From NCBI RefSeq assembly GCF_003144115.1, contig NW_020312014.1, forward strand, positions 26,078 to 90,077: a DNA stretch of 64,000 bases. Direction: 5' to 3'. The notes under the pieces were generated by a model. It ran no database searches, was not told the origin of the DNA, and saw only the letters and a list, made by a program, of their open reading frames with translations. Shown piece by piece: positions 1-64,000 of this stretch (position 1 is its first letter; each line of letters opens with the position of its first letter). Origin of the DNA: Tilletiopsis washingtonensis (Eukaryota > Basidiomycota > Exobasidiomycetes > Entylomatales). A program made the translations under genes and the position numbers.

Positions 1-1138
1 ACGTGCGGGAGACGCGCGAGGACTGCTCTGCACGGTGGCTGGCGGGGCTGCAGCTATTGAAGAGCCAAGGTGCTGGCGCGACAGCCTGGCGCGACGGCGC
101 TGGTGCGAAGACCTCGACGCGATGCATCAGCAGGGCGCCGTAGCTGCTGCAGCGTCACTGGCCGCAGCTGGGCGGGCGCTGCTGGTGTGTCGGCGATGCT
201 GCGACGCTGCGGTGCTCCGCAAAGCTCTGCGGAACGCACCACCATGCCGGTCGCAAGTCGCCGCGTGGGAGACGGTGTCCGCTGGCACGCGTGACCTGTC
301 GCATGGGCAGCACTGAGTCGGCGGACTGGGCCAGCGCGGAAACGAGCTTGTGCGAAGCTGTGGACAGAATGTCCGGATGCAGGGGGCAAGAGACGTTTCG
401 TCCCTCGGGCGCACAGCAGGTGGTAGTGGGACGCTCAGCTGCTCTGCATCGTGTCTTGGCACAGGCGCTGTCGCGCGCTGTCGCTGTGCTCCTCTCTGCA
501 TCCCGCGCTCCAGCTGCCGTTCGAAGCGTGCTCATGCTGACGCACTTGCCCTCGCAGCGCTCAAGGGCGGCAAGGCCGAGCACCACTAAGTGCACGCGAC
601 GCTGCAGCCGTGCATTGCGGCATCGCTCTCACCGGAAGCGCGTGTGGTCCCTCAGCGGCCGCGTCGCCGTGCCGCAGGGCTGCATGTCGCTGCAATGAAG
701 TGAAGTGATAGAGCTGCGAGGGTGCTGGTGTGAGCCCGCGAGGGTGCCGGCTGGGACTGTAGGAGTGGTGTCGGCGCAACAGTCTGAGTTTGAGGGCGGT
801 GCCGCAGAGCTCGTGTCTGATCGATGGGAAAGCTTGCAGTGCCGTGGAGCAAGTCTGGTGCCTGCGGTCATCCCGAGATGTTTGGGCTGGCGTTCTGGGC
901 GCGCTGATATGGCAGAATGCTTGGCGCGATGCGCCCGCCGAAGCTGGACCACGGCCGCGCGTCCAGCTTGCCCCGCCTCCACCACCATCTCGCACGTCTG
1001 TCCCGCGCCTATTGCCTGAGCGCGTCGTCTCCGCTTCCCGCTCGCCGGCCGGCCTGCTGCGTGACCGAGACGCTTGCACCGTGCGCGCCGCGCATGGCCT
1101 ATCCTCCACGTCCAGCCGGCCGCAGCGCGACCTCCACC
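1..1138. other. Left-edge non-coding stretch and promoter of the sugar transporter
   Basis: No reading frame here has recognisable protein character. Open frames are short, Arg/Ala/Cys-rich and overlap in several frames, as expected of GC-rich non-coding DNA. The right part should hold the promoter and 5' leader of the transporter that starts at 1139. I see no tRNA, repeat or TATA box. The tail of a gene lying left of the window cannot be excluded. Confidence 0.5.
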
Positions 1139-3139
1139 ATGCCCGCAGCGCTCCCGGACGAGCCGAGTGCTGCGCCGGCATTCGCCGCCGAGGCTGCCGC
1201 TGAGGCCGCACCGCTTTCAGCGCTGGGGCCGCCATCGAGCGCATACCTCTCGCGCATCGTGCTCGTGTCGACGCTGGGCGGCCTGCTCTTCGGCCTCGAC
1301 ACGGGCATCGCGTCGGGCATGCTCGTGTCGCTGCGCAGCGACCTGGGCCACGTGCTGAGCGCACGCGAGCAGGGCGTCTTCGTGTGCGCCACGACGGTCG
1401 GAGCCATCGCTGGAGCACTGGGTGCGGGCAAGCTGGCCGACTGGCGCGGGCGCCGCAGCGTGAGTGCAGTGAGCGGTCGTGCTGGCTGACTGCTCTGCTA
1501 ACCCGCACCGCCAGGCGATGATTGTTTCGTCCGTCTTCTTTGCGCTCGGCTCCATCGAGCAGGCGGCGTCGCAGGTGCTGCGTGAGCTCGTGCTGGGGCG
1601 AGCGCTCGTCGGCGTCGGCGTGGGCATGAGCAGCATGGTCGTGCCGACGTTCCTCGCCGAGTGTGCGCCGGCCGACGTGCGCGGGCGCATGGTCGGCGCC
1701 AACAGCCTGCTCGTCACGGGCGGCCAGGTGCTGGCGTACGCGGTCGCAGCGCTCTTCTACACGCTGCCGCACTCGTGGCGCTGGATGGTGCTGCTCGGCG
1801 CCGTGCCGGCGCTGGCGCAGCTCGCCGGGCTGTGGACGCTCGACGAGTCGCCGCGCTGGCTCAGCGCCCACGGCCGCCATGTGCAGGCGCGCGCCGGCGT
1901 CGTGAAGCTGTATCCGACGGCGAGCAGCGAGGCCGTTGATGCCTACCTGCGCGGCTTTGAGCGCGGGCACGAGGAGCGGGTCGACAAGCGGGGCGCGCTC
2001 AAGGAGCTCTTCCAGAGCAGCAACGGCCGCCGGGCGCTGGCGCTCGCCTGTGGCCTGCAGGCGGCCCAGCAGCTCTGCGGCGCCAACTCGATGTGAGCTG
2101 AGAGATGAAGATACACCAGTGCTGCAAGACTGACGCCGCTGCACAGCCTCTACTTCTCCTCGCGCCTCTTGCTCATGGCCGGCTTCTCGGCGAACCCCAA
2201 CGTGCCGGCGCTCGGCGTGGCCGTGGGCAACTTTCTCGGCACCTGCCTGGCGCTGCGCCTCGTCGACCGGCTCGGGCGGCGGCGCCTGCTGCTCGGCGCC
2301 ACGGCGGCGGCCAGCGTGGCGCTGAGCATGCTGGCCGTGTCGCTGGGGCAGATCCGCATGAAGGACGTCGTGGATGGGCAGGGCGACGGGCCGGCGGGCG
2401 AGCAGGCCGGCGCCTGGGCCTACGTCAGCCTCGTGATGGTCAGTAGTGGCCAGGGCCGGCGATGCTGCGGCTGCACGGCTGACAGCGTGCATGCAGATGA
2501 TCGCCTTCATCTTCAGCTATGCACTCGGCCTGGGCATCATCCCGGTGTGTGCTGGGCGCAGCGAGACTCTGGCCACCGCGTGTTGACTCTCTCTGCAGTG
2601 GCTCGTGCAGTCTGAAATCTTCCCGGGCCGCCTTCGCGGTGTGAGTGCCGACAAGCAGGCGTATCACAACATCCGCTCATGAGTCTCCCTCAGGTCGGCG
2701 GGGGTCTCGCAACGGCGACCAACTGGACATGCAACCTGCTCGTCGCGGCCACATATCTCGATCTCGTACGGCGTGAGTGCTGCCTGCAGGCTGGCGCTCG
2801 GACCGCTCTGCTAACCCTGGCCGCCAGTCATCACGCCGCAGGGCACCTTCTGGGGCTACGCCGGCATCGCAGCCCTCTCGTGGGGCTTCACCTACGTCTA
2901 CCTGCCCGAGGTGCGCCGCCTGCTCGCGTCAGCCAGTACACATGCTGACCCAGCACCAGATGGCCGGCGTCGAGCTCTCCGACGCCACGCGGCTCTTCGA
3001 CGCCGAGCAGGCGCATCACCGAGGCGCTGCGCAGGGAGAGTACGAGCCGCTGCGGCCAGACGGCGAGGAGTGGGATGCAGAGGACGACGAGCCGAGCATA
3101 CGGCCTGTCGCACGGCCCGTAGACGGCGCAGACTCATGA
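1139..3139 (+). CDS. MFS sugar/polyol transporter, 8 exons, about 540 aa
   Basis: Plasma-membrane sugar/H+ symporter of the major facilitator superfamily, sugar porter family. Exons read as 1139-1459, 1515-2092, 2147-2438, 2497-2544, 2599-2640, 2694-2772, 2828-2910 and 2960-3139; they join without a frame break into 540 aa, the usual length. Family signatures are visible: the TM2-3 loop DWRGRR (about residues 101-106), the post-TM6 DESPRWL (near 220), the mirrored loop DRLGRR (near 337) and PWLVQSEIFPGRLRG (413-427), the TM10 region. The last exon gives an acidic cytoplasmic tail. ATG 1139 lies just before a short Ala-rich leader; an in-frame ATG at 1094 is possible. Substrate is not predictable; hexose, maltose-type or inositol porters all share these motifs. 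The gene converges on the M13 peptidase, with 101 bp between stop codons. Confidence 0.88.
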
Positions 3140-3240
3140 GAGACATGTCATGCTTCGATAAGTTCTCAATTGCTGCTCGAGGCGCTTCGAGGCGCCTCGA
3201 AGCGTGGTTCAGCAACAGCGCAGATGCTGCGGTCGCACGT

Positions 3241-6137
3241 CTACCAGATGATGCAGGACTCATTGCCGCGCGACATCTTGTCGCGGCCGGCCTTGCAGCC
3301 CCAGGCGGCGCCGAACTCCTTGATGTTGGCGAGAGCGGCGTTGACGCGGAATTTGGTTCTGAGGGTGTGGAGTGAGCGTGGTGTGGACAGGCAGCGGTCA
3401 GGGCGTACGCACGGCGAGTGCGGGTCGGTGCGCCAGCGCAGGATGGCCTCAGATTGGCGCAGGTTGCGGGCCCTGTGGTGCACAGCGTCATGTGAGAACG
3501 GGATCAGCGAGCAGAGGCCGGGCCACTCACCATCCGACCGCGTAGGCGAGGTAGAAGAGCTGCTCGTTGGACAGGTGCTCGAGGCCCGGCAGCGCCGGGT
3601 TGCGCTCGGCGGCGCCCGGCGTCTTGAGGCTCTCCTGCCATGCGCGCCAGCTGGCGGCCAGGCCGCCGAGGTCGCCGATGTCCTCGCCGATCGTGTACTT
3701 GGAGCGCAGGTGCAGCTGTGCGTGCGCGTAGGGTCAGCTTCGGGTGACTAGATGCGTTGCGGGATCAAACGGCACGCACCTCGCCGCCCTTGCCATCGGG
3801 GATGGTTTGCCTGCAGGGAGGTGGTGAATACGAAGCACAGCACGGGGGACCAGCCTTGCTACTCACTTGCCGTACCAGTCGATGATGCAGTTCTTGCGTT
3901 CGTCGAAGCGGGCGGCAGTCTCGTCACTCCACCAGTTCTTGAGCCTTCCGTCCTCATCGTAGAGGCGTCCTGATGGGTCAAACGCGTGCGATGTCTCGTG
4001 TCCGGCGACTCTGCCCGCCGGATGTCAGCGGAGGTGCGGGAAGGCGGATGGTAGTGCAATGGCCAGAGGAGCTTCACTCACGAGCCAAATGCGCCGTACT
4101 GCAGCGCGTCGGTCCAGCGGTACGAGAAGTACGCCGGCTGCAGGATGCCGGCGGGGAAGACGATCTCGTTGGCGAGCGGCGTGTAGTACGCGTTGACCTC
4201 GGAAGGGATCATCTCCCAGGCCTTGGCGTCGAGCGTCTTGCCCGCGGCGGCCCAGTCGTGGCGGACACCGCGGGCGAGGCTGCGCGCGACGTTGCCGAAG
4301 AAGTCCTTGGGCTTGACGTCGAAGTCGGCGTAGAAGCGCTCCATGGCGCCGGCGTCCTTCGTCTGCGGGCTCTCGGGCCAGCCGACCTTGATGCGGATAG
4401 CATCGGCCTTGCGCTCGGCGCGTGCGCGCGTCGCGTCGTCGAGCCAGGCGAGCTCGGGCAGGCGGCTCTTGAAGGCGCGGATGATGTTGTGGATGATGAG
4501 CTCGGCCTTCTCCTTGCTCTGCGGCGGGAAGCTGTCGGCGACAAAGAAGCGGCCCGTGAGGAAGCCGAGCACGTCGTTGAGCGAGTTCTGGCAGAACGTG
4601 GCGCGGTCCTCGGTCGCGTCGGCGCCGATGCCCTTGCTGCGCCGGTCGAGAGCGTCGAGCGGGCGCCGCAGCGGCACATTGGGGCCCAGCGCCAGGCCGA
4701 GCGTGCGCATCGCCGTCCACACAAGGTACGCCTCGAGCACGTCGTCGGGCGTGCGGCTGATGAGGCTGTCGAGGCGGCGCACGAAGCGCGGCGAGAGCAC
4801 GTTGATCGACTCCGGGCGTGCCGCGCCGAGGTCGTGGAAGTACGTGGCCACCTCGAGCGAGGAGAGATTGCGCGAGAGCTCGGCGAACGACGTCGGGTTG
4901 TATGTGCCCAGCGGGTCCTCGAGGTCCTCGTTCTCGGGCGTGATGGCGGCAAGGGCGATCTCGAGCTCGACGACGGCGTCGGCGCGCGCGCGGATCTTCT
5001 TTTCCGACTCGGGCTTGCGCTGCTTCTTCTCCGCACTGAGGCTGTCCTGCTCGGCGGCAGCCAGGGCCACGAGGGCATCGGCCACGACCGTGCGGTAGAA
5101 GTCCGTCTCGTCCTTGTCCGTGTAGTAGTCCTTGTTCGGCAGGCCGAGACCGTCAGGCTGGAGCCACGGCGTGGCGAACGTCGGGTCCTTGACGGGCTCG
5201 CCCTGGATCGTCCAGCTGAAGAACGCCATCATGCCTGCACAGAGGGTCAACTCTTGCCGCCGAAGCTGCATGTCATGCCACACCACTCACCACGCGCGTG
5301 TGCCCAGGCGAGCGCCTCCGTCAGGCCCTGCTGACGGCCCGCCTGCGGCGGCAGCGGCGCCGGCTCGCTGCCAGGCACCGGGCTGTGCTGCACCGGCTCG
5401 CGCTCGGCGGCGCCAGTGCGGTACAGCGCACGCAGGTGCGAGACAACGTCGAGCAGCGGCTTGGCGCCGGCGGCGTCCTGGGCCGCGCGGTCGGTGCAGC
5501 TGGTGTAGTAGTCGCGCAGCTTGGCGATGTTGCGTGCGTCGATGGCCTTCTCACTGTCGTCCGCGGTGTTCACCTTAGCATCAGGCGCCTCGTTGAGCAG
5601 GCGCTGGATGACGGCCGCGTTCGTCTTGGTGATGTCCTGCGCCATGCCGTACAGCGCGGCGTCGGCGGGGATGGGGTGCGCCTCGCGCCAGCCGCCGGTG
5701 GCGTACTGGTAGAAGTCGTCGCACGGGTCGGCAGTCGTGTCGATGGCACGCAGCAGGTCGGCGGCAGTGCGCACGCAGTCGGCCGTTGTGCACGGCGGGC
5801 CGTGCGGGTGCGGGCCATGCGGCGGCGGCGGCGGGCCGTGGGGCGGGTGCGGCGGGTGCGGCGGGCCATGCGGCGGGTGCCGGTGCGGGTGCGGCGGGTG
5901 GTGGGCGCGCGCGCCGGCAAAGAGGCCGCCCAGCACGGCGGCGGTGAGCAGCAGCGCGAGCACGAGGAAGAGCAGGAAGCGCTCGAGCGGGCGCAGCGTC
6001 TGCGGCGACGCCAGCGGCGCAAAGGTGCGCGCGAGGTGGGCGCGCGTGCGGGCGACGAAGCCGCGCGGCGCCTCGGCGGGCTCGTCGGCACTGCGCTGGC
6101 CCAGCAGCGGGGCGCGCTCGTCGGCGGCGGCAGGCAT
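3241..6137 (-). CDS. M13-family (neprilysin/ECE-like) type II membrane zinc metallopeptidase, 845 aa
   Basis: Membrane-anchored zinc endopeptidase. Seven exons (6137-5291, 5234-4082, 4010-3867, 3810-3780, 3715-3531, 3472-3413, 3358-3241) join in frame to 845 aa. Order: short cytosolic N-terminus with a dileucine-like ERAPLLG; one transmembrane helix about 52-75; a His/Pro/Gly stalk 79-115 with 12 histidines; peptidase N-domain opening with CDDFYQYATGGW (139-150); substrate-binding NAYY plus NEIVFPAGILQPAYF; zinc site HETSH at 671-675; third ligand in EDIGD at 736-740; and the family-typical C-terminal Cys-x-x-Trp (SCIIW). Exon 4 is only 31 nt. The last intron (3359-3412, 54 nt) keeps frame if retained, but removing it gives the canonical HSPTKFRVN. 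The gene is divergent from the cyclase gene, sharing 458 bp. Natural substrate is unknown; fungal M13 enzymes are poorly studied. Confidence 0.93.
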
Positions 6138-6595
6138 GGCTGGCGGGTTGAAGGGGTGGGGAGCGAGAAGGAGTGGGGCGAGCGCGCATCAAGATAGCGC
6201 AACCGTGCGCTGGCAGCAAGCGACCTTCGCGGCGCGCTGCACCGATTGCTCCAGAAGCTGGGCCGGCGCCACGCCTTATTCCCGCTTCCCGCCCCTCGGC
6301 GCGCCCAGAGTGCGGGGTAGAGGTGCCGCCGAGGGGCAGGCCGCAGCAGCAGAGCGCTCGAGTGTGAGCACAGCAGCACAGCGGCTGAAGTCTCGGGTGT
6401 GTGCGACAAAGATCGGCGTAGCCGGCGACGTGCAGCTCTGCCGGCGTTCCAGGCGGAGGCCACTTGCCGGGCGGCGCGGGGCGGAGTGCGCACAGACCCG
6501 AGAGCGCGGCGAGCGCCAGAGCCGGAAGCGGAGACAGACAGCGGGCGCAACGCCTCACGCACTCCGCACCCACCACCACCGCCGCACACGACACC
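6138..6595. promoter_or_regulatory. Shared divergent promoter, M13 peptidase / cyclase
   Basis: 458 bp lie between the two start codons, so both promoters and 5' leaders sit here. No TATA box or clear operator was recognised and no conserved small frame is present. Confidence 0.5.
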
Positions 6596-8660
6596 ATGCC
6601 GCACGACGCCGGAAGCAGCAGCAGCAGCGGCGACAAGCACGCCGGCGAGCAGCACCACCACCACCGGCACCGCAGCATCGCCGAGCGCTTCGGCGCCGTC
6701 GTCACACGCACGCCCGCCGCCGTCGTGCCGTCCTTCGCACGCTCGCACCGCGAGCACCACCACGCCCACGACGCCGGCGCCACCGATGCGGCGCACCCGC
6801 AGCCCGAGTCGGCACGCCACCGCCTCGCCGCCATCGCCGGCCAGCTGGCCAGCGCCACGAGCGGCGCCGCGCAGAGCCTGCCGCAGCTGCCGCACCGCAC
6901 GCTGCGCCGCAGCGACTGGAGCCACATGCCGGCGTGAGTCAGTGCACGGAGGGAATGGAAGGGCAAGACGCAGTGCAGAGCAAGACGCAACGCTGCTCGA
7001 CAAAAGGCGCGAGCGTGCTGGCTGGCGCACGCGCGAGGTCTGCGAAGGTGTCGCACCTGCTGCGAGTGCCTTCTCTGCTGCACACGCAGCAGCGTCGACC
7101 GCACTTCGACTGACCGCCTCCGCAGCTACGCAGACCTGCCAACTGAGGGCGGCTTCTCCGGCTGCGCGTGGGACGTGTGGGGCAAGGGCGACGAGCTCGG
7201 CACCATCAACCTGCTCACGCCCGAGGTCGTGTCGCGCACGGCGCGCGAGGAGATCAAGAGCGGCGTCGCCATCTCGCTCAACTGGGCGCTGAACATGCCC
7301 GACGTGCCCTTCTTCGGCCGCGCGTGCATGCAGCACAGCATCAACGCCAAGACGTCGCCGGCGTACGTCGAGCGCCGCAGCGCCAGCATCGCGCGCCTCA
7401 ACGCCGCCGGACACGGCGTCGAGGACCGCTCGGACCCGAACGGTGCGTGCAGCAGTGCCTGACCAGGACGCTTGTGCTGACTGCGCATGCAGACCCCAGC
7501 GCGGCCCCGCTTGCCGACGATACCGTCTTTATGAACACGCAAAGCGGCACGCAGATCGACGGCTTCAGGGTGAGTCCAGAGTGCGTGCTTGTCGGTGCCC
7601 CGCTGACTCTGCTGTGCAGCACTTTGGCCATCTCGGCCTGAACTGCTACTACCAAGGCGTCAAGCAGGCCGACCTCGCGTTCGGCAAGCAGGACGGCAGC
7701 CAGGGCACACAGCTCGGCGTGCAGGCGTGGGCGCAGCACGGGTGGGTCAAGGCCTGCCAATGCAGCTAGCCTTGCAGCTGATCACCCCGCACGACAGCAT
7801 CCAGGGCCGCGGCGTGCTCATCGACGTGTGGGGCTACTTCAAGCAGAAGAATGGCGGGCGCGACCCGTGGGGTGAGTGGCACAGTGTGGCCGTCTTTGGC
7901 CGCGCAGCTGATGACCTCTGCCAGATCCGTGCACCACGTTCCCGATCACGCTGGCCATGCTGAAGGAGGCCGCACGCGCGCAGGGCGTCAACCGCTTCCA
8001 CAAGGTGCGTGACGTGCGAGCTGCGCCATGAGCTGCCATTGAGCCCATGCGTGCAGGGCGACATCCTGCTTGTGCGCAGCGGCTTCATCGAGCGCTACAC
8101 CAGCGCCTCGGGCCTTGAGAAGCAGCACTGGGGCCAGAAGGGCCAGGAGCGCTTTGCCGGTCTGGCGCAGGGCGAGGACATGGCCGAGTATCTGTGGAAC
8201 AATGTGAGTGGCGCCGAGCGAGCACTTGCGGCGCTCTGCTGATCAGACTGCATGCGCACAGCACTTCGCTGCTGGTGAGACGCCCGACGCACAATGCTCC
8301 GGCTGGCACAGACTGACTCCGCAGTACAGTCGGCGGCGACGCACCCGCATTCGAAAGCGTGAGTGCCGGCCGCACACCCACTCTGCCCGGCGCTGACACG
8401 TCTCCAGTGGCCGCCGCCGCTCGGCCACTCGTACCTGCACGAGACGCTGCTCGGCCTGTTCGGCCTGCCGATTGTGCGTGTCCACGCCGTCCTGACTCGC
8501 CCTCCGGCTGACGTCCTTCTGGCAGCTCGAGATGGTCGACCTGCAGGCGCTGGCGGCGCACTGTGCCGCGCAGCGGCGGTGGACGTTCTTCTTCTCTGCC
8601 TGGCCGCTCAACCTGCCCGGCGGCGTCGCCTCGCCGCTCAACGGCAGCGCCACGTTCTGA
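6596..8660 (+). CDS. Cyclase-family (PF04199, kynurenine-formamidase-like) metal-dependent hydrolase, about 473 aa
   Basis: Predicted metal-dependent hydrolase of the putative cyclase superfamily, which includes bacterial kynurenine formamidases and isatin hydrolases. The first exon (6596-6933) encodes a His- and Ser-rich leader, including a HHHHRHR stretch. The enzyme begins in exon 2 (7126-7442) with WDVWGKGDELGTINLLTPE, the family opening. Later pieces are DGFR joined to HFGHLGLNCYYQG (the His-rich metal-site region), GRGVLIDVWGYF, GDILLVRSGF, HFAAVGGDAPAFESWPPP and the terminal FFFSAWPLNLPGGVASPLN. About ten exons are separated by introns near 50 nt; the splice at 7745/7778 uses a weaker GTCAAG donor because the nearer GTGGGT donor would break frame. 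The gene converges on MRPL16 with 104 bp between stops. The substrate cannot be read from sequence; fungal members are mostly annotated only as cyclase. Confidence 0.85.
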
Positions 8661-8764
8661 TGCCTCGCACACCCGTAGCAGCCACCCCTGTGCCGCGCGC
8701 GCTGGTCTGTCGGACCTGTCTAGATTACCCGTGCACCCTGTGCAAGCCCTATGCTGTTCCTTCC

Positions 8765-9650
8765 CTATGCCGGCGGCACGGGCGCGCCCGCCGGCACGAC
8801 GATGCCGGCGCCTGACCGGGCAGCGGCCGACGCAGGCGGGAGCACCTCGCTGAGGCTGCCGAGGCGCGGGCCAGCTGACGCGTCGATGAACTCGGTGGGC
8901 ACGGGCAGCTTGGCCGATGCTAGCCGCAGAGCTGCAGAGCGTGTCAGTTGGGAAGAGACATGCACGGCGGTGCACGCACCCTCCTTGGCCACCTCTGGCC
9001 GAATGTCGACGGGGCCGCCGATCTCGAAGATGACGCGGCCGATGGGTGCGCTGCGGCGGAGTGTTAGTGGAGGTGCTGCGACCAGCTGCTGCACGACCCG
9101 CCATGGCACGCCGAGACGCCTCTTGCTGCACTCACCGACAGGCCCAGAACTCAAACGTGCCCTTGCCCTTGCCCATGCGCGTCTCGTTGCCCTTGACGCA
9201 GACGGGAATGTCGGGGAAGACGCGCATGAAGACCTGTGCGCCCTTGATGATCTTGAGCTTGCGCTTCAGCGCCGTCTCGGCCGACGTCAGCTGCTTGGCG
9301 CTGAGGCGCGCAGGCGCCAGCAGGCGCAGGCCATAGGCGCCCTCGGCCAGCGTGGTGCCCTTGAGCGAGCCGCCGATGGGAATGGGCACGCGCTGGAGAA
9401 GGGTCAGCGCAGGCAGAGCACGACGCCTGGTCTTCGCACTCACGCCCTTGTGCGCCTTGCGGTACTTGGTGCGGCGCGGCGCCAGGTTGCTGGCACACCG
9501 CACGGCGTCGGGCATCGCCAAGTGCGGCGGCGCGAGAGACGGGCGCAGCGGGGCGAAGCGTGCCGGCTGCAGCGCCACGCGCGACGAGCTGGCGCCGGAC
9601 GGCATGGCGAGGGCGCGGAAGGCGCCAGTGAGGCTGCGCAGCGAGGCCAT
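8765..9650 (-). CDS. MRPL16: Mitochondrial large-subunit ribosomal protein uL16m (L16), about 233 aa
   Basis: Component of the mitochondrial 54S subunit near the peptidyl-transferase centre and A-site tRNA. The basic, Ala/Ser/Arg-rich N-terminus (about 55 aa) looks like a targeting peptide. The L16 core follows: KYRKAHKG joined to [14 protein letters not shown], then [32 protein letters not shown] and GRVIFEIGG. The C-terminal exons give [16 protein letters not shown], the normal end of fungal mitochondrial L16, plus an Ala/Pro-rich extension. The intron at 9393-9443 is 51 nt with no in-frame stop, so naive translation adds 17 residues inside the conserved KG/R-PIPIGG block; splicing restores the family sequence. 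The gene is divergent from the Fnx1-like transporter with a 192-bp shared promoter. Confidence 0.95.
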
Positions 9651-9842
9651 GCTGGGCAGTGAGCGGGGTGGACGTGGAGTGGAGTGGAGAGCTGCGAAGG
9701 TGCGAAGGAGGCAGCGGGACGGCGGCGAGAGCGCGACTCTGCCGTTCCCACGCCGCGCCGCCAACTTGTGCCTGGGCCTTGGCGCGCTCACACGAGCTGG
9801 CCGCCTCTCACACCTCCACCACCGCTCCTCAAGCACCCAGCC
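9651..9842. promoter_or_regulatory. 192-bp divergent promoter, MRPL16 / MFS transporter
   Basis: The start codons of MRPL16 (9650, minus) and the transporter (9843, plus) are separated by only 192 bp, so a compact bidirectional promoter is required. No TATA box is seen. Confidence 0.5.
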
Positions 9843-12189
9843 ATGTCGCGCACCGCCGAGCAGGCGCCGCTTCTGGCGCAGCAGAGCCGCGATGCTCAGC
9901 CGCGCTACGGCGCAGCGCAGCCCGAGGGCGCCGCCGAGCCCGGCTCCGCCTCCGAGCCCGCTCCCTCGGCGCACGGCGAGACGGACGTGCCGTTCCCGCC
10001 GCTGCGCGTGCTGCTGCCGCTGCTCTTCACCATCTGGGTGCCCGTGTTTGCCGCCTCGCTCGACGGCACCGTCGTCGCCACGCTCGTCGGTAGCATTGCC
10101 AGCGACTTTGAGGCCAGCGAGCAGGCCGCGTGGCTCGGCAGCAGCTATCTGCTGAGCGTGTGCTGCTTCACGCCGATCTACGGGGTGAGTGTGCGGAAAG
10201 GCAGCGGCCGTGGAGAATGGGGGGCAAGTGCGGCAGCTTAGACGCTTGGTCGCGCGATGGCAGGCCCGGCGGCGTGGACTAGTCGAGGGAGCGCTGCCGT
10301 GGCAGCTGCCACGATGAGGATTGGTGGTGGGCGCAAGGCAAAGCGGTGGCTGGGATGTGCTGCAGCTGCGCCAACTGGCGGCTATATGTGACCGAGACCG
10401 ACAGTGTGGACGAGACTATGGCCTGCTGTCTCTCTCGGCGCGTCCGGCGAGCCGCAGTATCGAACACCAGCTCATGTGCTTACCCCTGTCTTCTAGCGGC
10501 TGTGCGACATCATCGGCCGGCGTCGCGCGCTGCTCACGGCGCTCACCTTCTTCGTGACGGGCACGTTCGGCTGCGGCGTGGCGCAGAGCATGGGTCAGCT
10601 CATCGCGGCCCGCGGTCTCGCCGGCGTCGGCGGCGGCGGCCTGGCAGTGGTCAACAGCACGATCATGAGCGATGTGATCCCGCTGCGGCATCGCGGCCTC
10701 ATGCAGGGCCTGACGTGAGTGGGCCGAGGAGACTGCCGCTGCTGCGTGCTCACCCGGCTCGCACAGCAACATCATCTTCGGCCTGGGCAGCGGCCTTGGC
10801 GGACCCGTCGGCGGCTTTGCCAACGACAAGCTGGGCTGGCGCAGCGCGTTCATGCGTAAGTAGCACGGGCTGCGTGTGCACTTGCCACACTGACATGCTG
10901 CGCAGTGCAAATGCCGATCCTCGGCGTGGCCCTCGTTGCGGCCCTGTTCGTACCGCTGAGCCCGCCAAACCAGCCCCCCAAGCCGTCGCCGCTGGCCGGC
11001 CTCGGCTGGACGGACAAGCTGCTGCTCATCGACGGCCTCGGCTCGCTCTTTCTCGTCGGCACCGTCGGCAGCTCGCTGATCTCGCTCTCGCTCATGTCGG
11101 CGCAGGACCTGAGCTTCAGCGAGCCGGTGGTGTGGGGCGGCCTAGTCGCGGGCGCCGCGAGTGCCGTCGCGTTTGTGTGCGTCGAGCTGTGGGTCGCGCG
11201 CAAGCCCATTCTGCCGATCCCGCTGCTGCTGCAGCGCACCGGCGGCAGTGTCGCGCTGGCCAACTTTGCCTTGGTGAGTAGCGCGGGCTGAGAGTTGCAG
11301 CACGATAGACTGACCCGCACTGCAGGCCGTCATGTCGTTTGCGCTGCTGTACAACTTTCCGCTTTGGTTCCAGGCCGTGAAGCTGCAGTCGGCCTCTGAG
11401 GCGGGCCTGCACCTGATCCCCAACTCGATCGGCCTCAGCGTCTCGTCTGTCACGGCGGGCCTGTACATGCGCTGGCGCGGCGTCTACTGGGCATACAACC
11501 TCGTCCACGCGGGCCTGATGCTGGGCGGCTCGCTCATCGTGCTCAGCTTCACCGCGGGCACGCCGGAGTGGCTGACGTATGCTGGCATCGTGCCGAGCGG
11601 CGTGGGCGTGTCGGGCGTGCTCACCTGCACGCTGATCGCGTGAGTATGCTGGTAGCGCGGGATTTGCACACCTGCTCACGCTGCGATGCAGGCTCATCAA
11701 CTCGGTGCCGCGCGAGGACATTGCGGTGAGCAGCCAGGTCTCGCAATCGCACGCGGCCTGCTCACACTCTCACAGGTCGCCACGGCCATGTCGTATCTCT
11801 TCCGCACGTCGGGCCAGGTCGTCGGCGTGGCGCTCTCCGGCGCGATACTGCAGGCGAAGCTACGCACCGAGCTGGAGAAGCGCATCTCAGGCCCCGATGC
11901 CGCCAAGGTAAGCTTCACGCTGATGCTCACCCAGCACGCTGCTCACGCACCGCCGCAGACGATCGCCGCGATCCGGCATCAGTCGTCGATCATCCCCACG
12001 CTGCCGGCGCACGAGCGCGCCGCGGCCGTGGCGGCGTACGCCGTGGCGCTGCGCTGGGTCTTCGGCTTCGTCGCCGCCGCCGCGCTCGTGACGCTGCTCA
12101 GCTGCATCACCATCGAGAACCGCACGCTGCCGGAGCACACTAAGAGCAGCACGGACGACGCAGAGCAGCCTGCCGATGCAGAGGATTGA
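9843..12189 (+). CDS. MFS transporter of the Fnx1/Vba (DHA2-like, 14-TM) group, about 573 aa
   Basis: Proton-coupled transporter resembling fission-yeast Fnx1 and budding-yeast Vba vacuolar basic-amino-acid permeases. Exon 1 (9843-10184) gives a long acidic cytosolic N-terminus, then TM1 with [14 protein letters not shown] and the motif [18 protein letters not shown]. Exon 2 starts at 10497 and continues in frame with [13 protein letters not shown], the loop 2-3 signature. Motif C-like [12 protein letters not shown] follows, then WRSAF and eight or more further helices ending before a hydrophilic tail. Intron 1 (10185-10496) is 312 nt, about six times the local norm. Five to six short introns follow. 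Vacuolar basic amino acid import is the best guess from family resemblance; multidrug efflux is the alternative. The start follows a Kozak-like CCATG and is 192 bp from MRPL16. Confidence 0.85.
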
Positions 12190-12265
12190 CGCGCGATGCA
12201 TTGTCATGGGAGAGCAATTGATCACCACTGCACCAGGCGTTGCACTCGCTGGGCCTGCGCCGCGA

Positions 12266-12814
12266 TCACAGGTGTGCTTGAGGGGTGACCGCCTTGTAGA
12301 TGCGGTTGCACTCGCGCTCGAGGTCGTCGAGGGTGCTCTGCAGCTCCGCGGGCTGCTGCAGCAGCGCGAGGAGCTTCGCGTTCTTGGCGCTGCGCACGGC
12401 GGCCTCGGCGTTCGCGGCTTGCGTTGGAGCAGGATGTGAGCATGCGCACGGCGTGAGCTCGGCGCGCGCGCAGCCGCTCACTGTGGGCACCGATCGGCTC
12501 CTCCGCCTCCTCGACGAACGCCTGCAGCTCCTTGACGAGCTCCTTGACGTCCGCCTGCAGCGCCTTGAGGCGCGTCTTAAGCTCGTCGACGCGAGCCTGG
12601 CGAACATCCTGCGGATGAACTTGCTGGTCGTCAGCGCCGTTCAGTGCTGCGACGGATGTGCGAGGGCAGCGGGGCCCAAGCCAGCGCGAGTGGCTGGCCC
12701 TGGGCGCGCGGGGCGTGCGCAGGCAGCCGTACGCGCACCGCAATGCCGCAGCGGACTCGGCTTCCTGCCCGCCTCTCCGGGACGCACACTACTCACGAGC
12801 GAGACGAGCGACAT
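12266..12814 (-). CDS. Small coiled-coil protein, 98 aa, unrecognised
   Basis: Three exons, 12814-12797 (only 18 coding nt, MSLVSL), 12608-12482 and 12417-12266, join in frame to 98 aa. Two predicted amphipathic helices are visible: residues about 8-42 (heptad-rich, RVDELKTRLKALQADVKEL) and about 50-92 (AKLLALLQQPAELQ followed by LDDLERECNRIYK), separated by an acidic EEAEEPIGAH turn. There is no signal peptide or membrane helix. Size and helical hairpin are compatible with a subunit of a small coiled-coil complex, for example kinetochore, BLOC-like or prefoldin-like, but I do not recognise the family. The intron 1 acceptor is supported by a CTGAC branch point just upstream of CATCCGCAG. The stop is 76 bp from that of the convergent MFS gene. 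Confidence 0.65.
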
Positions 12815-13576
12815 GATGAGTGAGATGAAGAGTAGAGAGGCGGGTGTTGAGGATGGTGGTGGTAAGAAGCAGAGCTCGGCGCAGCACATCAGCGGCTGGC
12901 TGGCCGGACACGCGGCGACGCGCGCCCGAATTAGCAGCCCTCTGACCCCTGAGGGCCAAGAGTGGTCGACCTGCCTCGCACGGACGCTGCGAGACACCTG
13001 CCTCCTCAGACCATGACGTGCGGCTAGACAGTGTGCACCGGTCAGGCCTTGTCAGTAACCAGCGCCCTGCCGAGCGTCGGTGGAGGCGGATGCGGTCATG
13101 CAACGTGGTCGCTGCGCCAGAGTACATCACCTCGGCGCTGAACGTGTGCACAAGCGCCGTGTAGAAGTGACATGGCTTCAGAGAGCCGTTGTGCAGCCTA
13201 CGCACGGCCAGCAAGCAGTGCTCAAGGGGCTGTGAGTCTCAGTGTGCGGCTGAGGGAAGGTAGCAAGGACATCACCACAGCAGCCGCTGCGTGTGCGCGT
13301 GTCGCTGGGCCAGAGAGCAGAGGATGAGCAGCGCGATGACTCGCATAGACACAGATCGGCACGCGGACGAAGACAAGCAAGCAAGCACTGCTACACAACC
13401 TTGCTCGCCCCTCAGAGTAGACCAGACACGCATGAGAGAGCGCAGGTGCGCAGACAGACATGGAGCAGGGGCGCAGACAGACGTGGAGAAGCGAAGAACA
13501 ACCACTAGAGGATCATGAATGGATCGAATGGTACCGGACGAGTTGCGCGAAGGCAGGAGGAAGCCGCGGAAGCGCT
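12815..13576. other. Intergenic: promoter of the coiled-coil gene and 3' flank of the reductase
   Basis: 762 bp without a supportable gene. Open frames are short and lack protein-like composition. The sequence becomes purine-rich around 13320-13510, probably downstream flank of the reductase. No RNA gene was recognised. Confidence 0.5.
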
Positions 13577-14958
13577 CTACGCTCCGATGTTGACACGGTG
13601 GTTGGCCTTCTTCTCCTCCGGCTCGCCGAAGACATCGATGTCCTTGACGGGAGTCAGCCAGTGATCGCCTGAGGGCTCTAATACTTCGCCTTCGCCTCAC
13701 CCAAGGATAGCCGATAGGCACATTAAATCGCACGTACGATCCGTGGTCCTTGATGAGCGAGGAGACCTTCTCGAACTCCTCGTCGGTCAGCTCGATCTCC
13801 TGGAAGTTGCTCTCGATGCGGCTGGGCGTGACGGACTGCGATGGCGGGTCAGCGATGACGAGAAGCAGCAGGCGCTCGTGCTGCGCACCTTGGGGATCAC
13901 GCTGGTGCCGCGGTGGGCGCCCCAGGCGATCAGGACCTGGCCGGCGTCGACGCCGTGGGCCTTGGCGACCTCCTGCACCTGCTTCGAGCCGGCGATGTCG
14001 ACGCTCTTCTTGCCGTAGCCCGAGGCGTTGCCGAGGGGCGAGTAGGCGGTGATGTGGATGCTGCGCGGGTGTCAGCAGTGAAGCTGCAGGTGCTCCGTCT
14101 AAGTGCTCACCCCTTGAGCTGGCTGTACTTGACCAGGTCCTCCTGCGGCAGCAGCGGGTGGCCCTCGATCTGGTTCACGGCGGGCACGACGCCCGTGGCG
14201 CTGATGATGCCCTCGAGGTGCGCCTGCGTGAAGCTGCGGGCGAGTGTCAGCTGCAGCACATCGCAGCACAGTGCCTGTATCGCTCACTTGGACACGCCGA
14301 TGCTCTTGACCTTGCCCGTCTTCTGCAGCGCAATCATCGCCTTCCACGTGTCAACGAGCGTCGTCTTGAGGTCGAGCTCCTTGAAGTCGCTGCCGTCCTT
14401 GGCGGGCGGCATGAGGTTCTCAATGTCGTCGCCGGACTCGAGCGGCACGGGCCTGGGCGAGGGGTCAACTTGTGCCAGGGTGCAGCATCCATTGGTGACC
14501 CTCGACGCACCAGTGGATCAGGTACAGGTCGAGGTACTCGACGCCGAGCTCCTTGCACGTGGCGTCGTAGGCCTTCTCGACGAGGTGCGGCTTGTGCGCA
14601 TTGTTCCACAGCTTCGACGTGAGGAAGAGCTCCTCGCGCTTGACCACCGAGGGGATGACCTCCTTGAGGCCCTCGCCGACCTGGGGTGAGAGAGTCAGCA
14701 GCTGCACCACAGACGCAGCCACACCACCACGCACCTCCTCCTGGTTCTTGTAGATCTTCGCCAGGTCGAGGTGGCGGTAGCCCGTCTTGACGGCGTGCGC
14801 CACGGCGGCCTTGACCTTGCCCTGGAGGTGAGAGGGTCAGCAGGCAGCTGCAGATCGCGCACCGCTGCACCACGCACCGGCTCCGAGAGCCACGTGCCGA
14901 GGCCAATGCGCGGCATGACGTTGCCGTCGTTGAGCTTGATCGTCTTTCCGAAGGACAT
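13577..14958 (-). CDS. Aldo/keto reductase, 8 exons, about 332 aa
   Basis: Cytosolic NADPH-dependent carbonyl reductase of the AKR superfamily (TIM barrel). The start at 14958 gives [20 protein letters not shown], the usual first strand. The catalytic tetrad is visible: Asp in GYRHLDLA, Tyr in KIYKNQEE, Lys in LFLTSKLWN and His in [10 protein letters not shown]. Later pieces are [37 protein letters not shown] joined to [11 protein letters not shown] (cofactor phosphate region, with SVTPSRI in place of the common KS-x-x-x-R) and the C-terminal PIGYPW joined to [10 protein letters not shown]. Seven introns of about 50-65 nt interrupt it. An AT-rich AATATA lies about 55 bp upstream of the start on the coding strand and may act as a weak TATA element. 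The closest known group is the yeast Gcy1/Ypr1 glycerol or aldehyde reductase type; substrate not predictable. Confidence 0.92.
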
Positions 14959-16138
14959 GCTGGGTGTGTGTGAGGGGTGTGGTGAGGTGGTGGTGGTATG
15001 TTGAAGAGGTATATTGAAGCGGGCCAGCGCTGGCGAGGCGCACGGACGACGCCCAAACTGGCAGGGTCGCTGCTGCCCAAACTTCCTTCCTGGGCCAGGG
15101 CACGCCGCCGGCACCTGCCCGATGCGCGCATCATCGCTCATGGCGTGCAGCCCTTCCCTCCACTTCCGCGCATGAGGTGCTCCGTGCCTCTGCGCACGTT
15201 TGTTCGAGAGCGCGCATGCCGTGGGAACAGCACAGAACGCCGCGACCCGAGAAAGCACCTTTTGCAGCTGCCGCTCCTCCCCGCCATGCCATCGCTGCCG
15301 GAAGTCGCACCGAGGGTGAAGCGGAGGCAGCACTGCATGGCGCTGCGCGACAGAGTGAACGATGCGTGCATAGCGCAGCGCGCGAGCACAACGGGTCCAG
15401 AGGGTAGGTCACCGCTGCGATGCGGCGGCGCCAAAGGTGCCGCGCCGCTCCCCGGCGCGTCCTCGGCGGCGAGCAGACATCACAATCTCAGCTCGCCAGG
15501 CAGGCACCCGCGACAAAGACGCTTCGCTGATGCCATCACAATTCGACAGCAGCCTCAATCTATGCGGTGAGCTCAAAGATCGGCAGATGGGAAGCGAGGA
15601 GTTGCTCGGCTGGCGGCCGCCAGCAGCTGCAGTACCGCAGACCGTGAGGGGCGCGATTTTGAGGCGCCTCGAGCTTCACCTCCCGCGTTCGGCACGCCTG
15701 CCCAAGCCTTCCTGCCCCGCCTGCGAGCCGCGCTGCTCGCCTTGCCCGACAAGCAGCACTATTCGGAGATGTTTCGGCAGCGAGAGCCGGCCTGCGGCTC
15801 GCAAGGACGAGGCGCTGCTGCGGCACGCTCACGCCATGCGATGCTGCCGCAGCTGGCTCTTCGCGGCGCTGCACGCGTCCCGATTTGGCCTTCCGGGCCG
15901 CGCCTCTCCCACGGCACGGGCCACCAGCATGCACGAGCGCCAGCTCAGGGTGCAAGGCCGCACACTCGCCGCCGGCCTCGAGTCCGGCGCTGCTCGGCTG
16001 CTGCCTCTTGAGAAGGCTCAGCGCTTTCAGCAGCTGCGCCTGCCGTCTATCTGTGGGCGCTGCGACGCGGGCTTCTTAAGGTGCGCGCCTCGCCCGCCTT
16101 CCTCCCTCCGCTCCTCCTGCACCCACTCCGCGCCGTGC
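14959..16138. promoter_or_regulatory. Divergent intergenic region, reductase / PUF gene
   Basis: 1.2 kb between the reductase start and the preferred PUF start. A plus-strand frame continuous with the PUF first exon stays open from 15437 without a stop, but its product there is Arg/Cys/His-rich and unlike the Ser/Ala-rich PUF leader, so I treat it as 5' leader and promoter. No other gene seen. Confidence 0.45.
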
Positions 16139-19100
16139 ATGTCCCTGAGCCCGCCACCGCTACCTCGCCGCCGCTCCGTGCCTCTACCAGTCCTTGAGCC
16201 AGCTCTGCCGAGCATGCCGCCCGGCTGCTGCGACGCCGCCGCCGCCAGCGTCGCGGCGCAGCGCAGCCCCAGCCTCGTCAACGTCAAGGACCTGCTCGCG
16301 CCCGCGGGCATCGTCGACATGCCCTCGCTCCTCGCCGCCTCGACGCCCGCCTCTGCGCACAGCGCGCTGGCGAGCTCCTCGCAGAGTGCCAACGTCGACG
16401 CCAGCAGCAGCAAGGCGGCGGCGCCGGCTGCGCCCTTCGAGCAGATCGGCTCGTCGCCGCTCCTCGACCCCATCGACGCCGCCGACCCCGAGCTAATGGC
16501 GCTCAGCGGCGGCAGCCTGCTGCTCGAGCAGTCCCGCGCCGCCGGTGGTGGCACGCGCCGCCGCCGCGCCCGCACCGCCAGCAGCGCCGCGCAGGAGTTC
16601 ACGCCCGCGCCTCTGCGCACCCGCGGCCTCAGCAGCGCGGCTGACAAGGGCAGCAGCAGCGGCCAGCAGTACCTCGATGCGGCTGCAGCTCTTGGATCGG
16701 CCTCGACGAGCTCGTCGTCCGGCACCGAGGGCACCACGCTCGCGCTGCCCGGCTCGTCTGCGCCGCCGAAGCAGGGCGCCGTCGTCACCAGCGCCGAGCA
16801 GCCCGGCTCGACGTCGCTCTCCTTCGGCGACACCACCACGGATGACCCTACCACCCACAGCTACCTGGACGACTTTACGATGGACACGACGCAGAGCCAG
16901 GCCACGTTCAACACGACGTACGCCTCCGTCGACGACAGCCCGGACAAGGCCGAGGCGCCGGCCAACGTCTTGGACACACATACGGCCGGCAGCGCCGCTG
17001 TCCTCACCTCGCCGGCTCGCGGCAGCCAGCAGAGCGCCTTCTTCGACGACGTCTCGAGTGGTGCAAGCCCTTCGCCGCACGAGAGCACACCGCGCAGGAC
17101 GTTTGCGAGCCGCAGTGCCGAGGCTAGCGCGGAGCACACCTCTTCGCCGTCGTCGAGCTCCCTTCGCGAGGTCGGCTCGTCGCAGGTAAGTCGTCACATG
17201 AGCCGCGACGCGGCCAAGACTGACTCATACTCTGCAGCAGCGCAGCTCGCCGATCTTCATCCCCACGAGCGGCCGCGGCGTGCGCTCGCACACGACGTCC
17301 GGCCTGCCTGTGCGCAGCTTCGCCCTTCCGGACGGCCGCATCGGAAGCGACTCGAGCGACAGCGAGCTTGCGAACGTGAGTGTGGCAGATGAGCAGTGCC
17401 TGTGTGCGTGGCTCTGACACGCCTGCAGCTTCGCGAGCAGCTCTCGGCCACCGAGGCCATCAACACGCTGCTGACGTCGCGTGTCGCCGAGCTCGAGGCC
17501 GAGACGGTGGCACTGCGGGCCCTCCTACAGCCCTCGATGGCCGCCGGCAGCTACGCCGCCGGTCTTGCTGCCGGTCTCGACCGTCAGAGCGACCCGGCGC
17601 ACCTCGCCATGCTCCACTCGCACGCGCCGCCGAGCGCGTTTCCTCACTTTGGCGACTTTTCGCCCGCCAGCACCGGTGCGAGCGTCACGCCCGACCCGTT
17701 CAGCCCGTTTGCGCCGCAGCAGCCTCTCGGCCACCCGCAGTTCGCAGCCGAGAGCCCAGTCGACAGCGCGGAAGAGTTCAGCTCCCGCGGCGGCTCCATC
17801 CCTGCCACGCCCGACCCGGGCGCTGACCTCTCGCAGTCGCCCTTCATGAGCATATCCAAGCGTTCACCGCAGCTCGTCTCGCTTGCGCATCAGCAGGCCA
17901 GTACAATGCAGAGGCAAGGCTCGAGTGCGATGCAGGCCGGCTTCGACGACTCCGAATACGCCTCGCGTCCTTCTCTGCTGCAGTCGTACAGCAGCTCGTA
18001 CGCGGCGCAGCTGCAGAGCTCGGACTCGCACTCACGCGGCCAGACGGCAAGCGACGGCTACTTCATCGTCGATCCGCACCAGAGCGACGGCTACCTCCAC
18101 GTCGTACCGCAGCTATCGCCCATCGGCCTGGGCCTCGAGTTCGAGGGCGACAGAGCACACGCGCCGACGTCCAGTCCTCCGGAGCCGGCTGTCGCCTCCG
18201 GATTGCAGCTCCGCTCGAATGCAGCGCCGACGACGTACATGGCCGGCAGCGTGCCTGGCCCTGGCCTAGGCTCGACTCGTATGCGTGCCACGATCCCGTC
18301 GGCGACAGACGTACCTGTGAGTGCTTGACCACAGCGGCAGCGTTGCTCCGCTGACGCTGACATGTCTCCAGGTGCCACGCAAGGACAAGGCACCTGCGCA
18401 CGAGATCTACGTGCCGCCGGATGTGAGCGCGGCCCTTTCATGCTCTTTCTCTGCTGACACGTCCCACCTAGGTCCTCGTCAACCGCGCGCTGAGCGGACG
18501 CAGCCAGGACGCCAGCATCACGCTCCAGGTGAGCTGTTCCCACGCTTGCGAGCACATGGAGGCGCTCACCCCTGGTGTCCTTCCAGCAACAGCTCAAGTC
18601 GGCCACGCCTGAGCGCAAGGCGGCAATCATGCGTGCTCTCGAGCCTCATCTGCGCCGCCTCGCCGAGGACAAGCATGGCAACTTTCTTGTGCAGCGCGCC
18701 AGTGAGTATGCAAGGGCGCGCCTCGCGAGGCCTGGCTGACCTGCTCCGCAGTCGGCTGTGATGCGCAGATCTGCTGGAAGCTGAGGTGAGTGCTCCGTCA
18801 CGGGTGAGCAATTGAGCGGTCACTGACTCGGCTGCGTCAGAGGCCACTTTGTCGATCTCTCACTGTCGCAATTCGGCTGCCACGTTGTGCAGCGCGTGAG
18901 TCGGCCCTCGCTTCGTGTGTCGCGCTCATCACTGACGGCGCGCCCTCAGATCCTCGACGAGGATGAGCGTCTCAAGATCAGCGTCGTCGAGGAGCTTCTG
19001 TCGGACCGTCTACTCGACACGCTCACCTCTCGCAACTCTATCCACGTTGTGCGTGCGCTGTGCGTGTGCTCATTGTTCAAGCTGACCCTTCTCGCTTGCA

Positions 19101-20097
19101 GTGGCAGAAAGTGCTCGAGGTGAGTGGCCGCGGCACGTCTCGGAGTGCTCTAGCTCACAGCGATACCACGCCAGATCGACTGGACGCAGCCCGAGTTCCG
19201 CTCGACCGTCTTCGACGTCATCAACCACGCCATGCGCGGCCGCTGGGCCGACACGGCGACGCAGGAGACGGGCTCGATCATCTGCCAGAACATCTTCGAG
19301 AGCGCGGACCCTGCAGAGAAGGCGAGTGATGAGCTCTCCGGCCTCGGCTCCGGCGTCGGCATCTGCCAGCTGACCCATACCTGCGGCCACAGGAAGGCTG
19401 CATCTCCGAGATCCTCGAGCACACATGCGAATGCGCCGCGAACCAGTGGGGCGTATGGGTGGTGCAGCACATCATCGAGCACGGCGACACGTGCGTAGGG
19501 CGCCGGCAGGGTCGCTTGCACCGCTGACGTCCGCAAGCAGGAAGCACCGCCAACTGGCGTTTGAACGTCTGCTGCAGCAGGCCGTTCCCCTCACGCTGTC
19601 GCAGTACGGTGCGTGCCGCTGCTGCACGTGCTCAGACCGCCACTTACAGCCTCTGAGCAGGCCAGAAGGCCATCATGAGTGCCCTCAAGTCGCCCGACCA
19701 GCACTTCCTCAACGCCTACCTCGACGTGCTGTGCGATCGCGAAGGCGCGTCTGGCGCGGCGGGCATCAGCGCCGCCAGCTCCTCGCACCGCCGCTCCGTG
19801 CTCGTTGACGTGGCGTCGGCGCCGCAGGGCCTGCAGATTGTCACTCTGGTGCGTCGTGCCCCCTCATGCCCACCTGCTGCATGCTCACCGCCCCTGCAGC
19901 TCCTCACGTCGGTCAGCAACGAGCAGCGCGAGCGCATCATCCGCACCGTGCGCAAGAACAGCGTCTTTCTCAAGGGCAGCAAGGCCGGCCTGAAGGTGCA
20001 CCAGCTCTGCGGTGAGCAGCCTCTGCTCTCGTGCTCTGCACACGCACTGACTCGTCTTGTCACGCCAGAGCGTGCCCGCGCCTTTACCGGCTACTGA
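16139..20097 (+). CDS. PUF (Pumilio-family) RNA-binding protein with internal coiled coil, roughly 1,050 aa
   Basis: Post-transcriptional regulator that binds mRNA 3' UTRs through a PUF superhelix. The N-terminal exon (16139-about 17186) is Ser/Ala-rich and disordered. A coiled coil follows (LREQLSATEAINTLLTSRVA then ELEAETVALRALL), then a long Ser/Pro/Gln-rich exon. The C-terminal third is split over many small exons and contains at least seven PUF helices with recognition cores HGNFLVQ, FGCHVVQ, NSIHVWQ, TGSIICQ, WGVWVVQ, YGQKAIM and QGLQIVT; the HIIEHGD after WGVWVVQ is highly typical. It ends KVHQLCERARAFTGY. The layout (disordered N-terminus, coiled coil, PUF) resembles fission-yeast Mcp2-type PUF proteins more than Pumilio/Puf3; that assignment is tentative. 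Start is uncertain: ATG 16139 is preferred, ATG 16213 and the open frame back to 15437 are alternatives. Confidence 0.85.
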
Positions 20098-20420
20098 TCC
20101 GTCGTCTCGTCAACCACACACCATGCTATACCTACAGTCCCGTTCAAACCTAGTCACAACCACCCCGCAAAAGCCGCACGCGCTGCTCAGCAGCCCTCTG
20201 CACCGTCTCGTCCTCATCCGCATCATGTCACTGTCCCTGCGTCGGCAGCACGACGCGCCCTGCTCGCACTTCATACTCTTCACGCGCACGCTGTCTGATG
20301 TCTGAGATGCGAAAATTGAGAGCTCGATCTAGCGGCGGTATGGTACATGGCAGAGACGTGACGGGAGGCCCAGAAAGAACGTGTGGTGGTGGCATGCGAA
20401 GCGGAAGGTAGAGGGGCGCA
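20098..20420. other. Convergent 3' flank, PUF / SLC6
   Basis: 323 bp between two stop codons. Nothing coding is seen; it should hold both 3' UTRs and polyadenylation sites. Confidence 0.5.
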
Positions 20421-22678
20421 TCAAGTCTTGACGGGCGACTCATCGGGCGAGACGGGCACGACCTCGACGCGCGGCTGCTGCGCCTGCTCGCCACTCTTGC
20501 TCGTCTCCGACTTGTGGTCCTCGACCTTGCTGCCCTCTGGTTTCTCCTCTACCGAGCTCTGGCCGTCGCTTGCCGCCTGCTTCTGCTGCTCGCGCTGCTC
20601 CTCGAGCTCGCGCTCCTCGAGCGCATGCAGCGCCGGGTGCTGCGCGTGCGGCACGGTAGGCAGCGTCGACTCGTCGCGGCGCTCCGGCGGCACGAAGACG
20701 TCGAACCAGCGCGGCATGCTAAAGCACAGCACGATCACAACGATCGGAATATGTCCCAGGGCGAAGCCGAGGATGTGCAGCGGGTCGTAGCGCAGCTGGT
20801 AGAAGCTCGGGTAGCTGAAGCTGTAGACGATCGCGAGCACCGGGCCGGAGACGTAGCGCAGCAGCGGGCCCCAGAACGGCGGGATGCTCCAGTTCTTGCC
20901 CGTCGCGACGATGCGGTTGAGGTCGCGGCGCAGCTGGTTGCCCTGGTAGGCGGCCACGTACCAGAAGCGCTCCAGCCACACGTACTTGCCCCAGAAGCTC
21001 GGCGGGCGACTGAGCGGCGTCTTGCCAAGAATCATGGCGGCCAGGCTGCCGAGGATGTAGAGGCCGAAGCCCACGCCTGCTCCGGCTGCCGGAGACACGG
21101 CATGCGCGACGGTCACGCCACAGATCATGCCTCCAAAGTAGCCGCTGTTGTAGCTTGCGAACGCGGGCAGGCCGACCTCGGTGATCACGTCGCGGTACCG
21201 ATACACGGACGTGGAGAGCGTCACCTCGCAGAATACGACGAACACCAGCGCCACGTCCGAGACCCAGCGATCGACGCCGGTCAGGAGCGCCTCGCCGAAC
21301 TGCGTGCAGTACGGCAGCGAGAAGCAGAACGAGACGAGCACGCATGCAGCGACGACGAGCGTGCGGTTCTGGACGCGTCCCGTATCCAGAATCGCCGTGA
21401 CGACGGCATCAAGCATGGCGAATGCCGAGCTGTAGCCGAGCGTCATCAGTGTTGTGAACAGGGCGAAAGCCCAGAAGTTGGCGCCGGGCAGCTGTGCCAC
21501 GGCCTCGGGCAGCGTGAGGAAGCCGACGGTAAAGGCGCCGAGCGGCGGCGCGCCGGGCTCGGGGAAGAGCTGCAGGAAGCCCACGACGCCGAACACGGCG
21601 AATGCGGCGAAATTCTCGAAGAGCACGTTGCTTCCAGCAATCAGTAGGCCGTCGACCACGACGTTGCTGAAGCGACTCGAGTACGAGGCGTAGCTGGTGA
21701 AGTAGCCGAATCCCACACCGATCGAGAAGAAGACCTGGGAGCATGCCGTCTGCCAGATGCGACCGTTGGCGAGCTGTTCTCCGCGCCACGTGCCGACGAA
21801 GAGCCGGACGCCGTCGACGGCGTTGGGCAGCGAGCATGCCCGTCCGACGAGGATAATCGTGATCACAATGGGCATGCCCATCGTGAAGTATACGACACGG
21901 CCTGTCATGCCTACACCTCGGAAAATGCTGATGAACACGAGGAAAAACGTGAAGACCGACCATCCAACAGTCTCGCCGATGAAGGCGATGTTCGGGTACT
22001 GCGTGTAGCTGAGCACGCTGTTGCCGGAGGCGGACAGCTCGCCGGCGATCGGCGTTGGGTTCGCCACGACCTCTGCGTAGAAGTCCGGAGCACGGCCGGC
22101 CCACGGCAGGGGCGAGATGAACGAGTTGCGCCAGTACGTCATGACTGCGAGGCGTCAGCACGCGTGCGACAGATGCCGTCGACTGTAGTGCCGGCACTCA
22201 CTCCAGGCGAGGTTCACGACGAAATAGGGAACCACCAGGAAGGCGACCCACAGCATGCCCAGTCCGACGCCGCGCAGGCGCTTGCTGAGCGCGTTGTACG
22301 CGACGACGCCTCCCGCGCGGTGTGCCTGTCCGATCGACAGCTCGAGCATGAGCGTCGGAATGGCGATGAGGATGACGGCCATGAAGTAAGGAATGAACCA
22401 TGACAGGCCCGCCTGGGCGTTGTAAACTAGTGATGCAGCAGTCAGCACGTGGCCAATCTGCGCACAGACGCCGCTGCACTGTCCGGAGTGGTCCCGCCAT
22501 GTCCAGCGCAGGGTGTTCACTCACCGACCGACGGATAGCGCAAGAGATTGCCCATGCCTGCGCAGCCCGACATGCTCGCAAGGACGAAGCCGGCGCGCGA
22601 AGGCCACACGTCGCGCCCATCGCTGCCCTTGTCGGCCGTCGGCGCCAGCTTGCGCCCGATGCGGCGGAGGGCGTTCAT
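20421..22678 (-). CDS. SLC6 / neurotransmitter:sodium symporter family transporter, 700 aa
   Basis: Twelve-helix secondary transporter of the LeuT/NSS fold. Exons 22678-22525, 22426-22202 and 22144-20421 join in frame to 700 aa. TM1 contains GCAGMGNLLRYPSVVYNAQAG, matching the Na+/substrate motif G-x-G-N-x-x-R-F/Y-P of SLC6; the exon 1-2 junction falls inside it. TM3 begins IPTLMLELSIGQAHRAG (the LELxxGQ signature). TM6 to TM8 (SQVFFSIGVGFGYFTSYASY and LDAVVTAILD) also fit. The tail from about 595 is cytosolic, Glu/Gln/Ser-rich and charged. Substrate is probably an amino acid or related zwitterion coupled to Na+, but chloride dependence and substrate cannot be read out. SLC6 proteins are best known from animals and bacteria; fungal members exist but are sparse. 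Confidence 0.9.
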
Positions 22679-23717
22679 CGTGTGAACGGAGAAGAGAGCT
22701 TGATGCTCAAAGCGGTGCAGCTATAGGGCTTGATGATGGCGAAAATGCGAGGTGAAGGGCTGATGCTGGAGGAGGTGCGAAGGTGTCCCTCATGTGGAGT
22801 CGCAGCTGCCTTTTGTCGGCGACGCGAGCCCGACGCGCGGGCGGCTCACAGTGCGCCTGCGCTGCGGCGCGTCACTGCCCAAGTCTTAGTGCCGCACGGC
22901 GGCGGCGCGCCAAGCATGACGCTCGCAGCGCCAAGACCGCGCCTGCCTGCGGCGCTCGGTGTCTTTGCCGCCGCGTGACAGCCTGCAGCAGCAGCCGCAG
23001 CCGCAGCATGAGGTGCGGGTGGCGCGGGGCGTGAGAGCAGCATGTGCGGCAAGATGGCGAGATGTGCGAGAGAGGCAAGATGTTAACCCAGCTGGCACGA
23101 CGTCAGTGTGGCAGAGGAGGGCTCGTCCTCGCCCTGAGGACGGAGGCACCACACGGGAGGCCAGCACCGCTCGAGGGCGCAGCAAGAACGCCGGACGCTG
23201 AGCTGCTCCGCTCAGGTACCGCCAGGACACGGCGCCGCCCGCCATGGGCACCATCTCCGTCTCCACCTCGCCGGCCTCGCTTCCCTGCTCGGCACACCTG
23301 CATGCATCCTGCAGGCTGCAGCACGAACCCATGACGCATCGGGAGACCCTGAGCACACCATTCGGCGGTGTGCGGGGCGCACGTGAGCTGCCTGCCGGGC
23401 GGGTTCCTGTTGCGGGATGCGAGCGTGTGCATGTGGATGCGGGCCAGGCACGAACCTCCGCCGGCTCGGAGGCGCTGCCGACGGAGCCAGCAGCCACCCG
23501 CACACCGTGTGTGCCTGGCGCTCTGCATTTGGCATCTCTCCTTCAGAGCTGCATCAGCCACAGCCGCCTCTCGCAAGCACAGCAAGCACTCCACGCATGA
23601 GACTGGTAGCTGGATGATCAAGGAACTGTGTAGTTGCAAGAGTGACGAGGACGGACGCAGGCAGAGAGCAGCACGCTCGCCGGGCGCGCGTGACTTTTGA
23701 GGGCAGCGACCAGCGTC
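22679..23717. other. Intergenic: SLC6 promoter and SCD6 3' flank
   Basis: 1.04 kb with several overlapping Arg/Ala-rich open frames on both strands and none with recognisable domains or good splice continuity. Contains the SLC6 promoter. No RNA gene recognised. Confidence 0.5.
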
Positions 23718-25174
23718 TCAGAGGCCGCCGTTCTGCTGTCCCTCTCCGCGCGGTGCGCCGCGCCCTCTTCCCCGTACACGGCCCCGCCCGCGGCCCCGGA
23801 AGCCCTCGCGTCCCGAGCCAAAGGCGGCCGTGTCACCCACCTCGCCAAACGTGCTCATGTTGCGGCGCTCCTCTGCCATGCGATTGGCGCGCGCTCCGCC
23901 ACGCCCACGGCCGCCGCCCATGCCGTTGTGCGGTGCCTCGGGCGCAGGGTTGCGCGGCCCGCCATGGCCGCCGCCGCGACGATCGTGCCGCTCGCGCACT
24001 TCGGAGGAGATGCTGTCGAAGAAAGACTGTGCGTGCCAATGTTCAGCCCTCGCACAGCATCGCACGTCAGGCGCGGCACTCACCGTGCTCTTGTCATAGA
24101 AGCTCTTCGGCTCCGCGGCAGGCGGCGGAATCGCATCCAGACCGCCCTCGGCCGCGCCGCGCTCCTGCTCCGGCGAGCCCGCTGCGGTCTCGCGCTCCTT
24201 CTCGAAGCGCGCGTTCGCAGCGGCAAAGTCAAAGTCCGCGTCGGGCACCTCCACGAGCGCCGCCGCGGCTGGGCCACGCCCCGCGCCCTGATCAAAGACG
24301 CTGCGCTCGGCGCGCGGCGCAGCGCGGCCGCCGGAGCCGGGCACGGCGCGCGTCTGGCGAGGCGACGTCTGCCCCTGGCGCGCGGCAGCGGCGGCGGCGG
24401 CGTGCGGCACGGCGGGCAGGTTGGCGCTGCTGGGCGCTGCGGGACGGCCGTTGGCCTGCTGCGGCGCCTTGGCCGGCGGCGCGCTGCCAACAGAGAGGTT
24501 GCCCATGGACGAGGCCAGCGAGGCGGCCGTGGTGCCCTCGCTCGAGGCCGCGGGCTGCGAGGGAGCGGCGGCAGCGCTCGGAGCGGAAGCCTGAGCGGCA
24601 GCGGGCGCAGCGGCAGGCGCTGGAGCTGCTGCCGGCGCCGGAGCTGGAGCAGGTGCTGGAGCAGGCGTAGACTGCCATCATGCGGCGTTAGCATCGCCCT
24701 CTCACCCAGGAGGCGCCGTGGACACTCACACCGATGATGGCCGGATCTTGGAAGGCCGGCTGCGCAGGCGGCGGCGCGACCTCCGGGTTCGGGTCGTCGA
24801 TCGTCAGATCCTTGACGTCGGCGGCGCGGAACACGATGCTCTCGTAGCGGTTCTCGCTGCCCGGCATCTCCTCGTACGGGCGCCCAAGCGCGGCGAGGCG
24901 CCCTTCGGTGCCGCATGCTCGCACTGCGGGGCCGTGTCAGCGCTGAGAGACGGACTGCGCAGGGCGACGGAGCTCACCATTCTTGAGCGAGATGGTCGCC
25001 TGCTCACTACGAAGCCCCACAGTGTCAGCATCGCTGCTGCACAGCTCCCGCCGAGCCGCAACTGCGCCTGGCGCTGCACGGCACGCACCTGTTGAGCGAC
25101 ACGAGGCGGCCCTGGTAGCGCACCTCGGACTTGGACGTGAGGCTGATGAGAGCGCCGATGAACTGGTGCGCCAT
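23718..25174 (-). CDS. SCD6: Scd6/LSM14/Tral translational repressor with LSm, FDF and RGG motifs, about 410 aa
   Basis: P-body protein that binds eIF4G and Dhh1/DDX6 and promotes decapping. Domains in order: LSm14 domain from the start (MAHQFIGALISLTSKSEVRY), continued over two small exons into SEQATISLKN and VRACGTEGR; a long Ala/Pro/Gln-rich linker with an (Ala-Pro) tract; the FDF motif in DADFDFAAANARFEKERE; the FFD box YDKST joined to SFFDSISSE; the TFG box RNMSTFGEV; and an RGG-rich tail. The intron at 24027-24083 (57 nt) lacks in-frame stops and sits exactly inside the FFD box, where its removal restores the consensus. The gene is transcribed in tandem behind the TMEM41-like gene, and a palindromic TCACGTGA lies 143 bp upstream of its start. 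Confidence 0.93.
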
Positions 25175-25316
25175 GGCTGCGGGCGAAGACGGAGGCGAGG
25201 AGGACAGAGAGAGAGTGACCCGAGGCGGATGCAAGAGGTGGGGAAGCAGGCGCGGGAGGCTTCGCGCTTGTGCGCATCGACGCAGCGGGGTCGTGCGCTG
25301 GCCGCTGGCGTGTACA

Positions 25317-25324
25317 TCACGTGA
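25317..25324. promoter_or_regulatory. TCACGTGA E-box upstream of SCD6
   Basis: Perfect 8-bp palindrome with a CACGTG core, in the 299-bp gap between the TMEM41-like stop and the SCD6 start. bHLH factors such as Cbf1-type proteins recognise this core. Function here is inferred from position only. Confidence 0.4.
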
Positions 25325-25473
25325 CGCCGTCCCCGCACAGGGTTGCGTGCAGCGGAGGACCTCGCTTTGGCACTCCTCTGCTTCAGAGCGACGCAGCAAG
25401 CATTGCGATTGCGCCCCGCTGCAGCCCAGAGATCTAGATACACATCACAGAGAGGGGACAGGGTTCCTAGTGC

Positions 25474-27290
25474 TCAGCCACGGCCGCCGACCACGCGTGT
25501 CCACAGCTGGCCGGCGCGCTCGCCCAAGCCCGGCGCCTGCTGATGCTGGCCGGGATAAGGCAGGCCTGGGCTGCCGCCATGGTGGCCCAGCACGCGTGCC
25601 GCCTTGCTGCCGCGTCGTGGCGCCGCCTCTTCCCGACGGTCGTCAAAGACGCGCGGCGCCGACGAGAGGCTCGCCGCGTCGGCGTCTTCGTCGTCCGAGG
25701 AGGGCACACTGGCGTTGCGCTCATTGCGCCACGCCGCTGTCCCACGTGCGCCGGGCAGCGCCGCCTCTTCGTCGCGATAGCCACTCATGGCATGGCGCAG
25801 CGACACGCGCGGCAGCTCGTCGTCGTCCGACTCGTCGTCGTCGGCAAAGTGCCCCGTGCCGCGGCGGCCCACGAGCGTCGAAGGCCGCGCGCCTTCCTCG
25901 CCGTCCAGACGCAGACGGCCGGCGGGCGCCTCGGCCTCCTCGAGCGGCGCGGCGCCCGTGTAGCGCTTGACGAGAATGGGCGTGAGGGCGGCGGCACACA
26001 CGACGACCATGAGCACCGCGTTGCGCACGGAGAGGAGGTTGAAGTCATCCGCGCTGCAGAGAGAATCGCGTCAGTAGAGGCAGTGCAAAAGTGCGTCATG
26101 CACCACACACCTCGACATCTGATCCAGCTTCTCGCCGATCGTCGTGTGGATGACCGACACGGCAAAGATGCCAAAGAAGGTGGACACCCAGAAGAGCGGC
26201 ACCTTGATGCCCAGGTGCGGCGCAAGGATGTTGACGATGTTGTGCGGCGGCAGCGGCATCATGCTGTGCGGGCCTGCTGCATGAGCAACCGATCTGCGGC
26301 ACAGCACAGGCAGACGACGCACCGGATGACAATCATGTAGCTCAGCAAGTTGTCCTGCTCGCCGATGCGCTCCTTCCACGCATCGACGCGTGCCTTCCAC
26401 TTGGGCATCGCCACGAGCACCTCGCCGAGGTACGAGGAGATGAGGTAGCAGATCGTCGCGCCTGTCGCGACGCTCTGGAAGCAGGTCAGGCAAGCGGCGT
26501 CAGTGGTAGCAGCGGGCGGCCAGGGAGCAGAGAACACGCACTGCGCAGACGATTGGCAAAGCCAGCGGCACGCCCCACATGGCGCCGGCGAGGATGGACA
26601 TGTACATGCTGCCGGGGATCGAGAATGCCTGCAGGCTGTGGCAGAGAGGAGCGGGCATGAGCATTGCGGTCAGTCGCAGTAGTCCGCCATGCAAACTGCA
26701 CAGCAGCTGCCTGTTGGGCAATGCTCCGCTCAACTCACAACATGTACACGACGATCCAGCAGAGCATGACGCGCGCAAAATGCTCCTCCTTGTAGTGCTG
26801 CAGCACGGCATTGAGCGCCTTGAGTTGCTCAAAGGAGCGCGGAATGGCCAGTGCCTCCTTGTCCTCGCTGAAAGCGAGCGTCAGTGCGAGAGTCCAAGAA
26901 AGGAGTGCCGGTGGGACGAGAGCTAGAGCTGCCGCCGCCGCTGCGCCGGTCCTCCGCCCCTCGTCGCACAGCGGACATGTGCGCTCTCACTCACGGACGG
27001 ATCTCCGGCAGGCCGAGCCACAGCGTGCCCACGCACACGAGCGCACACACGACAAACAGCGTCGCCAGCTGGCCCGCTGCTCTCAGCAGTGTCTGTCGCT
27101 GCCGTGCGCGCAGGGCCGCGTCTTGGCGCGCCTGCTCGTCGGCGGGCAGCAGATGCACGGCACTGCCGTCGGGCGAGAGCGCGCCGTCGGCGGAGACGTC
27201 GCGCAGCGCGTGTCGCGAAGCCAGGGAGGCGCCCGAGTCGACGCGGCGCAGCGAGGCGGCGGCGCGCGAGGGCGAGAGCGAGTGCGCCAT
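25474..27290 (-). CDS. TMEM41-like VTT/DedA-domain membrane protein (candidate ER scramblase), about 460 aa
   Basis: Multi-pass endomembrane protein of the VTT (SNARE-associated/DedA, PF09335) group, like TMEM41B, VMP1 and yeast Tvp38. N-terminal cytosolic tail of about 75 aa, then a TM helix (LATLFVVCALVCVGTLWL). The core motif FSIPGSMYMSILAGAMWG matches the family's F-x-x-PG-x-x-x-S-x-x-x-G re-entrant loop. ATICYLISSYLGE follows, then IVIR joined to MMPLPPHNIVNILAPHLGIK (TMEM41 signature R-x-x-P-x-x-P-x-x-x-x-N) and a final TM near VLMVVVCAAALTPILV. The C-terminal 160 aa are acidic and disordered (DDDESDDDE). About seven exons; the MMPLPP junction uses the GCACAG acceptor. TMEM41B and VMP1 are phospholipid scramblases that work with ATG2; here the gene is head-to-head with ATG2, 654 bp apart. 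A Tvp38-like Golgi role is the alternative. Confidence 0.85.
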
Positions 27291-27944
27291 GTCGGGCGAG
27301 GGCGCGGCGACGCCGGCGTGGACGTGGGTGAGGCGAGGGCGCGCGCAGCTGGCAGCGAGAGATCAGCGCTTGAGCGGGCGTGCGCAGGCGATGAGATAGT
27401 GAGGCAGAAGGTGTCGCAGTCGGGCAGGATGGTGGTGGTGGGAGCGTCGCTGGCCCGGCACGTCGGCACGCGAGGGTCCCTCGCGTGCTGGCGGGCGGGC
27501 GACACTGCTGGAGTGCCCGGGCTGTGCTGAGCTGAGGCTGGCGTGACCTGAGCGGGGTGCGTGGGAACACTTTCCGCACGCGCCGTGTGGAGTCAAAGCG
27601 CTATCGGAGCCCCTGCTGCGCCTCATGCAGGCTCCTCGCTCTCGACCCTCATCCCGGCCGCCGCACGCCTGGCCGCTACGCTCTGTATCTCTGCGTGTCT
27701 CAGCCTCACAGCGCAGCGCTAGTCACGGCCGATCGCCGGTAGCGAAGCCCCTCACGGCGCGCTGCGGCGCACGCGCCTTGCCGCTGCTCCTCCACCTTCC
27801 GCTGGACCCCGGCACACTTCGCGCGGCTGGCCGGCGCTCGTCTGCTGCTGTCAGCACCGCACTCCGCTCTCCTCTACGGCTTGCAACCTTCCTCGCTCGA
27901 CCATCGGGCCTGCTGCGGCGCCGTAGGCTGGCGGCCAGAGCAGC
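27291..27944. promoter_or_regulatory. Divergent promoter, TMEM41-like / ATG2
   Basis: 654 bp between the two start codons. No coding frame of note and no TATA box. A shared regulatory region for the two genes is inferred from geometry. Confidence 0.5.
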
Positions 27945-30900
27945 ATGTTCTCCTACCTGCCCTCGCTCCTCTCCGGCGCATGGCAGCACCTGCCCGCGTA
28001 TGCGGCCCTCTCCGGCGCACTGCAGCGGCGCCTGCTGGCCTATCTGCTGCGGCGCGCCCTCGGACGCTTCCTGGCGCCCGGCGCGCTCGATGCCGCCAGC
28101 ATCGACGCCGCCATCGGTAGTGGCAGCGTCGAGATTGCCGGTCTGCAGCTGAGTGCCGAGGTGAGTCGCATTGGCCGAGCGGTGAGGGAGTAGGTTGAGC
28201 GTGGCTTGGAGGCTGGATACTGGAGGCACGCACGGATAGCGAGAGGTCGGATTGCTGGTAGCGCTCAAGGTCGGTGCTGGCGTGAACGACCACTCGACGC
28301 CAGCGTGCAACTGCAGCGCGAGCACAGCTCCTTAGCTTCGGTCCGAGGCAGCCTCTCAGTTCTGACCCAGGCCAAGCACGCTGTGGCGCCGGACGCAGCG
28401 CAAGCGCGCCTGGCCGGAAGAACGTATTGGCTCTCGCTGACGCTCGCTCTGCCTCTCTTGCCGTCCCTTCCTGCACAGGCCATCAACGAGCTCCTCCCAC
28501 GCGGTCCGCTGCGCGTGGTCAGCGGACAGCTGGGCCGCGTCGCAGTGCAGCTGCCCTTCCCAAACCTCTGGAGCGGCGAGCTCAGTCTCTCGCTCTCCGA
28601 CATCGACGTTCGCGTCGCGCTCGACGGCAAAGTATCGCCGCCGGCGTCGCCGTTCGACAGTCCTCGTGCTGGCCGCTCTAGCGCAGGCCTCGAGGAGTCG
28701 ATCCTCGGCGCTGCAGAGAGCGTGTTTCATGACACGCTCGAGGGGCAGGAGCTGGAGGAGTCGCTGCAGGCGTCGATGCTAGCCGCAAGCACCGCTGTAC
28801 CAGGCACGTCAGCTGCTGCAGCTGCGGCGTCAGAGGCGCCCGCGCCCAGCTCGCTCATCGCCGGCATCGTCGAGGGTCTGCTCGCGCGCCTCAAGGTGTC
28901 CGTGCGGCGAGTGACTCTGCATCTGCAGCACTCGCAGCACCTCTCGGCGGCTGCCGGCGTGCAGCTCGAGTTGCGCATGGAGTCGTTCGACCTTCAATCG
29001 GAGGCCTCTGCCCCAGCAGCCTCGCATCCTGCGGCACTGCAAGACCGCCTCGTGCAAGAAGTCGTGCGCACCGCCCGCGTCGCGGGCATCTCGCTCTGGA
29101 TGACGCTGCCTGCCGACGCCGCCTCGCACGAAGCACGCGGCACTCGCCAGGCGCGGTGGAGAGCGGCGAGCTCGAGCGAGTCGGGGAGCTCGGACTCGGA
29201 CAGCGAGACGAACGAGTACATGGAGATGAGCTCTGCCATTCCGGATCTGCGACAGAGCAGCATCGCCACTGGCGCGCTTGACGCGAGTCAGGCCAGCGTG
29301 TATGCCAGCGCAGAGGACATTCGAGGCGTCGAGGTCTCCCAGACGAAGAGTCGGCCCGACGCGAGCGCCGACACGCAGGACGTCGACCGTGGGCCTGAGA
29401 TGCTTTTCTCGCTCGGCAGCGAGGCAATCGTGGTGCGCTTCGCGACGCTCAAAGAGGTGCCGCGGCCTGCGCCAGACAATTTTGCCTCGCAGAACGAGGA
29501 ACCCGATGCAGGAGAGGCGCAAGAGAACGAGACAGTCGTGGCACTGCCAGCCTCGCGGCTGCGCACGTCGCTCAGCGTCGAAGTGGGCGCCGTCGTCGCT
29601 TTCGTGCATCCGCGACAGCTTGCGGCGCTGATGTCGATGGCAGGCGAGCTCGGCTCGGCCTCTAGTCCGCCACGCGACGACGAGCAGCCGACCTCCCTGC
29701 CTGCTGCTCGAGCAGCCTTCGACGCGTCACTGCGTATCGCTGCACTGCACCTCATCTGCGCGTACGAGTCGCCCAATCAGCTGTCGCCGCCTTCGAAGCG
29801 AGCAATGCACGAGTCGCTGCAGGCCTTTTGGCAGCGGCCGGCACGCATACATCCGGCCGTCGGCCACTTGCGTCTTCGTGTGGAGGGAGTGGAGCTCGAT
29901 TACGCCGTCGCCGCCTCGTCCGAGCTCTCGCCTACAGCATGCGTTCTGGTGACGGACGTCGGCGTCTACGAGCACCTCTCGCCCCACCTGGCCAACGGCG
30001 ATGTCGCGACGGTCTTTCCGATTCTGTTGCCCGACGCCAACATGCAGGAGCAGTACGCGGTGCCGCTGGCCGGCACGCCCTTGGGCCTCGAGAAGAGACG
30101 AGAAGCGCTGGCGCCCTTGGAGCAAGTCAGTATGGACGCGGCAGACTGGCGTCTCGCGGCCAGCGAGCAGCGCTCCGCTCCATCAGCGACTAGCGAAGCT
30201 CCGCGAGCGTCGTCACAGGGCCCCTACTGGCGCGCCTCGTGGGGCGAACGCGCGTGGAAGGTGCGCCCTCGAGCTCGACGCGCTTCAAGCAGCGTCTCGT
30301 CTGCTGCGAAGGAGCTCTTGCGTCCGGCTGTGCGCGTAAATGTCGTGCTGCTAGTGACTGGAGCCTCGACAACGGTGGAGCTGGCGCCGCTACATGTCTT
30401 TGTCGACGTCTCGACGGTCAATCGCCTCATGCCGTTGGCGCAGTCCGCCAGCGCTGCGCTGCGGCAGAACGTGTGGTCGTCGGCACGCTCGGACATGTCG
30501 CAGTCCTTCGCCACGCTGACCGCATCGCCCAAGGTCAAGAGCGCGCCGCTGCAAGGAGCCTCGACCTCGACGTCGGCCAGCAGGACCGAGCTGCGCTGTG
30601 CCTTGCTGCGCGTGGAGCTGCGCGTGCCGAGCGCGGCTGCGGGACCTCAAGCGTCCGAGCTTCGGTCTGGCATCCTGATCGTCGATGTTCAGGGCATTGA
30701 TGCGCGTCTCGGTCCGCCAAGTAGAGATGTACCGCCGCATCGGTCATCAGTCGGCTTCGCGACTGGCCCGCCGCACACACGGGCGCGTCCTGACGCCGTC
30801 GCAGAGGACGGACGCTGCTCGATCGCCGCAGTTGTAGCCTTCTTCAAGCCGATCCGAGGTGCGTGTGCAGCTGCAGTATTGAGACGTAGAGACTGACCGG

Positions 30901-33900
30901 CTGCACTACAGAGGCACGAGCCACCGCATTCGCGGTAGTGGGCAAGCTTGCGGCAGACGAGGCTGCTGGTGCACCGCGCGACGAGCCTCGGCCACTGAGC
31001 CTCTGCTTGCTTCGTCGTCCCGGTGCTGTGTTCGCCAAACCGCGCTCATCGATCGACGTGCAGCTGCCGGCCGTGCGCACATCTCTGTCCAAGGCGCTGC
31101 TAGACCAGCTCGAGCTGCTGGCGGACGATCTCTCGCAGTGGTCTGCGGCGCTCGGACGTGAGACCGACACCGACGACGTCGACGGCGGCACCGACGCGCT
31201 CAAGATTCTCGGCTCGCGCTTCTTCGGCACCAAGCACAGCATCTCTGCCTTATCGGGCAGCTCGGACTCCACTGAGCTGGCCGGCAGGGGCGACAGCGCG
31301 CCGGCGCTAGCATTGAGCATCTCCGAAGGTGAGGCTCGTCAGAGAAGCTCCCGCGTCTCACTGGGCTGACTCCTGCCGGCAGCGTCCGTCTCGCTCCACG
31401 TTCCACGCGCGGACTCGACCAAGGATCTGCATCACCTCGAGGCGTCGGCGTCGGAGATCGCTTTGTTCGTCGATCCCGCGCATGCCGAGGTGAGATCTCT
31501 GCGCCGTCTCTACTTCATGGCCGTGACTGACCTGATCTCCTGCAGCTGACTACGCTCATTGATCTTTCGATCATGGACGTCGTGGTCAAAAGCCGCGTGG
31601 AAGAAGCGGCCACGACGTTCGTCTCGCGCACGCTCGAGCAGTCCCTGGTGCGCCGCGCTCGCGTCGCCGCTGCTGCTGCTTCGCTGACACCCCGTCCTGC
31701 AGGCGTCGGGCGGCATCGCGATGATCTCGCTGCATCTCTTGTCCATCGCCGAGGCGGACACCAGCTACCGCGAGTCCAAGATCGACGTCGCGCTGCGAGG
31801 CTTCACCGTTGCCGCCTCGCCGTCCGACGCGGCGCTGCTCAGCGATCTTGCGCGCTTCCTGCAGTCGCCCGAGGGCGCCTTCGAGCACGTCGAGCCTAAC
31901 GAGGTCACGCGCCTGTCGCTGCGCGTCAGAGACGTCTCTCTGGTCGTGTCTGCTCCTCGAGTCAGCGCGCAGGCGGCGGCTGTCATCGGCGAGCTCTCGC
32001 TCAAGGCCAAGCTGTCGCCGTACTCTCGGCGGACCACGTACAAGTTTGCGCTCCGCAACACTTCCGTGCTGCTCGCAGAGAGGGCCACCGCGCCCTCGGA
32101 AGAGAGGCGCCGCAAGATTCGCACGCCACTCGACCACTGGGCCGCCTGTGAATTCGCCACGCTCGTCGACCTCGCCGATGCCAAGGGCAGCCTAACGCTC
32201 AGCACGCTCACGCGGCCCGAGGTCGATGTCAAGGTGTCGCGGCTGCGCATCGAAGTCACTGCCTGCGCAGACACGCTGAGCGTCGTGGCTGAGCTCTCTC
32301 GCGCCCTGACGCCCGTGCCTGGGCCGCCTCCGTCATCCAGCGACCCCTCCGACGCGCAGGCTGCAGAATTGCGCGCTTCTGCGGCGGACTCTGACTCGAA
32401 AGAGCCAGACGGACGAGACATGCTCGCGAGCCTGGACGAGGATGCATTCCGCCGCAGCAGTCAGAACGCAGTGCTTGCGTCTTCTGCCGACCTCGTCGAG
32501 GACGACATTCCTCGCAACGCAAGCTACCTTGGCGCCGCGCCCGCCTCGCCCAGCATCGTGTCGGCGGCGCTCGAGGATGACGAGCTCCTCGGCTCGGGCT
32601 CCATTGAGACGCTCGACATTGCACCGTCCGTCGCCCAGAGCGCAAACGTCGTGCTCCAGAACGACGTCGTGACTGTGCGCCTGCTCGATCCGCGAGGCAT
32701 CTGCCCGAAGCCCAACTACTTTACCGATCCGCTGCTCGAGCCGCACGTGGCGCAGAACTCGTGAGTACCGGAGTGTCTTGTGGTCGTTCCGTCCTTTGCT
32801 GATTTGCGACGCGCAGTGCCTTTGCCAGCTCGGTGCGTGTCCGCATCGCTGACTGCGACTTTGCGCTGCGCCTGTTCGCTGGCTACGACTGGGATGCAAC
32901 GCGGCAGGCCATCGAGACCGAGGCCCGGCGGGTGCGACGCCGGCTGCAGAAGATCCAGCAGCTGCTGGACGAAGGCCAGACGCCCGACGACAGCGTCGAG
33001 GCCATCACGGGCGCGCTCTTCGACTCGATCCACATCTCGCTGCCCGCGGCACAGAGCGAGCTGGATGTCGGCGCCGCCATGAAGGTCATGGACGACGAGC
33101 TCGGCGAGCAGTCTGAGACGGCTTCCAACGCCAGCACGTGGCAGCCACTGCCGAGTGGCGCGGGCATCCGAGCGCCAGTGCACGGCCCCGCCTCGCGCCG
33201 CCGGAGCAAGCTGCAGCGCTCGCACAAGTCTATGATCGACATTGAGCTGCGAGGCATCGAGGCCGAGTTCGACGCCTTTGGGCGTACTTCGCCGACTGCG
33301 TCGCGGCTCGCGGTCAATGCGCGCTCGCTGCAGATCCTCGACAACATTCCGACGTCGACGTGGCGCACCTTTCTCACCGAGATGCTGCCCGAGAACCGCG
33401 CCTTTCGGCGCAACGACGAGTCGCGCATGCTGCGTGTCGAGGTGCACAACGTCCGTCCGCAGCTGGGCCAGTCGCCGCGCGAAGAGGTGCGTGTGCGTGC
33501 CAAGCTGGCGCCGCTGCGGCTGCACGTCGACCAGGACGCACTCGACTTCTTCAAGAAGTTCTTCTCGTTCAAGACGCCCGGCGTCGAGCCGGAGCCTGCT
33601 GGTGCGCCGGCGCCGCCTTCCGGCCCCTTTATTCGTGAGTACCCGCGATGTCTGCCGAGTGATGCTTGGCGCTCATCGCGTCGCCCGCGCAGAGCACGCC
33701 GAGATCTTCCCCATCCGCCTCAAGCTCGACTACAAGCCGAAGCGCGTCGACTACGGCCTGCTGCGCGAGGGCAAGACGGTCGAGCTGATGAACTTCTTCC
33801 ACTTCGACGAGGCAGAGATGACCCTGCGGCACGTCACCCTCCGCGGCCTTATGGGCTGGGCGCGCCTGTTCGACACGCTCAACGACATCTGGACGCCCGA

Positions 33901-34573
33901 CGTCAAGGCGAACCAGCTGGCCGACGTGCTGAGCGGCATTGCGCCCGTGCGCTCGCTCGTCAATGTCGGTGCCGGCCTGGCGGATCTCGTGCTGCTGCCC
34001 ATCGAGCAGTACCAGCGCGACGGGCGCCTGGCGCGCGGCCTGCAGAAGGGCGCCGCGAGCTTTGCAAAGACGACGGCGCTGGAGGCCGTGCGCCTAGGCG
34101 CCAAGCTTGCGACGGGCACGCAGGTGATCCTCGAGCAGGCCGAGCATGTGCTTGGCGGGCGCATGCACTCGGCCGTCCGCGCCGAGGCCATCGCACAGCC
34201 CGATGCCGCGGATGCAGGCAGCAGCGCCCTCGACGCCGCCGAGCGCGACAGCCTCATCAGCCGCTACGCCGAGCAGCCCGAGGACATGCGCGACGCGCTG
34301 GCGCAGGCCTACGCCGGCCTCAGCCGCGGCCTCGGCGACGCCGCACGCACCATCCTCGCCGTGCCGATGGAGGTGCACGAGCGCAGCAGCGGCGCCGGTG
34401 CCTCGCGCCCGGTGATCCGCGCCGTGCCCATCGCCGTGCTGCGCGGCGTCGCGGGCGCCTCGGAGGCGGTCAGCAAGACGCTCCAGGGCCTGCAGCGCGA
34501 ACTCGACGGTGCGCCGCAGCTGAGCGAGGACAAGTACAAGGCGCGCAAGCCTCCGCCGCGAAGGACCGAGTGA
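27945..34573 (+). CDS. ATG2: ATG2 autophagy lipid-transfer protein, about 1,990 aa
   Basis: Rod-shaped bridge-like lipid transfer protein that links ER and phagophore and feeds phospholipids to the growing autophagosome. Exon 1 (27945-28160) encodes the chorein N-terminus: LQRRLLAYLLRRALGRFL, then GSVEIAGLQLSAE. After a 318-nt intron, exon 2 from 28479 opens AINELLPRGPLRVVSGQLG, the usual continuation. The CAD-tip region is clear: VRVRIADCDFALRLFAGYDW (near 32840). The ATG2 C-terminal block starts about 33693: FPIRLKLDYKPKRVDYGLL, MNFFHFDEAEMTLRHV and GLADLVLLPIEQYQRDGRL, with amphipathic helices after it. Length matches fungal ATG2. The middle is divergent with Ser-rich insertions. About eight exons; the other introns are about 50-60 nt. 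Head-to-head with the TMEM41-like gene. Confidence 0.94.
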
Positions 34574-35188
34574 GGGGCTTCAAGAGGTGCTCCGAGGGTG
34601 GAGGGGGGTGGGGGCGGCGGAGAGGAGATAGAGGAGGACGAATTGGGTGCCGGACTGGGATGAGGAGACGCCGCTCCTCGGCCCCTGCCCCGCACCCTGT
34701 CATCCATCTCCATCTCCATCTCCTCCTCTTCCACCCCGTCTCCCTCCCGCTCCTCGCTTCTTCCTTCCGCCCGGACTCCCTCGAGCTGGAAGAGAACCGG
34801 GAGGAGAGGAGGGGCAGAGAGGAGGAAAGGCGAGAGGTCAGAGTACGGAGTGTCGCACACGGCGGGGTGGCTGGAGCGGAATGTCTTCTCCGTTGCGCTT
34901 CCCCACCGTGTACGTCCACTTCCTGACTCTAGACTCTTCTCCTTGATCTCCCCTTCCCCCCTTTCTCTCTCGCTCCGGCGTTGCCCCGTCCTTCCACTCT
35001 TCCTGCTACCTGTCCTCTGCCTCCCCTGCTTCTCCTCTTCCTCCAATATCGATACCCCACGCACTCCCCACATGTATCACTAGCGTCTCTTCATCCCCAT
35101 ACAGCAGCAAGAGTCAGAGTCTCCCATCCCCTCGCGCGTCTCTCGCAGTGTGTGACATTAGCTCTGCTAGCTCGTGGCAGCTCACGCT
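34574..35188. other. Intergenic: ATG2 / NUC1 convergent region
   Basis: 615 bp. From about 34680 to 35100 the plus strand is CT-rich (runs of ctcc/ctct), with a complementary purine-rich patch near 34800-34850. No gene seen; both 3' UTRs lie here. Confidence 0.5.
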
Positions 35189-36900
35189 CTACGCCGTGTT
35201 GCGTCTCTCCACCTTGACCCGCTCATTCGCCTTGCTGAAGTCGCGCACGATGATGGAGCAGTCCGTGACGCTGCACAGGCTCTTTGCGCCGCGCTTGACG
35301 GCGGGCGGGAAGAGCACGAGGCCTGCGGCACGCTCGACAGTGTCGAGCGGCACCTCGAATGCGCGCAGCGGCACGCTGTTGGGAATGATGGCGTTTGGCA
35401 GCACGAAGGCGCCGAGTGCAGTGACGCCGTTGCCCAGCCCGAGCGTGGAGAGCAGCTTGCCGCCGCTGCCCGAGTCGATGCCTGGCAGCGGCGCGGGGGC
35501 GGTGGAGGTGCTGCTTGCGGCTGGAGAGGGCAAGGCAGGAGCAGAGGGACGGCCAGAGGCGAGGATGACCTTTGCGAAATGAGTCGGCACTGCGATGGAC
35601 GGAGGGTTGCCGATGACCCTTCATGAAGTCCGCACAGCATCAGCCTCTAGCTCCCTTCTTGTCTCTCTCCAGCGCAGCACATACGCACTCATAGCTGACG
35701 CGCCACTTGCCATCCACGTCCTGCCTCGGCAGGTAGAGCGGAATCGTAAAGACGTACACGTCGCCGAACGCCTTTGTAAGGCGCCGGCAGAAGTCTTCGG
35801 TGTGCGCCCAGTAGTCGCGGTTGAAGCCTTCGCCGACCTGTGCGCGCGCGAGCGAGGGAGAGGTCAGCGATGAGAGGAGGGACAAGGGAGAGAGACGCGC
35901 TGCGCACTTGAGGAGCGATGTTGGTCAGGTAGAACGTCCTGCCGGCATCTGGTCAGCTCAAGCTCGAATGCAGAGTCGGGCCATACTCCCAACTCACTCA
36001 TTCATAGCCAGCTGGCTGTTCTTGGCGTCTGCAGCAGGGACCATGTCTGCCCTCGGCCCCATCCTCTCATCAGCGGCCGGCTCTCTCTCGATCTCTTTCC
36101 CGCCCCAGTCTACGCAGACTCACGGCCCCGATCATAACCGCTGCGAAAGTAATCCTTCAGACGCGCCCTGAACTGCTCTGGGATCCGCTCGTCCTCCTTG
36201 AAGACCGAGTTGGAGCGATCGACGGGCCCACTGCCCGGCGTAGCGGGTGGCCGGACGAGCGAGGAGGCGGTGAGATGCTCGGCCGTCCAGGCGGGATGCC
36301 GCAGGCGGCGATCGTACGCAGAGACGAAGGCGAGGTGCGAGAGCTGGTCGAAGATGGGCCCTGAGAGAAGAGCGCCGACAGCGAGCGAGCGTCAGCAACG
36401 CAGCTGCACCTGGCCTGCCGCACCGAATGCACAGCATCCAAGCATGGCGAGGCCCAGGCCGCAGAAGAAAAGCGGATCCGGACGAGCTCATTCATCACGT
36501 CGTTTGCGCAGGCTCCCGTCGAGCCGTGCGCTGGCCAGGTGTGCGCCAGCCTCCTCGCCCGTTCCACCCGGCGAAGCGTCGCTTCTCTCTCGGCTGGCTG
36601 GGCGCCCATGTAGCCCGCCCCTACGTGGTTCGGCGCAGCTCGTCTCCTCCACTCACCGGGATGCCCACTGTGCCCCAGAATCTCCCTCACTCGTGCCGTC
36701 TCGACGTCACTCAGGCCCGGCGTAGCAGGCTGCGCCGGCGCAGCGAGTGGCCGTGCCGGCAGCGCAAGCTCGTCCCTCCTGCGCTGCGCCTGCCCTTGCG
36801 GCGGCACCTTGGCCGGAGAGGGCGCGAGCAGGGCAGCGCCGCCCGCGCCCACGGCCAGGCCGACGCCGAAGAGCGAGAGGGGCAGGGCGAGGTGGTGCAT
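35189..36900 (-). CDS. NUC1: Mitochondrial DNA/RNA non-specific endonuclease, NUC1 / endonuclease G, about 375 aa
   Basis: Mg2+-dependent beta-beta-alpha-Me nuclease of the mitochondrial inner membrane or intermembrane space, involved in mtDNA turnover and cell-death DNA degradation. The N-terminus carries a hydrophobic anchor (LALPLSLFGVGLAVGAGG). After a 296-nt first intron (36361-36656) the fold begins: PIFDQLSHLAFVSAYDRRLR, WTAEHL, then the catalytic DRG joined to HMVPAADAKNSQLAMNE; the intron splits the His codon of the DRGH motif. Next come TFYLTNIAPQ, VGEGFNRDYWAHTEDFCRRL and VYVFTIPLYLPRQD, and VPTHFAKVILA near the end. The C-terminal exon has a low-complexity Ser/Pro/Ala insertion. 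About six exons. The start codon is 846 bp from that of the divergent mitochondrial SerRS fusion gene. Confidence 0.94.
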
Positions 36901-37746
36901 GCCCGTTGCGCTGGAGTGACGAGGGCCGTAGGTCGAGGTGGGAAGTGAAGCGCACCAGCGTCGGGTGTTGGTTGCTTGGTGCGCGTTGCGCGGCAGCCCT
37001 GCTCCTTTGCAGGCCTGCGCGCGCGCCTCGCTGCGGCGTGCTCTCTCCCAGTCAGAGTCTGAGGACAGCAGTCTCACAGCAGCCTCAAGGAGCACCAGAG
37101 CTGCCCGTCAAGAGCAAGCACAGAGAAGGCATGGCAGGTGTGGCATTCAGGTTGGGGTCTGTCTAGAGTGTCGTCGTCTCGTCTCGCCTCGCCTCGCCTC
37201 GCTCATCGCCCTCTGCTCTCTTCTCCTCTCGCGCAAAGGCACCAGGTCTCAGAGGGTTGAATGAATATGTCGACCAGTTAGCGACGGAACGCCACGTAGG
37301 GCCTGTCCGTGCCATGTTGCCGTGCTTGACTCTGTTTGGATCATCATCGACCGGCGCTTTGTGCGAGAGACGGAGAGGAGTGCAGGAGCACAGAGAGAGA
37401 GAAGACGAGGGACGAAGACGACGGACAGACGAGAGGAAGGGGAACTACATGCAATTGACGAGAGGAGGGACAGGGCGAGGAAAGGGGATGTGGTTGAGAA
37501 GGAAGCGCGGGCGAGAGGACACGACGCGAAGAGCACTTTTGCAGCGCAGCGGCGCGCATGCAGCAGCGCCACGTGATGCACTCTCGGCACTCGGGCACGA
37601 TGCTCACCATGGGCCAGCTCCACTCTGGCTCTCTCGAGCGCAGCCGCGCTCCTCGCTTCTGAGCTCCTTCCCTCCCACCACTCCACTCCCATCTCGCATC
37701 GCCTCTCTGCGCTTGCGCTCGCAGCCTGCATCGCGCGCTGCCCGCA
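36901..37746. promoter_or_regulatory. Divergent promoter, NUC1 / SerRS-DUF1279
   Basis: 846 bp. Contains a repeated CTCGC tract near 37180-37205, a purine-rich stretch near 37370-37510 and a CACGTG core at 37570-37575. No gene recognised. Confidence 0.5.
37570..37575. promoter_or_regulatory. CACGTG E-box in the NUC1 / SerRS divergent promoter
   Basis: CACGTG core 172 bp upstream of the SerRS fusion start. Possible bHLH binding site, inferred from position only. Confidence 0.35.
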
Positions 37747-40124
37747 ATGCCGCGCCTCCCCGAGCTCGCCAGCTCCTCGGCGCGGCCCAAGCGCTCCAGC
37801 CTCGCCCTCTCTCGGCGCACACTCAGCTCCACTGCCTCGCGCTTCGCCGCCGCCAGCGCAGCAAGCAGGAAGCCGCCGACGGTCCTGCCTGCGCCGCAGC
37901 CCATGTGGACGTGGAAGCCCGACAGTCTGCAAGCGGCGCTCACGAATGCGCGCAAGCGCGCCGCGCCGTTCACTCCCAAAGACGCACTCGTGCTCGGCGC
38001 CTTACGAGAGCGCTATGCTGCGGCCGACACGGAGCTGCGCGCCTCGAGGGACGCGGCGAAAGCGGCGGGAGAGGCGGTGCGCGTGGCGATGAAGCAGGGC
38101 AGGGAGGTGGCCGCGCACATCAAAGAGGAGGCGGGCACAGCGAGAACACGGACGCGAGAGCTGGAGATGGAGAGGGAAGGGCTGGAGCGCCAAGCCTTGG
38201 CGCTGCGCATGCGCCTGCCAAACGAGACGTCGCGAGAGACGCCGGTGGGCGATGAGTCCCAAGCGCGTATCGTGCGACATGGAGGCCCGACAAACGCATT
38301 GCCGCCACAATGGCACGCTGCGTGGCAGGACGCACCGGCAGCCGGCGTGGCCGCCTTTGAGGGCGTCGAGGCAGATGCGACGCGCGACCACGTCGATCTG
38401 CTCGCCAAGTATGCGCCCGCTGCATTGCCGACGCCGGCTGCACAGCACGTCTCCGCTTCCGGCTTCCCTCATTTCGGCGAGCCGCTCGCCAGCCTGGCAC
38501 TCGCGCTCGAAAACTACGCATTGAGACGGGCGCGTGCCAAAGGCGCACAGCTGCGCCTCGTGCCGGATGTTGTGCCCAGCTCTCTCGTTGCTTTGAGCGG
38601 CTTCGCACCAAGGGAAGACGACGCGGCGCAAGTCTATACGCTCTCTGCTGCTTTCAACGACCTTGGGCTCTCTCTCGCCGGCACCGCCGAATTGCCGCTG
38701 CTGGCCATGCACGCCAATCGCACATATGCCAAAGAGGACCTGCCGATCTTCGAAGTGGCGCTCAGTCATTCCTTTCGAGCCGAGGCGGGAGCGAGAGGGC
38801 GAGAAAGTAGAGGGCTTTATAGAGTGCATCAGTTCAGCAAAGCGGAACTGTTTGTGGTGTGCAGAGCCGAGGACAGCGGCAAATGGCTCGAGAAGCTGGT
38901 GGATCTGCAGGTGGAGATCTTGAAGCCGCTGGGCCTTTGCTGGCGGTGAGTGGGCATGAGAGATGGAGAGTGTGGAAGCCCCAGACTGGAGCTCACGTAT
39001 GCCCCGCCCGCACTCCCGACTCAAGCGTGCTCGATATGCCGACCGAGGAGCTCGGCGCCAGCGCGTTTCGCAAGTACGACGTTGAGGTGTGGATGCCGGG
39101 GCGTGGCACCTGGGGCGAAGTAAGCTGTCTCAGTGCTCTTCCTCTCATCTGCATCGCTGACCACCCTCCTCTCGTCGTGCAGGTCTGTTCCGCCTCAAAC
39201 TGCACCGACTTCCAATCCCGTCGCATCTCCACACGAGCCGAGGGCTTGACCAAGCGCGCCTTTGGCTGGGCGCACACGCTCAACGCCACCGCTGCAGCGA
39301 TTCCGAGGTTGCTCGTGGCCATGATCGAGACGCATGGCTTCAATGCCGCAGGACAGCCGCGCGTGCCAGAGGTGCTGCGACGGCATTGGATTGGCAATGA
39401 GCGCGACGTGGAGTGGCTGTCTTTCGATGAGGCTGGGCACGTGTCGGCGCAAGGCGGCGCGTCCACAACAAGAATAAGCCTCGGCGGCAGCGGCCACCAA
39501 AGTCGGCAGTATTCGACTTCGACTGCACCTCCTCCGCCACCGCCAGAGACTCGGCGTTCCGTCTGGGAGCGCAGCGTAGCTCGCGTGCGCGCTGCCGCAG
39601 CTCGCAGCGGCACGGATCCCTCAAGCATGGTGCTCAGTTTCGCGCTCCTGCACGAGCTGAGCGCCATCTTGCCGCTCTTCGTCGTCTTTTGGATCCTCTC
39701 GAGCCTCGGCGCAGGGTCGGCGGTGCTCGCGTGGCTTCTACCGCCGAGCAGCGAGGAGACGTCGAGCGTGCAGGCAAAAGTGAGGCAGTGGGTCGATGAG
39801 GGAGCAGCGAGAGCGGAACGCTACGGGAGGAGAAAGGGATGGTTTGGCTTCGAAAAGGGCAGCGAGGCGACGGGCGAGTGGAGCACGGGACAAGAGGCGG
39901 GCGCCGTGCTGGCGGGAAGCTTTGCAGATGCAGTGGCGGCGTATGCCATCGTCAAGGTGAGTTGCTGCGCCTCGCAAGCCGACGACGCGGTGTCGGTGCT
40001 GACTGAGCACGCGAAGGCACTCTTCCCACTGCGCATCGCAGCATGCATCGCGCTCGCCGGGCCCTTTGCACGCCTGGCCATCGAGCCGCTCAAGCGCGCA
40101 CTGCGACGTCGGAAGGGTCGGTAG
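37747..40124 (+). CDS. DIA4: Mitochondrial seryl-tRNA synthetase fused to a C-terminal DUF1279 (FAM210-type) membrane domain, 724 aa
   Basis: Bifunctional-looking mitochondrial protein. Exons 37747-38945, 39026-39119, 39183-39956 and 40017-40124 join in frame. Residues 1 to about 45 are a Ser/Ala/Arg-rich targeting peptide. About 50-160 form the SerRS coiled-coil tRNA arm. The class II core follows: motif 2 near 343 (FRAEAGARGRESRGLYRVHQ), VLDMPTEELGASA, YDVEVWMPGRG, SNCTDFQSRR and motif 3 NATAAAIPRLLVAMIE near 464. SerRS ends near 505. The frame runs on through a linker (QYSTSTAPPPPPPETRR) into MVLSFALLHELSAILPLFV near 580, a gap, then SFADAVAAYAIVK joined to ALFPLRI, which is DUF1279 with two helices. 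No stop or obligatory start separates the parts. The last intron (39957-40016) is 60 nt and stop-free. The stop is 40 bp from the helicase stop. Alternative: two genes with a missed junction. Confidence 0.85.
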
Positions 40125-40164
40125 TTAATGCAGCGAAGATGTGAAAACAAGCACGAGAGGCGGG

Positions 40165-43100
40165 CTAGTCGAAAGCGACGCGCAGCTTCTTGGAGCGCCG
40201 CTCGTCGAGACTGTCGGCCGCGCGCCTGGTGCCGACGGCGCTGACAGGCAGCGGCTGGGCGGCGGGAAGAGATGGCTGGGATGCGAGAGGGAGCGGCGAT
40301 GGAGGAGATATGGGGAAGAGAGGGATGGGCGTCGCTATGGCTGTGTTTGCCGCTGCGGCCGCCTGCGAGACGTACTGCGGGTTGCGCAGATACGCTCGCA
40401 GCGTCTCGTCCTCTGCCAGTCTTGAGACTGCTCCTTGCCGCGCCTCATCGAGCAGTGTATCGCCGCGCCGCATGACTGTCAGCTCGTGCGTGCCTTGGGC
40501 AATGAGCGTTGTCACGTAGACATCCTTCCTCTGCCCTACGCGCCATGTACGCTTGAGCGCCTGCTTGCGTACTGCGGCGTCAAGCACCGGCTCAACAAAG
40601 ACGGAGCGGTTGGCGGCGGTCAGCGTGAGACCTCGAGCTCCCATGCTGGTCTTCATCAGCAGCACGCCCGTCGAGGCGTCGTTGCAGAAGAGCGAGATTG
40701 CTTGTGCGCGTGTGTCGACGGACTGACCAGGCGTATAGAGTGCATGCTCAATATGGCACGCGCCAAATGCCGCAGAGATCTTGCTCAGCACGCTCGTCAT
40801 GTCGCTGAAGACTATGATCTTGTCGCCGCAGCCGAGGGCGTGCCGGACGAGGTTGAGCACGTGCGCCAGCTTTGCCGATGTTGAGGAGACGATGCACGCA
40901 TCTCGAAGCACGCTCCCCGCCGGCAGTGCCCGAGGCTTCTCCTCGATGCGTGCCAGCGTGCCATGCGCGGCCTTGGCGGCCAGTGTCGTCATCTCTTCAA
41001 GCATCTCCTCCTCGTCAACGCCGCCGCTGCCACGTGCCTCCTGCTCGCGGACGGAGCGGTACGCTGCGATTTGCAGCAGTTGGATCAGCGACGGCGCCAG
41101 CTGCACGTCCGCAGCGACAGACGCCGCTGAGTGGGCCGACGCGAGCTCGCAAAGCTGCGCGGGCAGGCCGCACACGCCCAGGCGAGCAGTGTCGCCCTGT
41201 CTTGACCATGCGTCGACGTCCCGCAGCGCCTCGTGTAGCTGTGCATCCGCCTCTTGCGCCATGGCGCGCTCCTCGTCGCTCCACTCTCGCTTCTCCATCT
41301 GCAGCTCTTCCAGCATCGTCTCGCGCGCCGAAGCCGCTTGCGAGAGCAGGTTCGAACTCTTTGAGCCTCCTTCGCTCGTGGCCGTCGGAGAGAGGAAGAA
41401 GGCAGCGAGGGCCATGTTGTGCAGGATGGAGGCGAGGTGCACCGTGTTCTCCTGTAGGATGGAAGGTGTATGAGCAACGGTTTCGCCCTCGCTTGCGTCT
41501 TCGCGCACCTTATGGAACAGATAGTTGCTGCCCTGAAGAGCGAAGAGGCTCGGTCAGTGCCTCTGCTCAGCACACCAGCCCCATCTCTCTCACCGTGCGG
41601 CGCGAGAGCACGGCGTTGAGCTGAACCAGCGCCATCAAAGCATTGTACGTCTTACGTTGATGTTCTGTCATTGCGAGTGCCCGTGAGCCTGCAGCCGAGG
41701 TATGATGGGCATGATCAGCCTCACCAGGCAGGACGACCTGCAGCTCCTGCTGCACGACGCGCGGCGGAGCGTTCTCAGCCTCGACGACGGCGAGTGGGTT
41801 GCGCACCATCCGCTCCGCCAGCGCATCTGCAAAGCGCTGTCTAGCTAAAGGCTCGCCGAGCCGCAGTGGGCTGTCAACAGCCGCTGACCAGTGGTCCGAG
41901 GGACCGTAGAGAAAGTCGAAGAGATGTCCAAGGACGGAGAGGTCGTTCTTCTCTGCGCTGCTCAGTGCACCATCGCACTGCTGTGCTTCAAGCTCCTCGT
42001 GTTCATGCGCCTCGCCGACTAGACGCGAGACATCGGCGCCGCCGGAGAGCAGCGTTGTCGGAGTGCCCGACACGATCCAGCGACTGTCGGCAGAGATGGC
42101 GCGCGCCACGGCGACGATGCGAGACTTGCCGCGCAGCGTGTCGCCCTCGTCGACGACGAGCCGGCGAAAGTGCACACGCAGCAGCGCGCTGATCTCGGGC
42201 TCCTTGAGCGGCGGACAAGTGCAGACCACTGTACGGCTGGCACCGGCGTAGCGGCACTCGCACTTGCGCGGCCGCACCACGACAGGCGGATTGAGCAGCT
42301 TGCGCGACTCGAGAGCAAGACGAGCGTCACTCATGACGACCAGGTCATGTTCGACTAGCTGCTCGACGTCGAGCACTGCGTTGTCGTCGAGCAGAAAGAG
42401 GGCGCGAAGAGCACCACTGTTGACGTGCGTCTCTAGCTCCGCGCGCCACTGTGGCGCAAGATTCCTCGGCACGACGACGAGCGTTGCGCACGAGAGGCGC
42501 ACGCGCCAGCTGTACTCTCTGCGGTGATGACGCGCCTGGTGCAGCCCTCGTTCATGCTGATACTCGTAGAAAGGCCGGCCGGCGCGCAGAAGCGCAGCCA
42601 TCCGCGCCGCCTGCGCTGGCGACAGCTCGGCGTCGGCGGGGAGGCTGCCCTGCAGGACGTGAGCGCAGTGCTCGGCCAGCGTTGGCAGGCGGTCTTGATG
42701 CATGATCGCCTCGCTGTTGATCTTGATGCTGGGATGTACGAGCGGCATCGAGTCTTTGGTGCTGCTCCCAAAAGGGTCAGCGCGGCGCCACGAGTGCGAG
42801 GGCAGAGCGGCCCTTACTCACAGCAGGCACAGCGCAAGGATCTCGAGCGTCTTGCCCACGCCCATCTCTTCGCAGAGAATGCCCCCTCGCATGGGAGCCT
42901 GCTCTGGGCACGGCACGCTGCCCTCGTTGCAGAAGCGCACGAGGCCGGCGTTGAAGAGCAGCGGCGCGCAAGGCCCCGCGACGTTGACGAGCTGCAGCGC
43001 GTCGAGCCGCTGTGTGCGGCGCTCGTACAGCAGCATGGTGCTGACGGCGCGCCGCTGATACTCAAAGAGCCTCGTCTTGAGCCCCGCCGGCTGCGGGCTT

Positions 43101-43405
43101 GGAGCGCTCTGCGGCGGCGTCAGAGCATCGAAGATGTCGCCGAAAGTGGCGCACTCGGGCTGCCAGAAGCGCCGCGTGCGCTCGCGGAGCCGACCTTGCC
43201 ACGCGCCCACATCTGTGCGGAGCACGTCGAGCAGGTGCGCAACCACAGCACAGCCGCGCAGATCCACCTCCGTCTCGATGTAGAGGCGCCAGCAGCCAGC
43301 TTGCTCGTCGACGAGCACATGAGGCAGCGACGCGAGGGCGCTGCGGGCGGCCGGACACGCCAGGGCGGCATCCACGACGCCCAGCGGCGCGAAGCCGGCA
43401 CGCAT
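40165..43405 (-). CDS. SNF2-family ATP-dependent DNA translocase/helicase, about 1,040 aa
   Basis: Nuclear SF2/Snf2 ATPase. Exon 1 (from 43405) has an N-terminal region of about 100 aa, then the Q-motif-like KTRLFEYQRRAVSTML and Walker A in LCEEMGVGKTLEILALCLL. Exon 2 joins with TKDSMPLVHPSIKI and contains TLVVVPRNLAPQW (motif Ia), a Cys-rich CECRYAGASRTVVCTC, motif II VVDEGDTLRG (DEGD where DEGH or DEAH is usual) and motif III WIVSGTPTTLL. The last exon carries the C-terminal RecA lobe: KIIVFSDMTSVL, VLLMKTSMGARGLTLTAANR and motif VI QALKRTWRVGQRKDVYV. Insertion of a long helical segment between the lobes fits the Rad5/Rad16/Irc20/SHPRH-like branch, but no RING finger was found. The tail is Pro-rich with KKLR. 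An upstream first exon is possible; ATG 43405 is taken as start. Confidence 0.85.
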
Positions 43406-43890
43406 CGCGCGGCCCGGTGCCGCGCCGCCGCGCTACCTCGCCCGAGCTGAGAGCACGTGGCAGAGGCGGCAGAGACGCAAGGGAAGCGGCCCGAGAGCGG
43501 ACGCTATGGCCCTCCTTGATGATGTCCGCGGCTTGTGCTGGAGATGTGGTGGTAGTAAGGAGAACGCGGGCTCGCGCGGCGCGCACCCTTGGAGCGCCAT
43601 TTAGCTCTCCACGCCCGCGCGGCGCCGCCATGCTGCCGTGTGCGCGGCCTTTGCGGCCCAGGGGCAAGAAGCAGCGTCCCGCGTCGCCGGAAGCGGCAGT
43701 CTCAACGGACCCCCTGCACCGCAGCAAGGGCAACGAAACGAGCTCAGACGTTCAGAGAGACGCTTGTACTGCCCCGCAGCGGCGGCAGCAGCACGAGGAC
43801 CCCGGGCGAAGGACACGCGCGACGGAGGGACGCAGCCGCTCCGAGGGAAAGCAAGGTCGCATTATGCCAGTCGTGCGCGTGCGGCGCTCC
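43406..43890. other. Intergenic: helicase promoter and RPN8 3' flank
   Basis: 485 bp. A CACGTG core lies at 43454-43459, 49 bp upstream of the helicase start. No gene recognised, although an extra helicase 5' exon could hide here. Confidence 0.45.
43454..43459. promoter_or_regulatory. CACGTG E-box upstream of the SNF2 helicase
   Basis: CACGTG core 49 bp before the helicase start codon. Possible bHLH site; only position supports it. Confidence 0.35.
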
Positions 43891-45409
43891 TCACTTCTTC
43901 TCCTTCTTCTCCTCCTTCTTCTCCTTGCCCGCAGCCGCCTCGCCCTTGTCCTTCTCCTTCTCCTCCTTCTCCTTGTCGCCTCCCGCGCCTTCGCCCTCCT
44001 CCTCGCCGCGCGCATTCTCTGCCCGATTGTCCACCAGCGCATGCAGCGCAATGACGGCGCGGATCAGCGACGAGAGGTACACGACGAGCATCTGGTCGTT
44101 GTTCTGCGTGTGTGCTGGTGTCAGCAGACTGGTGCCGCAACTGCCCGTCCACAGCGCTGCAGACACTCACCGCCACGCTGAAGCTCTGCTTGATGGCGGC
44201 GTCGGAGTTGGCATTGTCGATGTCGGGCAGCAGATTGAAGATGTCCTGCAGGTTGTAGATGATCTGATGATTCACGACGAGCTTGCCCGCGACCACAAGC
44301 TCGAGGTATTCCCGGATCTCGACGAGCCGAGACTGCAGGCCGCGCAGCGACGAGAGCTGCGCCGAGACGCGCGTCGAGAGCGTGCCGACCGTCGTCGTGT
44401 CGCGAATGTCGCGCAACAGGTGCTCGACGCCGATCTCCTCGGACTCCTCTGCAACAATGGAGGATGGCACGTGCGTAAAGGTCTTCTGCGTCGCTGTGCC
44501 GTCCTGGATAGCAGCACACAGGCGTCAGCTGAGTCGCAGAGCTGCGCCGGCGCCAGGGGACAAGTCGCCGGCTCAGCGAGAGCTCTCGCTTAGTGCCCGG
44601 GACGAGCCTCTCGCCTCCGCCATGCGCCTCGCCAGTCCCGTTGCTGAGCCTCTCTCGGACCTGCACACTCCTCCCTCGCGCATCACGCTCACTGCCCACC
44701 ACTCACCTCCTTGATCTCCTCCACTGCAAAGTAGGCGTCGGTGGGTATGCCCGTGTCGCGCGAGCGCGGGTCGACAATGACCATGACGGGCCTTGGAATG
44801 AAGCGCTTCATGAGGTCGTTGATCTCCAGATCCGAGGCACGCAGGCGCGGGCCCGTGTGGTACCAGCCGACCATCTTCTCGCGTGCTGCGAAGGGACGGT
44901 GTCAGAGCGTAAGAGACCGCCAGCGCGGAGATGCGTGCGCCCCGGACGCACAGCGCGCGCGACCGGGAGCTCCACAGCCTTGCTCTGTGCTAAGCACGCC
45001 CGCGCCCGAAGCCGCACGGCACCCCCACCCTCTCTTCTCGCCTGCCAAGCAGCACACTCACCCGTGACCTTCTTGCTCATCTCCATCATGCTCTCAATGT
45101 AGTCGTGGTCCAGGAACCACGTGCTCTTTGCGCCGTCTGCGCCTCCCTCGTCCTCCTCGAACGGCACGGCAAAGCTGTTGGCGACGTTGATGCTGGCGCC
45201 GTTGTCCTGCCCCAGCAGCACGCCCAGCACGCGCTTGCGTGCGCCCGTGGCCGAGCGCGAGGCATGGTCGGTGACGGAGAGGAGCACGAGCGGGTGCACC
45301 TGCACCTGGATCGCCGAGAGCGCCAAAGCCTGGGGAAGAAGGATCAGCGGCGGCGGCGGCAGAGCCCGGAGGCAAGGGCTGTGCGCACCTCGTCGGTCGT
45401 GGCGGTCAT
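43891..45409 (-). CDS. RPN8: 26S proteasome lid subunit Rpn8 (PSMD7), about 337 aa
   Basis: MPN-domain scaffold of the 19S regulatory-particle lid, partner of the deubiquitinase Rpn11. Exon 1 encodes only MTATTDE (start 45409). Exon 2 begins [19 protein letters not shown] and [12 protein letters not shown], the MPN opening. Next comes [20 protein letters not shown]: the JAMM metal ligands are absent (TGP where Rpn11 has SHP), as expected of this non-catalytic subunit. [20 protein letters not shown] follows, then the helical C-terminal half ([49 protein letters not shown]) and a Lys/Glu-rich tail typical of Rpn8. Introns are short. Head-to-head with the alpha4 gene, 396 bp apart. Confidence 0.96.
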
Positions 45410-45805
45410 GCTGGAGCTGCGCAGCGGGCGCCAGCTGGGAGAGGTGCAGCGCTGCTCTGAGGTGTGCTTGGGAGTAAGGCGCCGTCTGTGTAGTCTCGGG
45501 CTGAGAGGGAGGATGGGCAGCACAGGTGGTGGTCGAGGTGCAAGCAGCAAGCGGCGAGAGGAGCTCGGTGGCCGGAGTGTGTGCCGCGGGAACATCACGG
45601 CAGTCAGGCAGCCGGCCAGTCGACTCGAGTGCCGCCTCGGCCGATCACGCGCATGACGCGTCCCAGGCTGCGCACAGACGCCTTCGCGCGACTTGGGTCC
45701 ACGCAGCCTCGAGCTCACTCACCTTGCTTCCTCAGCCCCACCCGCGTCCGCCTGCCCTCCCTCTCTCTCCAGCAACACTTGCCTGCACGGCGCCGCTCAG
45801 CCACC
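45410..45805. promoter_or_regulatory. Divergent promoter, RPN8 / proteasome alpha4
   Basis: 396 bp between the start codons of two proteasome subunits. The yeast proteasome element GGTGGCAAA was looked for and not found on either strand. A CT-rich stretch ends about 35 bp before the alpha4 start. Confidence 0.55.
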
Positions 45806-47366
45806 ATGTCGCGCTCCTACGACCGTGCGCTCACCGTCTTCTCGCCCGATGGTGTGTGTCTCGCCCTCTCCCTCTCGCCTCCCTGCTCACGCCTCACCCA
45901 CCCGCCAGGCCATCTCTTCCAGGTCGACTACGCCGCCGAGGCCGTGCGCAAGGGCACATGTGCCATCGGCGTGCGCGGCAAGGACGTCGTGGTGCTGGGC
46001 GTGGAGAAGAAGAGCGTGCTGCAGCTGCAGGATGCACGCACCATCCGCAAGACGGCCATGCTCGACGACCACGTCTGTCTCGCCTTTGCCGGTGAGTAGT
46101 GCGACGCTGCGGGAAGCAGCGGCGGTGCGGCGGTGCCAGAACGGGCGCGCGGGGTCAGCGGCGGTGGCAGGGCCCCTAGCATGTGCCAGCGACACGTGCA
46201 GCCAGCATTGCGCGACCGCTCCCTGCTGGCGACTCGAGACGCGAGGCCAAGCCGGGCTGGTGCCCGCACGCCAGCACACTGCACTCGCGCGCCAGCAGCT
46301 GGAGATCGTGCGACATTGCATTCGCGGCGCCTTTGCGCCAGCATTCGTCGATGTGCGCTCGAGAGCCTTGCGGCGCCTTTGCAACCACCAGCGCTCAGGT
46401 TCCAGATCGGCGGCCCTGCGCGTCCGCACGTGTAGGGCCAGCAACGAGGCAGCGCGCCGCGGTCGCTGTGCTGCTTGCTCGCCCGCTCAGCTGCTACACT
46501 TTGCCGTGTACCTGCCTGTGTAGCTGTGCGCGGCCGTGCTGGCAGGCGCAAGAGCTCATGACGTTGAGGCCCGTTCTGGTGTCGCCGCTTCACTCAGCTG
46601 ACCTCTGCTCTCGCAGGCCTGACCGCCGACGCACGCATCCTCATTGACAAGGCACGCATCGAGTGTCAAAGTCACCGTCTCACCGTCGAGGACCCAGTGA
46701 CGGTGGACTACATCACACGGCACATTGCAGGCATCCAGCAGGTGTGTCCCTGCCTATGCCTCACTCTTCCTCTCCTGCTCACGCATGCCCTCCACTAGCG
46801 CTACACGCAGTCGGGCGGCGTGCGGCCATTCGGCCTCAGCACCATCATCATCGGCTTCGACGCCAACGACCCGGTGCCTCATCTCTACATGACCGAGCCG
46901 TCTGGCATGTATTCGGCATGGAAGGCCGTGGCCATCGGCCGCAGCTCAAAGACGGTGCGCGAGTTTCTCGAGAAGAACTGGAGCGAGGCGCTCGACAAGG
47001 ACGCGACGGTGAAGCTGGCGGTCAAGAGCTTGCTGGAGGTCGTGCAGACGGGCGCGAAGAGTGAGTCGCACTGCCGCCGTCGAGCCCCAAACGCGCTGAC
47101 GCCCGACGTGCGCCAGACATCGAGATTGCCATCATGGAGGGCCACGGGCGCGTCCGGGTGAGTGCCACTCTCTCACCCACCCCTCACCATTGCGCCATTC
47201 ATCTGACGCTCGCTGTCTCGCGCAGAATCTGGAGCTGGCCGAAGTCGAGGCCGTTGTGGCGCAGATTGAGGCCGAGAAGGAGGTCGAGGCGGAGCGCCGG
47301 CGCACGCGTCTGGCCGCCACGGCGGGCGCGCAGGCCAGCCTGGGCGCCACGTCGGGCAGCACGTAG
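45806..47366 (+). CDS. PRE6: 20S proteasome subunit alpha4 (PSMA7/Pre6 type), about 265 aa
   Basis: Outer-ring alpha subunit of the 20S core. Exon 1 (from 45806) gives [16 protein letters not shown], the proteasome A-type signature, joined to [83 protein letters not shown] and [19 protein letters not shown] follow. The pattern [15 protein letters not shown] and [17 protein letters not shown] marks it as alpha4 rather than another alpha. A short Glu/Arg-rich C-terminal helix ends it. Intron 2 (46092-46615) is 524 nt, the longest in the window; the others are about 50-70 nt. Divergent from RPN8, so core and lid subunits share one promoter region; followed on the same strand by fibrillarin. Confidence 0.96.
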
Positions 47367-47938
47367 GCGTGATACGGTGTGCACGTCATTGAATTGAGGG
47401 TTGAGACATCTCTCGTGGCAGAGAAGGGGCAGGGGAGCCGTGCCGAGCGCTGTTGGCACGCTGCACCGTGCCAAGGACCTTGATAGAGGCAGTGTTCCAC
47501 CAGAGCCCCTCCAGAGCTTCCCCGTGCCGCTGCCCTTGACGGCCTCTCCGTCTCAACAGCGCGTCTGACCCGTCTGTCAAGTGCCCTCACGCACTTCTGG
47601 GCCTCGTCGAAGCGCTGAGCGGGCATGGGCCGCATCACGTGACACGACCTTGATTTTGAGCCTCGGCCGAGCTGCAGCTGCTGCAGCGCCAGAGGCAGGC
47701 GCGCGGCGCCGCCGCCGCGACCGCCGCGCCGCCGCGCGATGCAATTTCGCTGGAGGCCGCGCCGAGGGCCAATCTTCCCATGCAGCGTCGCATCCTTCTC
47801 GCCCCTCACTCTCGCCCTCCCGCTCTGCACACGCGGCCTCTTCGCACACTCCGAGCTTTCATCGCGAAGCTCTTCCTCCCCTCTCCTGTGCATTCGGCGC
47901 ACAGCTCCGCGCTCTCCGCAGCGTACTTCGTTTCCAGA
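47367..47938. promoter_or_regulatory. Intergenic: fibrillarin promoter
   Basis: 572 bp between the alpha4 stop and the fibrillarin start, same strand. Contains TCACGTGA at 47635-47642. No gene seen. Confidence 0.5.
47635..47642. promoter_or_regulatory. TCACGTGA E-box upstream of fibrillarin
   Basis: Perfect palindrome with a CACGTG core about 300 bp upstream of the fibrillarin start. CACGTG elements are known in promoters of growth and ribosome-biogenesis genes; occupancy here is inferred. Confidence 0.4.
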
Positions 47939-49393
47939 ATGGCTTTCGGTGCGCACACTGTGGACGGTCCATGCAGGCGGCAGCGCGCCCGCTGACGCTC
48001 CTTCCGCACTCGCAGGTGACCGTGGTGGACGTGGAGGCTTCGGCGGCGACCGCGGCGGCCGTGGCGGCGGCCGTGGTGGCTTTGGCGGCGACCGCGGCGG
48101 CCGCGGCGGTGGCCGTGGAGGAGGCCGCGGTGGATTCGGCGGCGACCGTGGTGGCCGTGGTGAGTTTGGCAGAGGCTGACTGAAGGGCAGAGGGATTAGA
48201 AGGAAGTCGATGCGCGCGCTGCTCCGCAGCTGCGCATCCGCATTGCCAGCGCCTGCCACGCCATGGGCTGTGATGGCTGCAGGTGGACATGCAGCAGCTC
48301 TCTTCCACGACGGCCCTGTGCGCCCTCGCTGCAAGGGGCTGCTGACGTCTGCTGGCGCGCACGTCGGGAATGTCCTGCTGCGAAAGCTGTGCGGGTCGCT
48401 GATCGCCTTCCCTCCCCTCCAGGCGGCGGACGCGGCGGCTCTCGTGGCGGCCCGCCGGGCCGTGGTGGCGGCCGTGGCGCGCCTCGCGGTGCCCGGGGCG
48501 GCCGTGGCGGCGCGCGCGGCGGCGCTCGCGGCGGCTCCAACGTCGTGGTCAAGCCGCATCGCCACGCCGGCATCTTCATTGCCGAGGGCAAGGAGCACCT
48601 GCTCGTCACGAAGAACCTCGTGCCCGGCGACTCGGTGTACGGCGAGAAGCGCATCTCCGTCGAGACGCCCGGCGCGGGGCCCGACGGCGCCGCCACGAAG
48701 ACCGAGTACCGCGTGTGGAACCCGTTCCGCTCCAAGCTGGCCGCCGGTGTGCTCGGCGGCCTGGACCACATCCACATTGCGCCCGGCAGCAAGGTGCTCT
48801 ACCTCGGCGCCGCCAGCGGCACGTCCGTCAGCCACGTGGCCGACGTCGTGGGTCCGGAGGGCACCGTGTACGCCGTCGAGTTCAGCCACCGCTCTGGCCG
48901 TGACCTGATCAACATGGCCAAGAAGCGCACCAACGTTATCCGTGAGTGGCCGCGGCAGACGCACCGCCGAGCCCCCTCCTGACCCGAGCGCCTTCGCTCA
49001 GCCATCATCGAGGATGCGCGTCACCCGCAAAAGTACCGCATGCTCGTGGGCATGGTGGACTGCGTCTTTGCCGACGTGGCACAGCCGGACCAGGCGCGCA
49101 TTGTCGCGTACAACTCCTCACACTTCCTGCGCGACGGCGGCCACTGCGTCGTCTCCATCAAGGCCAGCTGCATCGACTCGACGGCCGTGCCGGAGGCCGT
49201 GTTTGCGGCCGAGGTCAAGAAGCTGCAGGAGAGCGTGAGTTGCCGAAGCACGCGGCGAACGCAGAAGCCCACGCCCTGGCTGACCACCCCCTCTTGTCCC
49301 CCGCAGAGCTTCCGCCCGCGCGAGATGATCACGCTGGAGCCGTACGAGCGCGACCACTCGATGGTCGTCGCCACGTACCAACGGCACAAGTAG
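47939..49393 (+). CDS. NOP1: Fibrillarin, box C/D snoRNP 2'-O-methyltransferase, about 330 aa
   Basis: Nucleolar SAM-dependent methyltransferase guided by C/D snoRNAs to methylate rRNA; also methylates a histone H2A Gln in known orthologues. Exon 1 is only 10 coding nt (47939-47948, MAF plus one base). Exon 2 (48016-48159) and the start of exon 3 (from 48423) encode the RGG/GAR domain of about 90 aa. The catalytic part follows: [42 protein letters not shown] motif [34 protein letters not shown], then NVI joined to [53 protein letters not shown] and terminal SMVVATYQ. The 263-nt intron 2 (48160-48422) interrupts the GAR repeat. Same strand and next to proteasome alpha4. Confidence 0.97.
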
Positions 49394-51118
49394 ACTGCTG
49401 CCTTCTCTCTCGGGTCTCCGTTTTCCTCTTCTTGGTCTCTCTGATGGTTTCTGTTCCGTTCCGCTTGCTCGCTGTTGCCCCGGCCCCCTTTTCCGTCATA
49501 TTTTCGTCGAGGCAATGACTGGCGCGTCTTACACAGAATGACAGCTGCGTGGTGGAGTGATGCGTGCTCTGCAGGCGCGGGACATGCGGCAGAAGGCCTG
49601 CAGACGTGGGGTACTTGAGCAGGAAGCGAGCGGGAAGGGCGAGTGGTCCACGACTCTGGGTTGCACATTGCTGCGCCCGTGCGCAGCAGCTGGCGTGTCT
49701 TCAGCGTCCTGCCTTGCTGGGTGGGCGTCTACCGTGACTGGTGCCTGCGCCAACAATGCGTAACAAGAGAACAGGCATCAGATGCTGTGTGGGCACTGAC
49801 AGATTCTGCAGCTGTACAGGCTGCGCAAGCCGAGCCGGAGCAGCCTGCTGCTTGGCAGCAACAAGACGGCGGTCTGGCTGGCAGGTGAGAGGCATGCAAA
49901 GACCCGCCACTGCCGTTGCCAGGTAGCAGCAGGACCGATGGCTGGCAGAGCGCCGAGGGCCCTCAATACATGGCGCTCTCCAGGCGCATTGCGTCGGGAT
50001 CCTCCAGTGGCACGCACACATCAGGCAGCGAGCAAAAGAGAGTCTGCCTGAGGTGCTGCCCATCAACGGCACCAGCATGAACAGCCTGCGCAAGTCTAGC
50101 ATGGAAAGCTGCGGGACTTTCAACTGCTTGCTGAAGTCAAGCATGGCTCTGCGCTGGCTGCTTGCGCCTCTGCCCTTGTCCTTGCCTCTTGTGCTCCAGC
50201 TGCCGCTTGCTGGCAGAGAAGAGCCACCTGGCTCGCCGCAGCAACGGAGCGGCCTCCAGTGGATTGCTTGGCCATTTGAGGGGTGCGCCAGCGCGGGCGC
50301 GTGTCTGGGCTGCGTTCTGGTTACGAGCCGCTGCGCTGCGGGAGCTGATGGAGCGGCTTGCGGCACACAGAGCTGCTCGGCGGCGCAAGGGCTGCGGCGC
50401 TCCAGAGCTCGCTGCCGCCGCTGCGCGCAAAAGGCGCATTCGTGTTGCGGCCGAGCCGCCCAGGCAGCCCATGGCCTCTCTGCGTGGCGTCCTTGCGTCA
50501 CATCGGGCCGCGCATTAGACGCATCGACGCAGCCTCTGTTCATGCCGAACGGGAGCGTGCATCCGACAGCACGCCGTGCGCTCATGCGCTGACGAGATGG
50601 CGGAGGCGCCGAGCGCTGCGAGCGGTACGCGCTTAACTCCGGCCAATCGCCGGAGCACGCCGCGCCTCTCCCTCCATGCGCCTAGCGCAGGCCGGCGCTG
50701 CCATTCCGTGCGCGCTCCTCTCCGCTCCTCATCTCCGCGCCGGCGAGCCTTCGGAAACCATACGGCCGTCGCCTTGCTCCGATGCCGAGCGCCAATCATG
50801 GCATGGAACGCACGCCCGGCTGCTTCCTTCCGACGCCGCAGCAGTGCGGGGATGCTATGTACCTTGCGGCCGTCGTCGCGCGGCCGTGCGCATCTCTCGC
50901 GCACGCTCAGGGGGCGCTCCTCTGGTGCGTGCTCGGAGGGCCATGACGCGATTGCGGCTCGGTCGAGCATGGACCTCGGCGCTGCTCGAGAGCAGCTCAT
51001 GCCTATATAAGAGCCGCCTCAAGCCTGCTGGCTCGACATCCACATCAACCCGTCTCGCTCAGCAAACAAGCCTCTTCCTCGCCTCACCTCAACCAAACCA
51101 GACTTCTCTCCGTCGACC
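49394..51118. other. Long intergenic region ending in a TATA promoter
   Basis: 1.7 kb with no supportable gene. A 179-aa plus-strand frame (50053-50592) and an opposed 294-aa frame (49701-50585) overlap and neither resembles a protein family. The right end holds the NmrA-like gene promoter with a TATA box. A non-coding RNA cannot be excluded. Confidence 0.5.
51004..51010 (+). promoter_or_regulatory. TATA box (TATATAA) of the NmrA-like gene
   Basis: TATATAA lies 115 bp before the start codon at 51119, in an otherwise GC-rich promoter, followed by a C/A-rich leader. It is the only strong canonical TATA box noticed near a gene start in this window, which suggests inducible, stress-type regulation. 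Confidence 0.7.
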
Positions 51119-52189
51119 ATGTCGGGCTTCACCTCCTACGCGCTCCTCGGCCTCGGCAATCTCGGCGCTCCCATCGCGACTGAGGCTCTCGCTTTGGGCT
51201 ACAAGCTCCGCATTCTGACTCGCGACGTGAGTTGTCGCTTCACCTGTGCGGCTCGGCCAACGCTGACAGACGCGCGTGCACCCCCAGGCCTCGCGCGCCA
51301 CTCTGAAGGAGTTCGAGGCAAAGGGCGCCAAGATTGTTCAAGTCGACTACTCGAGCGAAGCGTCGCTCGAGAAGGCACTCGAGGGCGTGCAGGTCATCAT
51401 CTCCACGCTGGGACATTCGGAGGAGACGCTCAAGCAGCAGGCGGGCCCCGTGATTCAGGCGGCCAAGGCTGCTGGCGTGCAGGTGAGTCGGCGGTTCAGA
51501 GGCATGAGAGCCCCTTCGTTCATCTGCTGATCTCCATCGCTTTCGCAGCTGTACATTCCCAGCGACTTTGGCCTGGACTACGCAGCCGAGGCCATCAAAG
51601 ACTCGGCCGTGGCGCAGGGAAAGCTTGCGCTGCGCAAGCCCATCGAGGAGGTCAGTCTCCCCCCCCCCCCCCATCGCCCGCTGCCTTCGGGACGCCCTTT
51701 GCTGACTTGTCTTTTCCTTGCGCACAGGCCGGCATTGTCTGGCTCTCCATTGTCAACAGCGCCTTTAGCTCCTGGCTCATCAACCCTCTGTTCGGCTTCG
51801 ACGTGCGCGCGCACAAGGCCGTCGTGCCCTCGGGTGCCAAGTCCTTCGAGACGACTTCTCTGCCCGACATTGCGCGCTTCACGCTCCTCGCCACGCAGCT
51901 GCCCCTCTCCAGCCACGGCGCCGGGCGCGTGCTGCGCGTCTCGAGCTTCACCACGTCGTTCCCCGAGCTCGTCGCGCACGCCGAGAAGCAGACGGGCGCC
52001 ACGTTCGCCGTCACGCAGCGGCCCCTCGAGGAGATTGAGGCGGCAAGCAAGGACTGGAGCAAGCCGCAAGCCGCCTTCCCCGCGTGGCTCAACTACCACA
52101 TCGCCGTCAACTCGCAGTACGCAAACGACAATGCCGTCGTGGGCTTTGAGCCGAAGGCGACGCTCGCGGACGTGCCTGTGCCGCAGTAG
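51119..52189 (+). CDS. NmrA-like / isoflavone-reductase-like NAD(P)-binding protein, about 288 aa
   Basis: Atypical short-chain dehydrogenase with a Rossmann fold, either a redox-sensing NmrA-type regulator or an NADPH-dependent reductase. The start gives MSGFTSYALLGLGNLGAPIA; the nucleotide loop reads G-x-G-x-x-G. RILTRD joined to ASRATLKEFEAKGAKIVQVD supplies the NADP-type Arg after beta2. VQVIISTLGH, AAKAAGVQ joined to LYIPSDFGLD (family signature with F/Y-P-S-x-F-G) and a catalytic-type KLALRKPIEE complete the core. Four exons. Intron 3 (about 51651-51728) contains a run of 14 C directly after its donor. A TATA box lies upstream. The gene converges on the ADP-ribosylglycohydrolase with 64 bp between stops. 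Substrate unknown. Confidence 0.88.
   Translation: MSGFTSYALLGLGNLGAPIATEALALGYKLRILTRDVSCRFTCAARPTLTDARAPPGLARHSEGVRGKGRQDCSSRLLERSVAREGTRGRAGHHLHAGTFGGDAQAAGGPRDSGGQGCWRAGESAVQRHESPFVHLLISIAFAAVHSQRLWPGLRSRGHQRLGRGAGKACAAQAHRGGQSPPPPPSPAAFGTPFADLSFPCAQAGIVWLSIVNSAFSSWLINPLFGFDVRAHKAVVPSGAKSFETTSLPDIARFTLLATQLPLSSHGAGRVLRVSSFTTSFPELVAHAEKQTGATFAVTQRPLEEIEAASKDWSKPQAAFPAWLNYHIAVNSQYANDNAVVGFEPKATLADVPVPQ
51659..51672 (+). repeat. C14 homopolymer in NmrA-like intron 3
   Basis: Fourteen consecutive C starting a few bases after the GTCAGT donor, so it is not the acceptor polypyrimidine tract. It may be polymorphic or miscounted in the assembly. Confidence 0.9.
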
Positions 52190-52253
52190 GCTCCCTTCCC
52201 AACTCTTGCATACCCGCCTCACTGCGCTGAAATCACATGTGATTACGAAGGAA

Positions 52254-53699
52254 CTAGAGCAGATCGAGCCGTGCCTGCAGCGCCCTCTCTCTCTCCCCTC
52301 TCTGCTCGCTCGTGAGGAAGGCCTTGCCGCCGTCGAGCTGCAGATCCGGCGTGGCGGCAAACGCGACGCTCGCATCCAGGCGTGCACAGAGCTGCTCTGC
52401 CTTCTCGTGCAGCCATGCGCCGTCGCGCAGCCCGTCGAGCCAGTCGCGCGGCAGATGCTGCACGCCCGCATACGCGCCCAGAAGCGCCCCGGCGACGGTG
52501 GCGTTTGTGTCTGCGTCGCCGGCCTGCATGACGAGGCGCGTGAGGATCGTCTCGATGCTGTCCGCCTTGACGCCGAGACGGAGAAGCTCGCGCAAGGCCC
52601 AGATCGCTGCGCCGAGGGTCTAAGGCGGGTGCACGCGTCAATCAAGCATGTCACTGAGCAGAAGGGGGGGGGGGGGCGTACGCACCTTGAAAGTGTAGCC
52701 CATCGCCCAGGAGTCGTCGAGCTGCAGACTCTCGAGTGTCACCTCGGCGGCAGTGTGCCTCTGCAGCTCCTGCAGCGTCGGCACATCGAGTTGCACGTGC
52801 TGTGCCTCGGCCTCGCGCACGGCGCGCTGCATGATGGCCTCGACGTCGAGGCGCTGCGGCTCGCCGCGCACACTGTGCGCCACGAGGGCGCTGACAATGG
52901 CGCACGAGACGAGACAGCGCGGATCGGCATGCGTGAGCTGGGCGAGGGCAATTGCATCGCGTATCGCCGCGCTCGTGTCGGCGAAGCGCAGAGCACCGAC
53001 GACACTCGTGCGCATCACGGCGCCGTTTGCCGCGTTGCGCCGGCCGCCGCTCTCCCACTTGCGGCGCGCGATGCCAGACGGATCACGTTTGTAGCCGAGA
53101 GAACGGACGACGGAGGAGAAGGTCATGCCGTAGTCGAGAGGCAGACGATCTGTGGTCACGAGTTCAGCGAAGGATAAGTAAGGCAAGAGGGGCGAGCCCA
53201 GACGGACCGAGAGGGAGAAGGCCTTGCTCGATCCAGATGAGGAAGCGATGCGCGACGTCCGAGGGCACGATGTCGCCGTGCGTGAGAAAGGAGAGGAGGA
53301 TGAGTAGTGTCTGTCAATTGGGCCACTCGCCACTCGTCAGCCTGCTGGCGCAGCAGCAAAAGGGGAAAGAGGCAAGCGAGGCACCTGGTCCATGTCTGCC
53401 GCAGTGCTGCGAGCGTCAGTTCCACATTCGCTTTGAGCCCTGCGCGGGGGACGAGGAGGAGGCGACTGACCATCGGTCCAGCCCGAAAGGGGAAACTGCA
53501 TGCGATGGCGATCCTGCTTCACCTGCGGCGGCGCCGCGGTGCGGTTCGCGAGCAGGGAGAAGCGCGGCGCGTGGCCGTAGACTTGGCGGGCGTACGCGCG
53601 GTCCATGAACTCGGTGTACAGGCCCAGGGCGTCGCCGGCGGCCGCGCCGAAGAGGGCGCCGTGCAGCCGGAGGCGCTGCGAGGCGGAGGGCGCTGACAT
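52254..53699 (-). CDS. ADP-ribosylglycohydrolase (DraG/ADPRH-like) family protein, about 420 aa
   Basis: All-helical, Mg2+-dependent hydrolase that removes ADP-ribose from proteins or nucleic acids. The start at 53699 gives MSAPSASQRLRLHGALFGAA then AGDALGLYTEFM, the first conserved helix. The first metal motif is split over exons: GWTD joined to DMDQ and then TLLILLSFLTHGDIVPSDVA (TDDMD where TDDT-D/E is common). GGRRNAANGAVMRTSVVGAL follows. The last exon has the second metal motif GDADTNATVAGALLGAYAG. Introns are short; one (about 52622-52686) carries 13 consecutive C on the coding strand just after its donor. Fungal members of this family are common and largely uncharacterised. Tandem behind the small secreted-protein gene, convergent with the NmrA-like gene. 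Confidence 0.88.
52664..52676 (-). repeat. G13 (C13 on the coding strand) in an ADP-ribosylglycohydrolase intron
   Basis: Thirteen consecutive G on the plus strand, close to the donor of the intron that follows YTFK. Same arrangement as the C-run in the neighbouring convergent gene. Confidence 0.9.
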
Positions 53700-54374
53700 G
53701 GAGGGCACTGCCGGGCGTGGTGGGGGTGGAGAGCAAGAGAGGGCGCTGCAGTGGCGCAGGCGGGAACGAGGCTCGTGCGCACGGAGCGCCAGCGTGCTCG
53801 ACGTTGCTGCGGCGCACCGTGCGCGCGCATCAAGGCGCGTCTAGGTGGACGGGAGCGCTGCGCCATGCTGCGTCGCTGCCAGCCGCTCAGTAGCGCAGGG
53901 CGTGCGGCATGCGGGGCCGGCTGAAAGTGCATGCCATGCGTGTTGCACGTTCTCACTCACGCAGTGCTCAGAGCACACGAGCGGCCGTCGTTGCTTGCGT
54001 CCACTTCATCAGACGCTGGCGCGGCGCCACAGCAGCCTGGTGACTCGGTCTGACGCGTGCGGGTGCTCCGCGACAGGCCGGCACGGCACCGCGGCGTGCT
54101 GAAGGTGGGCGTCAAGGGCATCTGAAGCGTCATCTGTTCGAGAAAAGAAGGACCGAGGAAGCGATACAATGTGTGCCTGTGGGCTGGTGGGCTGGGTGAG
54201 GGGTGCAAAGAGCGGCACCGAGAGGCGCGAGGGACCGAGAGGAGCGAGAGAAGAGATGGAGAGAGTGCTGAGGGTGTCTCGACGCAGATGGGAGAGTCGC
54301 GGACCTGCCGCGCATGGACCCTCCGTACGTGTGCTTGGCTAGCGCGTGGCCAGGAGCAAGCAGCGCAACAGGGC
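53700..54374. other. Intergenic: ADP-ribosylglycohydrolase promoter and 3' flank of the secreted-protein gene
   Basis: 675 bp without a supportable gene. Contains a GAGAG-rich patch around 54220-54270. No RNA gene recognised. Confidence 0.5.
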
Positions 54375-55335
54375 TTAGGCGTCAAAGGCGCGGTACAGAA
54401 TGGTGCCGCTGCTGAACTGCGTCTTGCTTGTGGCGTAGAGCAGCCCGGAGCGCAGGAGGTCGTAGGAGAGCTGCGGCTGCGCCTTGGTCACGTATGCCAG
54501 GCGGTAGTTCTTGTTCTTGTACGACAGGCCGTTGTACTCGCTCTTCGTCATGCGCCACCAGCTGCCCTCGGACGAGGCATCGTCGCGCCCCGCGCAGGCC
54601 TTGGAGACGAACTGCAGCGCGTTGGCCTCTGTGCGCGCGCGACGACGAGGGGGGGCAAAGCAGTTAGCAGTTGTGTGCGATGGTGAGAAAGATGTGGGTG
54701 GGGTGGGTGGCGTCTGGAGCAGCGGTTAGGCAATGTGCGTAAAAACCCCCTCTCGCGCTAGACCACGACTAACACATTTTTCGTGTGTGCGGCCGGGAGA
54801 AGCAAGGCATGCGGCCCATCTACGTCGGCCCGTAGCACCACTCTCCCTCTCTTCCTCACGACGTCGTCGCTCGTTGCTCAACCACTCACTCTTCGTCGCA
54901 GGAATGGCGTGCACGCAGGTGCCCTGGCGGAGGATTCCGGGTCAGCACGAAGGTGCAAAGGGGGGTTTGGACAGACGACGAGGGATTACATACCTTCTGC
55001 GTCCTCAGCTGGCCATAGAGCACCTGCTCTCCATCCTTCTGCTCCTCCTTGAAGCCCATCCACTGCGAGTCGCACGCATAGAACGTGAGGTCCTGGCCCT
55101 CGCGCACGCCGTTGGTGGCGCCGATGAGGCGGAACGACTGCGTCTTCTGCGGGCTGACCCACAGGCCTTGGCGCTGCTGGCGCTCGCGCTCCAGCGTCCA
55201 GGGACCGGAAGCGATGGCGCGGCAGGAGAGGGCGCCGGGAGCACGCGGCACGAGCTCGGCGCCGTCGTTGGCGGGCGCGGCGACGGCTGCGCCGGCGAAG
55301 AGAAGGCCGAGGAGGAAGGAGGGAGAGACGAACAT
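54375..55335 (-). CDS. Small secreted protein of unknown function, 197 aa
   Basis: Two exons (55335-54994 and 54626-54375) join in frame through a 367-nt intron with a GTATGT donor, unlike the local GTGAGT norm. The first 20 residues form a clear signal peptide (hydrophobic LLGLLFAGAAVAA, predicted cleavage after it). The mature part has three cysteines (38, 88, 125), one N-terminal to LERERQQRQGLWVSPQKTQ and one in FYACDSQWMGF, and ends SGTILYRAFDA. Aromatic- and Gly-spaced strands with repeated Q-x-x/G-x-W patterns hint at an all-beta fold such as a beta-trefoil, but I do not recognise the family. Secretion is well supported; a host- or wall-associated role is conjecture. The intron also contains a 7-G run. 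Confidence 0.72.
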
Positions 55336-56075
55336 GGCTTGAGGACGAGCGATGGGGTGAGGGGCGAGTGAGAGAGGCGGGCGAGGGAGAGACGTGAGCG
55401 AGAGTGGGCGAGAGAGAAAGCGTCGGGCGAGAGAGCGTGGAAGGGTGAGAGAGAGCGTGAAGAGACGTGCGAAGTGACGAAAGGCCGATGTGGGTGATGG
55501 GGTGAGAGAAGCGGTCGGTGCGAAGAGGTGAGTGTGGGGGGTGCGTTGGATGCGAAGAGAGGGGTGGTGGTGGTGAGTGTGGTGAGAGAGGGCGCAGGCG
55601 AGGCAAGGCAAGGGCGTGCCTGTGCAGGTGTGCCGCCTGCCGCTAGGACGCCGAGGCGCGCCGCGCGCGCCTGCCGCGGCTGCGCGCCTGGGTTGCGGTG
55701 CCGCGCGGTTCGCCTCTCGGCTCGCTCTGCCTTCAGCGCCGCCCGCTCTGCCTCTTGAGCTGTGCAGCTGCCTACCAGACGCATCCCTCAAAAGCTTTGC
55801 GCTCCATCCATCCGCAGCATGGCGTTGCCGCATGCTTTCGTTGCCCCGCGTGCTGCGGCAGCGAGGGCGCAGAGAGAGAGCATCACTCTGACTCTGACTC
55901 TCTCGCAGCGCAGGCGCGCCGACGCACGCGGCGGGACCCCGCGACGGGACGAGACCAACAGAGGGGGCAGGCACGAGAGCAGCCTCTCTCGTGCCATCAG
56001 GAGGCGGGCCGAGCGCGCCCTTCCCGCATGCAGGCGCGCCGCCGGCAGGACCGCGCCGTCGTCGAGCCCTTCTCC

Positions 56076-56113
<38 letters not shown>

Positions 56114-57567
56114 TTGCGCTCGACGACGAGGAGTGGGCTGCCGTTTGCCTGGAAGCTCAAGGTCTGCTACAACAACGCAGCGACATGCTCAGAGCTTCAA
56201 CGTGATGGTGGCCCCGCGCCTGATGCTGCGTCTTGCACTCGACTGCACGCCGAGCGGCTGGCGGCGCCGTCCCTCATCACGCTTCCGCGCGCCCTCTAGG
56301 CGTCTCATCTGCAGGCTGAGCGCTGATGATGCTGCCGCCCGCATCCGCATCCGCATCGCGTCCTCGAGCTGCAACATTGCCTCTCCTTTGATACAGCCTT
56401 CATCTCGGCGCCGGCTGCGGTCTGAGAGGGCGGCGATGCTGATGGCGGCGACGAGAGCGTGCATGCAGCAGCGCCCGATGGGCGCCGCACGCCGCGTGCC
56501 CGCCAGGAGCTCCTTGCACCCAAGAGGAAGCGAGAGCGCACCGCAGCCGCACACCCCGCAGCGCCAGCACCAGCAAAAGAGGCGAGTCGAGTGCCGGCAG
56601 AGACAAGCGTCCGTGCCCCGGTGCCGCTGCAGCGTGCGAGGCGCAGGGCTCGCTTGGCGCTGCTGCGAGGCACGCACACCTTCGCTGCAGCGCTGCGTCT
56701 CGTGTGCGCCGCCGCCGCGGCCCCCGAGATGAGCTTCTCGCGCGGGCGGCGATCGGCGCTCTGACTCTGACTAGACTGCCGAGCATCTTCATCTGCCGCG
56801 CGGCTGCGCCGCGATGAGCAGAGCCCGAGCTCCTGACCGCTGCCGCTGTGGGGGGAGAGGGAGGCGGCAGAGCCCGTCACGTGCACCCAGCGCTCCAGCG
56901 GTGCAGGGGGTGAGGGGAGCGGCCGTCGCGCTCATCTTGCGCCGCAGTGCAGTAGAGCTGCAGCAGTGCGCCGTTAGAGCAAGGATGACCTCGCAGCGAC
57001 GAGGCATCGCGCCAGGCTCCCAGTCTCGTGCAATCCTCCAGAGCAGCTCGCATCTCATCCTCTCGCGTGGCAAGAGCACGACAGCCGCGGCGGCGAGAGC
57101 GACAGCGTCAGGAGGTGTCGCGCGTCGCGTCGCTTGCAGCAGCGCGGCGAGAGCGTGGGAGCGGCTGCTGGGTGATGCGGCCGCTGGGCTGGGCGGGCAA
57201 GGCGGGCCGCGCGCAGGCGGCGGCGGCGAGGCGAGCCTTCGTCTCGGCGGCGCCGCGCGCGCTCCTCTCTCTGTCGCCGCCGCGGCGTCACTCTCTGCTG
57301 CTCGCCGCCATCACACTGTCTCGCCTGCGCTCCTCTCATCTCCACCTCGCGCACCTCGGGCCATGGCTGCGCACACCTGCCTCTAGTCTGCCGCCTGCAC
57401 CGCACCTTGCCTTCCCTGTTACTCGCCTTTCCACGCTTCCGCCTCGCGCGCCTTTTCTTCTCTTCGTCGCGCCTCCTCCACACGCTGCCGCGCAGCAGAG
57501 GCGCACACGCGCGCCGGCCCTCCGCCGCCGGTGTCCTTGCTGCTGAGCAGCAGCAGCACGGCTCGCC
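55336..57567. other. Long intergenic region with C35 tract, divergent promoter
   Basis: 2.2 kb between the divergent secreted-protein and Ser-rich genes. Plus-strand 55340-55620 is GAGAG/GTG-rich, i.e. a CT-rich leader on the minus strand. A 35-C homopolymer lies at 56079-56113, and CACGTG occurs at 56878-56883. Open frames are Arg/Ala-rich and overlapping; none is supportable. Confidence 0.5.
56079..56113 (+). repeat. C35 homopolymer tract
   Basis: Thirty-five consecutive C, the longest homopolymer in the window, in intergenic sequence. Likely length-variable; on the opposite strand it is a G-tract able to form stacked quadruplex structure. Confidence 0.95.
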
Positions 57568-60500
57568 ATGTCATCTGCGCTGCCCGCACTCGCCCGCGAC
57601 GGCTCGTCCGGCTCCGCGCTGCTCACGCCCAGGCGCCCGCCGCGGCCGCCGCGCGCTCTCACCAGCGACGGCACGCCTGCGCGCGGCGGCCTCAAGCCCG
57701 CGCTGGCGGGGCAGGCCGAGCGCCTCGGCACCTCGCACGAAGGCAGCACAGACTACGACCTGACGCCGCGCAAGGGACACCTGCCCACGCCGCCGCAGAG
57801 CGAGACGACGAGCAGCGGCAGCGGCAGTGCGCGTGCGGCGTCGCGCCTGCGCACCGACATGGCACGCTCGGCGACGCAGAGCTCGGCGGGATCTGCGGGG
57901 CGACGCAGCGAGGCGGGCAGCACGTCGATCAGCTCGGGCTCCATGCGGCGCATGAAGGTGGCTGATGTGCAAGTGAGTCCGAGAGTGGCTCCCTCTGCGG
58001 CAAGGCCACTGACGCTTTGGCCCAGATATCGCCGCCAGCCTCGCCGCCGCAGTCGCTCGGCCGAGGCGATGTCAGTCGGCGCAGCTCGACGTCTACGATG
58101 CGCACCGTCGAGTCTCGCGATGAGGCATTCGCACGGCGGGCCCCGCCCTCAGCGGCGCAGAACGGCTCGCACACGGCCGGGCGTGCCAGCGCCGAGCGCG
58201 TGCGCAGAAGCGCGCGCCACGAACAGGAGATCACGCAGATCCGCTCCGAGTCGCGCGCGGGGCGCTGGGGCGACGAGTCGGACGAGGAAGGCAGTCGCGC
58301 TTCCAACGGACAGCTGGCTTCGAGGCCCAGTCCTGGCCGAAGAGGCACGCTCACCGCGCAGTCGAGAGGCGGCGCAGAGAGCAGCACGGCGACGGACACG
58401 TCCGGCACGGAAGGTGCAGGCCCTGCAGCTGGGCGTCGACGCTCGCGCAAGAAGAGCTCTGCAGCCAGCTCCTCCAACAGTCGCAATGCGGGCGCGGCAC
58501 GGCACGCGCGGCAGCAGAGCTCCACGAGCCAGGCGGAAGAATGGGTGCGCAGCGACTCGCGGCGCTCGACGCTCGACTATGGCCCAGCACGGCGCATCAT
58601 TAGCCCACGCCTTGGCTCCGAAGCATCCACCGAACGCTTCTCGGGTCGCTTTGCGTCGCAGTGGAGCGACGAGGTCGTCTCGAGTCCGACAGAGGGAGAG
58701 AGGCAGCCCAACTTTGCAGCATCGGCGACGCTGTCGCGCATTTCGCCGCGTCGCGCTCCGCTGCCGCTCGAGTTTCGTGAGCAGCCGAGCACTGCGAGGC
58801 AGGCCAGCCTGCAGAACCGCTTCCGCAGCAGCTCCATCACGAGTGCGTCGGAAGAGCAGGACACGAGCACCGAGAGCATCGCGGCAGGAAGGAGCAGCCA
58901 CGACTTGTCGTTCGAGACGAGCTCGGGCCTGGGCAGTCGCCGCGTGCCGTCGAGCTTTGCCGGACGACGCCGCCATGCGTCGGACGCCAATGAGTTGCCG
59001 AATGGCAACTACGACGGACGCGCGGGCAACCAGAGCAGTCGCCTCTCCGTCGACAGCTCGTCTGCCTCGCGGCATCTGGCACGCACTCGGCACAGTGCCT
59101 CTGCCGCCGGGGTGCCGCGCAGTCCGCGCGAAGAGATGCCCGAGCTGCCGCCGCTCTCGCCCAGCGAAATCATTCGCCAGCGCAAAGTCTCGTCGTCGTC
59201 TGCGCGCTCCAGCGGCAGCGCCTCGGAGCTGCTGCGCACCGCGTCGCGCGCCAGCTCGCGCCTCGTGCACGGCAGAGACGTGTTCGACGAGGCGCCGCCG
59301 TCGATGGACCGGGCGGAACGTCTGCAGATGCTGAGGCAGAGGCAGGAACAGATGCGCACTGTTGGCACAAATACGGAGAGGCGATCTGACGTGGACGAGG
59401 TGTGTGGTCAAGACGTGCTCTTGATGCACACATTGCTGATCATCCCTCTTTTCAGCTGCGCTCGCAGATCAACGACTTGGCCATGACGAGTACGCCGCGG
59501 AGCGACTCGCGCGCCTCGAGTCGCGCCTCGGTGCGCCCTGCGTCGACGTACAGCACGCGCACGCACGACGTGCTGGGCACTGACCGCGCCGCCTCGCGCG
59601 CGTCGTTCACCGAGCCGCGCCAGAGTGCCGCGCTGCAGCGTCGACGGCCCTCGGTGACGGAGCGCGGCTTCGAGTCGGTGCGAGGCGCGGCGCCGCGCAA
59701 CCACGAGGAGCTGGGCCTTCGCTCGCAGAGCCGCGCCTCGGAGCTGCCGCTCAGACGCTTCACGACGACCAACGACTTTCCGGAGCGCGCACCGGCCACG
59801 CCAGACGCCTCGCTTGGCCGGCTGGGCTCGCAGTCTGCCGTGCTGCCGAGCTCTGCACGCTTTGCCTCGAGCAGCACCTCGGCCTCTGCGGCAAAGCTGG
59901 CGGATGCCAACAACATGATGCACGAGCGCAACCTGCAGAACGCATTTAGCATCTTTGATCGCCACTTTGCCGGACCTGCCACGCCCTCGACGCCCTCGCG
60001 AGGAGCGGAGTGCAGCGAGCTGGTGAGCCACTTCCGCGAGGTCACGGCGGCAGCGACGCGCATCAACGTGGATCTGCGCGCCGTCGTGCAGGAGGTGGTG
60101 CAGGCACAGATCGATGCCGAGCTGGCAGAGAGCGCCCATGGACGTTCGACTGGCGCCGCCGCGGCATTCGAGCACATTGATCGGGCACTCTCGCAGGTGC
60201 TGAGGCAGAGCGACGATCAGCTGCGCAGCCTCTGCGACGGCCTCATCGCCTTTACGCGCGCCGAGCGCGAGCGCGACCGCATGCGCCGCGTCAGCGAGAA
60301 CGGCAGTGTCACGTCGTCGTCGCGGCCGCTGAGCCGCATGTCGCTCAGCCAGCATACGAGTCCAGTGCGCCCGCAAAGCAAGGCCGATGCTCGCCAGGCG
60401 CCGCCGGCGTCGCGCACGGGCAAGCACAGTCCGACGGCAAGCAGCACGTCCGAGGCGCGCAGTGCACACAGCCACAGCTCGGCCGGCGACCGCGGTGCCG

Positions 60501-61209
60501 CCAGCAGTCCCAGTGTGCGAGCTGCGGCCGAGCAGCGCCACCGAAGGCACTTTACCGATGCAAGCGCGGCGTCTTCGTCGTCGTACGCCTCGCCCACGCC
60601 CGCCGGCCTCAAGCTCGCGGCCGCCTCGCCGACGCTCAACGTGCCGCCGCGCGTGCGCTCGACGCTCTCGCGCGCGCACTCGCGTGCGGCGTCAGAGGTG
60701 CTGGCCCACGCCGCCTCGCACGCTGCCGAGCACGGCGGCACTGGGCGGCAGCGCGAAAGCACCGCAGGCACGGTGCGGCCCTCCGAGACGCTCTCGCCGC
60801 AGCGCGCCACGCTCAGCTTCCCCACCGTCAGCGCGGCCACGGCGACGATCTCGCGCGCCGAGGACGACTCGCTGAGCCGGGCGCATGCGCGTGCCAGCGA
60901 GCCGATGGCCCTGGCTTCCGCTGCTGCAGCAGATGCGGCGGCGCCGTACGACTCGCCTGGCGCCGCGCTCTCGAGGCGCAACACCATCTCCACGAGCCCG
61001 GCCACGCAGCGCATGTCGCGCGACTTTACGCGGCCGTGAGTGGCAGTGGCCCGGGATGCATGGCTGCTCGTCGTCTTGGCTGACCCAATGCTCGGTGCAG
61101 TCCGCGCCACGACTTGATGCAGCCGGACGAGCAGCAAGACGAGAGCGGCACGTCGACGCAGAGTGCCTCGACGATGCGCCGCATGCTCTACCTCTCGCGC
61201 GGGCGCTGA
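57568..61209 (+). CDS. Large Ser/Arg/Ala-rich, mostly disordered protein, 1155 aa, unrecognised
   Basis: Exons 57568-57972, 58026-59399, 59456-61035 and 61101-61209 join in frame to 1155 aa. It is dominated by Ser, Arg, Ala and Gly with many SRxS/RSxS-type phosphorylation-like sites. Ordered islands are few: MRRMKVADVQ joined to ISPPASPP (about 127-143), a charged helix RAERLQMLRQRQEQMRTVG ending exon 2 that continues into LRSQINDLAM, and a longer helical region about 740-870 (MMHERNLQNAFSIFDRHF, SELVSHFREVTAAATRINVD, LRAVVQEVVQAQIDAEL, FEHIDRALSQVLRQSDDQLR). The end is STMRRMLYLSRGR, echoing the earlier MRRM. No membrane helix or signal peptide. Layout would suit a cytoskeletal, polarity or spindle-pole scaffold, but there is no recognised domain. 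Stops of this gene and FAP1 are 128 bp apart. Confidence 0.8.
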
Positions 61210-61337
61210 GTCGGCCCCCCTCGTCCCTCTCTTCTCCTCTCGACGACGGCAGCATCACGTGGCAGGCCCGCTGATGACTTGCCACTCTGCAACTAGAATC
61301 GCATTTGTCGCTTCTTCTAGCTAGCCAGCTAGCCCTT

Positions 61338-64000
61338 CTACTCTTCCTGCCAGTCGTCGGGCACCGCCGGCGCCGGCACGGCGGGGATGTGCACGACGGA
61401 GGCGGCCGTGCCGTTGGGCTGGCGCAGCACGGTCGCTGTGCGCGCCGGGGCGCCCCAGGCGCTCGGGCGCGCCGGCGCGGGAGCCGCGGCGGCGGCGGCG
61501 CCGGAAGCCGCGGCCGCCCAGCCGCCGGGGCGCGAGGTGGGCGTGGTGGTGCCGGAGCTCGACGTGCCTCGCGAGAGACTCTGGGCGCCCGGCACTGACT
61601 TGGCCGAGGCATCCTCGCGGCGCAGGATGCGCTTCGTGACCGAGTCGAGCGAGACGGCGACGACGTGCGCGGCACAGTGCTCGGCGCGCGCCAGGAGCTT
61701 GACGCTTGCGCCACAGGCGAGCAGGCGCGCCGTGTCGGCGGCAGAGATCAGCACGTCCTCGTCGCCGAGCCAGCGCAGCGTGAAGGGCACGTGGATGCTG
61801 CGCTGCAGCAGCGTCTGCAGCGACGCCGCATCGTGCCCAAAGACGCGCTCGAGCAGCAGGGCGTTGAGCGGCGCTTGCGGCGCAAGCGCCTCGGCGCGCC
61901 GCAGCTGGCCCAGCGCCGTCGTGCGTGTCGAGGAGCGAGTTGCGCTGCTGGCGGCCTCCTGCAGTGTTGGCGAGGGAATCTTGCTGAACTGCTGCCGGCG
62001 CAGAGAGACGGAGCGGCCGTCGAGTGACTAAGGGCAAGCGCACAAAGTGTGTGTGAGAGGTTATCCCTCGGCAAGTGCAGGGGCACACAGCAGCTCACCT
62101 CGCTGCCCAAATTGTACATCTTCGCCAGCGCCTGCTCGAACTCGCGCTGTGTGCGTCCAGACGGCGGCAGCACAATGCCGTGGCGCGAGCTGCGGATGCT
62201 GCAAGGGCGAACAGCGGGTCAGCTTTGCACACGAGCGCGGGAGTGGGTGGGAAGGCACCGGGCGCAACGGCGCCGGGGGGGGGGGGGGGGACGAGGCACG
62301 ACCGGACCGGCGCGGACCACTCACAGGTCGGTGTAGATGCCCTCGAGCTCGGCGACGAGCCTCTTGTTCTCGACGCAGTACTCGATCATCCACGGCTCAT
62401 ACTCGACGCGCACGGCCCGGTCGCTCGGGTTCAGCCCGAGCGCCACGGCCAGGCTGGCATTGCGCGCCGCGAGGGCGCATGCGTCGGTGCAGCGCAGCTT
62501 GCGCTCGCTCGCCTGCGAGTGCAGCGAGGCGCCACAGCGCGCGCGCTGCTGCAGATTGCCGCAGGCACACTCGAGCGTCACGTTTGCCACACACGGCTCC
62601 GTCTCTGGGCAGGCTAAAGGTATCATCAGAGGGTCAGCCGCGCGCGGGGGCCCCGTGGTGGCAACGCTGGTCTGGCCTGAGAAAACTCACCTGCAGGAGC
62701 ATGGCAAGGCTGCGTGCAAGGGTGGCCACAGCGCGGCCGAGGCTTGCCGCATGGCTGCGTGCACGGCGCACACTCGCCCGGCGCGTGGCAAGTGGCGCCA
62801 CAGCGATGGTAGCCGCAGCCGAGCGTCGCGCCACACACGGCGCCGCATGTGACGCGCTGCCGATGGCACGGCACGTTTTGCACGAGATTGTGCTTTGCGC
62901 ACTGTGCGCCGGGGGAGGGGGGGGGTCAGCAGTGAAGAAATGCTCGGAGAGACGGAAGAAAAACAGCAAACGCACCTGACAGGGCTTCTCGACTAGGTAG
63001 ACACACGGAGGACACGGCTCTTCCTCGTGGCAGTTGTGCTGGCGCAGGGGGCCGAGTCTCAGCATGATGGTGCCGGCGGCTCAACAGTCTCACACGGGCG
63101 GCTCACCTGCTGTTTCGGATGTCCATACTGGCAAGTCGAGGGGCGCGTGCATGGGAAGTTGCACTGTATCTGCGTGCCGCACGGCACGGGCGGCTCCAGC
63201 ACCGTCTTGCCGCAGTGGCAGCTCATCTCCTCGAAGGAGGCCAGCAGACACGGCGCACACGGCCCGCGATGACAGCCGACGGGACACTTGTGCAGGCCGC
63301 ACGAGAGCGGCTTTTGGCACGGCACGTCGCAGGCGTGCAGATGCGCCGGATCTTGCTCTTCCAGCTCGGCGGCGGTGGGGCGGCGTTTGGCCTTGGACTT
63401 GGCTTGGAAGTAGAGTGGGCAGCAACTGGCGCCCAGATCGCAGCGCAAGTCAGCGTCCTCTCTCTCTCACGCAGTATTCGACACAGTCCCCCCTCAAGCC
63501 AAGCCTTTGTAACTCACACGCGCCGACACTCGTGTTTGCCGCAATGTCTCAGTGCGCGACACAGAGTCTGGCACAGAACCTCCTCCTCGGCGCCCTGGCT
63601 CTCGCGCTGCCGCACGCAGCACGGCAGTGTCTGCTTGGTCTCGCCGCAGCGACACGGCGACGTGGTGGGCACGGCGCACGGCGCACAGGGGCCGTGATGA
63701 CATGCCTCGCGACAGGCATGCCCGCAGCCGGGATGCAGACGGGAGCAGGTGCGCGCGCACGTCGGCACTGCATCTGAGAAGGCCAGAGAGAGAGTGGGGG
63801 GAGTAAGCAAAGGGCACCATCCCGCGCGCCTGTGGAGGAGAACGAGGAGGGAACAACCAAAACGCACCCTCGCAGGAGGTACGCCCCTCGACGGGTGTGG
63901 CGCCGCAGGGACATGTCGTGACTTGGGCGGGCGAGAAGGGACATTGCTTCGGCTGCCTGGAGAGAGGGTGGCATGCTTGCTTGCAGCTATGCTTTCCGCA
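61338..64000 (-). CDS. FAP1: FAP1/NF-X1-type zinc-finger protein, C-terminal part, 5' truncated at window edge
   Basis: Homologue of NFX1 and yeast Fap1, nuclear Cys-rich proteins with repeated NF-X1 zinc fingers and a C-terminal R3H-like region; yeast Fap1 binds FKBP12 and human NFX1 is a transcription factor with E3-like activity. The window enters mid-array: CGKHSCKQACHP-type spacing near 63990, then HPGCGHACREACHHGPCAPC, CGLHKCPVGCHRGPCAPC, CQYGHPKQQ, HNCHEEEPCPPC, CGYHRCGATCHAPGECAPC and CGHPCTQPCHAPAG. After the fingers come RCTDACALAARNASLAVALG, VEYEPWMIEYCVENKRLVAE (NFX1 post-finger helix), GRTQREFEQALAKMYNLGSE (R3H-associated) and an Ala-rich tail ending PAVPDDWQEE. Two introns contain long C tracts on the coding strand. 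The N-terminal RING region would lie beyond 64000. Confidence 0.92.
62275..62290 (-). repeat. G16 tract (C16 on the FAP1 coding strand) in an intron
   Basis: Sixteen consecutive G on the plus strand inside the FAP1 intron that follows YTDL, mid-intron rather than at the acceptor. Confidence 0.9.
62911..62925 (-). repeat. Near-homopolymer G tract in a FAP1 intron acceptor
   Basis: Five G, one A and nine G on the plus strand. On the coding strand this C-rich run sits between a CTGAC branch point and the CAG acceptor, so here it forms the polypyrimidine tract, made of C instead of T. Confidence 0.85.

Follow-up and report, generated by a model that had tools for sequence, protein, structure and literature searches.

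The processing of composite precursors in fungal mitochondria is described in PMC8847149, where Arg5,6 is internally processed, Rsm22-Cox11 is a composite precursor with both kinds of motif, and the ICP55 consensus is given as RX(F/Y/I/L)|(S/A)(S/T); PMC12375894 adds that Rsm22-Cox11 is cut following import. Yeast mitoribosomes also form large assemblies with gene-expression factors, known as MIOREX (PMC4627264). A table in PMC13116585 (2026) labels the Pfam family PF10306 'MIOREX complex component 11' (Mrx11), and PMC6230623 has MRX11 as a table entry under 'process unknown'. In animals, FAM210A binds mitochondrial EF-Tu via its DUF1279 domain, according to PMC7863409. For PF10306 or Mrx11 itself, no function was described in the literature searched. 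The yeast gene YPL041C is MRX11, and the presumed membership of PF10306 proteins in MIOREX is taken from an annotation label.

In the window, by which we mean the whole 64,000-nucleotide stretch of Tilletiopsis washingtonensis DNA that was analysed, a mitochondrial seryl-tRNA synthetase (SerRS) and a PF10306 domain are encoded in one frame. As far as predicted proteins can tell, the fusion is real and conserved, and it joins two known parts, SerRS and PF10306. The reading that we consider on balance probable is that one gene gives rise to a mitochondrial SerRS with a C-terminal Mrx11-type (PF10306) membrane module, by which the enzyme would be held near membrane-bound mitoribosomes. The SerRS-PF10306 fusion was absent from the literature searched, as judged by title and abstract start among the matches listed, and some database entries are already named 'seryl-tRNA synthetase'.

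The window belongs to contig C17, in a genome of 18.7 Mb and 32 contigs. At 28194-34926 its + strand holds the exons of a gene of the ATG2 autophagy type (PF13329), and a SNF2/Helicase_C type gene on the - strand (40165-42817) points towards the fusion gene, the two open frames lying 40 bases apart. The fusion gene itself occupies 37747-40124 on the + strand, where all of its features given below also lie, and consists of four exons encoding 724 residues in a single spliced open frame without a stop; these coordinates and the unbroken frame of 724 codons had been proposed in an earlier note on this DNA and are borne out. In the splice model, aided in exon 1 by alignment to mitochondrial SerRS, exon 1 (37747-38945) contains the start codon, a presequence-like N terminus, the SerRS N-terminal arm and the first part of the catalytic core; the N terminus (residues 1-45, 37747-37881) is rich in Arg and Ser, has RTLSS at residue 24 and is a putative targeting sequence. 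Intron 1 (38946-39025, GTGAGT...AAG) is followed by exon 2 (39026-39119), which encodes SerRS core, and by intron 2 (39120-39182, GTAAGC...CAG), which is open in frame. Exon 3 (39183-39956) runs in an unbroken frame through SerRS motif 3, the end of SerRS, the linker (residues 510-558, 39417-39563) and most of the second domain, and intron 3 (39957-40016, GTGAGT...AAG) separates it from exon 4 with the stop codon (40017-40124). The three introns, of 80, 63 and 60 bases, all have GT...AG ends. A near-identical ENA sequence (P0008 in our numbering of relatives) reads through two of the gene's introns while keeping the length and frame of the linker. Compared with the window, it differs in amino acid at 3 of 321 exon codons and at 5 of 41 read-through intron codons (Fisher p 0.0006; 4 of the 21 codons of intron 2 differ), a pattern that, together with the kept linker length, speaks for the intron model and for a linker that is coding.

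The SerRS half was expected to be mitochondrial and to extend to about residue 505, and alignment to solved mitochondrial SerRS confirms this, with the SerRS portion reaching about residue 505-509. The PF00587 (tRNA-synt_2b) core, at residues 308-482 (38668-39335, introns within the span), scores 77.5 bits against a cut-off of 29.3, and the top solved relative by sequence is human mitochondrial SerRS (7tzb, E 9.3e-63), followed by 1wle (E 6.4e-60), whose title names a mammalian mitochondrial SerRS. The presumed serine-site, motif 2 and motif 3 positions T313, E315, R344, E346 and R473 are unchanged in all six rows of an alignment of fused proteins. The N-terminal arm profile PF02403 scores 13.2 bits in the window protein, under its cut-off of 28.2, and is matched by three of the 22 relatives scanned. 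For the fused relative P0010, a structure model (mean pLDDT 78.7, 16 rows) shows a pair of long arm helices at the N terminus (72-114 and 122-157), and its best fold matches are 1wle, 8ffy and 7tzb (E 1.8e-32 to 5.5e-32). Taken together, the SerRS half is of the mitochondrial type by sequence, with an intact catalytic core, and is predicted to aminoacylate mitochondrial tRNA-Ser. An exon-by-exon search of the genome, in which the best candidates were scored, found no second mitochondrial-type SerRS; since the sole other SerRS-like locus, on C14, matches the window SerRS at 30 and 37%, the window gene looks like the genome's only mitochondrial SerRS.

A search for the same fusion in relatives had been suggested for this locus. 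A consensus-domain search, covering proteins of about 243-773 residues and scoring the 7994 candidates that shared most words, returned 24 relatives, 19 of them fused and five free-standing; the fused ones comprise 17 with both Pfam domains and two fragments that start inside SerRS (P0007 and P0008, assigned by eye). Searching with the C-terminal region of the window protein gave five fused proteins, and a search of shorter proteins one further fused fragment. The fused relatives that carry a species name all belong to the Exobasidiomycetes: Ceraceosorus guamensis, Exobasidium rhododendri, Meira miltonrushii and Acaromyces ingoldii. On the free-standing side, names are given for Kockovaella imperatae (Tremellomycetes), Coniochaeta sp. 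and Cudoniella acicularis. Identity between the window protein and the five fused proteins in its alignment is 41-51%, and this degree of divergence among fused proteins indicates that the fusion is old. The free-standing PF10306 protein of Coniochaeta sp. 2T2.1 (P0023, 243 residues) bears the NCBI name 'mitochondrial seryl-tRNA synthetase' with no synthetase domain listed, a name perhaps copied from a fused relative.

The history of the fusion was approached through a SerRS tree of 17 rows and a domain tree of 22 rows. Four pairs are common to both: the window with Ceraceosorus (100/99 in the SerRS tree, 85/96 in the domain tree), P0015 with Acaromyces, P0005 with Exobasidium, and P0003 with P0014. 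The domain tree sets the Kockovaella protein, although free-standing, inside the fused set and next to P0019-P0021 (87/79), and it leaves unplaced P0006, which groups with P0019-P0021 in the SerRS tree (100/99). Constraining the fused rows together in the domain tree was not rejected (p-AU 0.171), so that these trees neither establish nor reject that the fusion arose once, and because they have no unfused mitochondrial SerRS as outgroup, gain and loss of the fusion are inseparable. The sets behind these and other counts differ slightly: the 22 relatives scanned are the 24 found minus P0008 and P0017; the set of 16 fused rows is the 19 fused minus P0007, P0008 and P0017, with the window also absent; and a further alignment took 13 of 23 pieces, P0020 being absent. 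P0020, which has a second LHE, was cut wrongly for the SerRS tree and correctly for the domain tree. The fused proteins P0019, P0020 and P0021 are without the GRRKGxFGFE segment, some form of which is kept by the other 13 rows of the alignment in which they stand.

The nature of the second domain has to be settled before any function can be proposed for it. Residues 559-654 (39564-39851) match the PF10306 'FLILHELTA' profile with 57.9 bits in the whole protein and 60.2 in the C-terminal piece, against a cut-off of 25, and they include a first hydrophobic segment (residues 590-608, 39657-39713); a second (residues 686-704, 39945-40061) is split by intron 3 and lies in a part that resembles FAM210. 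The earlier note had taken the domain for DUF1279 (PF06916), the FAM210 family, and a SerRS-DUF1279 fusion now seems very improbable. PF06916 reaches 12.7 bits over 28 residues of the whole protein and 14.9 in the piece, where the cut-off is 26, so that in the profile check which that note had called for, tRNA-synt_2b came out over its cut-off and PF06916 under it. PF10306 is present in all 22 relatives scanned and PF06916 in one (E 9.5e-4), and in a profile search of the genome PF10306 occurs at this locus only. A separate DUF1279 gene does exist: a genuine FAM210 gene lies in the same genome on a different contig, C6, and scores 60.5 bits. In that gene (C6:517919-518326; L001 1414-2511, - strand), about 12 consecutive glutamines separate the presequence-like start from the domain. 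What can be retained of the DUF1279 identity, which is out at the Pfam cut-off, is a remote relation, not membership, as far as profiles and layout indicate: hhalign pairs the domain profile with the genome's FAM210 protein at a probability of 85% (E 5.8e-6, 35 columns), the stretch common to the PF10306 and FAM210 families being short and lying around AxAYxxxKxxxPxR, and in the window protein as in FAM210 two hydrophobic segments are spaced by about 100 residues. This weak profile similarity explains the earlier label, and since the domain is PF10306 and FAM210 has a gene of its own, the FAM210A-EF-Tu result, on which the functional argument was first built, is relevant here only through that short likeness.

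Given that the domain is PF10306, it may be asked whether it is made as part of SerRS at all, and whether it stays attached. That the fusion is one of appearance in the DNA only, hiding a pair of genes whose transcripts overlap or are separate, could be suspected from the low-complexity linker of the window, but we give this little credence. Both parts share an exon without a stop; a scan of 39390-39640 found no GTRAG, GTATG or GTACG donor, so an overlooked intron or stop codon there is out; and an internal start for a separate protein is out as well, because from the end of SerRS to the LHE of the domain the sole in-frame Met is residue 580, which already belongs to the domain. Each of the 19 fused relatives among the 24, moreover, is a single predicted protein. 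A stronger contender, though one that we still judge less than probable, is a tandem precursor, in which one chain is imported and MPP (then ICP55) cuts the linker, releasing SerRS on one side and, on the other, an Mrx11 protein with STST as its first residues, so that only expression and import are coupled. The ICP55 consensus for cutting after MPP (PMC8847149) is matched in the linkers of the window (RQY|ST, residues 539-543, 39504-39518) and of Ceraceosorus (RTF|ST), and Arg5,6 and Rsm22-Cox11 are precedents among fungi. The pattern is rare: SerRS bodies, 7060 residues in all, contain it twice, and shuffling the linkers of the window and of Ceraceosorus yields it in 3.0% and 2.3% of cases, respectively. 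It has persisted in these two although the remaining linker has diverged, and it is also found close to the start of the window protein (RTLSS), of P0005 and of P0014. Both linkers are long, the distance from the VEW start at the end of SerRS to LHE being 80 residues in the window and 96 in Ceraceosorus, and long linkers that carry a presequence-cleavage consensus make internal cutting a live rival.

The wider family speaks against cutting as a general rule. The pattern is in the linker of two of the 19 fused rows scanned (P0008, the near-twin of the window, was left out) and missing from the other 17; because window and Ceraceosorus are sisters, their matches amount to one observation. In P0015 a match begins at the final linker residue and extends into the first domain helix, the P0021 linker has a similar presequence-like motif, RRFHSS, and the exact pattern is absent from the whole sequence of P0020 and over the full length of all five free-standing proteins. 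The net charge of the window and Ceraceosorus linkers is merely +1 and +2. In ten of 20 fused proteins (window and P0008 included), LHE starts 40-46 residues after the VEW start, and the domain's first helix begins 29 residues ahead of LHE, confidently in the model of the free-standing Kockovaella protein and likewise in that of fused P0010; this leaves about 8-14 linker residues, and such proteins probably stay joined. The short-linker half of the family is thus likely a permanently joined protein, whereas in the window's branch the longer linker may permit cutting. The proposal that the linker is a relic targeting peptide accordingly fits the window and Ceraceosorus, but the tight linkers of ten of the 20 fused proteins leave no room for one.

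To return to the membrane-attached SerRS that we favour, the fused frame, its conservation, the intact SerRS core and the two hydrophobic segments of the module stand on the sequence itself. From these a working model can be drawn, in which a single N-terminal presequence would import both halves, SerRS would face the matrix, and both hydrophobic segments would either dip into the inner membrane or cross it. Such a module would keep SerRS beside membrane-bound mitoribosomes, so that Ser-tRNA might be charged at the site of mitochondrial membrane protein synthesis. The inner-membrane tethering of SerRS, already put forward in the earlier note, is something that we too infer. A Foldseek search with the PF10306 module gave no PDB matches at E <= 0.001, and ribosome binding is therefore without structural support. 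Alternatively, the fusion may only couple the dosage of the two proteins, without physical cooperation.

The Rosetta-stone argument drawn earlier from this gene stands in so far as a mitochondrial SerRS is joined to a membrane protein that belongs to the translation machinery, and conservation in relatives makes it stronger than it was; its partner is PF10306/Mrx11 and not DUF1279, and it hints, at the level of sequence, at a tie between Mrx11, rather than FAM210, and aminoacyl-tRNA supply. A more far-reaching idea, which we regard as rather unlikely, is that the Mrx11 module docks an aminoacyl-tRNA synthetase at membrane-bound mitoribosomes and that Mrx11 and FAM210 are branches of one superfamily handing charged tRNA (by way of EF-Tu in animals) to inner-membrane ribosomes, with the fusion making the hand-over of serine permanent. 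In any case, a conserved fusion with SerRS offers a concrete lead on the role of PF10306/Mrx11, namely a possible contact of free-standing Mrx11 with SerRS, tRNA or the mitoribosome. If the favoured reading is true, the window protein would be an organellar tRNA synthetase anchored in a membrane, and the remote FAM210 likeness suggests that a fungal counterpart of the animal FAM210A-EF-Tu link may exist.

Set against the systems known, the locus resembles the fungal tandem precursors Arg5,6, Rsm22-Cox11 and Atp25 in having two mitochondrial proteins in one precursor and, in the window, a cleavage-type motif in the linker; unlike in them, an internal presequence would not fit into half of the fused SerRS relatives, and cutting is here predicted from the motif. 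With FAM210A/B the module shares the surroundings of the second hydrophobic segment and the spacing of the two segments, but it stays under the family cut-off in a genome that has a FAM210 gene besides. The SARS2-type mitochondrial SerRS enzymes (7tzb, 1wle) have catalytic core residues in common with the window protein and an overall fold like that of the P0010 model, whereas the window protein has in addition a C-terminal membrane module and a putative N-terminal arm too divergent for the Pfam model. The closest likeness of the module itself is to the PF10306/Mrx11 family, whose LHELSA core, FGFE segment and AAYxxxKxxxPxR segment are also found in the window domain; the Mrx11 proteins of Kockovaella, Coniochaeta and Cudoniella are free-standing and have an N-terminal extension of their own, whereas in the window the domain stands behind SerRS.
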